From a bacterium (GTDB taxonomy: Bacteria; Zhuqueibacterota; QNDG01; DSAB01): a DNA stretch of 64,000 nt. The stretch is from positions 1-64,000 of the forward strand of contig JAFGDT010000098.1 in the NCBI GenBank assembly GCA_016931965.1, given 5' to 3'. Of the stretch, positions 1 through 64,000 are shown piece after piece (positions within the stretch are counted from its first letter, which is position 1; every line of letters begins with the position of its first letter). The notes under the pieces are model-generated. The model searched no databases and was not told the DNA's origin. It worked only from the letters and a program-made list of their open reading frames with translations. The translations under genes were made by a program, and so were the position numbers.

Positions 1-396
1 AAATGGCTTCTAAATTTCAAAGAACGGTTGTTTTATAGATACAAAATAGCATTTTCTTGTTGATACGGACTTTTTCAGGAAGCCCTACTTAGAGAATATT
101 TTTAGAATGAATCTACTATTTTACACTTAATTTACCTTGAAATGAATAAGGGTATAAGGAGAATTTCACACTGACAAAAAGGATTAGAACAAACCAAACT
201 TTAAAAATTTATGTATGCAGGATTTGAATATACCAATAAAAACAGTAGTTAAAAAAACAGCATAGAAAAACCGTTTAAAAAATATTTTCGTTTTTCCAAT
301 ATTATTGATCTCTACACCTGTTTTCATGGATGAAATCAAATGAAAAAAAGAATATATCTTACATGTGAAAAGAAATAGTACTATTGCAGACCGACC

Positions 397-3300
397 TCAA
401 TCTATGACCCGAATCACATCAACACCAGTAGGAGGACTTGGAGGTATTCTATCCTCAACAAATGTTTCATCAAATAAATAGTAATAGACCACGCTGCTAT
501 AATTTGCTACTACCTGACTTCCATGTCCTACTTCCAGTTCAGCATTGATACCCGTATTGAATATGGGAATATCCGAAAGCATAAATCGATAACATGAGAG
601 ATTCGGCCATCGCGTAATTGTCCCGTGCAGTGGATAAACAACCTCATCATATCCCCATGACTGATTGAAGAAATCTTCCGATCCCGTACCATTCCAACTC
701 GGTTCTAACTCACCATCAAAATAAATGATCTCATCGCCTTCCCATATCGCCCCATCTTCAATAGAATTATCCATGTTCACAATAACACCAACAAATTTAC
801 CCTTATTATTCATTTCCAATAATTGATAATTTTGATAACGCGTTGTCGGATATTCTTCATGATAATCAGCATGAAATCGGCCGAAACGACTGTCCAATTC
901 ACTCATTTCCCGATATGTTAAAGTTCCCCACATTCTGAAAGCTTCAGAATTTGCATTCTCTATAACAATCCGAGCTCGATCAGAAAAAGGCATCGGAAAG
1001 TAGCAATAAAATCGATCTTCACCAATCCCAATCGGAATACTGTTGAATAATTTTTTACCAAATCGCATTCCAAAGAAATCGGCGAGAGGGACATGAACAG
1101 CAGGTTCTATATTATAATCCCAATAGATTTTTAAATATGCACCATACAACATTTCCGAATCTTCCACATTAAAGTCTATCATCGTAATCATTCCACTTTC
1201 TTCAACATCAAACAAAGCGACTGATTCACCGGCCGGACAATTAACATCGAAATCAATATTATTTAAACTGAATATATCATATGGATCACTACCCGGATTA
1301 TTCCAAATGGACACAAAATTCTGAAGATCACTCATATCAGATTCATTAAGAGTCAAACCAAAATCATTCATCCCTTCACTTGTAGGAAAAGAGCGATAAT
1401 TAATATGATAATAAATTCCAGCTGTGCTACCCAACTCCACAGTAACTTCACACGACTGCGTATAAGGTATGGGTACATAACTAATATACGTTTTTTTAAT
1501 CCGTTGAGCCAAGGGAGGTACAAAATGTGCATAATTGCCGAAGAAGTCTTTCAATGGAACTTCAATTACCGGTATACTCTCATTATTGATATAAATTCTC
1601 AGAATGGTATCATCAAAAAAAACATGATCATCATCGAAATTCAGATTGGTCATCCAAATACGCGTGATACATCCTGGTCCATCCATTTGTGCTAAAATTT
1701 TACTCCCATCTGGTTTCGTTCCTAAATAATTTTCCCAATCAACATTTCCACCCGTTCTATCATAACTGGAAAACTGACCACTAGTCCCCTCAGGTTGGGC
1801 GGCCAACCATTCAAAATGGCCAAGTTGCCCATAAATATCATTGGCCTCATATTCTCCAAATTCATAGGGCTGTGGGGGCAAATAATCTGCGTTTTGAATA
1901 ACCACCATAACAACACTGTTGTTTTGTATCTGGATCCGCTTTGTGAACGTACCATCGAGAATCGTTTTCCACATTTCAGGTTCGGCCAATTCCAAATCAT
2001 CTCGACTCTTGATCTCATTCAGCTCTTCAACAGTCGGTTCTGTTGGTGATCCAAGATCTTTCCAAACAGTATATCCATTGCTGTGCGTTTCATCGATCTT
2101 ATACACCTGTACCAGACAGTCATCAAATGGTATTTGATTGATTGTTAAATCAACGGTTAATGTTTGACTATTTTCATTGTAAAAATCCTCTTCATCAAGG
2201 TGATAGAGAATGACTTCAACAGATTGATCTCCATTTTTAGTGGCAAATCCATGAACAGGATCTCCATAGACCGTACCGTTTAAACCGATCCGTTCCTCAT
2301 GCATCATTCCCAACATCTCATAGGTATTGAAAGCAGGCCTTTTCACTACACCATCAGCGGGAGGATTCCACTCATTGCCAAGGGCTGTAGCGATTCCAAA
2401 ATGTCCACCATAATTGGCTGGTGTGGGAAATGTCCAGAAACAGGTCACATCAGGTATGTATGCAATCCCTTTCTCGTCACCCAATTGAACAAACGCATCA
2501 ATTTCCTTGACAATCCAGGCAGGCACATAACGTGTGTTCAGCCAATTCTGAAGCGTAGTAGAGGGCCCTGTCTCGGTCAGAATGTACTCAATTTCATTCG
2601 AGACCATCTTATTATAAAAAGAGGGCGATGTCCAGTAAACGGCTTCAAGTGTCATGCTAACAAAATCAAGAATGCTATCGGTACCGCCATAATTATGCCT
2701 CGAAATAAAATCGATCCGGGTACCGATCTCTCCTGTAGCATAATTGACTTCCCCTTCAGCATGATCAATCCATTTGTTGATGAACAGATCGATATCACCG
2801 GCTATTGCAGGTCCTCCAATTTTGATGTTCGAATTTGCCGCTACAGCACCGTCAACTGCATAATCATAAAGCTTGAAATATTCCCTATGATCGCCCCGGC
2901 CCAGATAGTTGACCGTGTCCGGATGATCAACCCAGAAAAACCAGGGCAGATCGGGTTCGTTCCAAACTTCAAAATACCAGGTTTCCAGTTCCGCAGATCC
3001 GTATCGTTCAGTCAGGTGTTTAACGGTTTCATAGTTTAGATTACGCCACTTATCATAATCTTTGGGAGGCGAGACATTGGCATCATTCCAGTCATTACGA
3101 TTGTTCGGATCGGAAGCCAAATCATCCGGCATAAAGGTTAAAGTGATGATGGGCTTGAATCCCTTTGACAGGATATTATCGATGACATTGTCTACAATCG
3201 TCCAATTGTAAATCGGTTCGCCCTCGACCGTTTCACTATAAACGTGGCCTCCAACATCTTCATTCCATGCGGTTAATCTTTCAGCATATATACACGTCAT

Positions 3301-3561
3301 GCGAATATATTGAAAAGCGTTCTTATGAAGTCTTTCATTCAAATCACGCATCAGGTCATAAGTGGTTTGATTATGGGGTGCAAGAATCCCATCGTTAAAG
3401 GAATCCTGTCCCACATTGCCCCAAAAGTGATTCAGATTACCTAGACTCTGTGAAACATCCACCTGAATGGGAATAGGCGCCTGTGGAAATGTATGATAAC
3501 TGAATAAAAATATGAATACAAGAGATACAATGAAAATTTTTCCTGTCAGATTTTTCATCAC
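397..3561 (-). CDS. Secreted two-domain glycoside hydrolase: N-terminal GH39-like, C-terminal GH172 (DUF2961)-like
   Basis: Signal peptide MMKNLTGKIFIVSLVFIFLFSYHTFPQA; GH39-like acid/base motif FEVWNEPDLPWFF and nucleophile-like YILTETGPS; DUF2961-like SSYDRTGGNVDWENYL, GPGCITRIWMTN, GTGSEDFFNQSWGY. Confidence 0.8.
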   Translation of the reverse strand: MMKNLTGKIFIVSLVFIFLFSYHTFPQAPIPIQVDVSQSLGNLNHFWGNVGQDSFNDGILAPHNQTTYDLMRDLNERLHKNAFQYIRMTCIYAERLTAWNEDVGGHVYSETVEGEPIYNWTIVDNVIDNILSKGFKPIITLTFMPDDLASDPNNRNDWNDANVSPPKDYDKWRNLNYETVKHLTERYGSAELETWYFEVWNEPDLPWFFWVDHPDTVNYLGRGDHREYFKLYDYAVDGAVAANSNIKIGGPAIAGDIDLFINKWIDHAEGEVNYATGEIGTRIDFISRHNYGGTDSILDFVSMTLEAVYWTSPSFYNKMVSNEIEYILTETGPSTTLQNWLNTRYVPAWIVKEIDAFVQLGDEKGIAYIPDVTCFWTFPTPANYGGHFGIATALGNEWNPPADGVVKRPAFNTYEMLGMMHEERIGLNGTVYGDPVHGFATKNGDQSVEVILYHLDEEDFYNENSQTLTVDLTINQIPFDDCLVQVYKIDETHSNGYTVWKDLGSPTEPTVEELNEIKSRDDLELAEPEMWKTILDGTFTKRIQIQNNSVVMVVIQNADYLPPQPYEFGEYEANDIYGQLGHFEWLAAQPEGTSGQFSSYDRTGGNVDWENYLGTKPDGSKILAQMDGPGCITRIWMTNLNFDDDHVFFDDTILRIYINNESIPVIEVPLKDFFGNYAHFVPPLAQRIKKTYISYVPIPYTQSCEVTVELGSTAGIYYHINYRSFPTSEGMNDFGLTLNESDMSDLQNFVSIWNNPGSDPYDIFSLNNIDFDVNCPAGESVALFDVEESGMITMIDFNVEDSEMLYGAYLKIYWDYNIEPAVHVPLADFFGMRFGKKLFNSIPIGIGEDRFYCYFPMPFSDRARIVIENANSEAFRMWGTLTYREMSELDSRFGRFHADYHEEYPTTRYQNYQLLEMNNKGKFVGVIVNMDNSIEDGAIWEGDEIIYFDGELEPSWNGTGSEDFFNQSWGYDEVVYPLHGTITRWPNLSCYRFMLSDIPIFNTGINAELEVGHGSQVVANYSSVVYYYLFDETFVEDRIPPSPPTGVDVIRVID

Positions 3562-3768
3562 CTGGCTCCAAACTTACAACTTTTGTATATAATATAACAC
3601 TTTTCGAATATTTAATCGCTATAATATTAATGAATATTATTCGATATTATTTGTTTACTCCAGGTAATTATTAAATGCAGAAACTATACCACAATTCTAT
3701 TCACCTCGAATAGTCGATTGATTATACCGGATTGTATAACCAGAATATAATAAATTTTTACCAGACAT

Positions 3769-5226
3769 TCAATGGGTGCCAGATCGGTTTTGCTTAATAT
3801 AAATATTAAACCATTCCTTAAAGAATGAGATATCATCATCAGAAAATATTTTTAATGCAAACAAACTGATAGAATAAATAAAAACTGAAAAAATAAAAAC
3901 AATAAATAAATTCCACGGTTTTAATAAATAAATAACACTCAACATAATAGTTCCGGCAATACTTAAACGAACTACCTTTTTGATTAATCTTTGTAATTGA
4001 AATTGAATAACATGCTTTGCAACATAACCATATTTTAAAACCAGCATAATCAAGAGGGATATTAAAGTGGCAATCGCTGCCCCAACATAACTATATTTAT
4101 TGAGAAATATAAAATTTAAAGTCACTTTAGATAACAATACGATCAATTGAATTCTAAGATCCAACTTTTGATGGTTACTGGCCAATAAAACATAACCCAA
4201 CAATTCATTAATCGCAAAAAAGAAGATTGCCCACATAAAAATGACCAATGCAGGAGCAGCATCTAAAAAATCACTTCCAAAAAATAATAAAACGATAGGT
4301 TCTGAATATACCATCACAAAGAGTGCAACTGCCAAATTAATGATGCAAAGATATTGAATGGATTTATTGCACACACGCTGAAAAGTGTCTTTCTGCTCAG
4401 AAAAGAGACGGGCCATAATCGGGAAAAAGGCCGTAAAAAAACTGATAATCAACATTTGACTAAACAAAAACAAACGATTAACAGTACCATATAATGCGAC
4501 ATCAACATCACCCTTCATTCTTTGCAGAATAACTGCATCAATGCGCCAAAACAGGGTAGCAATAATTGCAATAAATCCAATAATGTATGTTGTTTTCAAC
4601 AATTCTTTATTAAACCCAATATCAATTTCAATCTTCGGTTTTATGATTGATTTTCGAATAATAAAAAAATAGGCAATCGGATTAAAAAATCGGAACACGA
4701 CAAATACAATGACAAGAGCCAAAAGACCAAATCCTGAATAAACCAAAAAGATGCTAAGACCTGATCTTAAAACGGTTTCAATAATCCAAATCACGGCTAT
4801 GGATTGAATCTTTTCAAAACCAGCTAATATACCTTCAAAACATTCACCAAGAGCAGAAGCAATTAATGATATGCTTAATATATCAGCAGTGAGAATTACA
4901 TGAGATTCATACTGAAGTGTATGAACAACTCCAATCATCAGTAACATACTGAGTATAGAAAATGGAATAGCTATCACAATTCCACTACTCATATATTGAT
5001 TAACCAAATTTCTATTTTTTGATACATCTCTTGTAAGCGTATTCCGAAGGCCAAATCCACAAAAAACCTGAAAAATCACCAACAAATAGAATAGAGTTGT
5101 ATATTTTCCAAAATCTTCCGGACTCCATATACGAACGATGAAAAATACAAGTATCATTGAAAAAAGAGGTTGTATGCCTCTCGCTACAATAATTGCAAAA
5201 GTGTTTTTTATCAATCGATTAATCAT
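3769..5226 (-). CDS. Wzx-like polysaccharide flippase (MATE/PST family)
   Basis: 485 aa polytopic membrane protein; N-terminal ARGIQPLFSMILVFFIVRIWSPEDFGKYTTLFY typical of the polysaccharide biosynthesis protein family. Confidence 0.85.
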   Translation of the reverse strand: MINRLIKNTFAIIVARGIQPLFSMILVFFIVRIWSPEDFGKYTTLFYLLVIFQVFCGFGLRNTLTRDVSKNRNLVNQYMSSGIVIAIPFSILSMLLMIGVVHTLQYESHVILTADILSISLIASALGECFEGILAGFEKIQSIAVIWIIETVLRSGLSIFLVYSGFGLLALVIVFVVFRFFNPIAYFFIIRKSIIKPKIEIDIGFNKELLKTTYIIGFIAIIATLFWRIDAVILQRMKGDVDVALYGTVNRLFLFSQMLIISFFTAFFPIMARLFSEQKDTFQRVCNKSIQYLCIINLAVALFVMVYSEPIVLLFFGSDFLDAAPALVIFMWAIFFFAINELLGYVLLASNHQKLDLRIQLIVLLSKVTLNFIFLNKYSYVGAAIATLISLLIMLVLKYGYVAKHVIQFQLQRLIKKVVRLSIAGTIMLSVIYLLKPWNLFIVFIFSVFIYSISLFALKIFSDDDISFFKEWFNIYIKQNRSGTH

Positions 5227-5411
5227 ATCCCAATTTTACCAATTGAGTAATTCAGTATGGCTGAGACGTGGTGATTGATGTACCTGTCTTATCATTAAAT
5301 CTCAGCATGATAAAGGTTAAAACAGATTCACCTCAATTTGATTCTGTTTGTTTAAGAAACTTATTTATTTACGACGCGTTTTTGTGTATCCATCTAAGGA
5401 ATGATACATCT

Positions 5412-6725
5412 TTATGATGAATTTAAACGCTGATTCTTCATTCGATTCCACAGTTTTTCCGTGCCGATCATGATACCGGTGACTATCCAAAAATTCATCC
5501 GCACTTGATTTGCCCAAAACCAGTCTGGACCAACCCAAGAAGAAATGATAAATCCTATAATGGTTGCTAAACACGCGGATCCGAGATTCATGATAAAGAT
5601 ATTATCAATCCGCATTAATTTAATCGATTGAAAGATAAGATATAATAAAATCCATACGAAAAAAATAATACCCACGCCAATTTCAGCAGAAATAAGCAAA
5701 TAAAGATTATGAACCATATATCCCTCATATATATTAGAGCTATAATTACTCATGCCGATTCCGAAAGGAAGTGATGCTTTGATACGAGGAATCGCTTCCT
5801 GATTTAAAGCACTTCTCCCCTCCATTTGTTCATAAATATTGCTGGACTGTTCGAAATATTGATAATAAATACGGTCACCATATCGAAACATCGCAATACC
5901 GATCAATACCAGAAGAATAACCGATATTCCCAATAATACCTTTTTGATCCTCGTTCTTATCCTAAAAAGATCAACAACAAACGTGATAACCAATCCAACC
6001 ACCATCGCAAATTGCGAACCTCGATTTTGAGTCGTATAAAGGGCAAAGCCACCAAAAAGGAAAATGATCATGGTAATGATTGTCAATCCCCGTTTATTAT
6101 TGATTGCTGCAATGATTAAATACCGGAATACAAAAGGCAAAACAAACATTAAAAACATACCGAATTGATTTGGGTGTAGAAAAGTGCCGCACATTCTCCA
6201 CCATACCAAACGGGAAGATATTTCATCAATAATATGTATCTTAAAATCGATATCTCGATATTGAAACAAGGCAAGTATAACTTGAAAACTCAATGCTATC
6301 AATAAGGCATTCATCAAAAAGACGACATCTTTTGGTTTTTCAATTGTTGATATGATACAGACAATTAAAAAATAATCTAAACAAAAAGTTAATACACCTC
6401 CCAAAGCTGCTCCCCGATTCGCAGCTCCGAGGGCCGCGATAATTGCACATATGACCATTCCACTTAATGGAATAAGTAAACCAATAGCAAAACGATCCCT
6501 CAATCTTATATTGGAATGACTGACCAAACAGTACATGAAAAGAATCATGATAAGAATATGAGAAAAGCGGATATCTAGTTCGAAATAAGAAAGCCAGTAT
6601 CCTCCCTGCCATCCGGCCATCACGATAATCATTGCCATGATAAATCGTTTTGGATTCTTAATCAAAAAAATGACACTTAAAGCGATTAAACCCAAAACCA
6701 GAAAAAGAATAAATTCGATTGACAT
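5412..6725 (-). CDS. O-antigen ligase/polymerase-like (Wzy/WaaL) membrane protein
   Basis: 437 aa, many TM helices, Wzy_C-like core TTQNRGSQFAMVVGLVITFVV and large loop ending PFGIGMSNYSSNIYEGYMVHNLYLLISAEIG. Confidence 0.8.
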   Translation of the reverse strand: MSIEFILFLVLGLIALSVIFLIKNPKRFIMAMIIVMAGWQGGYWLSYFELDIRFSHILIMILFMYCLVSHSNIRLRDRFAIGLLIPLSGMVICAIIAALGAANRGAALGGVLTFCLDYFLIVCIISTIEKPKDVVFLMNALLIALSFQVILALFQYRDIDFKIHIIDEISSRLVWWRMCGTFLHPNQFGMFLMFVLPFVFRYLIIAAINNKRGLTIITMIIFLFGGFALYTTQNRGSQFAMVVGLVITFVVDLFRIRTRIKKVLLGISVILLVLIGIAMFRYGDRIYYQYFEQSSNIYEQMEGRSALNQEAIPRIKASLPFGIGMSNYSSNIYEGYMVHNLYLLISAEIGVGIIFFVWILLYLIFQSIKLMRIDNIFIMNLGSACLATIIGFIISSWVGPDWFWANQVRMNFWIVTGIMIGTEKLWNRMKNQRLNSS

Positions 6726-6887
6726 AGCTGCCTATAATCATTTGATATTATTGTATATGACCAAAAAATGAACTTTTCTCCAGAAAATTCAAGAATATCT
6801 CTCTATTTCAGAAATCTAACTAAAAAAATAGGTCATGTCTTTAGGGCGATTCAAAATTCAATAAACACATAAAAAGAAATGACATTA

Positions 6888-8132
6888 TTACTTCTTGTTT
6901 AAGAGTTCATGATAAAAAGTCAATATTGTATCATAATTTTTTTCAATTGAAAAATGATATTCCGCTTTTTGTCTGGCGTTTCTGCCAAATTCATTAATTT
7001 TCTTAGGTTGAGAATAGAGCCATTCTATATTATGTGCAAGATCATCCACATTTCCAGGCTCGAACAAAAGACCATTGATGTGATCATCTATTAATTCCGG
7101 GATACCGCCAATATTCGCTCCAAGTGCAGGTGTACCCAGCGCAAATGATTCATAAATGACCAATGGGGAATTTTCAAACCATTCAGACGGAACCACCGTG
7201 AACCTCGCATTGGCTACCAATGCTTTTAATTGATCTTTCTGTAGATATCCAAAAAATGTGACATTGGACAATCCCAATTGTAATGCAAATGTTTCTAACT
7301 CCTTTTTCAGAGGACCTTCACCTACAATATACAAATCAATGGACCGATTTGAAATCTTCTTCATCGATCTCAATAGCGTATGAAGCCCCTTTTCTCCACT
7401 GAGCCGACCAAAATAGACAATATATTTTCCAAAATTCTCATTGTATATATAATCGGACAGCTTGATTGAATAGAATTGATGTCTTATTTTATTATCACAG
7501 ATCCCAGCTCTTTTTAATTTTGAACCCATAAAATGGCTAGGAACATGAAATAAATCAATATGATCATATACATTTAAAATTTTATGGATATAACTTTCAA
7601 AAGCAATGAGAGTACTTGCTGCATAAGAGCGCTTATGGCATCTTTCAGAAATGGCGTGATAAAATTGTCCGTTAATGCACTTCTCACAAATTTGATTCTT
7701 TTCTTCGATATAAAAACGATAATTTGGACAGATCATCTTGTATTGATGGACTGTCTGAATAATAGGTATGCCAAATTTTTTTAATGTAACCAATATTGAC
7801 GGAGAGATTTGATGATCAATGATGTGAAGATGAGCGATATCCGGTTTTGATGTTTCTATTAATGTCTGTAATTTCTTTTGTGCGTGTCTTGAATAGACCA
7901 CCCTGCTTATAATTCTAAAACTGTTCATCACTCTCACTGCAGGTGATTGAATATTAAATTCTATATTATTGACAAAAAATGTCGAATAAGATGTAGCATG
8001 ATTTTTCTCGTGTTTCATGGCGAAAGGAATAACATTATGTCCGTTGGCCTGTAATGTTTCGGTCAGTTCAAATAAGTACCGTTCTGCTCCACCTTTTACA
8101 AAATAATATTTATCAACCATTAATACTTTCAA
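6888..8132 (-). CDS. Glycosyltransferase family 4
   Basis: N-term KGGAERYLFELTETLQANGHNV; C-term GPLKKELE, VVPSEWFENSPLVIYESFALGTPALGANIGGIPELI. Confidence 0.9.
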   Translation of the reverse strand: MKVLMVDKYYFVKGGAERYLFELTETLQANGHNVIPFAMKHEKNHATSYSTFFVNNIEFNIQSPAVRVMNSFRIISRVVYSRHAQKKLQTLIETSKPDIAHLHIIDHQISPSILVTLKKFGIPIIQTVHQYKMICPNYRFYIEEKNQICEKCINGQFYHAISERCHKRSYAASTLIAFESYIHKILNVYDHIDLFHVPSHFMGSKLKRAGICDNKIRHQFYSIKLSDYIYNENFGKYIVYFGRLSGEKGLHTLLRSMKKISNRSIDLYIVGEGPLKKELETFALQLGLSNVTFFGYLQKDQLKALVANARFTVVPSEWFENSPLVIYESFALGTPALGANIGGIPELIDDHINGLLFEPGNVDDLAHNIEWLYSQPKKINEFGRNARQKAEYHFSIEKNYDTILTFYHELLNKK

Positions 8133-9253
8133 GAATATCTCTCAAATAATGATTCGAACGTCCGAACTTGTTTCTCAAGCGAAAAATGTTCCTCAACTCT
8201 TTTACGCCCGTTTTCTCCCATTTTTTTGGCGATATCGGGATTCTCAATTAAACGTTGTATGGATCGTGCCAATTCAGAAGAATTTTTCGCTGGTAACAAT
8301 ATTCCTGTTTTTTGATTAATAACAGCTTCCCTACTTCCATCAACATTGGTAGCAATAACCGGTATTCCAGTTGCCATTGCTTCTAATATCACATTGGGTA
8401 AGCCTTCGTATAAAGAAGGTAAGATAAAAATGTTAAAACATTTCAATAATTGTGGGATATCATTACGAAATCCAGTAAAAAGAAAATGTTCACTCAAATT
8501 TTTATTCTTGACTTCGTTTTCTAAAAAATCCCGGAGCTTACCATCTCCGACAATGACAAAAAATGCCTCCTTCTTTTTCTGAACGACTTTCTGAGCAGCT
8601 TCAATTAAATAGATATGTCCTTTTTGAGGATGCAATCTTCCAATCATACCGATAATATATTTCTGTTCACCAATTCCCAATTCTTGCCTGATTTGATTAT
8701 CCTTTTGATCACTGAACAAATTCAAATCAACACCATAGGGGATAATGATTATTTTTCCTGGATTCACACCCCTTTTATCGATAAGAAACTGAGCAGTAGC
8801 CTGGGAAACAGCAATGACTTTCGTACAATACTGAATGGCATACCGATAAGCCCACAAACGGCGTTGATAAAGCCACTCTGGTGAAGATATGGTTTCCCAT
8901 GAAAAGGAAGCTTTTACGCCGGCCAGCCGGCCGGCAATTAAACCGACAACATCGGCATAAAATAGTGTGGTCATGATAAGATCAATTTGTTGTGAACGAA
9001 TGTACTTTGCCAATTTAAAAATGAGCCCTATGTCTATCTTTTTGGTTCTAGGAATAACCTCTACTGAGATTCCAAAATTTTTTAAATTGTGGAACTGATC
9101 TTGAATTTCGTTACCCATATTTAAACTACAAACTGTGGTTTGAAACCGTTCACCGTCTAAATGCTTGACCAGCTCTAACAATTTCTTTTCTGCTCCCCCA
9201 AGGTGAAATCCTTCAATTAATTGCAATACTTTGATTTTTTTTCGTTTTCCCAC
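8129..9253 (-). CDS. Glycosyltransferase family 4
   Basis: LIEGFHLGGAEKKLLELVKHL; IGRLHPQKGH; LPSLYEGLPNVILEAMATGIPVIATNVDGSREAV; overlaps the next gene by 4 bp. Confidence 0.9.
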   Translation of the reverse strand: MGKRKKIKVLQLIEGFHLGGAEKKLLELVKHLDGERFQTTVCSLNMGNEIQDQFHNLKNFGISVEVIPRTKKIDIGLIFKLAKYIRSQQIDLIMTTLFYADVVGLIAGRLAGVKASFSWETISSPEWLYQRRLWAYRYAIQYCTKVIAVSQATAQFLIDKRGVNPGKIIIIPYGVDLNLFSDQKDNQIRQELGIGEQKYIIGMIGRLHPQKGHIYLIEAAQKVVQKKKEAFFVIVGDGKLRDFLENEVKNKNLSEHFLFTGFRNDIPQLLKCFNIFILPSLYEGLPNVILEAMATGIPVIATNVDGSREAVINQKTGILLPAKNSSELARSIQRLIENPDIAKKMGENGRKRVEEHFSLEKQVRTFESLFERYS

Positions 9254-9271
9254 AATTGCTCCTTCGACCGA

Positions 9272-10020
9272 TCATTTATCATTTTGTGCAACAATATGGA
9301 TTCCCGAACAAAAAAGCCACGGAGAAAAACATCTGCCGATTTTCAGAATAGTTTTCCCGATTGTATTCAATTCCCATATATCCCCATTCTTTTTCCTAAA
9401 AAAGAAGAAATCCCCATAAAGTCCTATGTGATTTTTATTATCTGCTTCAATATAATCATCAATGCCGATATAAATCGGTTTAAAACCGGTCTCTACCAAA
9501 AATGTCAGCAACTCATTCTTGTTATATCGATATTCTCAGAAAAAATCCTTCCCCCCACGCAAGCGTCTTAAAAGAAGTAGAGATTTCTCAACGGTTGGGT
9601 AATCATTCCTCTGAATAGACTTAAATAAGACACAGTAATAAAGGCCAAACCATTATTTTTCAATATGCGTTTTGTTTCCAGCAACGCTTTTTGTGGACAC
9701 TCGTGAAAATGCTCAATCACACTAAGTGAAATATAAATGTCAAAAGCATCATCCGGATATTCTAAATGATTCACATGCCCATAATATACAGGCAAATCCT
9801 TGTCATAGGATAATGTTTTTTGAATCTCTCTTTGATCATATTCAATACCAATAATATCATACCCTTTTCGTCTGAAATAACTCACCCAACCACCCAGTCC
9901 ACATCCAGCTTCAATAATTTTTAAATCTTCGGAAATAGAACGATCAAAAATCGAACGCAATGTTCTTGTTTCACAGCTTCTCGTTTCTCCACTGAGCATT
10001 CGATGGCTCCACATTTCCAA
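9272..10020 (-). pseudogene. Class I SAM-dependent methyltransferase with disrupted reading frame
   Basis: ORF 9568-10020 has motif I (IIEAGCGLGGWVSYFRRKGYDIIGIEYD) and stops at RNLYFF*; the C-terminal continuation LLTFLVETGFKPIYIGIDD... is in a different frame (ORF 9272-9511). Upstream in that second frame one reads RRLRGGKDFF*EYRYNKNELLTFLVETGF, i.e. a frameshift plus an in-frame TGA. Confidence 0.75.
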
Positions 10021-10170
10021 ATCTTGTTCTTCGCTGTTTCTGAATGATTAGAAGGTATAGCTCATGGTCTAAACCGATACACCTTTTTAAACAAAACCAA
10101 TTCTCAATAAACACTATTTTAAAAGTGCGTTCATATAAAGTGTGTCGTGAAACCAATCATACCACCAACA

Positions 10171-11361
10171 TCAATTCCTCTTTTCCAAAACATCCATCAG
10201 AATGGACTCAATGGTTTGAGCATGATGTTTCCACGTATATTTTTCTAAGATCGTTTTTCTGGCATTATTGCCTATTTTTTTTAGTAAATCGGGAGACTGG
10301 ATTAAGTTTACAACTTTATGAACGAGATCGTCCAAATCATTTGAATGAAACAAATAACCATTATATCCATCCTGTATGATCTCTTCTATTTGCCCCACAG
10401 CACTGGCAACAACAGCTTTTCCGCTTGCCATGTATTCAAAAACCTTCATGGGTGAAGGATACCACAGACTCATTTCAGGATAAGGAGCAATCACAATATC
10501 CATAACGGAAAGATACCGTGGTATTTGCCTATGCGGAACATATCCCTTTAAAATCACATGATCACGACATTTTAATTTTCGACTGAGTTGTTGTAATCGG
10601 ATTTTATCCGGACAACCACCCACAAACAGAAACTTCACGTTCCTATATCGAGAAAGTATTTGGGCGACCATTTCAACCATATTATTCAGCCATTTCCAAC
10701 CGGAACCGATCCATCCGATAATCAGTTCATCACCGATTCCCCACTTCTTGGTTAAACGAACATCCTTTGGGGCAGGAAAAAACGTATCCGGATCGGCACC
10801 ATTGGGAACAAAAAACATCTTATCCTCTGGAACTCCCTTTTGAAGAAAATAATCATATAGAACATTTGAAAGAACAAAAATTGCATCGGCATAATACAGA
10901 TTTTTCTGTTCGATATATTCAGCAAAGCAATTCAGGTGAAGATAGTCTTTGCCATAGTATGTATGATTTTCGTGGATAGGGGGATTATCAATCTCTACAA
11001 CAAACGGAATACCCATTTTTTGACATAACAAAACCGCAGAAAATCTCAGGAGTGAAAGTCTTGTAATGACAACATCCGGATCGATATTTTTGAGAATTTG
11101 ATTCTCTTCAATGAGATGTTTTACATTGGATAGCAGTAATTTCGGTTCATGATAATATCGTCTGAACATTTTTCGATACGGTGAATTGATTCTCCTTTCC
11201 AATGATTCTCGTCCTTTTCGAAGAGGTCGATGGCTGCGCCAAAAAAGATGGATTTCATGTCCCAATTGACGCAGTCCATTGAGAAATTCCTTTGCCTTGC
11301 AGACGGAACCAATCGAAATGCCATGTATATCCTCTAAATAGGAAAAATAAACAATCTTCAT
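10171..11361 (-). CDS. Glycosyltransferase family 4 (start reassigned to MKIVYFSYLEDIHG)
   Basis: Computed ORF begins at 11484 but overlaps the upstream carbamoyltransferase; internal ATG at 11361 fits the GT start. C-term PYPEMSLWYPSPMKVFEYMASGKAVVASAVGQIEEII. Confidence 0.85.
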   Translation of the reverse strand: MKIVYFSYLEDIHGISIGSVCKAKEFLNGLRQLGHEIHLFWRSHRPLRKGRESLERRINSPYRKMFRRYYHEPKLLLSNVKHLIEENQILKNIDPDVVITRLSLLRFSAVLLCQKMGIPFVVEIDNPPIHENHTYYGKDYLHLNCFAEYIEQKNLYYADAIFVLSNVLYDYFLQKGVPEDKMFFVPNGADPDTFFPAPKDVRLTKKWGIGDELIIGWIGSGWKWLNNMVEMVAQILSRYRNVKFLFVGGCPDKIRLQQLSRKLKCRDHVILKGYVPHRQIPRYLSVMDIVIAPYPEMSLWYPSPMKVFEYMASGKAVVASAVGQIEEIIQDGYNGYLFHSNDLDDLVHKVVNLIQSPDLLKKIGNNARKTILEKYTWKHHAQTIESILMDVLEKRN

Positions 11362-11371
11362 AGGCAAATTT

Positions 11372-13099
11372 CTATTTCGAATCATCCAGAACGGCCAGAA
11401 ATGGACCGATAGCCAGATAATCCAGATGTCCCATCTTAAAGGCTCGAATAGCATCGCTGGGAGTACAAACAATAGGCTCTTCATGCATATTAAAACTGGT
11501 ATTAATAATACTGGGAATACCAGTCAAACGGTAATACTCTTTTAATATCTTATAATAACTCGGATTGGTTGCTTCGTCAATGAGCTGGGGTCGAGCTGTT
11601 CCGTCCACATGGACAGTTGCTGGCGACACTTTCTTCATGTATTCTGTACAATCAAAAGTAATCGTCATGAATTTAGCGGGATATTCCGCACCTTTTAAAT
11701 TGAGGTAGCATTCACCAGCATGCTCTGAGAGTGTAAGAGGTGCAAAAGGCATGAATTCGGTTCTTCCTAATTTTTTATTCAACCAGTCATTAACTGACGG
11801 ATCATTTGCTTGATAGAGAATGGACCGATTTCCCAGGGCTCTTGGACCAAATTCCATTCGACCGTTAAATCGGGCGATAATTTTTCCTTCAGCCAACAGG
11901 TGTGCAACTTTTATTTCTATATCTTCGCAATACGAATAGGAAATGTTTTCATTTATTAATGCTTGTTCAATTTGATCATCATTAAATGATGGCCCAAAAT
12001 AGACATCGGGCAATATATGGCCCGTATTCCCATTTTGTATAATATCCACATACAAAGCCGCACCGGACGAAATACCCCCATCCGTCATGTTTGGAAAAAT
12101 AAAAATGTTTTCAATGCCTTTAACTTCGAACACTCTTTGATTTAATTTCACATTGGCAAAGGAGCCACCGACCAGAAGGATGTTTTTCAATGGATATTTT
12201 TTTAAACAATTTTTTACCAATTCAGTAATCACTTCTTCGAACCGTCTCTGAAAAACTGCTGCGATATCCTCCCTGGGATACGTTTTTATCAATCGACGCA
12301 TCAGTGTATTCTTGTGGATTGGAATTCTGTGGTGCCACATTTTTCCCATCATAAAAGGCGCCCTGATTTGTAGACCCTCACAAAACAACATGTCCTTCAT
12401 AAGTGAATAGGCAGGTGAATTTGGATTGCCGTAAGCCGCCAATCCAAGTATTTTACCCTCGTGCCGGTTTGCCTTAAATCCCAGCCATTTTGTTAGACTT
12501 GCATAATAATGACCCAGCGAATGGGGAAAATAACTGCGGCTTATGACTTTGATATCCTTCCCTTCACCGATGCAAACCATGGTTGAAACGTAATCTCCCC
12601 AATAATCCGTAGAGACAATCAAACCTTTGTCAAATCCACTCGTAAAAAAAACAGAGGCGGCATGTGCAACATGATGTTCAACCCGTTGAAATTGAGCGTT
12701 GGGGAACATTTTCCTTAGTTTACGAATATCCTGATAATGTGAAATGCCAATCCTTAAATAGGTTTTTGAGAGAATATAAAAGGACATGACAAATTGTTTC
12801 ATGAATTCCAAGACACCGGGAAATTTTGCTTTTCCTTTTACAAAAACATTCAGTGGATAACGGGGGATAACATTAAATAAAAAATCTTTCAATTTGCTGA
12901 TCTCAGGGATAACCACAATATCAATATCCTCTGATTTCATACTGGCAATTTGGAGTGCTTCAAGCAATGATTTTTCCGGAAATCCAGCTTGATTCTTGAC
13001 GCGGGTCAGTCGCTCTTCATTGATTGCAGCGACTATTTTGCCATTCTGAACAATGGTCACACCGGCTTCATGTTCCTGACTAAAAGACAATACTGCCAT
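11372..13099 (-). CDS. Carbamoyltransferase (NodU/CmcH family)
   Basis: MAVLSFSQEHEAGVTIVQNGKIVAAINEERLTRVKNQAGFPEKSL; HHVAHAASVFFTSGF; FARFNGRMEFGPRALGNRSIL-type motif; C-term INTSFNMHEEPIVCTPSDAIRAF. Confidence 0.92.
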   Translation of the reverse strand: MAVLSFSQEHEAGVTIVQNGKIVAAINEERLTRVKNQAGFPEKSLLEALQIASMKSEDIDIVVIPEISKLKDFLFNVIPRYPLNVFVKGKAKFPGVLEFMKQFVMSFYILSKTYLRIGISHYQDIRKLRKMFPNAQFQRVEHHVAHAASVFFTSGFDKGLIVSTDYWGDYVSTMVCIGEGKDIKVISRSYFPHSLGHYYASLTKWLGFKANRHEGKILGLAAYGNPNSPAYSLMKDMLFCEGLQIRAPFMMGKMWHHRIPIHKNTLMRRLIKTYPREDIAAVFQRRFEEVITELVKNCLKKYPLKNILLVGGSFANVKLNQRVFEVKGIENIFIFPNMTDGGISSGAALYVDIIQNGNTGHILPDVYFGPSFNDDQIEQALINENISYSYCEDIEIKVAHLLAEGKIIARFNGRMEFGPRALGNRSILYQANDPSVNDWLNKKLGRTEFMPFAPLTLSEHAGECYLNLKGAEYPAKFMTITFDCTEYMKKVSPATVHVDGTARPQLIDEATNPSYYKILKEYYRLTGIPSIINTSFNMHEEPIVCTPSDAIRAFKMGHLDYLAIGPFLAVLDDSK

Positions 13100-13204
13100 T
13101 CTGAATATCCTTATGCGATTCGAATAATCCTATCCTGCCTTCCTGATAACCAGATATCAGAAAATTGAATCCTATTTAAGTTTGAGAAAATATGAAAAAA
13201 TCTC

Positions 13205-15031
13205 TCAATTCGATTCCGTGGGTGCTACGGTAACTCCCTGAGGAGGACTGGGGGATTCCGTATCCACATTCACTTCACTGGTATAGGTCCAATTATATAA
13301 ATCGTAAAAAAGTCTCTGACCATGCCATTTAACAGTAAATTCCCTTTCTCTGTTCCATTCGACAATCATTTGGCCGTTGTACGCTTCCGTTTCCATTCTA
13401 TTAAATGGAAATTGCCACAAAGGTTGATAATTAACAAATGTTTGTTCTACTTGTAATTCATTATCCCACCATGCAGCAATAACGTCTCCTTTACTCGTTT
13501 GATAGGCAGTGTAGTTGTTGATAAATCCGGCATTATAAAGGCAAGCGTCTCGAAATGCCCCATAGGTTGGATAATCTACACCAATGATTGCCACTTCTAT
13601 CGCCGATACAGCTGTTTCCATATACACACATACAGCTACATTGCCTTCTCTAAAAAAACGCCGCCCTTCAATTGTTTCATCAATATCAAATAAATTTCCT
13701 GTATCGTCTCCATCTTCATAAACGGCAAAATACATACCTGTATCACTGATGTGAAGACAAGGATCATTAAGTTTGATAAATATTACATTTTGATATTGAA
13801 AACCATTCATGCCCAATGTCATTACACCAAAATAATCATTCAGCGTTTCTATGATTTGACCTTCATCATTATATATTCTCGGTATATTATTAATCCAAAA
13901 TCGTATACCAAAATCAGATGTACTTGATTTTATATTGAGTGTCCAGTGCCTTGTTGACCCTCCAAGATTATAATACTTTGTGACATAAGTCCACTTGCCA
14001 TACTCGCCTGGTAAGAAACCCGCTCTATTATTCTCTTTGTGAAGATGCCAGTAATTATCCGGCTCATCATCCAGTATACCCAAATCTTCGATCAACTCAG
14101 GCACTCGGTATGTACTAACATAAGCATTATAAAACTGCCCATCACGACGCCCTTGTGGATCTGGTCCAATACCCCAGTAAATCCAATGATAGATCTGAGG
14201 ATGGCCTACCAAAAACATATAACCATAGAATCGACCAATATGTCCACCGTGTAAATTTGCACTTACATCCAGAATTGAGTCCAGTAATATAAAGTCAAGC
14301 ATTATTTTGGCCTTCCGCTTCATTTCAGGATCGTAAGCGAAATCATACAAGGTATATAGCGACTCAATAAATGTTCGGGTATATTGCGAATCCAATTCTT
14401 CATTTCCATCTCCAGCTGTGGTCAATATTTCGAACATCCAGTAAAGCCAATCCCGGGAAAGCTGCAATGAATTATAGACATATGTGAGAATATATTCACG
14501 ACCCTCGTAAGTGAATTGATCAAGTTGTGAACGAAGATTTATTGAAGGATCGAAAGGGACTGCACCATATTGAACAGTCACATCCGGTTGATTTTGTGAC
14601 CAGAGATAACGAACAACAAAATCATACATACGATTATTCAATGTACCGTTATGAAATCCCCACCTGCTGCGGATGAACTCATCAAATTGTCCCTCGACAA
14701 GACTACGTTGGGTAGGATCGATTCGATCCCCGTACTGATACAGGACCCGAATCCAATTCAGTAAAGTTTGATCCCAACTTTCCCTCCAAGCGGTCGTTCT
14801 CCATTCTTCGAGCAACTCATAAATATCATTGGCTCTTGCCGGGTCATTGTTTTCCAACCAAGCCCATATTGCACTGTTACTTTCCATTTGAGATCCACTG
14901 ACATATAGATAATCATATCTCCTATCATCAAAACTTTGAGCTGAACCTTGGGCTATCATAATTGAGAACATAAACAAGATAAAAAATATTCTTGCATATA
15001 GAAAAAACGATTTTTGATTATTCCTATTCAT
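13205..15031 (-). CDS. Secreted protein of unknown family; helical N-terminal half and beta-rich C-terminal half (possible polysaccharide-active enzyme)
   Basis: Signal peptide FFLYARIFFILFMFSIMIAQGSAQS; 608 aa; many Trp/Tyr/Arg; C-term ends DTESPSPPQGVTVAPTESN, FN3-start-like. Confidence 0.6.
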   Translation of the reverse strand: MNRNNQKSFFLYARIFFILFMFSIMIAQGSAQSFDDRRYDYLYVSGSQMESNSAIWAWLENNDPARANDIYELLEEWRTTAWRESWDQTLLNWIRVLYQYGDRIDPTQRSLVEGQFDEFIRSRWGFHNGTLNNRMYDFVVRYLWSQNQPDVTVQYGAVPFDPSINLRSQLDQFTYEGREYILTYVYNSLQLSRDWLYWMFEILTTAGDGNEELDSQYTRTFIESLYTLYDFAYDPEMKRKAKIMLDFILLDSILDVSANLHGGHIGRFYGYMFLVGHPQIYHWIYWGIGPDPQGRRDGQFYNAYVSTYRVPELIEDLGILDDEPDNYWHLHKENNRAGFLPGEYGKWTYVTKYYNLGGSTRHWTLNIKSSTSDFGIRFWINNIPRIYNDEGQIIETLNDYFGVMTLGMNGFQYQNVIFIKLNDPCLHISDTGMYFAVYEDGDDTGNLFDIDETIEGRRFFREGNVAVCVYMETAVSAIEVAIIGVDYPTYGAFRDACLYNAGFINNYTAYQTSKGDVIAAWWDNELQVEQTFVNYQPLWQFPFNRMETEAYNGQMIVEWNREREFTVKWHGQRLFYDLYNWTYTSEVNVDTESPSPPQGVTVAPTESN

Positions 15032-15153
15032 TTAGAATCAACTCCTTTTAAAAATATGTATTGAACTTTTTATTGTATATTTATTCCTTTATTAAATAAC
15101 ACGTAAAATTTGAACTATAATCCCCTCGATATATTTATTCATAATACCAAATC

Positions 15154-16872
15154 CTATCCTTTAGGATCCATTTTAAAAACTCTTACACCCAGCCCCTCAT
15201 TTTTTTTGTCTTCGTAAATGAGTTTAAGAACCGCCGGCACTTTCTCATTATCAAATAAAAATCTTAAATTTGGATATTTTCCCAAATACCTCTCTGAAAC
15301 CACCATATATTCCACATTTCGATGATTTGCATAGGCCAATATACGGTCAAAATGATCGTTATCAGGGAAAGTGACACCTTTTCTAACATGATAACTCCCA
15401 GCATAAAAATCGACCGATTTGTTGTAACTCATTAGAATCGGTTCATGCGTTACATGCTCTTTTAACCATAAGCCAGCTTTTTTGAGTTCAACAGCATCTT
15501 CCCAAAAATCGACCGAATATTCACTTCTCGATACAACCTTACCCAATTCTGGTATGTAACAAAATAGTGATATAAATCCAATAACAAAGAAAAAAGCAAT
15601 AACATGCAGTTCACTTTGCTTTAATGTAATTGATTTTTTTTGAATCCAAGAATTTACGCCTCGTTTTAGCCAAACAGTCAGTTCATGAGCCCCATGTCCC
15701 ATCCATACAAAACAAATTACCAAACCGGGCAATAAATAACGATCATTGATATGAAATAATGGAACCATCACAAACCAAAACAGACCTACAAATGAAAGTA
15801 AATAAAAATAAATTTCAATCTCCTTAATAGGCAGAGCAAACGAAAAAAAGCCTAAAACAAGAAGGCTTAATAGGACAAATCCAAAAAGCTGTGGAATGGC
15901 ATATTTTGTGATTCGATAAAAATTTGTAATATATTTTTTAACAATCAACGATAAGTCTATGGAACTTGTCTCTTGACGATTTTCACCAACAATCTTTAAA
16001 AAATTGCCTTCATGATAAATGGCATCAATGGGATTTATTGTATTGTTATCTGATAAAGTATCAAGATTGATTTCTTCGTTATTAAACAATTGCGCTTCAA
16101 ATTGCTGATTCGCATATATTTTGGAACTGATAGTCCAACGGCCTGTTTCCTGATGAAGATACAATAAATAAGGAGTGGCAATAAAAATAAAGCCAACCAC
16201 TCCAAGACCGATGCTTAACAATCGCCTATTCTTTGATTTTGTATGATCAAAAATAACCAGTATTCCAAAAAAAAGGATAAAAATAACAAAATATCCGATA
16301 CCTTCCGGTTTTGTTAAATAGGAAAAACCAAAGAAGATACCGGTGATGATTGAGAGCTTCAATGAATTTTTCCTGAGTGTTTTCCATCCAAAATAGATAC
16401 CCATCATAACAAAGAAAATGAGTGTGGGTTCAGCCAGTGTTGTGGTTGTAGAAAAAGCCAAAGGGGAATAAAATGTCAGTAAACCGACCGCCCAGAAACC
16501 GCTCACACGACAAAAAAGTTCCTTGGTAAAAAGATAAACAGGAATAAGAATCAAAATTCCACAAATCAAAGTAACAATTCTACCGGCGAGTTCAAAATTC
16601 GGAATCACGAATGAAAACAAAGCGATACAAATTGAGTAGAAGGGAGACCAATACGGATGTAATGCTTGAAGAATCTGACCTTTAGAAAATAATACGGCCA
16701 GTTGAAGATAATGAGGTTCATCCCAACCGATAGTAAAATGGTATCTCATTAAAAACAATCTAAAAACAAGGGCCAAAACGGTAAAACCGAACAATGTAAG
16801 ATGCTCGTTATTTAGTCTATTTTTCACTTTTAACAAATTCACTCTTAAACTCTTACACGCTATCCGCCTCAT
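15154..16872 (-). CDS. GT-C membrane glycosyltransferase (GT39/ArnT/PMT_2-like)
   Basis: TM-rich with early WDEPHYLQLA acidic loop motif typical of PMT_2/ArnT-like proteins; 572 aa. Confidence 0.75.
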   Translation of the reverse strand: MRRIACKSLRVNLLKVKNRLNNEHLTLFGFTVLALVFRLFLMRYHFTIGWDEPHYLQLAVLFSKGQILQALHPYWSPFYSICIALFSFVIPNFELAGRIVTLICGILILIPVYLFTKELFCRVSGFWAVGLLTFYSPLAFSTTTTLAEPTLIFFVMMGIYFGWKTLRKNSLKLSIITGIFFGFSYLTKPEGIGYFVIFILFFGILVIFDHTKSKNRRLLSIGLGVVGFIFIATPYLLYLHQETGRWTISSKIYANQQFEAQLFNNEEINLDTLSDNNTINPIDAIYHEGNFLKIVGENRQETSSIDLSLIVKKYITNFYRITKYAIPQLFGFVLLSLLVLGFFSFALPIKEIEIYFYLLSFVGLFWFVMVPLFHINDRYLLPGLVICFVWMGHGAHELTVWLKRGVNSWIQKKSITLKQSELHVIAFFFVIGFISLFCYIPELGKVVSRSEYSVDFWEDAVELKKAGLWLKEHVTHEPILMSYNKSVDFYAGSYHVRKGVTFPDNDHFDRILAYANHRNVEYMVVSERYLGKYPNLRFLFDNEKVPAVLKLIYEDKKNEGLGVRVFKMDPKG

Positions 16873-17145
16873 GAAAAGGAGCTTTTTGTTTAATAGTCAT
16901 CGTGGTCATTTTCTTTAATCCGAGCAAAAATATCCAATAATTTAAAGCAATTTCTATGCCATATAGTTATTCTTCACTTAATTCCCGACCTATCATCAAA
17001 CAGGACAAAAACAACCATATAATACAATACCCAACCCCTGATCCAATATCATCTATACACCTGAAATAAATTACCCTTAAGATATGGTTTTACATCTATA
17101 TTCGACTGTCAATATGATGGTTCCATATCTATATCCTACACCCAC

Positions 17146-18135
17146 TTACCAATAGTAATTCCTATGCTCACGATAATAGGCTATTGTTCTTTTTAAACCA
17201 TCCTCAAAATGAACACAAGGATTCCATCCAATTTTATTCTGTATTTTTTGATAATCTGCAATATAGTGACCTATTTCAATCCGTTTTCTCTCTGCAGGCC
17301 AAGGTAAAAATACAATTTTTCCTGAACCGGCAATTTTTGCAACGCACTCCACCATTTCTCTAAATGAAACAGGCTCTCCACTACCTAAATTATATGTCTC
17401 TCCATCAGTCTCTTGTTGACAGCCCACCCTTAAAAATGCATCTGTAACATCATCGACATAATTATAATCACGTAGTTGTGATCCGTCACCGTATATGGGG
17501 ATTTCTTCATTATCCAGAGCCAATCGAATGATCCAATTTTGTATGCCATACTTTGAATGTTTCATTTGATGTCTGGGACCGTACGTATTGGTTAAACGCA
17601 ATGTCGTTGTTCTCAATCCATATACTTTATGGTATATCTGATGATAGAGTTCACCGACATGCTTGTTTGCACCATATATATCAACAGGATGAATGGGAGC
17701 CTCCTCACTCACTGGAATAGATTCTACTTTCCCATACTGGGCTCGACTCCCCGCATAGACTATTTTTGCATCGGGATTTACATCTCTGCATGCCTCCAGG
17801 AATATCAAATTACCACGACAATTGATATCAACGTCATAGAGAGGATCCGTCATACTATCTATATGACTGGTTTGATTGCCGATATGAAATATCACCTCTT
17901 GACCTTTAACAAGCTTTTTCATGGCCTTTTCATCACGGATATCATTATAGTGGATATCGATCTTATCCTTAATCTCTTTGATATTATATAGATTCCCGCC
18001 GTAAAGGGGTATCATGGGGTCAATCACAGTCACTTTGGCTCGCAAACGAACCAATTCAATAGCCAGATTACTGCCCAAGAATCCCAATCCACCCGTGATC
18101 GCTATCTTCTTATTTTGATAATATGTTGTAACCAT
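17146..18135 (-). CDS. NAD-dependent epimerase/dehydratase (extended SDR); likely start MVTTYYQNKKIAITGG
   Basis: GGLGFLGSNLAIELVRLRAKVTVID; YGANKHVGELYHQIYHKVYGLRTTTLRLTNTYGPRH. Confidence 0.88.
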   Translation of the reverse strand: MVTTYYQNKKIAITGGLGFLGSNLAIELVRLRAKVTVIDPMIPLYGGNLYNIKEIKDKIDIHYNDIRDEKAMKKLVKGQEVIFHIGNQTSHIDSMTDPLYDVDINCRGNLIFLEACRDVNPDAKIVYAGSRAQYGKVESIPVSEEAPIHPVDIYGANKHVGELYHQIYHKVYGLRTTTLRLTNTYGPRHQMKHSKYGIQNWIIRLALDNEEIPIYGDGSQLRDYNYVDDVTDAFLRVGCQQETDGETYNLGSGEPVSFREMVECVAKIAGSGKIVFLPWPAERKRIEIGHYIADYQKIQNKIGWNPCVHFEDGLKRTIAYYREHRNYYW

Positions 18136-18234
18136 CTTCTTATTTCTTTCAATATTTTTACTTAACCGAGTATAACATTGATTTGAATCCATTTTTCTTA
18201 TATGACAATTTTGTTTCGATTTTTTTATTTCAGA

Positions 18235-19368
18235 TTAAAAGGAATCTCGGTAGCATTGGACTTCTTTATTAATCCAACGGAAAAACAGTTCATGATCCTC
18301 CCCAACCTTATCCCAGGTGTAATAATCTTGTATTCTTCGAATATATTTTTTTGGCAACACTTTCCGATAATAAGCATAATCCTCAGTGACTTGAATCAGT
18401 TTTGCCCGTAGGTTTCCCTCTTCTTTATTCCATAAGAGACCATCATTATTTAATACCTCTCTGTTAAAACGAACATCATGTGCTAGAATCACATTGCCGC
18501 ATGCCATTGCTTGCAATAATGAAGGATTGGTACCGCCTACTTCATGACCATGAATATAAACAAATGCATGTAAAAAGATTTGTTCGATATGCCCTTCTGT
18601 ATAAACAGGACCCAGAAAGATGATCCGTTTGTCATGGGTACCCATGAGTTTTTGTAAATAGCTGCTTTTGTAATTGGCTCCTCCAACAATAACCAGTTTT
18701 TTAGGAATCGTCGTTTTTTCAAATTCACGAATAATGATATCAATGTTATTTTCCGGTTCAATCCGACAGACCACCAGAAAATAATCGTGTGATTTCAAAC
18801 CATACTGATCCAATATACTTTCATCTCTTTCAGTGACAATTTCACCACCACTTGTTAGAAATGCCGTCTCAATATGATAATTTTCGAGATAATATTTTTT
18901 CAGTTCCTTTGAATCTGAGACCAAATAATATCCAATTTTGCGAGCAATGGCGTAATTCAATTTTAAAAAACATCTCGCAACTACTCCCCACTTCCGCCTG
19001 ACCCAATCCAATCCATCGGTGTTGATAATGAGTGTTCTTCTCAACAGATAGTGAAGCCAATAGACAATTGTACTCCGGCATCCCAGAATATAATAGATAT
19101 TAAATTTTTTAAGAATAAATAAAGCATAGAGACTGCTCAACAATTCATGAACAAATGTCTCTGTGGTTTTCCCATAGATTGTGGGTAAATAAATAAGCCT
19201 TACGCCTTTATACCATTTGGGTTTTGTTTTATCAGAGTATTTGGGTTGACAAAAAACCACCACGTCATGTCCCTTTTCGGCGAGACGAGGTGCTAAATGG
19301 GTAACAAAGGTATCAAATCCTCCCCACTTTGCTGGTATGCCTCGAGCTCCAAATATAGCTATTCTCAT
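18235..19368 (-). CDS. Glycosyltransferase (DUF1972/GT4-like rhamnosyltransferase type)
   Basis: MRIAIFGARGIPAKWGGFDTFVTHLAPRLAEKGHDVVVFCQ; HGHEVGGTNPSLLQAMACGNVILAHDVRFNREVL. Confidence 0.85.
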   Translation of the reverse strand: MRIAIFGARGIPAKWGGFDTFVTHLAPRLAEKGHDVVVFCQPKYSDKTKPKWYKGVRLIYLPTIYGKTTETFVHELLSSLYALFILKKFNIYYILGCRSTIVYWLHYLLRRTLIINTDGLDWVRRKWGVVARCFLKLNYAIARKIGYYLVSDSKELKKYYLENYHIETAFLTSGGEIVTERDESILDQYGLKSHDYFLVVCRIEPENNIDIIIREFEKTTIPKKLVIVGGANYKSSYLQKLMGTHDKRIIFLGPVYTEGHIEQIFLHAFVYIHGHEVGGTNPSLLQAMACGNVILAHDVRFNREVLNNDGLLWNKEEGNLRAKLIQVTEDYAYYRKVLPKKYIRRIQDYYTWDKVGEDHELFFRWINKEVQCYRDSF

Positions 19369-20225
19369 AACTCCTCAACGTCGACTGATGATACAAATGC
19401 TTCCAGGGCAATATCCCAATTCTTCATGATATTGAGTTTCAGGGCTTTCAATTTATGATTTTCAAGAACGGAGTATGTGGGTCTTCTGACAGATGTGGGG
19501 AAAAAAGAAACAGGTACAGGTTTGACAACCACATGCATGCCCAGTATGTCAAATATCTTTTGAGCAAACTCATACCAAGAACAGTGACCTTCATTGGTTA
19601 CATGATAGAGACCCTTCAGATGATGTTTTAACATCACATCCAATTGACGACAAATTTCAACAGTCGATGTGGGTGTTAATATTTCGTCGGAGACGACCCG
19701 AATCTCATTCCCGGCCCGAACCTGTCTCATCATGGAGTTGATGAAATTCCCCCCCTTACCAATACACCTATGTCTTCCATAAATACCGGACACACGAAGG
19801 ATAAGATAATTCTCCATTTCATTGGACAACAGATATTCCCCTGCCAATTTTGTGAGACCGTATATGTTTAATGGGTGTGGATGATCATCTTCAATATAAG
19901 GTGATTGTTTTTTGCCATCAAATACATAATCGGTACTGATATGAACAAGTTTTGCATGGATCTTTTGCGAACATTGAGCAAGATATTTCACGCCAAGCGA
20001 ATTCACTTCAAATGAGCGCACCGGTTGTTTTTCACACACATCCACCTTATGGAATGCGGCTGTATTGATGATAATGCTCGGTTGATGTGTGTCTAATGCC
20101 CTTGTAACAGACTGAATATCTGAAACATCAATATCATTTTCTGTTAAACAGATTAGGTCATACTGCGTCTTAAAATGATCCACCAAATCGGTACCCAATT
20201 GTCCATTGGCACCAATAATCATCAT
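19365..20225 (-). CDS. rfbD: dTDP-4-dehydrorhamnose reductase-like protein (start at MMIIGANGQLGTDLV)
   Basis: GANGQLGTDLVDHF; NTAAFHKVDVCEKQP; VHISTDYVFDG; PLNIYGLTKLAGEYLL; ILRVSGIYG. Confidence 0.85.
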   Translation of the reverse strand: MMIIGANGQLGTDLVDHFKTQYDLICLTENDIDVSDIQSVTRALDTHQPSIIINTAAFHKVDVCEKQPVRSFEVNSLGVKYLAQCSQKIHAKLVHISTDYVFDGKKQSPYIEDDHPHPLNIYGLTKLAGEYLLSNEMENYLILRVSGIYGRHRCIGKGGNFINSMMRQVRAGNEIRVVSDEILTPTSTVEICRQLDVMLKHHLKGLYHVTNEGHCSWYEFAQKIFDILGMHVVVKPVPVSFFPTSVRRPTYSVLENHKLKALKLNIMKNWDIALEAFVSSVDVEEL

Positions 20226-20226
20226 C

Positions 20227-21669
20227 CTAATCTGTTGCGACGGTTTCAATGTTTTCGACACCTCTAAATAATTTGAGAATATCATCCATACTGATCTCTT
20301 TTGTGATGACGAGTATCACACCATAAATGATAAAATGAATAAAAATCATAAAGAGAACATTCAGACCATGAACAACAAACACTTTAGAACTGATCCACAC
20401 GAAAATCCCCGCAATAGCGACACGCAGTAAAGTTCCAGTTTGAATAAAAACGCGAAATCGATTGAGTACCCAAAGGAATGATATTAAGAATCCTATCCCG
20501 GTAGCTATTGTTGTGGCTACAGCTCCACCCACAGCTCCATATTTGGGGACCAATATGATATTGAGCAATACATCAACAACGATTGCACCCGTGACAATAG
20601 ATGCAGAAACAAATGGACGATGATCCGCATTAATGACGGTTGTTAAAAGAAACAGAAAAGCTAAAAATATAACACCCCATATCAAAATGGATAAAATTGC
20701 GCTTGCAGATTCAAAAAGAGATGAATAGAGTATTTGAATAATATCTTTACTGTAAACGGTAATCAATATGCCAGCAAGCACCGAAAAGAGCAATAAAATC
20801 CGACAAGCTGACTGAATGGTACTTTTTACTTCTTTCAGGGAATGAGAGGCCAACTGATTTGATACTGTAGGCAAAACGACAGCTGTAGGAACCAGCACAA
20901 AAAAATAGGGAACACGCGCAATATTGGCAGCCGCAAAAAAAAATCCGCTTACATCCTTACCGAGATAAAAGGTAACGGTCCAAAAATCGACATAAAGGAT
21001 CAGATTGATAGCCAACGAAAAAATCAGCGCGGGAAAAGCAAATCGAATGAGTTGTTTTTGATCATAAAACGAACATTTTTTCTTATTTTCTATAAAGAAA
21101 TATCCGACGACGGAGCCTGCTATAGAAGCCGCAGATATGGCCAAAAAAATGGAAATCAAAGAGCGAAAGAGAAGGATACATATAAAAATGAATGCCAATT
21201 TACTGAAACTATACGTGATGAGCAGCAAAGCCTGTCGACCAAAGTGACGCAATCCATTTTGAAAGGAAACATAGAGATAAAAAATGCCATAAAAAAGAAT
21301 ATTAATAAATGCCACCCGGAAGTATAGAATTAATCTGTCATTATTAAATAACTTGGCCAATAGGGGTGCAGTAAAAAAAGAAAGTACGAACAGAAGACCG
21401 ATTACGATGCATTGAATGAAACCAGCAGTCCGTAATATGGAATAGGCATTTTCTTCATCCGAAGCGACAAACTTCTGGACTGCATAAGGCACTCCTGTAA
21501 TGATAAATATTTCGAGCCACAGCAGTATGGACATCACAAGACCATAGATACCGTACATTTGAGGTCCTAAATATCGCCCCAGTCCCACATTGATGAGATA
21601 GCCTGTTATAATCCAAACGCCCCAGGCCATCACGAGATATATAACACTCCGTTTAAAACCCAAATTCAT
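20227..21669 (-). CDS. Wzx-like polysaccharide flippase (second copy)
   Basis: 480 aa polytopic; LGRYLGPQMYGIYGLVMSILLWLEIFIITGVPYAVQKFVA. Confidence 0.85.
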   Translation of the reverse strand: MNLGFKRSVIYLVMAWGVWIITGYLINVGLGRYLGPQMYGIYGLVMSILLWLEIFIITGVPYAVQKFVASDEENAYSILRTAGFIQCIVIGLLFVLSFFTAPLLAKLFNNDRLILYFRVAFINILFYGIFYLYVSFQNGLRHFGRQALLLITYSFSKLAFIFICILLFRSLISIFLAISAASIAGSVVGYFFIENKKKCSFYDQKQLIRFAFPALIFSLAINLILYVDFWTVTFYLGKDVSGFFFAAANIARVPYFFVLVPTAVVLPTVSNQLASHSLKEVKSTIQSACRILLLFSVLAGILITVYSKDIIQILYSSLFESASAILSILIWGVIFLAFLFLLTTVINADHRPFVSASIVTGAIVVDVLLNIILVPKYGAVGGAVATTIATGIGFLISFLWVLNRFRVFIQTGTLLRVAIAGIFVWISSKVFVVHGLNVLFMIFIHFIIYGVILVITKEISMDDILKLFRGVENIETVATD

Positions 21670-23378
21670 GTCCCATTTTCAACCATCCACCGATAGATAA
21701 ATATGGACCCGTTTTCTGTTTCTAACGGTTCCTCAAACGAATTCAATATAAATGTTTTTATATCTTCTGGGATATAATTGACATGGTTAAGATCATATTC
21801 CCCTACAAGAATATACCCATGAGGATTCGTGTTGATAATTTCTTCCAATTCGTTTAATGACTGAATGATAACTGTACCGGAATAGATATCAATTTCCCTG
21901 CCGGTATCACCATAATATTGTTCCTCTCGACTTTGGATTAAACTGGCCCAATTCAATACATAGTCGGAATGCAACCCATAATAAAGGGCCACCTGAGGAA
22001 GACTGGATATGATCACATCATCGGCCTGTTTATGATCAATCACCCTCTTTGAAGCCTCACGCCATTCTTGTGTGGTAACAGCCGAATTATTCGCACCATC
22101 CTTGTAAAATGGAATGTTGAGTGTAATCCGGAACCATGGAGAGATCACGAACACCAAAAACAAGAGCGTAACGATCGCCTGTTTCATCCATTCTCGTTTA
22201 AGTAATAGATGATTTCTTAAAACAATAAATTCACTTTCTAAAAGATTGACAAATCCAAAAGCTGAAATCGTAAGGAATAAAGGATAGACAAATAAGATAT
22301 ACGTTGGTACCCTATGCGTGAATAAAAAGGAAAGCAGAAACAAAGGACAGATAAAAAGCCAGAACGGAATCCATCCCAATTTGTTTTGATGAGAAAAAAG
22401 TTGAAAAGACCCTATAAAAAAAAATGCGGCTATTGGAAATCTCTGAGAAGAGATCAAAAACTCAAAAAGAAAGAGTTTGTTCTGCGCGGAAGATTCACCT
22501 GTCGCCCAAGAAGGTGTATAGGAAAGAAAATAATGAATAGCATCCTGTAAATAGGGAAAAACAATCCAGATAAAACCCAAACCCAACACCATAGAAAACA
22601 TCATAATGCTATATTTGTTAATCACTTTTTTTAGATTCTTTTCCTCGAAAAAATGAAGAAACGCAAACCATGCAAAATAGAAAAAGACACCTGCCATGAG
22701 AAATAGTATAAGACGGTGAATATAAAGATAGGATATTCCAAAAACAAGTATACTCATAACCATCCAAAATGGAGAAATATGCCATTCTCTCAAACACAAC
22801 CCCAACCGTTGAAAAGGGGACTTCTTACTCGTTTGGGATTCCACTAGTTTCCTATTGCCTGTATTGGCTTCAAATGCACGGATAAATGCATACATAAAAA
22901 CCAGTGTGGAACATTGAAGCAGGGTATACATCTTGGCCGTACGCGACCACCCAACTTCAAAATGAGAAAAAGTAACCAGAAACGCCGTCAACAAGCCGAC
23001 CTTTTTACTAAATATTCTGGCGGCAACAAAATAGGATAAAAGAATGGATAAAAATCCAAAGAATGCCGCAGGAAAGCGGACAGTCTGCTCGCTGACACCC
23101 AATCCTTTAAAAACAAAAGCTGTTAGATAAGTATAAACAAGACCCCTATGATAGGGGAAGCCGGATGGCAAAGTCAACGTACCGTTTGATAACCAATCTT
23201 GGGCCGCATACAACGCATTTGTTTCATCTACCCAGAGACTCTGTGTCCCCAAATTCCAGAAACGAAGAAAAACACCGCATCCACAGAGGATAATCAATGT
23301 CACGATAATTCCCCATTTCGAGATTAAAGGATTATGTTTTTCATCATTCTGCATGACTATCTCCAAAAACACATCCAT
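21666..23378 (-). CDS. GT-C membrane glycosyltransferase (GT39-like)
   Basis: LRFWNLGTQSLWVDETNALYAAQDWL acidic loop motif; VRFPAAFFGFLSILLSYFVAARIFSKKVGLLTAFLV. Confidence 0.8.
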   Translation of the reverse strand: MDVFLEIVMQNDEKHNPLISKWGIIVTLIILCGCGVFLRFWNLGTQSLWVDETNALYAAQDWLSNGTLTLPSGFPYHRGLVYTYLTAFVFKGLGVSEQTVRFPAAFFGFLSILLSYFVAARIFSKKVGLLTAFLVTFSHFEVGWSRTAKMYTLLQCSTLVFMYAFIRAFEANTGNRKLVESQTSKKSPFQRLGLCLREWHISPFWMVMSILVFGISYLYIHRLILFLMAGVFFYFAWFAFLHFFEEKNLKKVINKYSIMMFSMVLGLGFIWIVFPYLQDAIHYFLSYTPSWATGESSAQNKLFLFEFLISSQRFPIAAFFFIGSFQLFSHQNKLGWIPFWLFICPLFLLSFLFTHRVPTYILFVYPLFLTISAFGFVNLLESEFIVLRNHLLLKREWMKQAIVTLLFLVFVISPWFRITLNIPFYKDGANNSAVTTQEWREASKRVIDHKQADDVIISSLPQVALYYGLHSDYVLNWASLIQSREEQYYGDTGREIDIYSGTVIIQSLNELEEIINTNPHGYILVGEYDLNHVNYIPEDIKTFILNSFEEPLETENGSIFIYRWMVENGT

Positions 23379-23404
23379 TAAATGATATATATTGATCTAT
23401 ATCA

Positions 23405-24520
23405 TTAAACCAATGTTTCAGAAACATCACAGATTTTCTCCATATTCTGAGCCCAATTGCAAAAACGAGTCACATACCGTCTACCGTTTCTGCCGAGCGA
23501 TCGGCAAAGTTGTTCATCCCCTAACAATTTTAAAACAGCCCTGGCCAAATCCTCCGCATTTCCACTTTCAAATATAATGCCGGCCTGACTTTCCTCAACT
23601 TGTTCCAAAGTGCCATCCAAATTAGGAACGACAAAAGGCAATTCAGAAGCCATATACTCGTAGGATCGAAGTGGAGAAGAGAAATCTGTCGCAGAGCCTT
23701 TAAGGCTCGTAATTAAACCCACTTTTGACTGTGCAAGCACTTTGGGAATTTCAAAATGATCAATCCACCCACAAAATACAAAATGGTGCATCAAATGAAG
23801 ATCCTTAACAAGTTGGACCAGTTGGTCCACTCCTTTTCCTTCTCCCACAAGCATAAAAACAGAATCGGGATATAGTTTGACAATCTCTTTCGCTGCAAGT
23901 GGAATGAGTTGCATACCATCATTGACTTCCATACCCCCTGTGAATGTAATGTACTTTCTATTTTGTTTTATTGGACGGAAATGTTCAATATCAACACCGT
24001 TTGCAACAATCACGGTATGGTCTATTCCATTTCGGCTGCACCATCTTTTTGAACTTTTTGATGTCACAACCGTGACTGTGCTCTGGCGAGCGATATACTT
24101 TTCCATGATCATGCCAAGATGATGGACAAACCAATTTCGAGAATATCCAGTCAGTAAATCGTGCATATCATAAATAAGAGGAATACCTTTGAGCTTACTG
24201 ATGAGTATACTGGGCAATCCCGCAACAGCATTTTGAGCATAAATCAAATCATATTTTTTAAATAATAATTTGATAAACATGCGTATCATCATAAATAAAT
24301 AAACAACTTCCTTAAATCGAATGAACCGCGACAACCTTCCGATGCTCATCATATCAATTTGACCAAACTCCTTTTCAAAGCTGTCATAAGAAAGAATCGG
24401 TGCAATAACGGATACACGGTACTTTCTCTTAATAAAGGCTTTGGCCACCCAATATACTCTGATTCCTCCTCCCCCTTTTAATGGCCAAAATGTATCATGA
24501 GAAACAATAATGACGTGCAT
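23405..24520 (-). CDS. Glycosyltransferase family 4
   Basis: PLKGGGGIRVYWVAKAFIKRKYRVSVI; ANGVDIEHFRP; SPLRSYEYMASELPFVVPNLDGTLEQVEESQAGIIFE. Confidence 0.9.
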   Translation of the reverse strand: MHVIIVSHDTFWPLKGGGGIRVYWVAKAFIKRKYRVSVIAPILSYDSFEKEFGQIDMMSIGRLSRFIRFKEVVYLFMMIRMFIKLLFKKYDLIYAQNAVAGLPSILISKLKGIPLIYDMHDLLTGYSRNWFVHHLGMIMEKYIARQSTVTVVTSKSSKRWCSRNGIDHTVIVANGVDIEHFRPIKQNRKYITFTGGMEVNDGMQLIPLAAKEIVKLYPDSVFMLVGEGKGVDQLVQLVKDLHLMHHFVFCGWIDHFEIPKVLAQSKVGLITSLKGSATDFSSPLRSYEYMASELPFVVPNLDGTLEQVEESQAGIIFESGNAEDLARAVLKLLGDEQLCRSLGRNGRRYVTRFCNWAQNMEKICDVSETLV

Positions 24521-24545
24521 TCCCTGTCTGTCTCTTTCTATATGT

Positions 24546-25526
24546 TCATTTATTTTTATTGTTGGTCCTGAAAAGTTCCATTTTCTTTATTCGATGTAAA
24601 ACATCTTCAATTAACCGTCTGTTGGCGGCGTTAATGTCTGCAAGAAGGCCAATCATGCCGACTTGAAAACCCACAATCATCAGAATGGCTGCAAGAATCA
24701 AAGATTGTATATGACCGGCTCCTTGACCGTTGAAAAAGAAATAGAGATACCGCACAGAGAGAAGAAAGCCGATACCGAAGATCACCGCACCCATCATGAG
24801 AAATATTTTCAATGGCTCATAAAGTGTATAAATTCTCACAATAGTAGCCGTGGAACGTTTGATATAGGAAAAAATATTGACAAAAAGCCGTGACGATCGA
24901 AGGACTTGATTGGTTCGGACCGGAACATGCGTGATGGCAATGTTTTTTTTGCCGGCTTGGATGACCGTTTCCAGAGTGTAGGTAAACCGGGAAATGACAT
25001 TCAGACGAAGCGCTGCCTCTTTGCTAAAGGCACGAAAACCACTTGTTGCATCAGGCACACGTGTTCCTGACAAATGTCGAATGACCCAACTGCCTAATGT
25101 TTGTAACCGTTTCTTTATAAATGAAAAATGCCTGATTTCCTTTACATTTCGATCTCCTATAACCATGTCTGCCTCACCCGATAAAATGGGTTGGATCAAT
25201 TTTTGGATGTCCTCACCTTTGTATTGATTATCACCATCCGTATTAACAATAATATCTGCACCCAACCGTAGCGATGCATCAAGCCCAACCATAAAACATT
25301 CGGCCAGTCCTTTATGATTGGTTAATTCAATAATATGATCTGCACCGTGTTGTCTTGCCACCTGCACAGTATTGTCTGTACTGCCGTCATCGATCACGAG
25401 TACTTCCACCTCGTCGATTCCTTGATAATGTCTCGGAATTTCGCGGAGTGTAATTGGTAATGTTTTTTCTTCATTCAAACAGGGAATTTGTATAATGAGT
25501 TTCACAAAACCACTCCCTTCATTCAT
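24546..25526 (-). CDS. Glycosyltransferase family 2 with two C-terminal TM helices (DPM-like)
   Basis: IIQIPCLNEEKTLPITLREIP; EVLVIDDGSTDNTV; NTDGDNQYKGEDI; C-terminal hydrophobic pair; computed ORF extends to 25568 but start at MNEGSGFV fits operon overlap. Confidence 0.88.
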   Translation of the reverse strand: MNEGSGFVKLIIQIPCLNEEKTLPITLREIPRHYQGIDEVEVLVIDDGSTDNTVQVARQHGADHIIELTNHKGLAECFMVGLDASLRLGADIIVNTDGDNQYKGEDIQKLIQPILSGEADMVIGDRNVKEIRHFSFIKKRLQTLGSWVIRHLSGTRVPDATSGFRAFSKEAALRLNVISRFTYTLETVIQAGKKNIAITHVPVRTNQVLRSSRLFVNIFSYIKRSTATIVRIYTLYEPLKIFLMMGAVIFGIGFLLSVRYLYFFFNGQGAGHIQSLILAAILMIVGFQVGMIGLLADINAANRRLIEDVLHRIKKMELFRTNNKNK

Positions 25527-26487
25527 TGATAATTTCTTCAATATTGTATTCCTCGATTTCTCCGGCATGGGTAAAAATAATCATTTCACCTAAAAGTCCA
25601 ATAGAAATCATTTGAATGCCGACGACCAAAAGCAGTGCTCCCAATACCAGTAAAGGACGTCCCGCAATAGGACCCATCTGCAATATGCGATAAATAAAGA
25701 GGTAGCCTTCGATTCCGAGACCCAAAACAACAAAGACAGATCCCAAAAAACCCAGGAAATGAATGGGCCTTTTGGAATAGCGAGAAAGGAAAAAAACGGT
25801 AATGATATCCAAAAGACGCTTCAGGTATTCCCGAGGATATTTTGAGCTTCGAAATGAACCGGGCAATTGTTCGATCTTTTTTTCTGTAACGCGATACCCT
25901 TGTTGTTTCGCCAGTACAGGAATAAAACTGTAGAGATCCCCATAAAAAGAGATATTTTCAAGAACAGAACGGTACGTAATGATGATGCCACTGTTAATAT
26001 CATGAAGTCTGACTTTGGATATTCGACTGACCAGCCAGTTAAACATCCTTGATATCCATCGGTTCAATATTGAATCTCTTCTGGGATATCGCCATCCGAC
26101 AACAAGATCATATCCTTGATCAAGGATCTTCAAAAATTCTGGGATTTCATCGGGATTGGCACGAACCCTGCCGCTAAAATAAACAATCCGATCATAGTGT
26201 GAGTATTTCAGTCCAGCATCCAGAGCAGAAGCTTCTCCAAACATGGATCTGAGTCGGATGATTCGAACACGCTTATCCTTTTTCGCCAGAGTGACAAGTC
26301 GCTCATGGGTTGAATCCGTGCTGCCATCGTCAATAAATACAAGTTCAAAACAGTCTCCCATTTTTTCCATGGAATGAATAATCGCTTCATATAATTTTTC
26401 CAGACTTTCCGCGAAATTGTATAAGGCCACAATCAATGAAATGGGAGTCGATTGAACGGCTTTGCTTCGGATATTCCTTTTATTCAT
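25519..26487 (-). CDS. Glycosyltransferase family 2 with two C-terminal TM helices
   Basis: SLIVALYNFAESLEKLYEAI; ELVFIDDGSTDSTHE; C-terminal FLGFLGSVFVVLGLGIEGYLFIY and TM2; likely start MNKRNIRSK. Confidence 0.88.
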   Translation of the reverse strand: MNKRNIRSKAVQSTPISLIVALYNFAESLEKLYEAIIHSMEKMGDCFELVFIDDGSTDSTHERLVTLAKKDKRVRIIRLRSMFGEASALDAGLKYSHYDRIVYFSGRVRANPDEIPEFLKILDQGYDLVVGWRYPRRDSILNRWISRMFNWLVSRISKVRLHDINSGIIITYRSVLENISFYGDLYSFIPVLAKQQGYRVTEKKIEQLPGSFRSSKYPREYLKRLLDIITVFFLSRYSKRPIHFLGFLGSVFVVLGLGIEGYLFIYRILQMGPIAGRPLLVLGALLLVVGIQMISIGLLGEMIIFTHAGEIEEYNIEEIINE

Positions 26488-27499
26488 CACGATCTCCGTT
26501 TTGATATGATAAACAGGATGCAATGGGATGACCTTCCCTTCGCCCTCCAGTTCTGACAATCAGACTGGCAACCAGACCCATAAACATAAATTGAAAACCC
26601 GTGACCCACAATAAAAAAAATAGAGTGACAAGAACATTGAGATCATCAAGAGCTGTTTTTTCAATAAAAAGATAGTAACCTATCCAGATCGATTCCAGTA
26701 AACCCAGCAAAAAGAACCAAACTCCCACTTTCCCAAAAAAACGGAACGGATTTTTTAAATATTTAATAAACAGGTTAAGACTCGAAAGATCCATCAGAAC
26801 CCGAAATGTCCGATTGAGATTATATTTTGATTTCCCGTATACTCTCGGCCGATGGCTCACAACTATTTCTGAAATCCTGGCCCCTTCGATTTTCGACAAG
26901 GCTGGAATAAACCGATGAAGTTCACCATAAAGTCGAAGCCGTCGAATGACCTCTTTCCGAAAAGCCTTGAGTGCACAACCTGTATCATGAAGTTGAAGTT
27001 CCGTCACTGAACAGATCAACCGATTGGCGATTCTTGAAGGAATTTTTCTTAAAAAGAGTTTATCCTTCCGATCTTTTCGCCACCCACTCACTACATCATA
27101 TCCTTTTCCAATCTCTTCCAATAACCGCGTTATATCCCGTGGGTCGTTTTGCATATCTCCATCCATGGTGATAACAATATCACCTCGGCTGATTTTAAAA
27201 CCAGCGGCCATTGCGGCTGATTGTCCAAAATTTTTTCGTAAACAAATGACACGAACAGATGAATCATGCTGAGCCAATTCCCTTAACAGAGAACGAGTGC
27301 CATCTCGACTGCCATCGTCAACAAAGATAATCTCATGTGTTTTTTTTAGTCCACTTACAACCTCTTTTATTTCATGGTATAATTGAGATACATTTTCATA
27401 TTCGTCATACAATGGGACAACAATCGACAGAAATATTTTGCTTTGGGTTATCATAAGCCAATCACCATCTGGTTTCTTTGCAGTCGATTTTTTAACCAC
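26480..27499 (-). CDS. Glycosyltransferase family 2 with two C-terminal TM helices
   Basis: SIVVPLYDEYENVSQLYHEI; EIIFVDDGSRDGTR; VITMDGDMQNDPRDI; C-terminal TM pair. Confidence 0.9.
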   Translation of the reverse strand: MVKKSTAKKPDGDWLMITQSKIFLSIVVPLYDEYENVSQLYHEIKEVVSGLKKTHEIIFVDDGSRDGTRSLLRELAQHDSSVRVICLRKNFGQSAAMAAGFKISRGDIVITMDGDMQNDPRDITRLLEEIGKGYDVVSGWRKDRKDKLFLRKIPSRIANRLICSVTELQLHDTGCALKAFRKEVIRRLRLYGELHRFIPALSKIEGARISEIVVSHRPRVYGKSKYNLNRTFRVLMDLSSLNLFIKYLKNPFRFFGKVGVWFFLLGLLESIWIGYYLFIEKTALDDLNVLVTLFFLLWVTGFQFMFMGLVASLIVRTGGRREGHPIASCLSYQNGDRDE

Positions 27500-28017
27500 A
27501 AAAAAATAAGTATTGGGCTCAGTATCGCAATCTCAATAAGAATAGCATACATATTGTGCCAACAAACAAGGCTCTGAACAAATGTGCTGTTTGCAGAACT
27601 TTTATGAACTTCCCAGAAAAGAGAAACCGGTGCAATATAATGATTCTCACTGAAGGGCCAGAACAGTTGTATCCCTTTTACTATATTTGTATCCATTGCA
27701 AAAAAATCCAAGATGAGATGAGACAATAGGACCAAAGATATGATCCATCCCATGCCAAAACCATTTCTTCCCGTTAACAATCGATATCCAAATCCACCTA
27801 ATACCCCACCAAAAATACAGAAAGTTAAACTATGAGTCCAAAGATGATGATATAAATTGGGATTACCCACAAAATACCCAAAGATAAGATCAATATCTGG
27901 CAGATTTCCAACCACGATGGCCATGAGGAATAAAGAACCATATTGACGAATCCAGGTTGGTCGAGTTGCATAAACGACCGAACACGCGGCAAGAGAATGT
28001 CCAATAGGAGTGCACAT
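27451..28017 (-). CDS. YdjM/DUF457-like membrane-bound metal-dependent hydrolase family protein
   Basis: MCTPIGHSLAACSVVY; LPDIDLIFGYFVGNPNLYHHLWTHSLTF; LLSHLILDFFAMD. Confidence 0.75.
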   Translation of the reverse strand: MCTPIGHSLAACSVVYATRPTWIRQYGSLFLMAIVVGNLPDIDLIFGYFVGNPNLYHHLWTHSLTFCIFGGVLGGFGYRLLTGRNGFGMGWIISLVLLSHLILDFFAMDTNIVKGIQLFWPFSENHYIAPVSLFWEVHKSSANSTFVQSLVCWHNMYAILIEIAILSPILIFLWLKNRLQRNQMVIGL

Positions 28018-28059
28018 AACTTTATAAATCGTGACCGATCTGTTGAATAGATCGTTTTC

Positions 28060-30738
28060 CTATTTTAACAACAATATTTTTAAAGTTTTCATCGAATCTC
28101 TATACATAATGGTCATCAAATAAAGACCACTGGCGACAGGTATTCCATCATCGTCTATTCCATCCCATTTTACCGAATGATGTCCTGCAGTCAACGGTTC
28201 ATCCAGCAAATGGTGCACAATAGACCCTTTTTCATTAAAAACAAGAATTTGTACCGTACCTTCATAAGGAACATCCAATTGAACAGTCGTAGAATTGTTA
28301 AAAGGATTGGGATAATTGTTATCTACAACAAACATCGGCTCTTTATTCTGTACCATTCCGCTTTCAAAAAGAACAACCGTTCCGCTCACCATTTGCTCAT
28401 TTAACTGCAACCGTTTCAACCGTATGGATCCGTTATTCTGAACAGGATCATGAATTCTGAACTGAATTGAAACAAACTGACCTGTATCTTCCGATGGTTC
28501 AATACGAAATCCGCCAATGCGTAGTCGTCCATTATCCAAAGATGAAAAAACCTGAAATGGTTTATCATTCTCACCTTTTTGAATGGATAAAAAATCAAAT
28601 GCAGCTTGATCAAATTCTAAAGTCAAATCGAATGACAGAAAAGGAAAACCATCACGAACACAAAAGTAGAGTGTGAGTGTATCTTTATTAATATAGAGTG
28701 ATTTATTCCAAACATCAGAGAGTGCTTCAGAATCGCTTGTTTTGGGCAATGCTGGATCCCAGCTTCCATCAATGTCACCAATAATTATGGCTTCAAAATC
28801 TTGTTCATTATAACTTTGCTGGATGTTAGGATAGTATCGATTCTCCGGTTCAAAAATCCAATCACCAACATGTACTCCTGCACTGATGGACAGACCAACG
28901 GCATATCGGGCGATTTGCACAGCGTCGTACATCGTTATATTTTCATTTTGATCTCCATCAGCTGCTCTTTTCTGATCAGTAGTGAATGATTCTAATCCAA
29001 CAGTATAACGGGCAACGAGAGCTGCATCAAAGGAAGTAATCGTTATTTCATTGAAATCTTCACCTGCTGGTTTTGAAGGTGTAACGGTAATATCCCCTCC
29101 GGGAACGACATTTAACAGATAATGAGCCGACCCGTCGGTTTGAGTCGTTGGATTTCCATTGATTGACATTATGACGTCGGAAACGGGAATATCGGCATGA
29201 TACAAAACGGAGCCTTCTATCGTCCGATAAATCACTTCACCAAGGAAAAGATAAACTTTTCCAGACCAATAGAATCTGTCACTATTGTATGGTGCTGAAA
29301 TTAAAAAATCGACAGCCCCATCTTGATTATAATCTCCTGCATCACTAACAGAAAATCCAGCCAGGTCTCCCCCACGTTCTCCATAAAAATAATCTCCAAC
29401 ATAGGACAGGTTAACCACACTTTGCCAGTTACTGCCCTTGCCTTTGATCATGTATACTTTACCAACATCCTCAATATATGAATCTTTATGCCAGGCACCA
29501 ATTAAGATATCAGAATATCCATCGGAATTGAAATCAAAATTTCCAGCAATAGAATACCCTGCTTGATCATTTTTTTCTTCACCCACAAACGTAACATCTG
29601 CATTCGATAAATCCATATGCGTCCATCCTGAACTTTTTCCAAAAATCAGATAGACCGCCCCTTTCCCTTGATCATAAAAAATATTGGATATCAAAATATC
29701 ATCATATCCATCTCCATTAGCATCGCCGGCTGGCCCAACCCTCGAACCGGCAGGAACATCAATATCCTGACTAGAAAAAATCACATTGGCATTGGCCAAA
29801 TCATAATTCGTACCCCAGTTGATACTTGTCCTGCCAAACAACAAGTATATTTCTCCCAAAGCAAGTGAACTGATGGCCATATCCGGGATATGGTCACCAT
29901 TCACATCACCCACTCCTGCAAAACCCCAACCCAATCCAGCCCCTTCAACATTTCTGCGGAAAATGGCATCAGCTGAGGACACGGGTATATGTTTCTGCCA
30001 TCCACTCGGTTTCCCCTTAAACAAATAAACGGCACCACCATCATTTACCAGGTCGTCATTAAGATCAGCACTGATCATAAACTCATCGCATCCATCAGCA
30101 TTCAAATCCCCAATGATATCAACTCCCCATCCGGCTCGATCCTGATATGCTTTCCCATCGAAAATAACATCTGCAGAATCGTTTAAAATAAAATTATTAC
30201 CCCAGTCCGCATTTTGCTTTCCAAAAATCAAATATACATAACCCGGATTTCCCTCAGCCCCTCCAGACGGAGCCCCAATAAAAATATCGTCATATCCATC
30301 ACCATTCACATCACCCTTATGCCCGGACGAAGACCCTGCTGTATCATAAGGATCCCGCCCCCGGAAAATAGCATCAGCACGGTAAGTCAATATGGTATTC
30401 AAATACAAATCACCCGAGTTTCCCAGAATCAAATAATTGGCCCCCCTATCTTGATTCCAGTGACCCGCAGATATCATAAAATCATCAAATTCATCTCCAT
30501 TCACATCCCCTACACCAGTTACAGCATATCCTATTCTTTCCCAGCTATTTGTTCCAAGATAACTTGCAGAGGGTGTAAACACAGTGTTTATAACCCCCGG
30601 CAATTCAGTATTCTTGAAGATACTTTGTAGTTCATTCTTCCCAGATAGCTCTTGAGAAATCCCTTCTTTTATCCCGCTAATGAATAAAAAGAAGACCATT
30701 AATATCAAGAAGAGCCATTTTTGATTTTTAATTTTCAT
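28060..30738 (-). CDS. Secreted FG-GAP beta-propeller protein with dockerin-like and cohesin-like regions and C-terminal FlgD-Ig/T9SS-type sorting domain
   Basis: Signal peptide at MKIKNQKWLFLILMVFFLFISG; seven Ca-binding blades (GDVNGDEFDDFMISA ... GDYNQDGAVDFLISAP); dockerin-like SFDAALVARYTVGL...MYDAVQIARYAVGL; cohesin-like region; C-term NNYPNPFNNSTTVQLDVP...GHHSVKWDGIDDDGIPVASGLYL. Confidence 0.85.
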   Translation of the reverse strand: MKIKNQKWLFLILMVFFLFISGIKEGISQELSGKNELQSIFKNTELPGVINTVFTPSASYLGTNSWERIGYAVTGVGDVNGDEFDDFMISAGHWNQDRGANYLILGNSGDLYLNTILTYRADAIFRGRDPYDTAGSSSGHKGDVNGDGYDDIFIGAPSGGAEGNPGYVYLIFGKQNADWGNNFILNDSADVIFDGKAYQDRAGWGVDIIGDLNADGCDEFMISADLNDDLVNDGGAVYLFKGKPSGWQKHIPVSSADAIFRRNVEGAGLGWGFAGVGDVNGDHIPDMAISSLALGEIYLLFGRTSINWGTNYDLANANVIFSSQDIDVPAGSRVGPAGDANGDGYDDILISNIFYDQGKGAVYLIFGKSSGWTHMDLSNADVTFVGEEKNDQAGYSIAGNFDFNSDGYSDILIGAWHKDSYIEDVGKVYMIKGKGSNWQSVVNLSYVGDYFYGERGGDLAGFSVSDAGDYNQDGAVDFLISAPYNSDRFYWSGKVYLFLGEVIYRTIEGSVLYHADIPVSDVIMSINGNPTTQTDGSAHYLLNVVPGGDITVTPSKPAGEDFNEITITSFDAALVARYTVGLESFTTDQKRAADGDQNENITMYDAVQIARYAVGLSISAGVHVGDWIFEPENRYYPNIQQSYNEQDFEAIIIGDIDGSWDPALPKTSDSEALSDVWNKSLYINKDTLTLYFCVRDGFPFLSFDLTLEFDQAAFDFLSIQKGENDKPFQVFSSLDNGRLRIGGFRIEPSEDTGQFVSIQFRIHDPVQNNGSIRLKRLQLNEQMVSGTVVLFESGMVQNKEPMFVVDNNYPNPFNNSTTVQLDVPYEGTVQILVFNEKGSIVHHLLDEPLTAGHHSVKWDGIDDDGIPVASGLYLMTIMYRDSMKTLKILLLK

Positions 30739-31669
30739 TTGCCTTCTCACTTCTGTATAATAATTCCATTGCTTTCCGATCATTTTGAAACAACCCGGCA
30801 AAAAAACCATGCAGTTTCCCCAAAACCCCTCCACAATTTTTATAGAGTATGAGATTCCGAATAAACATGTAGGGCAATCCGGCGAAAACAAAAAACAGAT
30901 ATTTTACCCAATTGAGGGGTGTTGCATATTTTTTCATAAACCGAACCGCATTCCGCGTGGCCAGATATTTTTTCCGATACGAAAATTGTTCCTCAGTGGC
31001 ATGTGGTTTGTGCCATACTTTTGCCAGAGGACAAAAAACAATTTTAAATCCCGCATTCTTAACACGAACACTTAAATCCGTATCTTCAAACCAGTATCCA
31101 ATATAACCGGGATCGAAAAGTCCGACACGTTCCAACACCTTTCGATTCAACAAAATCGCGCCTCCCCATAAATGATCTACTTCTTCAATCCGGTTAAACT
31201 GTCCAACGTCCTTCTCATTCACACCGCGTCCCCGAGTGACATTCTGAGTAAAATCAATAATTCCACCAGCAGAAAGGATGATATCCGGTTTGCTGTAATC
31301 ATACATGATCGTCCCAACGAGACCGGCCTCAGAATCATTATCCGCAACACCGATTAATTCGGTTAGCGAGGAGGGATCAACAACAATGTCATTGTCAACC
31401 ATGTAAATATAATCCACTCCGAATTCCAATGCTTTCCGAAGGCCGATATTTTTACCCTCTATGGCACCATAATTTTCATCATTAACAATTAAAGTAACAT
31501 CTGGAAATTTATCTCTGACCGCTTCCACTGACCCATCTGTTGAAGCGTTATCTACTAAAATGATCTCTTGAACAGGATAATCCAATTTCTGAATATGTAG
31601 TATACAATCTAGAACCATTTCTTTTCGGTTCCAGTTTAATATGACGACAATGACTTTCTTTTCTCTCAA
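30728..31669 (-). CDS. Glycosyltransferase family 2
   Basis: VIVVILNWNRKEMVLDCI; EIILVDNASTDGSVEAV; YMVDNDIVVDPSSL; GYWFEDTDLSVRVKNAGFKIVF. Confidence 0.92.
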   Translation of the reverse strand: MREKKVIVVILNWNRKEMVLDCILHIQKLDYPVQEIILVDNASTDGSVEAVRDKFPDVTLIVNDENYGAIEGKNIGLRKALEFGVDYIYMVDNDIVVDPSSLTELIGVADNDSEAGLVGTIMYDYSKPDIILSAGGIIDFTQNVTRGRGVNEKDVGQFNRIEEVDHLWGGAILLNRKVLERVGLFDPGYIGYWFEDTDLSVRVKNAGFKIVFCPLAKVWHKPHATEEQFSYRKKYLATRNAVRFMKKYATPLNWVKYLFFVFAGLPYMFIRNLILYKNCGGVLGKLHGFFAGLFQNDRKAMELLYRSEKANEN

Positions 31670-31694
31670 TCTATCAACACCCTTTGATTATTGG

Positions 31695-33143
31695 TCAAGT
31701 CAATCCATTCCTTTTTAAAATTGTGTTTTGGAAAAATATTTTAAGTTCATGATCATCGAAGGTCTTCAATGTAAACAACGATAGAATATATATTAATCCT
31801 AAACAGAAGAGAACGACTGCAAAAGGTATATGGCTCAATAAAAGTACATAATAAACAAAATATGCAAATCCACCAGCCAGTATGGGTTTAAGAATAATCG
31901 TATGAATAGGCATCCCTTTGAAGTGTTTAAAAAGATAGTAAAAAGCGATAGCAAATATGAGCAATTCACCCAAAACTGTGGTTACCGAGGAACCATAATA
32001 TCCATAATATTTGATGAGTATCAAATTCATTATGATCTTGAATGCCAATCCTGCAGAACCCAATAGCAATATGATCTTTTGACGGTTCATAGATATCAAT
32101 GTCGCATTCAACATCCAATTCGCAAATTGAAATACAATACCGATAAATAAAATCTTTAAAACCAATACTGCAGGAAGATATTCATCTCCATAAAAAAATC
32201 CAAGAAAATAATGGGAAAGAATAATACCATAAATGGATATTGGAATTCCGATGACAAACATATATTTGATAGAACGGATAGCCAATCTTTTATGATGATC
32301 AATATTCTCTGTAAACAATTCCGACAATCGAGGAAGAAGAACCAGCCAGAAAATAGTGGGTAAAATGGTAACCCCTTCATAAATTTTAAATGCGGAATTA
32401 TACATGCCGACATCACCAATACTGCGCATCAATGATAACATAACCGTATCAATATATGAATAAATGGTCAGCACAACGAAAAACAATCCAAGTGGAAAAG
32501 CTTCCAACTGGAGTTTTTTCATAAAATGAAAATCCAAGTTCAACCTAAAAGGTATGATTTTCCAACGGAGTATAACAAGTATTAATAAAAAGTCAACCAA
32601 GCGTACCGCTGTAAAACAAATAGCCAAGGGGAAAACAGCCCGATATTGAAATAAAACCGCCAATCCGATACCCAATAAACAGAACCGTTCAATAAAAACC
32701 AAAACAGTATCCCAGGCAAACCGGTTATGAACCTGTAAGAAAATACGCATCGTATACTTTAAACTTTTTAAGAAGGCCGACGGAGCCAGTATGTATACGA
32801 CCAATTGGGTGTTTGAATCATATCCCAACAAATGAACAACTCCAATCAACGCAAGCATCACAAAAAAAGAAAGAAGAATTTTCCAAATCAGTAGATTGCC
32901 AATGTATTTTTCTGTCAGATTTTTCTGCTGAGCAACATTACGTACACTGATATCACGAAGACCAAAATCGGTAAACATTTCAAAGATCGTGGCAATATGC
33001 AAAGCCAGCATAAACATACCATATTTTTCTGATCCCAAATAGCGGCCCATAAATGTCATCAAAATGAACAGAAAAAAAGTTGTCAGCACGGATATGCTTG
33101 AATAAAAAAGATTATTGACAATGTTGTATTTATGTTCTTTCAT
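31695..33143 (-). CDS. Wzx-like polysaccharide flippase (third copy)
   Basis: 482 aa polytopic; MGRYLGSEKYGMFMLALHIATIFEMFTDFGLRDISVRNVAQ. Confidence 0.87.
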   Translation of the reverse strand: MKEHKYNIVNNLFYSSISVLTTFFLFILMTFMGRYLGSEKYGMFMLALHIATIFEMFTDFGLRDISVRNVAQQKNLTEKYIGNLLIWKILLSFFVMLALIGVVHLLGYDSNTQLVVYILAPSAFLKSLKYTMRIFLQVHNRFAWDTVLVFIERFCLLGIGLAVLFQYRAVFPLAICFTAVRLVDFLLILVILRWKIIPFRLNLDFHFMKKLQLEAFPLGLFFVVLTIYSYIDTVMLSLMRSIGDVGMYNSAFKIYEGVTILPTIFWLVLLPRLSELFTENIDHHKRLAIRSIKYMFVIGIPISIYGIILSHYFLGFFYGDEYLPAVLVLKILFIGIVFQFANWMLNATLISMNRQKIILLLGSAGLAFKIIMNLILIKYYGYYGSSVTTVLGELLIFAIAFYYLFKHFKGMPIHTIILKPILAGGFAYFVYYVLLLSHIPFAVVLFCLGLIYILSLFTLKTFDDHELKIFFQNTILKRNGLT

Positions 33144-33159
33144 TAAATCTTCGTTTCAA

Positions 33160-34479
33160 TCAATTCTTTATATTATTTTTTACCATGACATTTTTATCGC
33201 CTTTCTGAGCAACATATGAATTTATGATATCCGAAAAAATAAACAAATATATAAACCATAAAAGCATCACATAAAACTGCAGTTTAAGTTCAGGCATAAA
33301 AATATAATCTGATTCCAGTAACAATAATAGGATAAAATAAATTAGAGGTAAAGGGATCAGGAAAACAGGATGAAGATTGAGCTTTTTACCAATTCCCCGA
33401 AAACCAGTCACAAACATGGGGATCATAACCGGAAATGCCAGTATTAATAATCTTTCCACATTCATACCAAATAAAATCTGAGTATAGACCAAAATTAAAA
33501 AAGGACAGCTGAGAATGAGAAAGACAACATTTTCTCGAGGTACAATAAATAATAGAAGAATAAAAGTTCCCCAAACACCAAAGGAATAACGTTTCAAATC
33601 TGATAATGTTATGTTTTTTAAACGGGGGATACCAATGATTTTTAATAAGTCCTGCAGTTCATGGGTTCTGTTCGTATCCACATCGTCAGAAAGAACATGG
33701 ACAACGGATACTTCATAAGGTATCTGACTTAAATAGGTTTGATCATTATTTAAAGGAGGTAAAAATAGTCGAAGCCCCAATAAAATAACAATACCAGGGA
33801 TCCCAATGATAAAAGTCTTGAAAACTAATTTTGGATTAAATAGTCTTTCTGTACGAAAAGTATAATACAATGGTAAAATAAATAATACAGATTCTTTGGC
33901 TAACAATCCAACAGCCAGGATGATTGAAGTAACCACAGGACGATCCTGGAGTATAAATAAAAAAGCCAATGTCAGAAATACATAAGAAAATGCATCGACA
34001 TGCCATGTGGCAAATACATTAAATCGGGTAGCAAATCCAATTGCAAAGAAAACAACCATACCTAAAAAACAGTACCAATAATGAAAACGTAATGCTTTCA
34101 AAATATAAAACATCAATATCCCTGTGACCACAACAGACAAACCTGTTACTATACAGAAACCAGTAAAATATTCAAAGGGTAAAATTGTAACGATCAAGGG
34201 CTGTAAGATCCGGTAACAAAAAGGCGCTATACGCAGCTGAAATGGATATTTTGCCATATAAAGATATTTATGCAAATCATACGGTAAATCATGTGGCCTT
34301 TGAAAACTTGGATGCTCATAATTCAATAAAGGTGTTTTCATGTAAAGCAGACCAACAAATAACAAAGAGACGGCACAAACAAAACAGAACATGAAATACT
34401 TATTATTTTCAAAATGATACTGAAGCTTTTTTAAATATCGACTTGATTTCTTAATACTATCTTCTATTATACAACACAT
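33160..34479 (-). CDS. Polytopic membrane protein, GT-C-like (unassigned)
   Basis: 439 aa, about ten hydrophobic stretches, conserved-looking periplasmic loops; adjacent to flippase and deacetylase. Confidence 0.6.
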   Translation of the reverse strand: MCCIIEDSIKKSSRYLKKLQYHFENNKYFMFCFVCAVSLLFVGLLYMKTPLLNYEHPSFQRPHDLPYDLHKYLYMAKYPFQLRIAPFCYRILQPLIVTILPFEYFTGFCIVTGLSVVVTGILMFYILKALRFHYWYCFLGMVVFFAIGFATRFNVFATWHVDAFSYVFLTLAFLFILQDRPVVTSIILAVGLLAKESVLFILPLYYTFRTERLFNPKLVFKTFIIGIPGIVILLGLRLFLPPLNNDQTYLSQIPYEVSVVHVLSDDVDTNRTHELQDLLKIIGIPRLKNITLSDLKRYSFGVWGTFILLLFIVPRENVVFLILSCPFLILVYTQILFGMNVERLLILAFPVMIPMFVTGFRGIGKKLNLHPVFLIPLPLIYFILLLLLESDYIFMPELKLQFYVMLLWFIYLFIFSDIINSYVAQKGDKNVMVKNNIKN

Positions 34480-34585
34480 CTTACCTGTCTTTTCTCCAAT
34501 GTCATCGACTAATTTTCTAATTAATTCTCATATATTATATTTTTACAATCGTACTTACAATACATTCATTTTTGATATTTACTGC

Positions 34586-35683
34586 CTAGTAATTATGACC
34601 CCATAATAACCGTCTCAAACCTTTATTATAATAAACTTTCAACAGTGATGACCTATGACTACCTGGCAATCTATATACAAAATCGCCATTCACCCTTCTC
34701 AAATAAATACAACTTCCATCTAACGAACCAAAAGCAAGATCCTTTTCGATGCCTCCAAAAACCAACCGATAACCACTTTTACATAATAAATGGTTCGATA
34801 TTTCGCTTCGTTCAGAATAAGGATACGAAAATGCTATCACTTCTTTACCTGGTAATTTTTCTTCAATGATTTTTTTTGACTGTTTTATCTCTTTTTCGAT
34901 GCGTTTTGTTTGACCCTTGGTTGTCTCATATTTATGGTCGAGTGACATACCATTTAAAATCATACGAACAGCTTTTTTCAGTCGGCTTCGCCAAAAAGGA
35001 TTTTTAAAAAATTTCTCCTCTCCTCGATTTTTAACATAGTCAATGCAAAATGTTTCAACTGCTTTGTTACCAAAATATTTTTTCGATCCGGCTAAAGATG
35101 AAGCATGTTGATAAATGGGCATTCCCAATGGTGGCAATTGTTTTTCAAAACCAGCAGGACCATTATTCAATAATGGAAATTGCCAACGATGATAAAAATG
35201 ATATGTTGGATGAAAAAAATCAACAATTTTTGGAGATATATAAATTCTTCCGTGTGTATAAGAATGCGCTTGAAAATCGATCACTCCGCTTTGATGCATC
35301 TCCTGAGCTTGACTCCAGTTAATCACACCTTCCTCCCCAATCCAATAAGGAGCAATAAAAGCGACTGCCTGAAATTGATAGGATCGAAGCAATGGATAGG
35401 CCACTGAATACAAATCATCCAATCCGTCATCAAACGTCATAACAATATCCTTGACAGACGGATTTTTGCCTTGAACCAAACAGTCACCCAATTGCATGAT
35501 ATTCAGCGTCTGATATCCATTATCTTTCAAATATCGAAGCTGATCTTCAAATACTTTTCGATCAATACGATGGTATAAAAATACAGGGATCTCATCACCC
35601 ATTTGATTCTTCGTAACATAATCGGGATAACTTCCCGTAATCATGTCTTTAAACATTTGATAAAATTCTGTAATCAATGCCAT
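34586..35683 (-). CDS. Polysaccharide deacetylase (NodB homology)
   Basis: VFLYHRIDRKVFEDQLRYLKDNGYQTL; IVMTFDDGLDDLYSVAYPLL; IDFQAHSYTHGR metal-binding motif. Confidence 0.9.
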   Translation of the reverse strand: MALITEFYQMFKDMITGSYPDYVTKNQMGDEIPVFLYHRIDRKVFEDQLRYLKDNGYQTLNIMQLGDCLVQGKNPSVKDIVMTFDDGLDDLYSVAYPLLRSYQFQAVAFIAPYWIGEEGVINWSQAQEMHQSGVIDFQAHSYTHGRIYISPKIVDFFHPTYHFYHRWQFPLLNNGPAGFEKQLPPLGMPIYQHASSLAGSKKYFGNKAVETFCIDYVKNRGEEKFFKNPFWRSRLKKAVRMILNGMSLDHKYETTKGQTKRIEKEIKQSKKIIEEKLPGKEVIAFSYPYSERSEISNHLLCKSGYRLVFGGIEKDLAFGSLDGSCIYLRRVNGDFVYRLPGSHRSSLLKVYYNKGLRRLLWGHNY

Positions 35684-35723
35684 TTTATTAATAAACGACC
35701 AACTCCTTTATGAAAATCTAACA

Positions 35724-37589
35724 TCATGAATGGTCCAAGTGTTCTCTTAACCACAGCTCCAAAACCAGCAGAGCCCAGAGTCGATGAGAATGATTATCTC
35801 TCTTAGTCAGATGTTCACTGATCATTTGCGAAACACCTTTTGAATCAAACAATCCTCGTCTGTTCAGATTCTTCTCCGACAAAATATCGACAATATAATC
35901 TTGAACGGCTTTGTTACTCCTCATCCAATTTTTCATGGGAATGCTATGACCCAATTTGTCTTTCCGAAAAACAATCTCTTTCGGTAGAATATGCCGCATC
36001 GTTTGTTTTAATATATATTTTGTCTCAGATTGATTCCGGATCTTCAATTTGGGATGTATGGTTGCTCCGAATTCCACCAACGGATAATCCAACAAAGGAA
36101 ATCGAGATTCAATACCGTAGTATCGAATCAAATCCATTCGCCTCAAATAAAATCCAACCACAGTGAGGTAATCACTATACAAGGATTTGTTCAATAGATG
36201 GGTTCCGTTTGACTCTTGATTGATTTCAGCAATGGGCTGATAGAGTTCTTCATCCTTTATACCAGTACCAAATTCTTTGTTTAAAATAGAAATCAATTGA
36301 TCCGGCAAATAATAAATTCTCCAGCGATGGCTAAAAAGAGAGGCAGGAAAACGGACACTCTGGGAAAATCGTTTCCACTTCACCCTGAAATCTTTCTTTT
36401 TATCGGAATCCTTCAGTTTTGAGCCCATCAAAAGAAACGGATTTTTAATAAAACTTGGAATATGTTCGATCCATTGCCCTGCTTGATCTGCAAGATAAAC
36501 CGGATGCCCTCCGAACAGTTCATCCCCACCATCACCTGTTAAGACATAAGAAACCTTGTTATGTGCATCCTCTCCCAAGAGTTCAGTCGCAATGTTGATG
36601 CCCAAATCACAAAAGGGTTCATCCATCCTTTTGACCAGTTCTGCAATGCGTTTCACTTGTTCTGAACCATATTCGACAAGAGAATGATTCGTCTGATAAA
36701 AATCGGAAACAATTCGAGCATATTTTGATTCATCGTAAGAAACACCACGACACCGATAGGAAAAGGTATACAGCGGTGTATCAACATATTTTTGCGCAAA
36801 AGACAAAACAGTGCTGGAATCCATCCCCCCACTCAAAAAAACACCCGAGCGGCCATTAGAGTCCATCCGAATTTTAACTGCTTCATCGATCTTTTCTCTG
36901 AGTTGCTCACTGATCTCGCCTTCATCTTGATCAAGAATATTGGCAAAGGATAATTTCCAGTATCTTTTAATCGTTGATGATTCCTTACAATATAGAAACA
37001 GATGACCTGGACGAAGTTTCATCACATTGAGAAAAAAGGTATAAAAGGCGGGATTATAACAATAAAATAAAAACTGACAAACAGCCTGAATGTTGAGCTC
37101 TCTTTTAACCCCCGGATATTGTAATAGAGCCATAAGGGAGGTACTGAATACGATCTTCTCAGAATCTTCCAAATAATAGAGAGGTTCTATTCCGATATGA
37201 TCCCGGGCCAGGATCAACAGATGACGCTTATGATGATATAAGGCAAAAGCAAATTTACCCCGAAGTTTTCCAACAAATCCTTCTCCGTATCTTAAATAAA
37301 GGAGAAGAACCAGTTGAGCAGGATTTTTATCTGTGAATTTCTCCCCCAACGATTTTTGCATATCCTTAAAATTATAGATTTTTCCCTCAAAAACAACAGA
37401 CATCCGATTGGAATGATCCTGTAAAAAACAACTCTCTCCATGGTAGTTGTTATGCCAGATAAAACCCAAATTCCGATAACAATGAACATCTTTTTTTCCC
37501 GCAACCACTTCCCCGGATTTCATGATGGAAAACATTTCGTTTTCTGAAACGATCCTGGATATCTTTTTATAAATAATACCGCTAATCAT
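35724..37589 (-). CDS. Asparagine synthase-like protein with non-canonical glutaminase domain
   Basis: Synthetase PPi-loop RSGVFLSGGMDSSTVLSFAQ; YVLTGDGGDELFGGHPVY; N-terminus MISGIIYKK lacks the MCGI nucleophile Cys. Confidence 0.88.
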   Translation of the reverse strand: MISGIIYKKISRIVSENEMFSIMKSGEVVAGKKDVHCYRNLGFIWHNNYHGESCFLQDHSNRMSVVFEGKIYNFKDMQKSLGEKFTDKNPAQLVLLLYLRYGEGFVGKLRGKFAFALYHHKRHLLILARDHIGIEPLYYLEDSEKIVFSTSLMALLQYPGVKRELNIQAVCQFLFYCYNPAFYTFFLNVMKLRPGHLFLYCKESSTIKRYWKLSFANILDQDEGEISEQLREKIDEAVKIRMDSNGRSGVFLSGGMDSSTVLSFAQKYVDTPLYTFSYRCRGVSYDESKYARIVSDFYQTNHSLVEYGSEQVKRIAELVKRMDEPFCDLGINIATELLGEDAHNKVSYVLTGDGGDELFGGHPVYLADQAGQWIEHIPSFIKNPFLLMGSKLKDSDKKKDFRVKWKRFSQSVRFPASLFSHRWRIYYLPDQLISILNKEFGTGIKDEELYQPIAEINQESNGTHLLNKSLYSDYLTVVGFYLRRMDLIRYYGIESRFPLLDYPLVEFGATIHPKLKIRNQSETKYILKQTMRHILPKEIVFRKDKLGHSIPMKNWMRSNKAVQDYIVDILSEKNLNRRGLFDSKGVSQMISEHLTKRDNHSHRLWALLVLELWLREHLDHS

Positions 37590-37989
37590 TTTGCTGATTT
37601 TCTACTTTCTTGTCATTCGATTTGGAATGATTTTTCCCCGATACAATTGTCTTATCTTTGATGGCCTGTTTCAGCAAAGACAATTCCTGTACCAATGTTT
37701 TAAGCTGATCTTTCAACCTGGTCATTTCCAAAGAAAAGTGCAATAATATGAGCAGAACAAAAACAATGGCCACCAGAAAAAATAGTGCCGGAGGATATTC
37801 AATCCCAATTGAATGAGCAACTCGATCGCCCAAACTCTGCCAGATGGACATAATGAGAATGATTAGACTGACGCCCAACCATAATATGGAGTATTCAATT
37901 TTCATCCTTCGCTTGCGAATAAGATTCAAAACAATAAAGAAGAGAAAAAAGGCGATAATCGCTACAATAATTCTTCCTTTTAAAGGCAT
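37582..37989 (-). CDS. DUF2304-like small membrane protein
   Basis: 135 aa, N-terminal TM helices, RRRMKIEYSILWLGVSLIILIMSIWQSLGDRVAHSIGIEYPPALFFLVAI; adjacent to GT2. Confidence 0.8.
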   Translation of the reverse strand: MPLKGRIIVAIIAFFLFFIVLNLIRKRRMKIEYSILWLGVSLIILIMSIWQSLGDRVAHSIGIEYPPALFFLVAIVFVLLILLHFSLEMTRLKDQLKTLVQELSLLKQAIKDKTIVSGKNHSKSNDKKVENQQND

Positions 37990-38726
37990 TAGATTTTTTT
38001 CCTCAAAAATGTTCTGTGTTGTCCAAACAAAACAGAAAAAATCGAAAGCATCATTTTAACCATGTAGTACAAAGGCCGCAATCCGCTGTGCATCGACTTC
38101 CCCGTTTGACTTTCATACATTACCACAGGAATTTCGACGATTTTAAACCCTAAATTGTACAATAAAAGAATCATATCGGCATCAGGATAATCAGGGGGAT
38201 AATAATTGCTCTTGGCAAAAAAATCAATGACATTTTTATGAAGGGCTTGAAAACCCGATGTCGGATCTGTAAATCTTTTTCTAATAAAGAGCAAAATCAA
38301 AAATTGAAAGAAACGCATACCTATTCGTCTCGTTAGAGCTACACGATAATGTCGATGACCGCCTAAAAATCTGGATCCGATGACAACATCATAACCATCC
38401 TTTTCTATTTTAACAATAAAATCAGAAATATATTGGGGATCGTGTTGCCCATCGCCATCTATTTGAACAACTGCATCACAATGATGATTATGGGCATATT
38501 TATAACCGGTCTGAAGAGCGGCGCCATAACCCAAATGGACAATCAAAGGAATAACAGTTGCACCGGCATCCCGGGCTTTTATGATGGTCCGATCATCCGA
38601 ACCATCGTCAATAACCACAACCTCATCAATGATATCCATCGATCGAATTTTTTGGACCACTTCGGCGATTTTCGCTTCTTCATTAAAAGCAGGAATAATG
38701 GTGATATATTTTTTCTTTAACATCAT
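37989..38726 (-). CDS. Glycosyltransferase family 2 (dolichyl-phosphate mannosyltransferase-like)
   Basis: TIIPAFNEEAKIAEVVQKI; EVVVIDDGSDDRTI; VVQIDGDGQHDPQYI; DPTSGFQALHKNVI; computed ORF extends to 38765. Confidence 0.9.
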   Translation of the reverse strand: MMLKKKYITIIPAFNEEAKIAEVVQKIRSMDIIDEVVVIDDGSDDRTIIKARDAGATVIPLIVHLGYGAALQTGYKYAHNHHCDAVVQIDGDGQHDPQYISDFIVKIEKDGYDVVIGSRFLGGHRHYRVALTRRIGMRFFQFLILLFIRKRFTDPTSGFQALHKNVIDFFAKSNYYPPDYPDADMILLLYNLGFKIVEIPVVMYESQTGKSMHSGLRPLYYMVKMMLSIFSVLFGQHRTFLRKKI

Positions 38727-38730
38727 TTGA

Positions 38731-40299
38731 TCATGATAAAAAACGGTAAATTTGTATATTTCCAAATTCTTCTAAGAGATTAAAATGAGCACCGTATTTC
38801 TGTAAAACCGGTATCATGCAAACACGATGAAAATAGCGCGAAGAGTTAATGACCAGAATGGAGTCTGGAAACTGTTGAATATATTGATATACTTTTTCAA
38901 TATTTCGAAATATGGGAGACGGAGTGACCGACAATCCTGTTTCTAACGCATACCAGCGGGCATCATCTGCAATGATGATTTCACGGGTGTTCACGTTTTC
39001 CTTTAACCAGACAACAGCTGAATAATTGGGGGCAAATGCAAGTTTTTCGCTATGAGAAGAAAATTTATACCGATAGATTTCAATGGCTGCCTGAAATAGA
39101 TTAATGATGAAAATAGAAATCAATAAAACAGTGATGACCGATTTGCACAGCGTTCTGTTTTGAATAATCTTTTGGATAACTGCTGAAATGCCGATAACCA
39201 TATAATATACGAGGAAAATGGCCACAGGCATGAGGTAGCGATAAACCTCATAATGAAACCAGATAACCATCATGATTGCCAGATAAAATAAGACATAATA
39301 TTCAATAACGGATCGATGGCGGATCATTCGATTTAAAAAACCGATTGATATTAACAAAGTCATGATGATACCCAGAACAACGATCAGTGGATTAACGATA
39401 CGACCGAGCCTGGGATATCGATAATCCAGATATTCATACCAAGATCTCCCAAAAACAGTGTGAGGAATCCGTTCGATGAAGGCTCTTGCATTATCAGGTA
39501 TGCGATAAACAATATCTTTGAAAGTGGCCTGTCCCTCCTCCTGATAATAGAGATCTTTTGATAGAAATTGCTCCTTGTAACCGGGACCTGTTTCTGGTTG
39601 CACGATAAATAAAACAGTTTGATACAAAAGAAATGGGACGGTTAAGAGAAGAATTATCGAACGAATCTTATGGAATATTTTCATCTTATGCACATGACTG
39701 AATACAATATCAACCGTAACAGCCAAAATAAGTGCAATGGCAATAAATCTGAACGAGAGTAGTACGCCTAATAAAATACCTGTCAAAATAAGAGGTCCTG
39801 TTTTTATGGATTCTTGATGTTTTTCAATGCACCGACAGATAATGATGAGGCTTAACAATAGATAGGGCCATTCCGAATAAATGACTTTCGAATACACAAT
39901 TGTCGTCATAGAAAAATAATAGATCCCCGTTATGAAAAAACTCAGCCAAAAGTCGTCCAATCTATTTTGCATGATTCGGAACAAAACCACCCCCGATACC
40001 AAACCCAATAAAACAACAAGCATTTTTAAAATAAGTAAATCCCTACCAAACAGATAAAGGAACGGTACCAGCATTAGAGGCCAACCCGGTGATGTGTTTT
40101 TGGGAATGTAATCTACATCTTCGTTGTAGACAAAATTCGGATCATTGTAGGAATGATTGACAAGAATCGATTGGGCATGGAGAATGAAATGGGCATCATC
40201 ATCCATGCGTGTCCAATCACTGTCTAATTGAACGCACTGTATAATCGCCCAAAAAATACATAACAGAACAAGGGGTTGTCTATTCATTATTTTTTTCAT
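38731..40299 (-). CDS. GT-C membrane glycosyltransferase-like protein
   Basis: 522 aa polytopic; acidic loop DSDWTRMDDDAHFILHAQSILVN and TSPGWPLMLVPFLYLFGRDLLILKM. Confidence 0.7.
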   Translation of the reverse strand: MKKIMNRQPLVLLCIFWAIIQCVQLDSDWTRMDDDAHFILHAQSILVNHSYNDPNFVYNEDVDYIPKNTSPGWPLMLVPFLYLFGRDLLILKMLVVLLGLVSGVVLFRIMQNRLDDFWLSFFITGIYYFSMTTIVYSKVIYSEWPYLLLSLIIICRCIEKHQESIKTGPLILTGILLGVLLSFRFIAIALILAVTVDIVFSHVHKMKIFHKIRSIILLLTVPFLLYQTVLFIVQPETGPGYKEQFLSKDLYYQEEGQATFKDIVYRIPDNARAFIERIPHTVFGRSWYEYLDYRYPRLGRIVNPLIVVLGIIMTLLISIGFLNRMIRHRSVIEYYVLFYLAIMMVIWFHYEVYRYLMPVAIFLVYYMVIGISAVIQKIIQNRTLCKSVITVLLISIFIINLFQAAIEIYRYKFSSHSEKLAFAPNYSAVVWLKENVNTREIIIADDARWYALETGLSVTPSPIFRNIEKVYQYIQQFPDSILVINSSRYFHRVCMIPVLQKYGAHFNLLEEFGNIQIYRFLS

Positions 40300-40342
40300 A
40301 ATGACTCATCAAAATGTACAACAATCAAATTCCATGCCTATT

Positions 40343-42232
40343 TTAATATGTATCTATGCGTTCTTTTAGTGCTGATAATCGTTTTCCCCAACCATATTCA
40401 TCTTTGATCATCTCAAAATCACAAGTGTCGACCTGTGAATCATGTTGTAATGCTTCACAAATCATTTTTGGAAAATGTTGAATATTACAGACAGTAAGAC
40501 GACTGTAATGTTTAGATATTCCTCGGGCGCCGGCCTCTGTGGAAATAATGCGTTTTCCACAGGCCAATGATTCGATAACCTTAGTCGGCATACCCCACCC
40601 TTTCAATATGGGCGAAATCACCAAATCAGCCTTTCGAATATAAGGGAGTATCGATTCGACAAAACCCGTAAATTCAAAATTCGGATGTGCCAAATGAAGA
40701 GGTGGATTGGCACCAACGAACTGAAATTTGGTGTTTGGCATCCGACGAATAACTTCATCCACTATGTGTTCATGGATTACTTTAACTGCATCTCTATTGG
40801 TTATGATATTATAATTCCCAAAAAAGAGTACAATTTTCGGATCGTTTTGATAAGGTTCATAAAACGGGTGATAAACCGTCTCATCAAATCCCTGCGGAAC
40901 CAGCACAATCTTGTCATGGGGAACCCATTTCGAATAGAATTGTGCATCGTTTTCTGAAATAGCCACCAACATATAAGAATTCTTGCATCCTTTTTTTTCA
41001 ACCCAATGGACATACGGAATGAGAGGCAATCTTCTAAAATCAGACTTCGCTTTTCCCAGATATTGTCGATATTCAATATTATGGGAGCTATAAATAAAGG
41101 GAATCCCAAACTTTTTCGAAAGCGTGTATCCGTATCGAGCACCCAACCCATAATCAGCAAATATGAAATCGTACTTTTTCTCTTTCAATAGATTACTAGC
41201 CGCTCGAAATAAATCCTTGCTGAAAAAGAAATAACCCAATTGGGTAAACGGAATGCGTATTTTGTTATCGATGCCCTGAATGCGATTTGCAAATTTCTTT
41301 TCCAGATTAGAATCACCCGGATGCCCGGATCCGGTCATATATATCAAATCCATATAATAATACCGTGCAAGATAGTTGATAAACTCGGCTCCCCTCACAC
41401 CGGCTCCCGTAAAGGGTACATGGGGATCATACACAGAAATATAAAGAAGGCGCTTCTTTTCAGGATTTTCCTTTGGTGATAGAGATTCGATCATTCCCGT
41501 TCTTCGCTTTTTGATCACTTTAATCGGCACACCCGCCGCAATGGCATAATCGGGAATATTTTTATTCACGACCGAACCGGCACCGATTACAACGCTCTTC
41601 CCAATTGCGACACCATCAAAGACTGAAACATGGGCCCCCAACCATCCGCCGGATCCGACCTGTATCCCCTTTGAAGATCGCTTCTGATAAAGAACCGGTA
41701 CTTCGGGATCATCAAAATGATGGGTCCCCCCGACAAGGTAACAATAGGCCGCCAAGAGCACATCCGCTTCTATTTTCACCTCGCTGGCAGAAAAAATGAG
41801 ACAATTCGAACTGATGTTCACATTATCCTTGAGTATGATATCACCATTTTTGCAGTTTAAAATGGATCCTCTGCCGAGAAACACGCCATTCCCGATAAAA
41901 ATACCCCGATTGTCCGATCCTTTGGCATCAAGCACACACTGGTCATCAATCACAACATTATCACCGATAACTATTTTTTGGGGATGTCGTAACACGACGC
42001 CCAACCCAAAACTGACATTCCGGCCAACCTTGCCCAACAGCACCGGATAAAGCTTGCTCCTGAGAAAAAGGCCGAGTGCCCCCGGCACCCAGCTCGCACA
42101 CAGCATGATTAATTCATATTTAAAAAGTTTGAAAAATCCTTTTTCACCCAGAATAAGCTCCTGGTATTTTTTTAGCTTACCCCCCTTTTTTAAAAATTCT
42201 TTCTGAATTTCGATTGTATCGTTTTTAATCAT
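40343..42232 (-). CDS. Fusion: N-terminal left-handed beta-helix acyltransferase (WcaF/WbbJ-like) + C-terminal glycosyltransferase family 4
   Basis: Hexapeptide repeats IGDNVVIDDQCVLDAKG...IGNGVFLGRGSIL...AHVSVFDGVAIGKSVVIGAGSVVNKNIPDYAIAAGVPIKVIKKR, then GT4 GAGVRGAEFINYLARYY ... VISPILKGWGMPTKVIESLACGKRIISTEAGARGI in one frame. Confidence 0.85.
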   Translation of the reverse strand: MIKNDTIEIQKEFLKKGGKLKKYQELILGEKGFFKLFKYELIMLCASWVPGALGLFLRSKLYPVLLGKVGRNVSFGLGVVLRHPQKIVIGDNVVIDDQCVLDAKGSDNRGIFIGNGVFLGRGSILNCKNGDIILKDNVNISSNCLIFSASEVKIEADVLLAAYCYLVGGTHHFDDPEVPVLYQKRSSKGIQVGSGGWLGAHVSVFDGVAIGKSVVIGAGSVVNKNIPDYAIAAGVPIKVIKKRRTGMIESLSPKENPEKKRLLYISVYDPHVPFTGAGVRGAEFINYLARYYYMDLIYMTGSGHPGDSNLEKKFANRIQGIDNKIRIPFTQLGYFFFSKDLFRAASNLLKEKKYDFIFADYGLGARYGYTLSKKFGIPFIYSSHNIEYRQYLGKAKSDFRRLPLIPYVHWVEKKGCKNSYMLVAISENDAQFYSKWVPHDKIVLVPQGFDETVYHPFYEPYQNDPKIVLFFGNYNIITNRDAVKVIHEHIVDEVIRRMPNTKFQFVGANPPLHLAHPNFEFTGFVESILPYIRKADLVISPILKGWGMPTKVIESLACGKRIISTEAGARGISKHYSRLTVCNIQHFPKMICEALQHDSQVDTCDFEMIKDEYGWGKRLSALKERIDTY

Positions 42233-42238
42233 TTTTCC

Positions 42239-43225
42239 TTAGCCTAAAAGTCCCTGTTCTCGATACCATTCCGCAGTCCGCTTGATGCCGGTATATAAAT
42301 CGATTTTGGGTTGATATCCCAATATTTGCTTCGCTTTATCAATACTGAAAGCGCGATCTTTCATGAAGAAATCAACCCGCCGCCGATAGAGAGGCGGATT
42401 GATCCTGATAGGTCTGCACAAAAATTCACAGAGAGCACCAGCCAGCCATACAGGCCAGATAGGAATATGCTGTCTCGAAAGGGGCTTGCCCAGCACATCG
42501 GCGATTATCTGGACAAGTTCCTGCAATGTGGTGTACTGTTCCCCCGCCAATGTAAATATTTCTCCTTCAATCCCCGGTGTAAGCCCGACCAATAAAATAC
42601 CATCGATCAAATCATCGATATAGGTGAGATGGTATAACACTTCGCCCGACCCGAACATGCGAAATTGCCCCTGATTGATATAGCGGAAAAGCTTCAGAAA
42701 TCGCATATCACCAGGACCATAAATACCCACCGGCCGAAAAACAATACCAGGCAATCCTTCATTCTTGAAAAAATGTAACGCAAGAAGCTCACCCTCCATC
42801 TTGGATCGCTGGTAATGATCGCCAGGACGATAGGGTGCACCTTCATCGGCGGGAGGATTTCTGATTTCCCCCTGAACACCAACAGTGCTGCAGTGAACAA
42901 ATCGCTTGACATTTGCATCACGCGAAACTTCCAATAAATTTTTCGTCCCTTCTACATTCACATCCCAGAATGTTTTTTTCGGAATGTTCTCCTCTCGATA
43001 AACAGCAGCGATATGATAGACCAGATCAACATCCTGGACAGCGGGAATCAGAGACTGTTTATCTCTCAAATCGCCTGTAATCACCTGGATTCCTGATTTT
43101 TCTAAATCTGCTGTATCGAATCCCTGAAGTGTCAAACCCCGGACAGCATGTCCTTCTCGTATAAGGCGTCGGCAGAGATGACCACCCGTATAACCGGTAA
43201 CCCCTGTTACCAATACAGTGTCCAT
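42239..43225 (-). CDS. NAD-dependent epimerase/dehydratase (DFR-like extended SDR)
   Basis: VLVTGVTGYTGGHLCRRLIREGHAVRGLTL; YQRSKMEGELLAL; PVGIYGPGD. Confidence 0.88.
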   Translation of the reverse strand: MDTVLVTGVTGYTGGHLCRRLIREGHAVRGLTLQGFDTADLEKSGIQVITGDLRDKQSLIPAVQDVDLVYHIAAVYREENIPKKTFWDVNVEGTKNLLEVSRDANVKRFVHCSTVGVQGEIRNPPADEGAPYRPGDHYQRSKMEGELLALHFFKNEGLPGIVFRPVGIYGPGDMRFLKLFRYINQGQFRMFGSGEVLYHLTYIDDLIDGILLVGLTPGIEGEIFTLAGEQYTTLQELVQIIADVLGKPLSRQHIPIWPVWLAGALCEFLCRPIRINPPLYRRRVDFFMKDRAFSIDKAKQILGYQPKIDLYTGIKRTAEWYREQGLLG

Positions 43226-43228
43226 CAG

Positions 43229-44926
43229 CTATTCCTTTGAAGCACCGTGTGGTACATAAATGGCATTTACTTCTTCAATCTCCCGTTTTATCCTCTCTTG
43301 ATTCCATCCATATTCTTGAGCCATGATTTCAGCACAGGCCTGAATGGATTCTTTTCCCGGACGTTGCCCCGAACCCAGATCCGTTCGACGCAGGACGACG
43401 TCCGCCAGTTTTTGAGCCATTTCTTCTCGAACACCATGAATAACCTCAGCTATGAGCAATTCCTTCGAACCGGGGATCAGGCTGGATAAATCGGGCTTTT
43501 CACGACCGTACTGGAGTATGCGTGGATATTCTGATCCGTAGTTGTAAACGAGATGATCAATCACTTCAGCACTCAAACGATCCGAATGCTGGCGATGCGC
43601 CTCCTTTTTAAAGTCATTGAAAAGTTCGATATCACTCCCGATAAGATGCGTTTCATGGGATCGAGATCGTCTTCCCTTTTTGCCTAATTTCTGCAAAACC
43701 AGACCGATTGCCTTTTCAGAAACATCTCTGGCCGTTGTAAATTTCACACCGATCAGACTGATCAAACCCTCTATACCGTCCTCTCTGTGGTGATCGATGA
43801 TCCGATAATGTTTTGTAAGTTTGACTTCACCTGTTTTTGGATCCACACCATCCATGGGAAGAAACCCCTTGTGGTAATATTCAATCTCTTCCCGACGAAT
43901 CGAAGCATTTGGGAACGCTTTTTTAATCTCGTCCAAAAATATCTGAATTTCACTCTCTTGTATACTGCTTTCATCAGGACTCCCATCGTAAGGAAGATGT
44001 TTTGTCCCGATTAACGTAAATTGGCGCCACGGGGAAAAGAACAAAATACGGGTTCCATTGTACATTGTCTGATTCGCACGTTGAAATTGAAATCGGTTGG
44101 GCAAGCCCACGGCACAACCTGAAAACAACCGACGACGTACAATCAGATTCATGGCTGTGGAAAGTTGAAAACGCTTTCCCCTTGAATCAGGAGTAATCGG
44201 ATACAACATTTGATCAACCCATCCCCCACAACAATTGAGTACCATTTTTGATTTTATTTCGAACTTCTGACCGGTTAAGACATCACAAACCCGAATCCCA
44301 ACTACTTTTTGATTTTTCATCAGAAATCCGGCTGCTTTCACATAATTGGCTACACTGGCTCCTTCCCTGGCAGCAGAGAGTATAAAAGAAATCAACAATC
44401 GGTCTGAATTGTACATCTGGGCATCATACCACAAGGCGCCGCCATTAAAGCGATGGCTATCAATTTGGGGGATCCATTCTCGACATTGATTGAAGGAAAG
44501 GACTTTACCTTCTGGAATCCGCTTCTCTGGATCGGCCAGATGGTTGCGATCAAAACCAATAAGATCATTCATCCACATCGCCATTCGCATGATTCCCTTC
44601 CCCTTCATTATATGGCCGTAGGTCGGCATGAGACAGGGAAGCGGATGCACAAGATGCGGCGCTATGGTCATCAATATCCGACGCTCCCTGATGGATTCAC
44701 GCATACGTTTAATATCCAGTTGTTGCAGATATCGTAGACCACCGTGAATCGTTTTGAGACTGTTCGCCGATGTCCCTCCCCCAAAATCACCCTTGTCGAT
44801 CAAGGCCACAGAAAGCCCGCGAAGAACCGCATCCCATGCGGCAGTGGCACCATAGATACCACCACCCACAATGACGAGATCATAAATCCGATCGGATAAT
44901 TTCTCAAGTTCTCTTTTCACGAACAC
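43229..44926 (-). CDS. glpD: FAD-dependent glycerol-3-phosphate dehydrogenase-like protein
   Basis: YDLVIVGGGIYGATAAWDAVLRGLSVALIDKGDFGGGTSANSLKTIHGGLRYLQQLD; C-terminal DAO_C-like region ending EYGWNQERIKREIEEV. Confidence 0.88.
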   Translation of the reverse strand: MFVKRELEKLSDRIYDLVIVGGGIYGATAAWDAVLRGLSVALIDKGDFGGGTSANSLKTIHGGLRYLQQLDIKRMRESIRERRILMTIAPHLVHPLPCLMPTYGHIMKGKGIMRMAMWMNDLIGFDRNHLADPEKRIPEGKVLSFNQCREWIPQIDSHRFNGGALWYDAQMYNSDRLLISFILSAAREGASVANYVKAAGFLMKNQKVVGIRVCDVLTGQKFEIKSKMVLNCCGGWVDQMLYPITPDSRGKRFQLSTAMNLIVRRRLFSGCAVGLPNRFQFQRANQTMYNGTRILFFSPWRQFTLIGTKHLPYDGSPDESSIQESEIQIFLDEIKKAFPNASIRREEIEYYHKGFLPMDGVDPKTGEVKLTKHYRIIDHHREDGIEGLISLIGVKFTTARDVSEKAIGLVLQKLGKKGRRSRSHETHLIGSDIELFNDFKKEAHRQHSDRLSAEVIDHLVYNYGSEYPRILQYGREKPDLSSLIPGSKELLIAEVIHGVREEMAQKLADVVLRRTDLGSGQRPGKESIQACAEIMAQEYGWNQERIKREIEEVNAIYVPHGASKE

Positions 44927-44937
44927 CTTTCTTGCAT

Positions 44938-45744
44938 TTAGCGAAAAGCTATAGCCATAATATGCCAGCCTGTTTTTCGAACCAGGGGTTTCGGAATCCT
45001 ATTAAATATCCCGACAAAAATAGAATTAAAAAGAAATCCCTTCAATCCATGATGAAGACGCGATTGAACGGGAAATCGTTCTGGAACAATTTGAACATCA
45101 GAAAAAGCCGACAACATATTTTTAAATTCGCCGATTGAATATTTTTTTAAAACTGGGGCATCTTCGTGTTCCAGTCCCACTTTAAAAAATTTTGACATGA
45201 TATTGAGCCATCCCTTGCGGTTATAAACCATACCAATAAACGTCCCGCCGGGTTTCAGTACGCGATATGCCTCTTCGATCATCCGTGAAGTATCTGCTGT
45301 GTATTGCAAAACACCGTGAGCATAAACCACATCAAAAGAATGGTCTGCAAATTCCAAGTTCTCACCATTCATGACCCGAAGATCTGCTTTTAGGTGATTC
45401 CATTTGAAATTCTTTTTAGCCAGATCGATGGCTGTCTCCGAAAGATCCACACCGGTAACCCAAGCATCTCCCCGAGCAAAACGCACCAAATCGAGTCCAA
45501 CACCACAACCGATTTCCAATACTTTTTTCCCACGATATCCTGAAAAATCGACAACTCTGGGGAGATAACGCAATTTATCAAAACGATATTCATCCAAATC
45601 TTGAAAAAATCCTTCTGTGCCAACGGAATGCTGCGCAATTTCCAAATCGTGTATATGGTCGTTCCAATACTGCTTAATTTTTGTGATCATCTCTTGTTGT
45701 TTCAGGTCGCCAGACTCATCTTTCATTGGTTCAAATCCACTCAT
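44938..45744 (-). CDS. Class I SAM-dependent methyltransferase
   Basis: KKVLEIGCGVGLDLVRFARGDAWVTGVDLSETAIDLAKKNF; FDVVYAHGVLQYTADTSRMIEEAYRVLKPGGTFIGMVY. Confidence 0.9.
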   Translation of the reverse strand: MSGFEPMKDESGDLKQQEMITKIKQYWNDHIHDLEIAQHSVGTEGFFQDLDEYRFDKLRYLPRVVDFSGYRGKKVLEIGCGVGLDLVRFARGDAWVTGVDLSETAIDLAKKNFKWNHLKADLRVMNGENLEFADHSFDVVYAHGVLQYTADTSRMIEEAYRVLKPGGTFIGMVYNRKGWLNIMSKFFKVGLEHEDAPVLKKYSIGEFKNMLSAFSDVQIVPERFPVQSRLHHGLKGFLFNSIFVGIFNRIPKPLVRKTGWHIMAIAFR

Positions 45745-45836
45745 TATGAAAATGACTATAAAATTCTATTGAATAAAACTTTAAATTTAATAATTTATTC
45801 TATTATATACAAGCTTTAATAAGTTTTATCCCTGTT

Positions 45837-47726
45837 TCATCTGTCTTTACCGTAAAGGTCATACCACTGTTCAAACACAATCAATGCCCAGAGTTGATGA
45901 CTGTGATTTTCTTTTCCTTTAAGATGTTCGTCGATAAGATGTGAAACATACTCCGAATTGAAAAATCCCTGCTTTTCAATCCTGTTTGGACTGAGGAGAT
46001 CCAGCATCATCGGTTTTAAATCGTTGCGTATCCAGTTTTTGATGGGGATGCTAAATCCTTGTTTGTCTCGATTCTTCACCTCTCTGGGCAGATGGTCCCA
46101 GAATGTCTTTTTCAATAATATTTTTGAATCACCCCCTTTTAATTTCAAATCGGGCGGTAGAGTAAATGTGAACTCTACCACCCGATGATCCAAATAGGGG
46201 ACTCTGGCCTCCAACGAGTTCGCCATAGACATTCTGTCTACTTTCACCAAAATATCATCAACCAGATAGGTGTTCACATCAATGTATCCGGTTCGTGTGA
46301 CATCATCCTGCCCGTCAACCATTGAACTGTATTGAAAAATAAAATCATATGGATCCGTCTGCCTGATGGTCTCCAGAACATGATCCGAAAAGAGATTCTG
46401 CCTTTCAAGCTCTTGAAGAAACACCATCCAGCGGGCATGATAAAGCGACTTCGGCAAACGGGTTCCCTGAATAAAACGTTTATAACTGTTGATCACTCCC
46501 TTTTTTTTATCTGTTGGAGGCAACCGTTTTGCCAATAATTCAAAGATCCTGCTTTTCACGATTTTGGGCAACCGGTGATAAAATCGACGATCAAAACAAT
46601 GCGCCCGATAGGTGTCATATCCTGCAAACAGCTCATCACCGCCATCACCGGAAAGGACAACGGTGACAAAATCGCGGGCCATCTTTGAAACGAGGTAGGT
46701 GGGAAAGATGGAAAAGTCACCAAAAGGCTCGTCAAATTGTTTGATTAATTTTTCAGTGAGATCGAGTGCTTTGGCCTCAATGGTAAATTCATGATGGTCC
46801 GTATTGTATTTTCGGGCCACGGCGCGTGCATAGGTTAACTCGTTGTATGACGATTCCTTAAAACCGATTGAAAATGTTTTAACAGGCTCTTTGACGAGAC
46901 CTGCCATCAATGAAACAATGATGGATGAATCGATACCACCTGACAGAAAAGCACCCAACGGCACATCCGATACCAGCCGAAGACGCACCGAATCTTCGAG
47001 CAGCTCAAATAACCGGAGACGGGCTTCATGCTCATCCCATGGAATCACCTGGGGAGACAATCTCCAATAAGGCTTTATCTGGACTTGGCCCTCATGCCAG
47101 GAAAGCCAATGTCCCGGTGGTAATTTTCGTATGTGTTTAAAAATAGATCTCGGAGAGGGGATATACTCAAAGGTCAAATAATTATTCAACGCTAGCAAAT
47201 CGATATCTCGATGGATGTTCGGAGCCTGAAGAATGGCTTTAATTTCTGAACCAAATACGAATTTTTCTTCATCCTGATAATAGTAGAGGGGCTTGATACC
47301 GAGACGGTCCCGAGCAAGAAAAAGTTTCTTTTGATGATGATCCCATAAACCAAATCCGAACATACCGTTCAACTTTTCACAAATACGGATCCCCCAACGC
47401 TCATATCCATGAAGGATCGATTCTGTATCACTTTTCGTACGAAACATATGCCCTGATTTCTCAAGCTCGGCTCGCAGTTCCCTATAATTATAGATTTCAC
47501 CATTGAACACAATCCATATCGATTCATCTTCATTACTGAGAGGTTGATGCCCACCTGTCAAATCAATAATGGACAGACGGCGCATGCCAAGACCGACATG
47601 ATTTAAAATCACCTGTCCTTCATCATCCGGTCCCCGATGAACCAGAGTATGGCACATCTTTTTTAGAATAGATGCTTCAGGCTGTCTGATTCCATCTCGA
47701 TAGAGTATACCACAGATACCACACAT
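45837..47726 (-). CDS. asnB: Asparagine synthase (glutamine-hydrolysing)
   Basis: MCGICGILYRDG; HRGPDDEGQV; VFNGEIYNYRELR; SDTESILHGYERWG; LGAFLSGGIDSSIIVSLMA. Confidence 0.95.
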   Translation of the reverse strand: MCGICGILYRDGIRQPEASILKKMCHTLVHRGPDDEGQVILNHVGLGMRRLSIIDLTGGHQPLSNEDESIWIVFNGEIYNYRELRAELEKSGHMFRTKSDTESILHGYERWGIRICEKLNGMFGFGLWDHHQKKLFLARDRLGIKPLYYYQDEEKFVFGSEIKAILQAPNIHRDIDLLALNNYLTFEYIPSPRSIFKHIRKLPPGHWLSWHEGQVQIKPYWRLSPQVIPWDEHEARLRLFELLEDSVRLRLVSDVPLGAFLSGGIDSSIIVSLMAGLVKEPVKTFSIGFKESSYNELTYARAVARKYNTDHHEFTIEAKALDLTEKLIKQFDEPFGDFSIFPTYLVSKMARDFVTVVLSGDGGDELFAGYDTYRAHCFDRRFYHRLPKIVKSRIFELLAKRLPPTDKKKGVINSYKRFIQGTRLPKSLYHARWMVFLQELERQNLFSDHVLETIRQTDPYDFIFQYSSMVDGQDDVTRTGYIDVNTYLVDDILVKVDRMSMANSLEARVPYLDHRVVEFTFTLPPDLKLKGGDSKILLKKTFWDHLPREVKNRDKQGFSIPIKNWIRNDLKPMMLDLLSPNRIEKQGFFNSEYVSHLIDEHLKGKENHSHQLWALIVFEQWYDLYGKDR

Positions 47727-47727
47727 C

Positions 47728-48918
47728 CTATGCCATCCTCACCATCACCCGGTGGAGAGCCATGTTCATTTTTTCAACATAAGCCCGATAACTGTAATTC
47801 TCTTTGACCCATTGCGCACTTCTCTTTCCGAGACGTTTAGCCTGTTTTTTGTCTGTTGCCGCTGAAATAATGCCTGCAGCAAGCTGCTCGGGTGTCGGGT
47901 CGACAAGTACAGCCACTTGATCATTCAAAACCTGAGTGTGTGTCCGCAGACGGGTAGCCACAATTGGAACTCCAGAGCGTAAATAAGAATAAATTTTAAG
48001 TGGGGTGTTCGTACCTGCGATTCTGGGAGAGACCAACACATCTGCACAACGAATATAACTGTTGACTTCTTCGGGTGGAACCTGTCCCGTAAAGAAAATG
48101 GCATCTTCTATTTGGGATTTTATTTTCACGATATTTTGATAATGGGCAATCTGCTCTGGATGTCCGCCTACAAAAAGAAAGACTGCCGATTTTACCTTTT
48201 GAATCACACTCTCAACACTTTCAATCATCAGATCAAGACCCTGATAGGGTTCGAATGTACCGGTGTAAAGGATAACCTTTTTCCCCTGTAAATTGAGATC
48301 TTGAGATATTTGAGTTGATATATCCTTTTCACCAAAAATCATTCCATAATCGATGATATTCTCAATCAAGATTAAGTATTTGTATGAAAAGCGCTTTTTG
48401 ACGTATCGATAAAGATCAGGACATATCGTCAGAACGCAATCTGCATATTTCAAAACGTTTTTCTCAAGCATCTCAAATACGCGAATCACAATCTTCGATC
48501 GGGTAAATTGAAAATTGGATAACTGCTGCGGAAGACTGGAATGCATATCATAAAGATGCGGTTTTTTAAAAATCCGTGAGATGACCATACCCCAAAAGCC
48601 AGCCTCTTCGTGTGTATGAATGAGATCATAATGGTTTCTTGAGAGACAAACGACCGTTTTAATAATCAAACAAAAATCCAGTGGAATTTTTTTCAGTGAT
48701 GGACCAATTTTTATCTTACCAATGCCTGGGATTCTGTGTATTCTGTATATTCGCAAACCCGGAAGCTTAACATCTCTACCAATCGGATAGGTGAGTAAAT
48801 CGACACGGTGTCCCATATCTGAAAAAGCCTTTAAGCGACCTACTACGCTTAAAGGCGTGCCACGAGGTTCGAAAATTGGCTCCGGAGCAATCATCAATAT
48901 CTTCATTGAATCATCCAC
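47728..48918 (-). CDS. Glycosyltransferase family 4
   Basis: APEPIFEPRGTPLSVVGRLKAFSDMGHRVDLLTYP; ILYTGTFEPYQGLDLMI; SPRIAGTNTPLKIYSYLRSGVPIVATRLRTHTQVL. Confidence 0.92.
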   Translation of the reverse strand: MDDSMKILMIAPEPIFEPRGTPLSVVGRLKAFSDMGHRVDLLTYPIGRDVKLPGLRIYRIHRIPGIGKIKIGPSLKKIPLDFCLIIKTVVCLSRNHYDLIHTHEEAGFWGMVISRIFKKPHLYDMHSSLPQQLSNFQFTRSKIVIRVFEMLEKNVLKYADCVLTICPDLYRYVKKRFSYKYLILIENIIDYGMIFGEKDISTQISQDLNLQGKKVILYTGTFEPYQGLDLMIESVESVIQKVKSAVFLFVGGHPEQIAHYQNIVKIKSQIEDAIFFTGQVPPEEVNSYIRCADVLVSPRIAGTNTPLKIYSYLRSGVPIVATRLRTHTQVLNDQVAVLVDPTPEQLAAGIISAATDKKQAKRLGKRSAQWVKENYSYRAYVEKMNMALHRVMVRMA

Positions 48919-48960
48919 AACACCAAAAAACGGTTTATGTAACCGGAATCATTTTTCTTG

Positions 48961-49134
48961 TTACAGTTCATCCCTTTTTCTCCCCAATAGTACTGGTTCA
49001 TTCTGCAACGCATGTGAGTCAAGATCTCCAGATAAACTTACCACAGAAATACGATCATCTCCTAACAAACTGGATAACAAATGGATGCGTTGAATCGTCT
49101 TTCCAACTTGACTATAAACAAAGAATCCACTCAT
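48961..49134 (-). CDS. Small ORF (57 aa) resembling a truncated AsnB N-terminus; may be a gene remnant
   Basis: Hand translation: MSGFFVYSQVGKTIQRIHLLSSLLGDDRISVVSLSGDLDSHALQNEPVLLGRKRDEL*; below the cutoff of the supplied ORF track; weak ribosome-binding site. Confidence 0.35.
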   Translation of the reverse strand: MSGFFVYSQVGKTIQRIHLLSSLLGDDRISVVSLSGDLDSHALQNEPVLLGRKRDEL

Positions 49135-49342
49135 TATTGTTATCTTTTTGATTCTTATAGTATTTCATTTCACCTTTGAATCTGAATTGTCTATCCATTT
49201 TTACATCTCTTTAATCACTTCTCCATTTACGAAATATCTGAATGAAGATCCATCAATAAATAAAATTCACTCGAAAAACAGTGTTGCACAAAGTATACCC
49301 CCCTGCCCAAATGGAAAATGAATGTAACAACTGAATGGAGTT

Positions 49343-50800
49343 TTAGGCAGCACCATAACCCGTTAAAACAACAAAAACGGTACGGACAAGTATTTTAAAA
49401 TCCAACCACAGAGAAAAATGATCAATATACCAGAGATCCATCTCCATCCATTGCTCAAAATCAATTTTATTCCTTCCGCTGACTTGCCAGATACAGGTTA
49501 ATCCCGGTTTCATGCTGAGACGTCTCCGCTGCCAAGTTTCATACATTTCAACTTCATCGGAAAGAGGCGGACGTGGACCCACCAAACTCATATCACCCTT
49601 GAGAACATTGAAAATTTGAGGATATTCATCAATGCTGAACCTTCGCATAAATCTACCAAATCGAGTCACTCGAGGATCCCTTTTCATTTTAAAGACAGGT
49701 CCATTCATTTCATTTTGTCTTTTTAATTCTTTTTTTCTGACTTCCGATCCAACATACATAGATCGAAATTTATATAATGTAAATTTTCTTCCGTTGAGTC
49801 CACAACGTGTTTGACGGAAAAAGATGGGTCCCCTGGAAGTTATTTTGACGCCTATAGAAGCAATTAAAAAAACAGGAAACAACAGAATCAGGAATAGTGT
49901 AGCAATAAAAATATCAAAAATCCTTTTAAAAAACAATTGCCATTCTTTGGCCATAGAAGTCTGAAACATGATGAGAGGAATTCCCGCAAATTCAGACTGA
50001 CGAATTCGAGCCAATTTCGGTTTAAATAAATCAACTGAAATGGCTGTATCGATCCCCTCTCTCTCACAGTGATTGATCGCTTCTTCGATTCGATTCAGCC
50101 ACATTCTTGGAACCACGAAAATCACCCGATCAATTACAAATTCACGGAGGATCCGAGGAATATCTCTAATACGACCAATCACTTCATAATCCATAATACT
50201 TTTACCCAATAATTTTGGATCATCATCGATCAAACCAATAATTTTCAATCCCCAGTTCGAATGCGCTTTAACAAGATTAATAAATTCTTGGGCCCGCTTT
50301 CCTGTTCCAACGATAAGCATATTAACAAGACTGTATCCCTGCCGAAATGTATAATCCAAAAACCACCGCCATAAAGCTTTCTCAATACCCAGGCATATCA
50401 CTCCTGTTATTGCAAAAACGGCGACGTAAAGTCTACTCGTCAAGGTCATTTTGAGAAGAAAAACGACATATCCCAAAACAATAACCGACACGATACATGT
50501 CCGAAATACTTTCCAAAGAATTTCAAGAAAAATTTTAGTTCGAAATCCTACATAAACACCATCAATTGACATTAAACTGATCCACACAGGAATCGTAATC
50601 AGAACGAGCCAAATATGATTCTCTAAAAAATATAGAGCCCCATCCAATGATATTTGTGTGGCATATGCCATGCCTCCCGTTGTCAAGAATGGTCTTATCA
50701 AAAGGGTAATAAAATAGGCGATGATAAAAGATATCATAATCATAATAACATCTGTTATTTTCATCAAACGAATAAAAAATATTTCTTTCTCTCGAACCAT
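49343..50800 (-). CDS. Exopolysaccharide polyprenyl glycosylphosphotransferase (WbaP/CpsE-like initiating transferase)
   Basis: N-terminal TM bundle, CoA-binding-like domain, then KRIFDIFIATLFLILLFPVFLIASIGVKITSRGPIFFRQTRCGLNGRKFTLYKFRSM and LKGDMSLVGPRPPL. Confidence 0.93.
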   Translation of the reverse strand: MVREKEIFFIRLMKITDVIMIMISFIIAYFITLLIRPFLTTGGMAYATQISLDGALYFLENHIWLVLITIPVWISLMSIDGVYVGFRTKIFLEILWKVFRTCIVSVIVLGYVVFLLKMTLTSRLYVAVFAITGVICLGIEKALWRWFLDYTFRQGYSLVNMLIVGTGKRAQEFINLVKAHSNWGLKIIGLIDDDPKLLGKSIMDYEVIGRIRDIPRILREFVIDRVIFVVPRMWLNRIEEAINHCEREGIDTAISVDLFKPKLARIRQSEFAGIPLIMFQTSMAKEWQLFFKRIFDIFIATLFLILLFPVFLIASIGVKITSRGPIFFRQTRCGLNGRKFTLYKFRSMYVGSEVRKKELKRQNEMNGPVFKMKRDPRVTRFGRFMRRFSIDEYPQIFNVLKGDMSLVGPRPPLSDEVEMYETWQRRRLSMKPGLTCIWQVSGRNKIDFEQWMEMDLWYIDHFSLWLDFKILVRTVFVVLTGYGAA

Positions 50801-50802
50801 AC

Positions 50803-51762
50803 TTACACCCTTGAATCCGATTCCTGAACATACCACTCAATAAATTTCTCAATGCCTTTTTGAATAGACACTTTTGGATAAAAATCCAATTCGGCTTTGG
50901 CTTTTTGAATATCTGCATATGTAACAGGGACATCACCTGGTTGATCGGGAAGTGATTTTATTTTGGCATTTTTACCTAATGCATTTTCCAGCAGACGAAC
51001 AAGATGTTTCAATTCAATTGTTTGCGACTCACCCAAATTATAAATATGATATCCTTTACACCTGTCAATTGCGTTTTCTATACCATCCACAATGTCTGTT
51101 ATATAGGTATAATCTCTACGACTTGTCCCATTTCCAAAAAAGGGAATTTCTTTTTCTTCTGAAATGAGTCTTGTAAATGTATATATCGCCATATCGGGTC
51201 GCTGTCTCGGACCATAAACAGTAAAAAATCGAAGACAGGTTACTGAAATAGAATAAAGATAAAAATAAGTGTATGCCAATAATTCACCAGCTCTTTTTGT
51301 AGATGCATAGGGCGAAATAGGGCAATCTACGGAATCATCCTCACTGAAGGGAACTTTGCTATTTTTACCGTAAACAGAGGAAGATGAAGCAAAAATAAAT
51401 TTAGAAACTTGGAATTGTGAGCTCATTTCTAATAGATTTAAAGTACCTTCGACATTGACTTTTTGGTAAAGATGAGGTTGTTGAATAGACGGACGAACAC
51501 CCGCTCTGGCAGCCAAATGAACGATAGCATCAAAATGCGTATTTTTGAACAGATCTTGAAGAAGTTTTTTGTCTAAAATATCCCCCTCGACCAACCGATA
51601 ATTCGGATGTCTTGACACTGTAACAATATTTAGACGTTTTATTCTTGGATCATAATACGAATTAAAATTATCTAAACAAACAACATCATCACCTCTTTCA
51701 ATCAAACGTTCACAAAGAAAAGATCCGATAAAACCGGCTCCGCCAGTGGCAAGAACACGCAT
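50803..51762 (-). CDS. NAD-dependent epimerase (UDP-glucuronate 4-epimerase-like)
   Basis: VLATGGAGFIGSFLCERLIERGDDVVCLDNFNSYYDPRIK; FASSSSVYGKNSKVPFSEDD; YASTKRAGELLAYTY; FFTVYGPRQRPDMAI. Confidence 0.9.
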   Translation of the reverse strand: MRVLATGGAGFIGSFLCERLIERGDDVVCLDNFNSYYDPRIKRLNIVTVSRHPNYRLVEGDILDKKLLQDLFKNTHFDAIVHLAARAGVRPSIQQPHLYQKVNVEGTLNLLEMSSQFQVSKFIFASSSSVYGKNSKVPFSEDDSVDCPISPYASTKRAGELLAYTYFYLYSISVTCLRFFTVYGPRQRPDMAIYTFTRLISEEKEIPFFGNGTSRRDYTYITDIVDGIENAIDRCKGYHIYNLGESQTIELKHLVRLLENALGKNAKIKSLPDQPGDVPVTYADIQKAKAELDFYPKVSIQKGIEKFIEWYVQESDSRV

Positions 51763-51772
51763 GATTTATTCC

Positions 51773-54079
51773 TTAATATCGATAGTAGCTATAACCCTCA
51801 TGAGCAACCTCAACGCCAGCGCAATTGAGAATCGCACCGATCACTTTTGCTTCCACATTTTGAAATAGCTCCAATTTCCGTTTTATATCTTCTCTGTGCG
51901 ATTTACCGGCTCTGATTAAAACAGCAACGCCATCAACAAGGGTCCCCAAAATGATAGCATCCGTAGCAGCCAAGAGAGGTGGAGTATCAAAAATAACAAA
52001 ATCATATCGCTTGGTTATTCCCTCGATAAATCTTTTCATTCTGATCGAACCCAAAAGCTCAGATGGATTGGGTATAAGAGAACCACACGTAATTAAAGAT
52101 AGATTCGGGATATAGGTTTCATTGATAACATTATCAAAAGATACAACACCAGTGAGATAATTGGTAAAACCCGGTTTCTTGGGGCAATTAAAACTGTTGT
52201 GCAATACGCCACGTCTCAGATCTGCATCAATCAAAAGAGTTTTTGATTTCTGTTGGGCCATTGTAATAGCCAAATTCGCCGCAGTAAATGATTTACCCTC
52301 TCCGGGTGAAACACTTCCAATAGCAATAGACCGAATAGGACCAATATTCTTTGAAAAAATAAGATTTGTACGTAATGACCGGTAAGCCTCACCCACAGGT
52401 GTTGGGGAATAATCATGCGTCACAATTTGTGAACTGATACTCTTCGCCTTCTCAGAATCCTGAAGTTCATAATCATCAAATTTGACTTTGGGAATAACAC
52501 CCAACAGAGGCAGTTTCAAGTAACGTTTTACATCCTGGTGTGTTCTGATCCTTTTATCTGCTATCTCCCAGATAACGGCCATCACAATCCCGAGGAGAAA
52601 TCCCAATACAGCTCCCATAAAGGCTTTGGTGATTTTATCTCCGGTTCGCGGAGCCGAAGGAGGTAAAGCTGGATCAATGACGTATGCATTTTCTGAAATA
52701 ACAGCCTCAGACAGCTCAGCTTCTGTAAATTGCCTGAGATACAAATTGTATATATCCTCATTGACTCTCCTCTGCCTTTCAAGTTTAATCAATTTCAAAT
52801 CCTCTTCAGGAAACGTATCCAATTCTTTTTGAAGTTCTTCCATCTGATCTTCGATTTGAGTAATCTGTCTATCCAATTCTATTAATTTATTCTTCGCCAA
52901 TGATACAATCCTATCTTCAAGAAATAACAATCTCGCATTACTTTCAATAACTTCTGGGTTCGTTTCTGGCAAATCTCTGTCCCAACGCAATCCTCTTATG
53001 AATTGCCTTTCATCTTCATATTGTTGTCTGATCAATTCCATATCGGAATCACCATCAAAAACCTCATTTTGAGCGATTTGTCTATATACATAAGGCGCAT
53101 CGATATCCATATTAAAATCGGCGGATGTAAAATCCATCAGTCCCAAACAAAAAATCAATTCATTGCGGAAAGTAGCCAATCTTGTACTGTCACCATGTAT
53201 TGCATTTAATCGATTGATTGTATCCTGTGTTTCTTGGTCAAGTCCCATTAAGTGTTCATTTCTGAAAGCTTTCAGTTGGCTGTCGTATTTATCGAGCTCT
53301 TGTTGCACCACTCTTAATTGATTTTCTAGAAAATTACTAAAAGCACGACTATTTTCATCCCTCATTTCAGAACTTTTCTCTATTAAGATTTCGGCCAACA
53401 TATTTACAGTTTGAGCCAAAAGTACTGGATCTCGATCCGCTAAGTAGATACCAATTTGATTATTTAAAGGTGGATTTGACCAAATACTTAATCTCGACTG
53501 AAGCGATCGTGAAGTCGATTGAAAGTGATGAATCCTAAAAGTCACATCTGTGTGATTGATCACTGCGTTTGGATTTAAGGAGAAAGAAAATCCATTGTAA
53601 GATACAGTATCTTCAATAAAGCGTTCAACTTGGAGGCTGTCCAACAGATCTGATTCAAAATACAAGGCACAGATGTTCGTAGGATAAAAACGCAATGTAT
53701 AAGTTCCTGGCACGGGTTCTTTCGTTGTCGAAAAGATTTTAAAAACATCCTGTCGGTTAATGAATGGTTGATCTTCCTGCTGAATCAACTCAACCGCCAA
53801 TCCGAGTGTTGCAGTCACCTCTTCGGCAAATGTACGGCTCTGCAACCGTGCAATACGGCTTTGTACAAGACTTTCCGGAACACCCCCAATATTTTCAAAG
53901 TGGATAATTACCTCGGTATCATAAATGGGTGGTTGTCTTTTCAAATAAAGAACCCATGGAATAGTAATCCCTAAAAAAGCAATTCCAATTAACCACCACC
54001 TCCGAATGATTCCCTTTAAATATCGAGAAAAATCAATACTTTCTTCACTTTCAACCGGATCTTCAAAAAAATTATCCAT
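51773..54079 (-). CDS. Wzc-like chain-length determinant / BY-kinase
   Basis: Wzz N-term, coiled coil, GNVR-like second TM region, Walker A GSVSPGEGKSFTAANLAITMAQQ, Walker A' TLLIDADLRRG, C-terminal Tyr cluster EGYSYYRY. Confidence 0.93.
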   Translation of the reverse strand: MDNFFEDPVESEESIDFSRYLKGIIRRWWLIGIAFLGITIPWVLYLKRQPPIYDTEVIIHFENIGGVPESLVQSRIARLQSRTFAEEVTATLGLAVELIQQEDQPFINRQDVFKIFSTTKEPVPGTYTLRFYPTNICALYFESDLLDSLQVERFIEDTVSYNGFSFSLNPNAVINHTDVTFRIHHFQSTSRSLQSRLSIWSNPPLNNQIGIYLADRDPVLLAQTVNMLAEILIEKSSEMRDENSRAFSNFLENQLRVVQQELDKYDSQLKAFRNEHLMGLDQETQDTINRLNAIHGDSTRLATFRNELIFCLGLMDFTSADFNMDIDAPYVYRQIAQNEVFDGDSDMELIRQQYEDERQFIRGLRWDRDLPETNPEVIESNARLLFLEDRIVSLAKNKLIELDRQITQIEDQMEELQKELDTFPEEDLKLIKLERQRRVNEDIYNLYLRQFTEAELSEAVISENAYVIDPALPPSAPRTGDKITKAFMGAVLGFLLGIVMAVIWEIADKRIRTHQDVKRYLKLPLLGVIPKVKFDDYELQDSEKAKSISSQIVTHDYSPTPVGEAYRSLRTNLIFSKNIGPIRSIAIGSVSPGEGKSFTAANLAITMAQQKSKTLLIDADLRRGVLHNSFNCPKKPGFTNYLTGVVSFDNVINETYIPNLSLITCGSLIPNPSELLGSIRMKRFIEGITKRYDFVIFDTPPLLAATDAIILGTLVDGVAVLIRAGKSHREDIKRKLELFQNVEAKVIGAILNCAGVEVAHEGYSYYRY

Positions 54080-54119
54080 TCCAACTCCTCATAATGTATC
54101 CAAACGGGACAACGGTTGA

Positions 54120-54833
54120 TCACCAATATCCTGATCTCAATCTAAGATAAAGCAAAACCATTGAGGCAAGAAGATTGATGATATTGATATAAAAATAGAA
54201 ATCCATCCGACCCTGAGCAGGAGCAATAATTTGATCCCCCGATTCTATACCTGCATCTTCGAGTGAATACCCTTCCTCGAAGCTTTCCAGCAGATTTTTT
54301 TTCACAACCTTACCCCCTCTTTCCACCACCATACCTGATAAGTCACAATTGTACGTCGGCCCACCAGCCAATGTAACCAGATCATGAAGCGAAGCGGATG
54401 GATCAATACGATAAGCTCCTGGTCTTTGAAAAGCACCCTGCATCGTCACCCGAATCAGGGGGCGAACACTGACATAGAGATTTTTCATGTATGCTTCAAG
54501 TTTCTCCCTCAGGCTTTGCATCAGCTCAACCTCCGTTAATCCGCTCACCCGTACTTCTCCAATAAGTGGCATAATAATATAACCCCTTGAATCAATTCCA
54601 TAATCACCGCTCAGGATATCATTACCCACCGCTTCCAGATCCAATTTCATGACCTGGATCCTAACAGCATCTCCTGGTCGAAAAATAGTCAACGTCTTGG
54701 CGGTATTACTCCATTGATAATCGGTCGTCAATTGTGCATTCAACAGTGATGAAAATGATCCTCCTAACAGAAATTGACCTATGATAAAATATTTAAAAAC
54801 AATCCGCATGATGTTACATTTAGGAACAGACAT
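54120..54833 (-). CDS. Wza-like polysaccharide export protein (Poly_export/SLBB)
   Basis: FRPGDAVRIQVMKLD...GDYGIDSRGYIIMPLIGEVRVSGLTEVELMQSLREKLEAYM; SLBB-like GAFQRPGAYRIDPSASLHDLVTLAGG. Confidence 0.9.
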   Translation of the reverse strand: MSVPKCNIMRIVFKYFIIGQFLLGGSFSSLLNAQLTTDYQWSNTAKTLTIFRPGDAVRIQVMKLDLEAVGNDILSGDYGIDSRGYIIMPLIGEVRVSGLTEVELMQSLREKLEAYMKNLYVSVRPLIRVTMQGAFQRPGAYRIDPSASLHDLVTLAGGPTYNCDLSGMVVERGGKVVKKNLLESFEEGYSLEDAGIESGDQIIAPAQGRMDFYFYINIINLLASMVLLYLRLRSGYW

Positions 54834-54855
54834 TCATAAATCCCTTCCGTGTTTA

Positions 54856-54861
54856 ATTATA
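54856..54861 (-). promoter_or_regulatory. Candidate -10 element (TATAAT) upstream of the Wza-like gene
   Basis: TATAAT on the minus strand between the terminator and the ATG at 54833; no well-spaced -35 (nearest TTGCAA is 22 bp upstream). Confidence 0.3.
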
Positions 54862-54922
54862 ATTACACAAATCCATTAAATTATTGCAAATAATATACCA
54901 TGAAAAGACACCCTAATTCTAT

Positions 54923-54953
54923 AAAAAAACATCCGTTGAACTCACCGGATGTT
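54923..54953 (-). terminator. Rho-independent terminator downstream of the STAS gene
   Basis: Minus strand AACATCCG-GTGAGTTCAA-CGGATGTT followed by T-run: perfect 8-bp stem, 10-nt loop. Confidence 0.88.
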
Positions 54954-54988
54954 ATGATCATTCCTGTTCCTAATTCACCACTTCTCAT

Positions 54989-55693
54989 TTAACGAGAACG
55001 ATAAAAACGATACCGTTTTCCCTTCGTTTCGAGATTCAACTTTTTAAGGAGCGAATACATTCGAAACCAACCAATCTGAACCAAACCATATTTTTTCGTT
55101 CTTAATTGTTCACAAATCCCCTTGGTCCCCCAAAATGGATTCTCGATAACAATCATTTTGATTTTTTCCATTAATGGCAAATCTTTTAATGGAATCGTTG
55201 GATTTGATGAATGGGTGTTTGTCCTCTTCTGCGCGTATTTGAGAGCAGTGACAGCTTGGATATTTGAAAAATCTGAAGGTTCTTTTTTAATTGGTTGTCT
55301 TAATTCAAAATCTATATTTGAGATATCAATTCCACGGATAATGTCAAACTCGTCTATAGCCTCTTCTATCGAATCGTAATAGTTGAGAATTTTATTAAAT
55401 TCCAACATTTCAAATACTTCAAAGACTTCATAACTCATTTGAACGATCTTTAAATCCCCTCCCCGATCCTTGATATTTTTTATCTCACTCACAAAAACAC
55501 CCCACCCTGCACTACTGATATAGGTAACCCCTCCGAGATCTGCAATAATGAGGTATTTTTTTTCCTTTATTAGTTTCTCAATAACTCTTGCCAATTCCTG
55601 GCAAGTTGTTGTATCCACATATCCTAAAATCGTTATCAAAGCAATATCAAATCGTGCACCGACATCATTGACTGAGATCTTAATTCCCTGCAT
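54989..55693 (-). CDS. STAS-domain (anti-sigma-factor antagonist-like) protein with C-terminal transposase-like HTH
   Basis: STAS: YLIIADLGGVTYISSAGWGVFVSEIKNIKDRGGDLKIVQMS; C-term MEKIKMIVIENPFWGTKGICEQLRTKKYGLVQIGWFRMYSLLKKLNLETKGKRYRFYRSR resembles HTH of IS3/IS481-type transposases. Confidence 0.82.
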   Translation of the reverse strand: MQGIKISVNDVGARFDIALITILGYVDTTTCQELARVIEKLIKEKKYLIIADLGGVTYISSAGWGVFVSEIKNIKDRGGDLKIVQMSYEVFEVFEMLEFNKILNYYDSIEEAIDEFDIIRGIDISNIDFELRQPIKKEPSDFSNIQAVTALKYAQKRTNTHSSNPTIPLKDLPLMEKIKMIVIENPFWGTKGICEQLRTKKYGLVQIGWFRMYSLLKKLNLETKGKRYRFYRSR

Positions 55694-55751
55694 GAATATC
55701 CTTTATTGATCAAAAATAAACAACCTATGATTAAAAGAAATTGATTACAAT

Positions 55752-57239
55752 TTATTTTTTCCTTGAAATGCATTTACTGTATAATTGAATATACTTCTTT
55801 GATGAAATATTCCATGAAAAATCTTCTCGCATACCGTTTTTCATAATTTTAAACCATAGCTTTTTATTTGAATAGGTGGCTACAGCTCGTTTAACGGCTC
55901 TTAAAACATCACTGCCATTGAAACGGTTAAAAACAAAACCTGTTCCCTTCCCAGTTTCTGGATGAAACGTCTTTATTGAATTGTATTCCTCTCCCTTTGA
56001 ATATACAATAGGGACACTACCATATTTTAGACAAGACAATTGATCTAATCCATGTGTATCATATTTTGAAGGAACAAGAACAATATCTGCCCCTGCTTTA
56101 ATAAGATGGGCTGTTGAAAGATCATAAACCAGATCAATTCCCAATCGATCACTATATTTTTTCTTGACCTGCTTAAAAAACTGATAATAGGCTTTAATCT
56201 CTTGTCCGATAAGAATTAAAACAATATTCATCTCCATCAACTTGCCAATGATCTTTTTCATGAGTGCCAAGCCTTCATCATCTATTATATTGGAGATAAT
56301 AGCGAGTACAGCCGTCTCCTCAGAATAAGGAATATGATATTTTTCTAAAAGAGCACGTTTATTCTGTTGTTTACTGCCAATGTCTTTAATACCATACTTA
56401 AAGGGTATCAAATTATCGACTTCAGGATTCCAAACACTATAATCGATTCCACTTGAAATACTGTAATATTTTTCACGACGGGAATTGAGTACTTCCTCCA
56501 TGTTATACTTGTTATTTTTGTTCGGCTGATGCGGTGTGCTATACTTGTTGCTCACGATATTAACTGCATCGGCATAAACAATTCCCGCTTTTAAAAAACT
56601 GCAGTGCCCATGAAATTCAATACCACTTCCTGGAAAAACAAAATTTCCATTGACACCCATATACGACAGACAATTTGGATGAAAGTTCCCCTGAGAATTA
56701 AAATTATGGACGGTAAAAAGTGAGGAAGTATGATGAAAAAAGGGATTGTCCTTATTCATTGTTTTGAGAAAAAAGGGTATCAAACCGGACTGCCAATCAT
56801 TACAGTGAATGACATCAGGTTGCCATTGCAGTTTCGTCAACGTTTCCAAAACACCCTTGGAAAAAAGAATAAATCGACGGTCATTATCTTGATAATCTTT
56901 CCCGTTTTTATTATCCACATAGAGGCCATCCCTAAAAAAAAATGGTTTATAATCAATAAAATATATTTGCACTTTCGAATTTGGAAGAAAAGCCGATTTT
57001 ACATTGATGCGGACGGTCTCATCTCCCAGAGGGACATCAATATCTTGAAGTCGAATCACATCGCGAAGAACATACTTGCGCTCATTCACAATTCGATATT
57101 GTGGTGTAATGACGCGCACATCATGTCCCAAATCCTTTAAGGCTTTTGGAAGCGCTCCTCCCACATTTCCCAGCTCGCCCGTATTGGTAAATGGAGCGAC
57201 CTCTGAAAAGACCATTAATATTTTGAGCATACTCTTCAT
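55752..57239 (-). CDS. Glycogen/starch synthase (GlgA, GT5)-like protein, probably catalytically altered
   Basis: GlgA-like throughout (SEVAPFTNTGELGNVGGALPKALKDLGHDVRVITPQY; DVIHCNDWQSGLIP; LFTVHNFNSQGNF; ADIVLVPSKYDTHGLDQLSCLKYGSVPIV) but with catalytic motif substitutions. Confidence 0.88.
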   Translation of the reverse strand: MKSMLKILMVFSEVAPFTNTGELGNVGGALPKALKDLGHDVRVITPQYRIVNERKYVLRDVIRLQDIDVPLGDETVRINVKSAFLPNSKVQIYFIDYKPFFFRDGLYVDNKNGKDYQDNDRRFILFSKGVLETLTKLQWQPDVIHCNDWQSGLIPFFLKTMNKDNPFFHHTSSLFTVHNFNSQGNFHPNCLSYMGVNGNFVFPGSGIEFHGHCSFLKAGIVYADAVNIVSNKYSTPHQPNKNNKYNMEEVLNSRREKYYSISSGIDYSVWNPEVDNLIPFKYGIKDIGSKQQNKRALLEKYHIPYSEETAVLAIISNIIDDEGLALMKKIIGKLMEMNIVLILIGQEIKAYYQFFKQVKKKYSDRLGIDLVYDLSTAHLIKAGADIVLVPSKYDTHGLDQLSCLKYGSVPIVYSKGEEYNSIKTFHPETGKGTGFVFNRFNGSDVLRAVKRAVATYSNKKLWFKIMKNGMREDFSWNISSKKYIQLYSKCISRKK

Positions 57240-57303
57240 AAATTCCCCTCAAATGACCCTATCGATATACTGTAAAATAAAGAAGGCGCCACCCACCCCA
57301 ATC

Positions 57304-58140
57304 TCACTGCAGTTCCGATATATACCGGTTGGCCTGACTAACATATTCACTTGTGGGATAATTATCAATTAGCTTCTGAAACTCTCTTATTGCTCTTTCA
57401 TTATCGTTTAAGCGGGCATAACAGAGTCCCAACTTTAACTGAGCATCAGCATCTTTATTCGAATTGGAAAAAGAAAACACTTTTTCAAAAGAAACAATGG
57501 CCTGTTGATATTGTCCCAAACCGTAATAGCATTCCCCAATCCAATATTGACAGTTATCCGAAAGGGTATGCCTGCTGTTTACGGTTAAAAGATCTTCAAA
57601 TTGCTGAATGGCTTCTCTGTAATTACGAGAATTATATTCTTTAAGAGCAATATTATAGCGATCGGTAAACGTCGTTGCTTGTAATACGGGCTCTACACTT
57701 TCTCGAGATTGGGTTGTGCTTTGTGTAGTCCCTTGTTGTCCTGAAGAAGACACACTTTCTCTTTGAGCTGTCGTTCCTGCGAGACTTGACTCTTGCGCTT
57801 GAAGCACTTCTTGTTCACTTTCCAATTGCTGAATCTTCGATTCAATACTGGATCTATCTGTTGCTGTTTGTTGATTGGTGGCTGGTTTGGTTTCTTCTGT
57901 GACTCCCAATAATCTCAAAACGTCATCTTCTGCGATCGTTTCTTCCTCTGTGGTTCTTGCCTTTGTATCTGTCAATCCAAGGAGCTCATCAATATCTGCT
58001 ACACTTTCTACTTCTGTTTCCTGCTGTGTTGTACTTCCCGTTGTAGCACATCCGATAAACCATATTAGACTGCATGTAATAAAGCTCATAAAAAATAAAC
58101 GCATATATTTCATTGTATCCATGGCCCCTTCTCCTCTCAT
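57304..58140 (-). CDS. TPR-containing lipoprotein (YbgF/CpoB-like)
   Basis: Lipobox-like LIWFIGC; Gln/Thr/Ser-rich linker; TPR repeats YNIALKEYNSRNYREAIQQFEDLLT...NCQYWIGECYYGLGQYQQAIVSFEKV. Confidence 0.8.
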   Translation of the reverse strand: MRGEGAMDTMKYMRLFFMSFITCSLIWFIGCATTGSTTQQETEVESVADIDELLGLTDTKARTTEEETIAEDDVLRLLGVTEETKPATNQQTATDRSSIESKIQQLESEQEVLQAQESSLAGTTAQRESVSSSGQQGTTQSTTQSRESVEPVLQATTFTDRYNIALKEYNSRNYREAIQQFEDLLTVNSRHTLSDNCQYWIGECYYGLGQYQQAIVSFEKVFSFSNSNKDADAQLKLGLCYARLNDNERAIREFQKLIDNYPTSEYVSQANRYISELQ

Positions 58141-58191
58141 TCTTAAATCTGAAGATTTGATCCTTTAATGTATTGAAAATAATTGAAAAAA

Positions 58192-59016
58192 TCAAGATTT
58201 TTTCAAACCTAATGATCTATCTTTTTTCAATTTGATAAATAAAATAAGCCCAATCAAAAACATGAAAAAAGAAATCAACTGATTGAACGTTAATGTTAAT
58301 CCTATAAAGCGAAATGTAACCGAAGCTTCATAATAACGAACAAAATCGACTGCAAAACGGAATATCCCATAAAGTATAAAAAATAGGGAAGATAAAAGGC
58401 CATCTACACGGGGTTTTCTATCAAACAAGAGAAGAGCGCATAAAATAATCAAACCGTAAAGTGAAGAATATAACTGGGTAGGATGAATGGGTTGAGAAGG
58501 AAAAGTCACTCCTGCCGGACTTCTTAAGGGAAAAACAACAGCCCAAGGTAAATCACATGTTTTGCCATAACAACATCCGGCCAAAAAACAACCAATGCGG
58601 GTTAAGAAAATGCCAAGAGCAAACGAAGGTGCAAAGACATCAAAAAGTCGTAAAACCGGAATTTTTTTTCTTCGACAATATAGAAAAATAGCCAAAAGAG
58701 CCAGGACAACACCACCCAACATCGATGTTCCCCCAATGCCAATCTCTCCCGAGCTCTGGATAGGATTAAATGTATCGGTCCAATGTCCCCGAAATTCATC
58801 CACATGTGTCACAACATAAAGTAATCGAGACCCAACAATGGCACAAATAACCACGATGATAGACACATCCATCACATGGTTACGCTCAAGATTTCGTTTC
58901 TTAACCCGATATATGGACCAATAGATCCCTATCAAAAAGGAAAGGGCCAACATAAGACCATAGGAGTGAATCTGAAATCTGCCAAAACTGATCAATGTGG
59001 GATACATAATTATCAT
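58192..59016 (-). CDS. lgt: Prolipoprotein diacylglyceryl transferase
   Basis: RFQIHSYGLMLALSFLIGIYW; GGVVLALLAIFLYCRRKKI; RIGCFLAGCCYGKTCDLPWAVVFP; QPIHPTQLYSS. Confidence 0.95.
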   Translation of the reverse strand: MIIMYPTLISFGRFQIHSYGLMLALSFLIGIYWSIYRVKKRNLERNHVMDVSIIVVICAIVGSRLLYVVTHVDEFRGHWTDTFNPIQSSGEIGIGGTSMLGGVVLALLAIFLYCRRKKIPVLRLFDVFAPSFALGIFLTRIGCFLAGCCYGKTCDLPWAVVFPLRSPAGVTFPSQPIHPTQLYSSLYGLIILCALLLFDRKPRVDGLLSSLFFILYGIFRFAVDFVRYYEASVTFRFIGLTLTFNQLISFFMFLIGLILFIKLKKDRSLGLKKS

Positions 59017-59033
59017 TCCTCCCTATAATGAGA

Positions 59034-60266
59034 TTAATACTTATACCGCTGACTGGATACATTCATGGCCAAACCCATGAGGATTAAAGTCATGAAAAGT
59101 GAAGATCCTCCATAACTTAGAAAAGGAAGAGGCAATCCTGTGATGGGCACAAGCCCAACCGTCATACCAATATTCACAAAAAATTGAAAAGCAAGAATAG
59201 AAACAGATCCAGTGACCACCAAACCAGCGAAATCATTTCGTGCTGTTCTTGCTATGTGGAGCAGATGATAAAAGAGAAATAAAAACAATGTCAAAGCCAC
59301 CATAACACCAAGAAATCCAAACTCTTCCCCAAAAACAGAAAAAATAAAATCTGTATGTTGCTCCGGCAAAAAGCGAAGTTGAGTTTGCGACCCTTGCATA
59401 AAACCTTTACCCAAAATATTTCCCGAACCGATGGCCACTCTGGATTGAATGGCTTGATATGCCGCTCCGTGAGGATCCGTCTTTATCCCTAAAAAAATGA
59501 GAATACGTTGCTGTTGATACGGCTCAAACGTTGACCACACAACAGGTGCCAGTAAACCTAAAAAAAGACTGATACCTGTGATACATAACCTTTTCCACCA
59601 TCGAATTTTTTTAATAAAGAATCCTGCCCATAATATAACCAAAAAACCAATAAAACTGAAAAGATGAAAACCCGATACCAAAGCAAAAAAAGGAACAAAC
59701 AGATAAAATATGATTTTCCATGTAATACCTGCCCATACGACCATAAAAACAAAAATGGCAAAAAATACAGATGCGGTACCTACGTCAGGTTGTTTTAAAA
59801 TCAAAAGAACAGGCAAAATGATCAAACTCAAAGCAATGAGAAACTGTCTCCAATTTAAATGACCCTCCTTTTTTTGAGATAAATAATGTGCAAGTGCAAG
59901 CACTGTGGCCACTTTTGACAATTCAGAGGGCTGAAATTGGAAACTTCCAAAGGAAATCCAGCGATGAACCTGTCCGGACGAAGCAAACAGAACAACCAAC
60001 AAAAGAACAAGAGAGAATAGGTACCCTATATATGCACCCCGAAAGAACAACTGAAACGGTATGAATAAAATAATAATAAATAGAATAAATCCCAAACAAA
60101 ACCATACAATTTGTTTCTCGAAATCCGTAGACAGAGAAACTGTTTCTCTACCTGCCATAATGCTGTAGAGACAGAGAAATCCGATAAAAAGAAGAGACAA
60201 CATCTCTAATAAGAGAACGTAATCCAACGATAAATTTTTTAACCGACTGATATACTGTCTCTTCAT
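59034..60266 (-). CDS. rodA: Rod-shape SEDS peptidoglycan glycosyltransferase RodA
   Basis: FQFQPSELSKVATVLALAHYLS; LKQPDVGTASVF; GKGFMQGSQTQLRFLPEQHTDFIFSVFGEEFGFLG; GLPLPFLSYGGSSLFM. Confidence 0.96.
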   Translation of the reverse strand: MKRQYISRLKNLSLDYVLLLEMLSLLFIGFLCLYSIMAGRETVSLSTDFEKQIVWFCLGFILFIIILFIPFQLFFRGAYIGYLFSLVLLLVVLFASSGQVHRWISFGSFQFQPSELSKVATVLALAHYLSQKKEGHLNWRQFLIALSLIILPVLLILKQPDVGTASVFFAIFVFMVVWAGITWKIIFYLFVPFFALVSGFHLFSFIGFLVILWAGFFIKKIRWWKRLCITGISLFLGLLAPVVWSTFEPYQQQRILIFLGIKTDPHGAAYQAIQSRVAIGSGNILGKGFMQGSQTQLRFLPEQHTDFIFSVFGEEFGFLGVMVALTLFLFLFYHLLHIARTARNDFAGLVVTGSVSILAFQFFVNIGMTVGLVPITGLPLPFLSYGGSSLFMTLILMGLAMNVSSQRYKY

Positions 60267-62035
60267 AGAATAACCGATTTTCTAAAGAACCGTCGAATGA
60301 TTTCACCCGCAATCGGAGCAGCCACTCCTCCCCCGCTTCCTCCATTCTCAACAACCAATGCAATCACAATTGCCGGATTATCCAGTGGTGCAAACCCGAT
60401 GAACCAGGCATGATCTTCACCGTGGGGATTCTGTGCTGTTCCTGTTTTACCGCAGATTTCGATATCCGAAGACCATGCAGCCCTTCCCGTTCCTCCTAAC
60501 TGATTAACCACCTGCCACATACCTTCTTTTAACTGTTGAAACACCGGTTTGGAGATTCCATTGACATGATTCATTTGAATGGGCTCTTTATTCCAATTCC
60601 CGGACCGATCCTGAATTGCCTGAACAACATGAGGTGTCGGATATTTTCCCTCCATACCGATAATCGTCGCCAAAATCGCCATCTGCATCGGTGTTACGAG
60701 CAAATCACCTTGACCGATCGATAGATTGACAACCATTCCCTTCCCCCACAATCCCCGACCATACTTTTCATCCAAATAGTTCCGATTCGGTAAAAGCCCT
60801 TCGTTCTCGCCGTCTAAATCGATCTGCGTTATTCTTCCAAATCCCAAATAACTGCTCAATCGCACCCATCGATCTACACCTACCTGCAATCCCAGTTGAT
60901 AAAAAAAAACGTTACACGACTCTCGGATAGCATCGAGAATATTTATCGATCCATGACCTTCGGGTCGCCAGCAGGGAAACATACGCGTTCCAAGCCAAAA
61001 TGTACCTCCACAAAATAATTCCTTTTGGGTATCGATTAGACCTGCTTCAAGTGCCGATGCAGCCGTAACCAGTTTATAGGTTGAACCGGGTGGAAGCTGA
61101 GCTTGTATCGTTCGGTTCAGAAGAGGTTTATCAGGATCGCTGCTCAGATTATCCCACGCTTTTTTTGATAATCCCCGGGCAAAGGGTTCCAGACTATAAT
61201 CCGGCTTGCTGACCATTGTGAGGATTTCACCATTTTGAGGATCGAGTACAATAATCGCACCTTTCTGATCATTTAGGAGATCTTCCGCCAATCTTTGAAG
61301 ATCCATATCCAAACCCAGTCTGATATTGGTTCCCGAAATGGGTTGGATATCTCTTTTCCCATTAAAATTTCCAACTTCTCTGCCATGAACATCTACTTCA
61401 TGGTATTGATATCCCCTCTCCCCCCGAAGAATCGAATCATACCACTTCTCCACACCCGTCTTCCCGATCATATCACCCATTTTATAACCATTCCCATTCA
61501 GCACATTCAATTCTGATTCATTGATTTCACTCAAATACCCAATGAGATGACTGGCTCGAATATCCGTTGGATAGGTTCTTACCGGTTCGTGTTGATAAAA
61601 AACACCGGGCAAATCAAGCCTGGATTCCTCTATTTTAGACAGTGTTTCAAAATCCACGTCCCGCATAATACGAAGCGGTGTGAATAAGCCCGTTCCGGCT
61701 TGCAAAATGCGTTCCTTTATGTCTTGATCTGATAAACCCGTGATAGAGGAAATGCGTTCCACCATCTCTGGATGTTTATTCAACTCATAAGGAATGACGA
61801 AAAGAGAATAACTGGGACGATTATCCACAAGAATCCGATTGTATCGGTCAAAAATGAGCCCCCGATTGGCCGCAACCGATACCTGCCGCACACGATTACG
61901 ATCCGACCAAGCCTCATAGATCGAACCACTCAGCACCTGTAACTGGAAAAAGCGCACGGACAGGATAATAAACAAGAAAATGATAATTCCCTTCAGGATG
62001 CGTTCCCGATTATGTCGATAAATATAGAAAGACAC
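60263..62035 (-). CDS. mrdA: Penicillin-binding protein 2
   Basis: Transpeptidase PPGSTYKLVTA (SxxK), KTGTAQNPHGEDHAWFIGFAP; N-term DRNRVRQVSVAANRGLIFDRYNRILVDN. Confidence 0.96.
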   Translation of the reverse strand: MSFYIYRHNRERILKGIIIFLFIILSVRFFQLQVLSGSIYEAWSDRNRVRQVSVAANRGLIFDRYNRILVDNRPSYSLFVIPYELNKHPEMVERISSITGLSDQDIKERILQAGTGLFTPLRIMRDVDFETLSKIEESRLDLPGVFYQHEPVRTYPTDIRASHLIGYLSEINESELNVLNGNGYKMGDMIGKTGVEKWYDSILRGERGYQYHEVDVHGREVGNFNGKRDIQPISGTNIRLGLDMDLQRLAEDLLNDQKGAIIVLDPQNGEILTMVSKPDYSLEPFARGLSKKAWDNLSSDPDKPLLNRTIQAQLPPGSTYKLVTAASALEAGLIDTQKELFCGGTFWLGTRMFPCWRPEGHGSINILDAIRESCNVFFYQLGLQVGVDRWVRLSSYLGFGRITQIDLDGENEGLLPNRNYLDEKYGRGLWGKGMVVNLSIGQGDLLVTPMQMAILATIIGMEGKYPTPHVVQAIQDRSGNWNKEPIQMNHVNGISKPVFQQLKEGMWQVVNQLGGTGRAAWSSDIEICGKTGTAQNPHGEDHAWFIGFAPLDNPAIVIALVVENGGSGGGVAAPIAGEIIRRFFRKSVIL

Positions 62036-62550
62036 TATGAAGATCCTTTGTTATACTTCTTTTTCAAAAAACCGGTGATACTTCTAATCAAAATACTACA
62101 AAAAACGGTGTAGAAAACCGAAGGTATTCCATATCGTAAAGCCAATTTGAAAAAACTGCCAGCCGCATTTTGACTCACGACAACCAGATAAATGATCTGA
62201 TGGACCAGTGATGCGATGAAGATGTTAATCCCGAAAATGACCATATTTTGATGATAATGGCTCCATGGAAACGAACAGGATAGATAACAAGCTATGGATC
62301 GTGATAAAGCAAAAACACCCAGCAAACCACCCTCCATTAGATCTTGTGATAAGCCACCTACAAACCCTAATAGGACACCCTGATAACGGCTTTTTTGTAT
62401 GCACCAGGAAACCATGAAAATGAGTACCAAATCAGGGGCAATTTCCTTCACCTGAATAAGTGTCACAAAACTGGACTGAACGATAATAAGCACAACAACA
62501 ATGAATAATGCTTTATAAAAATCCACAAAATCCCTACTGTTCATGCTCAT
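62035..62550 (-). CDS. mreD: Rod shape-determining protein MreD
   Basis: 171 aa TM protein with GFVGGLSQDLMEGGLLGVFALSRSIACYL between mreC and mrdA. Confidence 0.9.
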   Translation of the reverse strand: MSMNSRDFVDFYKALFIVVVLIIVQSSFVTLIQVKEIAPDLVLIFMVSWCIQKSRYQGVLLGFVGGLSQDLMEGGLLGVFALSRSIACYLSCSFPWSHYHQNMVIFGINIFIASLVHQIIYLVVVSQNAAGSFFKLALRYGIPSVFYTVFCSILIRSITGFLKKKYNKGSS

Positions 62551-63343
62551 CGGAAACTGTTTCTTTTAATACCAAAACCTCTTCAAGCGTATTGAAATCG
62601 ACTTCAAGCTGAAGCCTGACCTCTTGAAAAAGATCTTCTTCCTCGTGTGATACCCAATAGATTCTTCCAATCGGCAATCCCTGCGGATAAATCTGACTGT
62701 ATCCAGAAGTTACAACCAAATCTCCTGTCTGCACATCGGCTCTTTGGTGAACGCCCTCTAAAACACAAACGTTGCTATAGAGCCAGCGCACAATACCCAG
62801 GACGCGACTTCTCTGCACCCTTCCACTGATTCTGAAATTGGGATCGGTTACAATTTGACCGATTGATGTGGTCCTACTTACAGAAATCACTTTTCCAACA
62901 ATCCCTTTATCGGTCATCAATACCATATTGTCTTGGCATCCATTTTCAAAACCCACGTTCAGATAGACCGATCCGGGTATCCCCGTTGATCCCATACCAA
63001 CAACCCTGGCCGGAATAAAAAGGTATTGATTTCTTTCCTGAAAATCCAGGAGCCTTCTCAAACGGCTGTTTTCACCTATCATATCTTGAACCTGGAACTG
63101 TTGCATGGCTATTTTACCCAATTCCACCATCAGACGTTCATTTTCTTTTCGGATGATCAATGATCGGGGTAGCCAGGAGATGCCGTCATGAATTCGACCC
63201 ACCCATCCGGTTACCCGGATTTTTATCGATTGGATGGGAGATGTCTGATCGATTGCCATCAGAAAAATGGAAAAAACAATCGCTGCAATCAAAAGGCAGC
63301 GATCTTTATACTTTTTCCATTTTCGGGTCAGTTTAACCGACAT
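62534..63343 (-). CDS. mreC: Rod shape-determining protein MreC
   Basis: ENSRLRRLLDF; ARVVGMGSTGIPGSVYLNVGFENGCQDNMVLMTDKGIVGKVI; GDLVVTSGYSQIYPQGLPIGRI. Confidence 0.93.
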   Translation of the reverse strand: MSVKLTRKWKKYKDRCLLIAAIVFSIFLMAIDQTSPIQSIKIRVTGWVGRIHDGISWLPRSLIIRKENERLMVELGKIAMQQFQVQDMIGENSRLRRLLDFQERNQYLFIPARVVGMGSTGIPGSVYLNVGFENGCQDNMVLMTDKGIVGKVISVSRTTSIGQIVTDPNFRISGRVQRSRVLGIVRWLYSNVCVLEGVHQRADVQTGDLVVTSGYSQIYPQGLPIGRIYWVSHEEEDLFQEVRLQLEVDFNTLEEVLVLKETVSDEHEQ

Positions 63344-63345
63344 GG

Positions 63346-64000
63346 CTATATTCGCGCTTTAAGATTTAATACTTTCTTATATTGATCGATATCTTCTAAA
63401 ACCTTACCCACACCCCGAACAACCGCTGTTAAAGGATCTTCTGCTAAATTGACCGGTAAATTCGTCTCTTTTCGGAGCCGTTCATCCAATCCTTTCAATA
63501 GAGAACCTCCCCCAGTTAATATGATTCCCCTTTCTAAAATATCGGAGGAAAGTTCTGGAGGCGTGCGTTCCAAAGCCAATAGTACAGCCTCAACAATCGC
63601 TCTGACAGGTTCCTCTACAGCATCTTGAATATGCTCGGATGTAGCCTCCACTGTACGGGGTATCCCCGTGATGATGTCTCGGCCTCGAACTGGAATGATG
63701 CGGCTGTCCTGAAAGGGTCTTGTGGATCCGAATCGGATTTTGAGTTCCTCGGATGAGATTTCACCCAACAGAAGATTGTGTTTCCGTTTAAAGTACTGGA
63801 TAATGGATTCATTCATTTCATCCCCGGCGATGCGGATAGAGATTTTTGTAACGATGCCCGACATGGCCACAACCGCAATTTCAGTAGTTCCCCCTCCGAT
63901 ATCCACAATCATACTGCCCAAAGGTTCGTGAATAGGCAAACCGACACCGATGGCAGCAGCCATCGGTTCCTCCACAAGATAAACGTCACGCGCGCCTGCA
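63346..64000 (-). CDS. mreB: Rod shape-determining protein MreB (5' part outside window)
   Basis: AGARDVYLVEEPMAAAIGVGLPIHEPLGSMIVDIGGGTTEIAVVAMSGIV; ILTGGGSLLKGLDERLRKE; reading frame open to the window edge. Confidence 0.96.
   Translation of the reverse strand, partial: AGARDVYLVEEPMAAAIGVGLPIHEPLGSMIVDIGGGTTEIAVVAMSGIVTKISIRIAGDEMNESIIQYFKRKHNLLLGEISSEELKIRFGSTRPFQDSRIIPVRGRDIITGIPRTVEATSEHIQDAVEEPVRAIVEAVLLALERTPPELSSDILERGIILTGGGSLLKGLDERLRKETNLPVNLAEDPLTAVVRGVGKVLEDIDQYKKVLNLKARI

Follow-up and report, generated by a model that had tools for sequence, protein, structure and literature searches.

Why should a bacterium keep an intact gene for a glycogen synthase-like protein whose substrate site has been extensively replaced? 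This question is raised by a gene in the window (the whole stretch of DNA analysed, 64,000 nucleotides), which an earlier note had read as a probable pseudoenzyme with nearly all catalytic motifs substituted. We propose that it encodes a pseudo-glycogen synthase kept for a non-catalytic role and give this reading a probability of about 0.7; the lack of activity, the ligand, the partner and the biological output are all inferred. The gene and its surroundings, all on the minus strand, are as follows.

55752..57239, minus strand: putative pseudo-GlgA (GT5 fold) coding sequence, 495 aa (open reading frame, family match, model, Foldseek)
56535..57224, minus strand: N-terminal GT5 domain (PF08323) of this protein, the better preserved half (domain match and domain identity)
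54989..55693, minus strand: STAS-domain protein with a helical, HTH-like C-terminal segment, directly downstream; the phylum-wide synteny partner (domain match, synteny, model)
49343..54833, minus strand: wza-like polysaccharide export, Wzc-like, sugar epimerase and sugar transferase genes, downstream
57304..58140, minus strand: TPR protein (YbgF/CpoB-like), upstream neighbour (domain match)
58192..63975, minus strand: lgt, rodA, pbp2, mreD, mreC and part of mreB, elongasome-type genes, upstream and in the same direction (names by sequence reading)

A GlgA fold with a broken donor site

The coordinates and the intact 495-codon frame were borne out by the open reading frame and its translation. 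A sequencing or frame artefact was rejected, since the frame is intact and the same pattern recurs in many independent assemblies. The predicted protein is GlgA-like along its whole length, as had been claimed: it matches the glycogen/starch synthase family TIGR02095 over its full length (434 bits, cut-off 328; the score lies below all equivalog cut-offs) and aligns nearly end to end with E. coli GlgA (2qzs; E=2.6e-66). A 45-row alignment gave an AlphaFold2 model (pLDDT 87.8, pTM 0.88) with the GT-B fold of solved GlgA structures, and the top Foldseek match of this model is 2qzs (TM 0.87), indicating that the GlgA fold is retained. The Pfam GT-1 C-domain was undetected in the protein, though the model predicts a complete fold. 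In length, fold, N-domain motifs and residues E9, D137 and H161, the protein is like bacterial GlgA (GT5; TIGR02095; E. coli 2qzs, A. tumefaciens 1rzu), from which it differs in lacking K15, G18, R300, K305 and E377.

The substitutions hold up when many sequences are aligned, beyond comparison with any single reference; the E. coli and A. tumefaciens sequences were taken from printed search alignments. The protein carries K15N, G18E, D21N, N246S, R300N, K305E and E377D, and further P378T, C379H, T382D, T398K and G400E, while E9, L19, D137, H161, N162, Y355, G380, L381 and Q383 are retained. Scored on published residue roles (PMC6210743, Tables 1 and 2; PMC7137382), the ADP-glucose site is broken by K15N, G18E, N246S, R300N, K305E, E377D and T382D, and the KTGGL donor loop reads NTGEL. 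Five key codons were placed by alignment.

57183..57185, minus strand: Asn19 codon at the K15 position (KTGGL, ADP-glucose)
57174..57176, minus strand: Glu22 codon at the G18 position (KTGGL)
56289..56291, minus strand: Asn317 codon at the R300 position (phosphate-binding)
56274..56276, minus strand: Glu322 codon at the K305 position (phosphate-binding)
56058..56060, minus strand: Asp394 codon at the E377 position

Losses fall on 7/13 conserved columns of the substrate site compared with 26/105 other conserved columns (Fisher p=0.045). GlgA is canonical at these sites in five genomes from this taxonomic order that share the gene arrangement (G002, G003, G006, G007 and G008), so the window substitutions exceed chance. 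Of the replacements at K15, G18, R300 and K305, 30/89 are acidic, compared with 7% at the remaining conserved columns that are not themselves acidic; this count overstates independence because the sequences share descent. The proposed change of the catalytic Glu to Asp (E377D) was confirmed by alignment. The wider statement that nearly all catalytic motifs are substituted holds for K15, G18, R300, K305 and E377 and was slightly overstated, as E9, D137 and H161 remain. The survival of D137 and H161, together with the conservative nature of E377D, is a caveat against inactivity.

The genome lacks a recognisable glycogen pathway

The window protein is the only GT5 in its assembly, where the best glgC-type match reaches E=1e-14 compared with 1e-87 or better in most glgC-bearing genomes. 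A GH13 branching enzyme, GH57, glycogen phosphorylase and a GT3 glycogen synthase were not found in this assembly, which is 94% complete. We had taken an ADP-glucose supply with a glycogen pathway as a criterion for a working GlgA, and the window genome does not meet it. The remark that no glgB or glgC lies nearby was thus an understatement, neither being found anywhere in the assembly. A genome of the same family (G001, 96% complete) and another of the same order (G005, 95%) are likewise without a good glgC match and have a degraded GlgA.

These data make it highly improbable that the gene encodes an ordinary active glycogen synthase with tolerated substitutions. Such an enzyme would fit the full-length TIGR02095 match above cut-off, but not the loss of R300, K305, K15 and G18 together with E377D, nor a genome in which glgC, branching enzyme and phosphorylase were not found.

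GlgA occupies a conserved envelope locus

The STAS protein and cell-envelope genes reported as neighbours are confirmed, and the arrangement extends well beyond the window. GlgA sits in the same slot in 76 of the 82 phylum genomes (a count that includes split contigs when the half-locus agrees), in the order elongasome genes-TPR-(galT-like)-glgA-STAS-wza-wzc, continuing past the wza- and wzc-like genes with an epimerase and a sugar transferase. Named records that show this gene order come under the labels Calditrichota, uncultured Deferribacteres or unclassified bacterium, and it was absent from all Ignavibacteria, Chlorobi-type and other GlgA loci compared. A GalT-like gene (GalP_UDP_transf/HIT) lies between the TPR gene and glgA in many relatives (e.g. 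loci L210, L120, L208 and L129) and is missing there in the window. Four genomes (G035, G069, G070 and G077) have lost GlgA from the slot and retain the STAS gene, and the role of GlgA is dispensable there. An undetected GlgA in these genomes was rejected, as the gap (loci L196-L199) holds a GalT-like gene.

Downstream of wzc, window positions 397-48918 (minus strand) hold a very large surface polysaccharide cluster of ~48 kb. Genes named by eye include glycosyltransferases, flippase-like proteins, two asparagine-synthetase-like genes and a carbamoyltransferase-like gene.

The donor site has degenerated repeatedly

We scored same-slot copies at seven key sites (K15, G18, D137, H161, R300, K305 and E377) and called a copy degraded when at least two were lost. 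Among full-length copies, 41 were perfect at all seven sites and 27 were degraded; R300 was lost in 27/27 degraded copies and G18 was kept in only one. Two further copies, in which only G18E (G057) or only K305M (G081) is found, look like possible intermediates or early steps.

If the degraded copies formed a conserved clade, a tree should have revealed it. The possibility of a single degraded clade was rejected, since both trees that we built show degraded copies scattered among canonical ones. On a neighbour-gene tree the degraded state needs seven changes, with eight all-degraded clades if loss is irreversible; the GlgA tree requires six. The neighbour-gene tree, a quick tree without bootstrap, was used for counting because long-branch attraction may draw degraded copies together on the GlgA tree.

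Some genomes encode a second GlgA elsewhere. These copies are canonical at all key sites in 20 cases, unlinked to the slot, and mostly fall in a separate clade with outside GlgA sequences, which suggests from sequence grouping that they were acquired rather than duplicated. Examples whose grouping with outside sequences suggests horizontal acquisition are found at loci L180, L188 and L191 (G032b, G028b and G036b). We also rejected the possibility that the degraded copies have an active paralogue within the locus: the slot is single-copy, and the active second copies are unlinked and mostly of the other clade.

A missing glgC or a second GT5 accompanied 22/26 degraded copies versus 5/44 (Fisher 9e-10). 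After correction for relatedness, the link between degradation and redundancy rested on about 3 pairs for and 0 against (median p 0.25) and was not significant, with informative independent pairs nearly always in the expected direction. In four genomes (G033, G044, G060 and G066) the GlgA is degraded, a glgC-type gene is present and a second GT5 was not detected; these may contain another synthase, or some degraded copies might have kept their activity.

Degraded copies are under purifying selection

Compared pairwise within genera, degraded copies gave dN/dS values of 0.026-0.16 where dS was measurable, and most canonical pairs gave 0.036-0.067 (Nei-Gojobori; several dS values are near saturation). 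Both domains of the degraded copies are constrained, with dN/dS far below 1. The degraded same-slot relatives are thus under purifying selection; for the window lineage, which has no close relative for dN/dS, this is inferred from them. The window N-domain is 0.592 identical to those of four active order-mates, which are 0.602 identical among themselves, and the corresponding C-domain values are 0.383 and 0.500. Judged by these identities, the N-domain of the window protein has kept the level of conservation seen among active relatives, and the extra divergence is that of the nucleotide-binding C-domain.

The gene could instead be a decaying pseudogene, drifting since glycogen synthesis was lost and intact by luck or operon position, which we consider improbable. 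In its favour, several order-mates share with the window genome the absence of pathway genes, amino-acid sites change about twice as fast in degraded as in canonical copies, and the gene has been lost in four lineages. Against drift, all 27 degraded copies, from at least eight lineages, have full-length frames (internal stops were seen in canonical G055, with one internal TAA at locus L029, and in the second copy of G080), and W128, W138, W253, P130, Y389 and G390 are kept in every one of them. The low dN/dS in both domains and the conservation of the window N-domain also argue against this explanation.

A further alternative is a re-purposed enzyme whose remodelled site transfers some other sugar from a different donor, or carries out a different reaction, for example for the adjoining polysaccharide cluster. 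The purifying selection on degraded relatives, the polysaccharide-making locus, and the retention of E9, D137, H161 and an acidic residue at 377 would all suit such an enzyme. We still regard it as unlikely: Asn and Glu stand in place of the two basic residues that bind phosphate, the glycine-rich donor loop carries an acidic residue, and the replacements vary by lineage, so there is no shared new motif. Also, the confidence of the model drops in the block with the E377 loop and at residues 231-250.

The pseudoenzyme reading of the earlier note is supported, with loss of activity inferred, and becomes much stronger from the phylum-wide comparison, since the same slot holds a canonical GlgA in many relatives and a degraded one in at least eight lineages, with purifying selection on the degraded copies. 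Pseudoenzymes are usually met one at a time, as curiosities. In this case the change from an active to an inactive enzyme can be followed within a single syntenic slot in at least eight lineages, and possible intermediates are available together with active relatives that serve as controls.

A proposed second role at the envelope locus

What was observed is the loss of residues, the fold, the conserved locus, the recurrence of degeneration, the purifying selection acting on degraded relatives and the absence of a glycogen pathway. Going beyond this, we propose the following course of events. The window gene would be a vertical descendant of a GT5 GlgA at the junction of the cell-elongation genes and the polysaccharide-export cluster. 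Its ancestor is inferred to have been catalytically canonical, because all outgroups and the 41 same-slot copies are canonical, and probably also had a second role at the envelope locus that needed no glucosyl transfer. Glycogen synthesis would then have been lost (in the window order) or taken over by a separately acquired second GlgA (in other families), after which the donor site may have decayed and the protein been kept for its second role. The protein is most likely a non-catalytic scaffold or sensor that binds glycan or protein, which is inferred and not shown. Its best preserved part is the acceptor-side N-terminal domain, and on that ground binding of a glycan or a protein is inferred, without binding data, to be its likeliest activity. 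This domain would do the work with the neighbouring STAS regulator, and the predicted output is control of envelope or extracellular polysaccharide production.

More tentatively, GlgA of this phylum may have two functions, as a synthase and as a non-catalytic envelope or polysaccharide regulator acting with STAS. After each glycogen loss or takeover a pseudo-GlgA regulator would remain, with acidic residues keeping the nucleotide sugar out. We hold this broader proposal as a possibility only. If the retained role is real, a core glycogen enzyme is tied to cell elongation and surface polysaccharide, and ordinary GlgA in the phylum has a hidden second function that is directly testable.

Precedents make the pseudo-GlgA reading credible. 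Plant STARCH SYNTHASE 5 (SS5) is called a non-canonical, non-enzymatic starch synthase in PMC10801857, which cites Abt et al. 2020. Like SS5, which is without enzymatic activity, the window protein is inferred to be a starch-synthase-type protein kept for a non-catalytic role. The plant protein acts in starch granule initiation and lacks much of its GT1 half, whereas the window protein is predicted to keep the whole fold and no glucan store is predicted. Bacteroidetes keep a GT5 GlgA fragment alongside a GT3 synthase (PMC11046441). Both cases involve a GT5 remnant retained where another enzyme can synthesise, but the window protein is full-length and in a fixed envelope locus, and no sequence comparison lies behind the likeness. 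By analogy, these two would be the closest precedents. In the open-access literature we found no report of a full-length, recurrent bacterial pseudo-GlgA, nor of glycogen in this phylum.

The STAS neighbour

A functional link between GlgA and the STAS protein is inferred from adjacency only, without binding data. The SSAG motif of the STAS protein is invariant in the 4 aligned copies, and wza and wzc are adjacent. No Pfam match was obtained for its C-terminal segment, whose HTH-like look was judged by eye, and its model is weak (pLDDT 63.9) and was used for the STAS domain only. A STAS regulator can control a polysaccharide locus, as SypA does for syp in Vibrio fischeri (PMC4517449). Like SypA, the window STAS protein has a conserved Ser region and adjoins polysaccharide genes; unlike SypA, it carries an additional segment at its C terminus, and no kinase or phosphatase is recognised next to it. 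This likeness concerns the neighbour and not the GlgA-like protein. No kinase or phosphatase partner was recognised by eye among the window open reading frames.

A second STAS protein of the same architecture is encoded on another contig of the genome (L215:9050-13309; G000:C112, about 55-59 kb). Directly beside it lies a 1171-aa protein with HATPase_c_2, HAMP, SpoIIE phosphatase, HTH and TPR regions, a partner-switching pair in the same genome. The position of this STAS paralogue beside a HATPase-SpoIIE fusion makes partner switching plausible.
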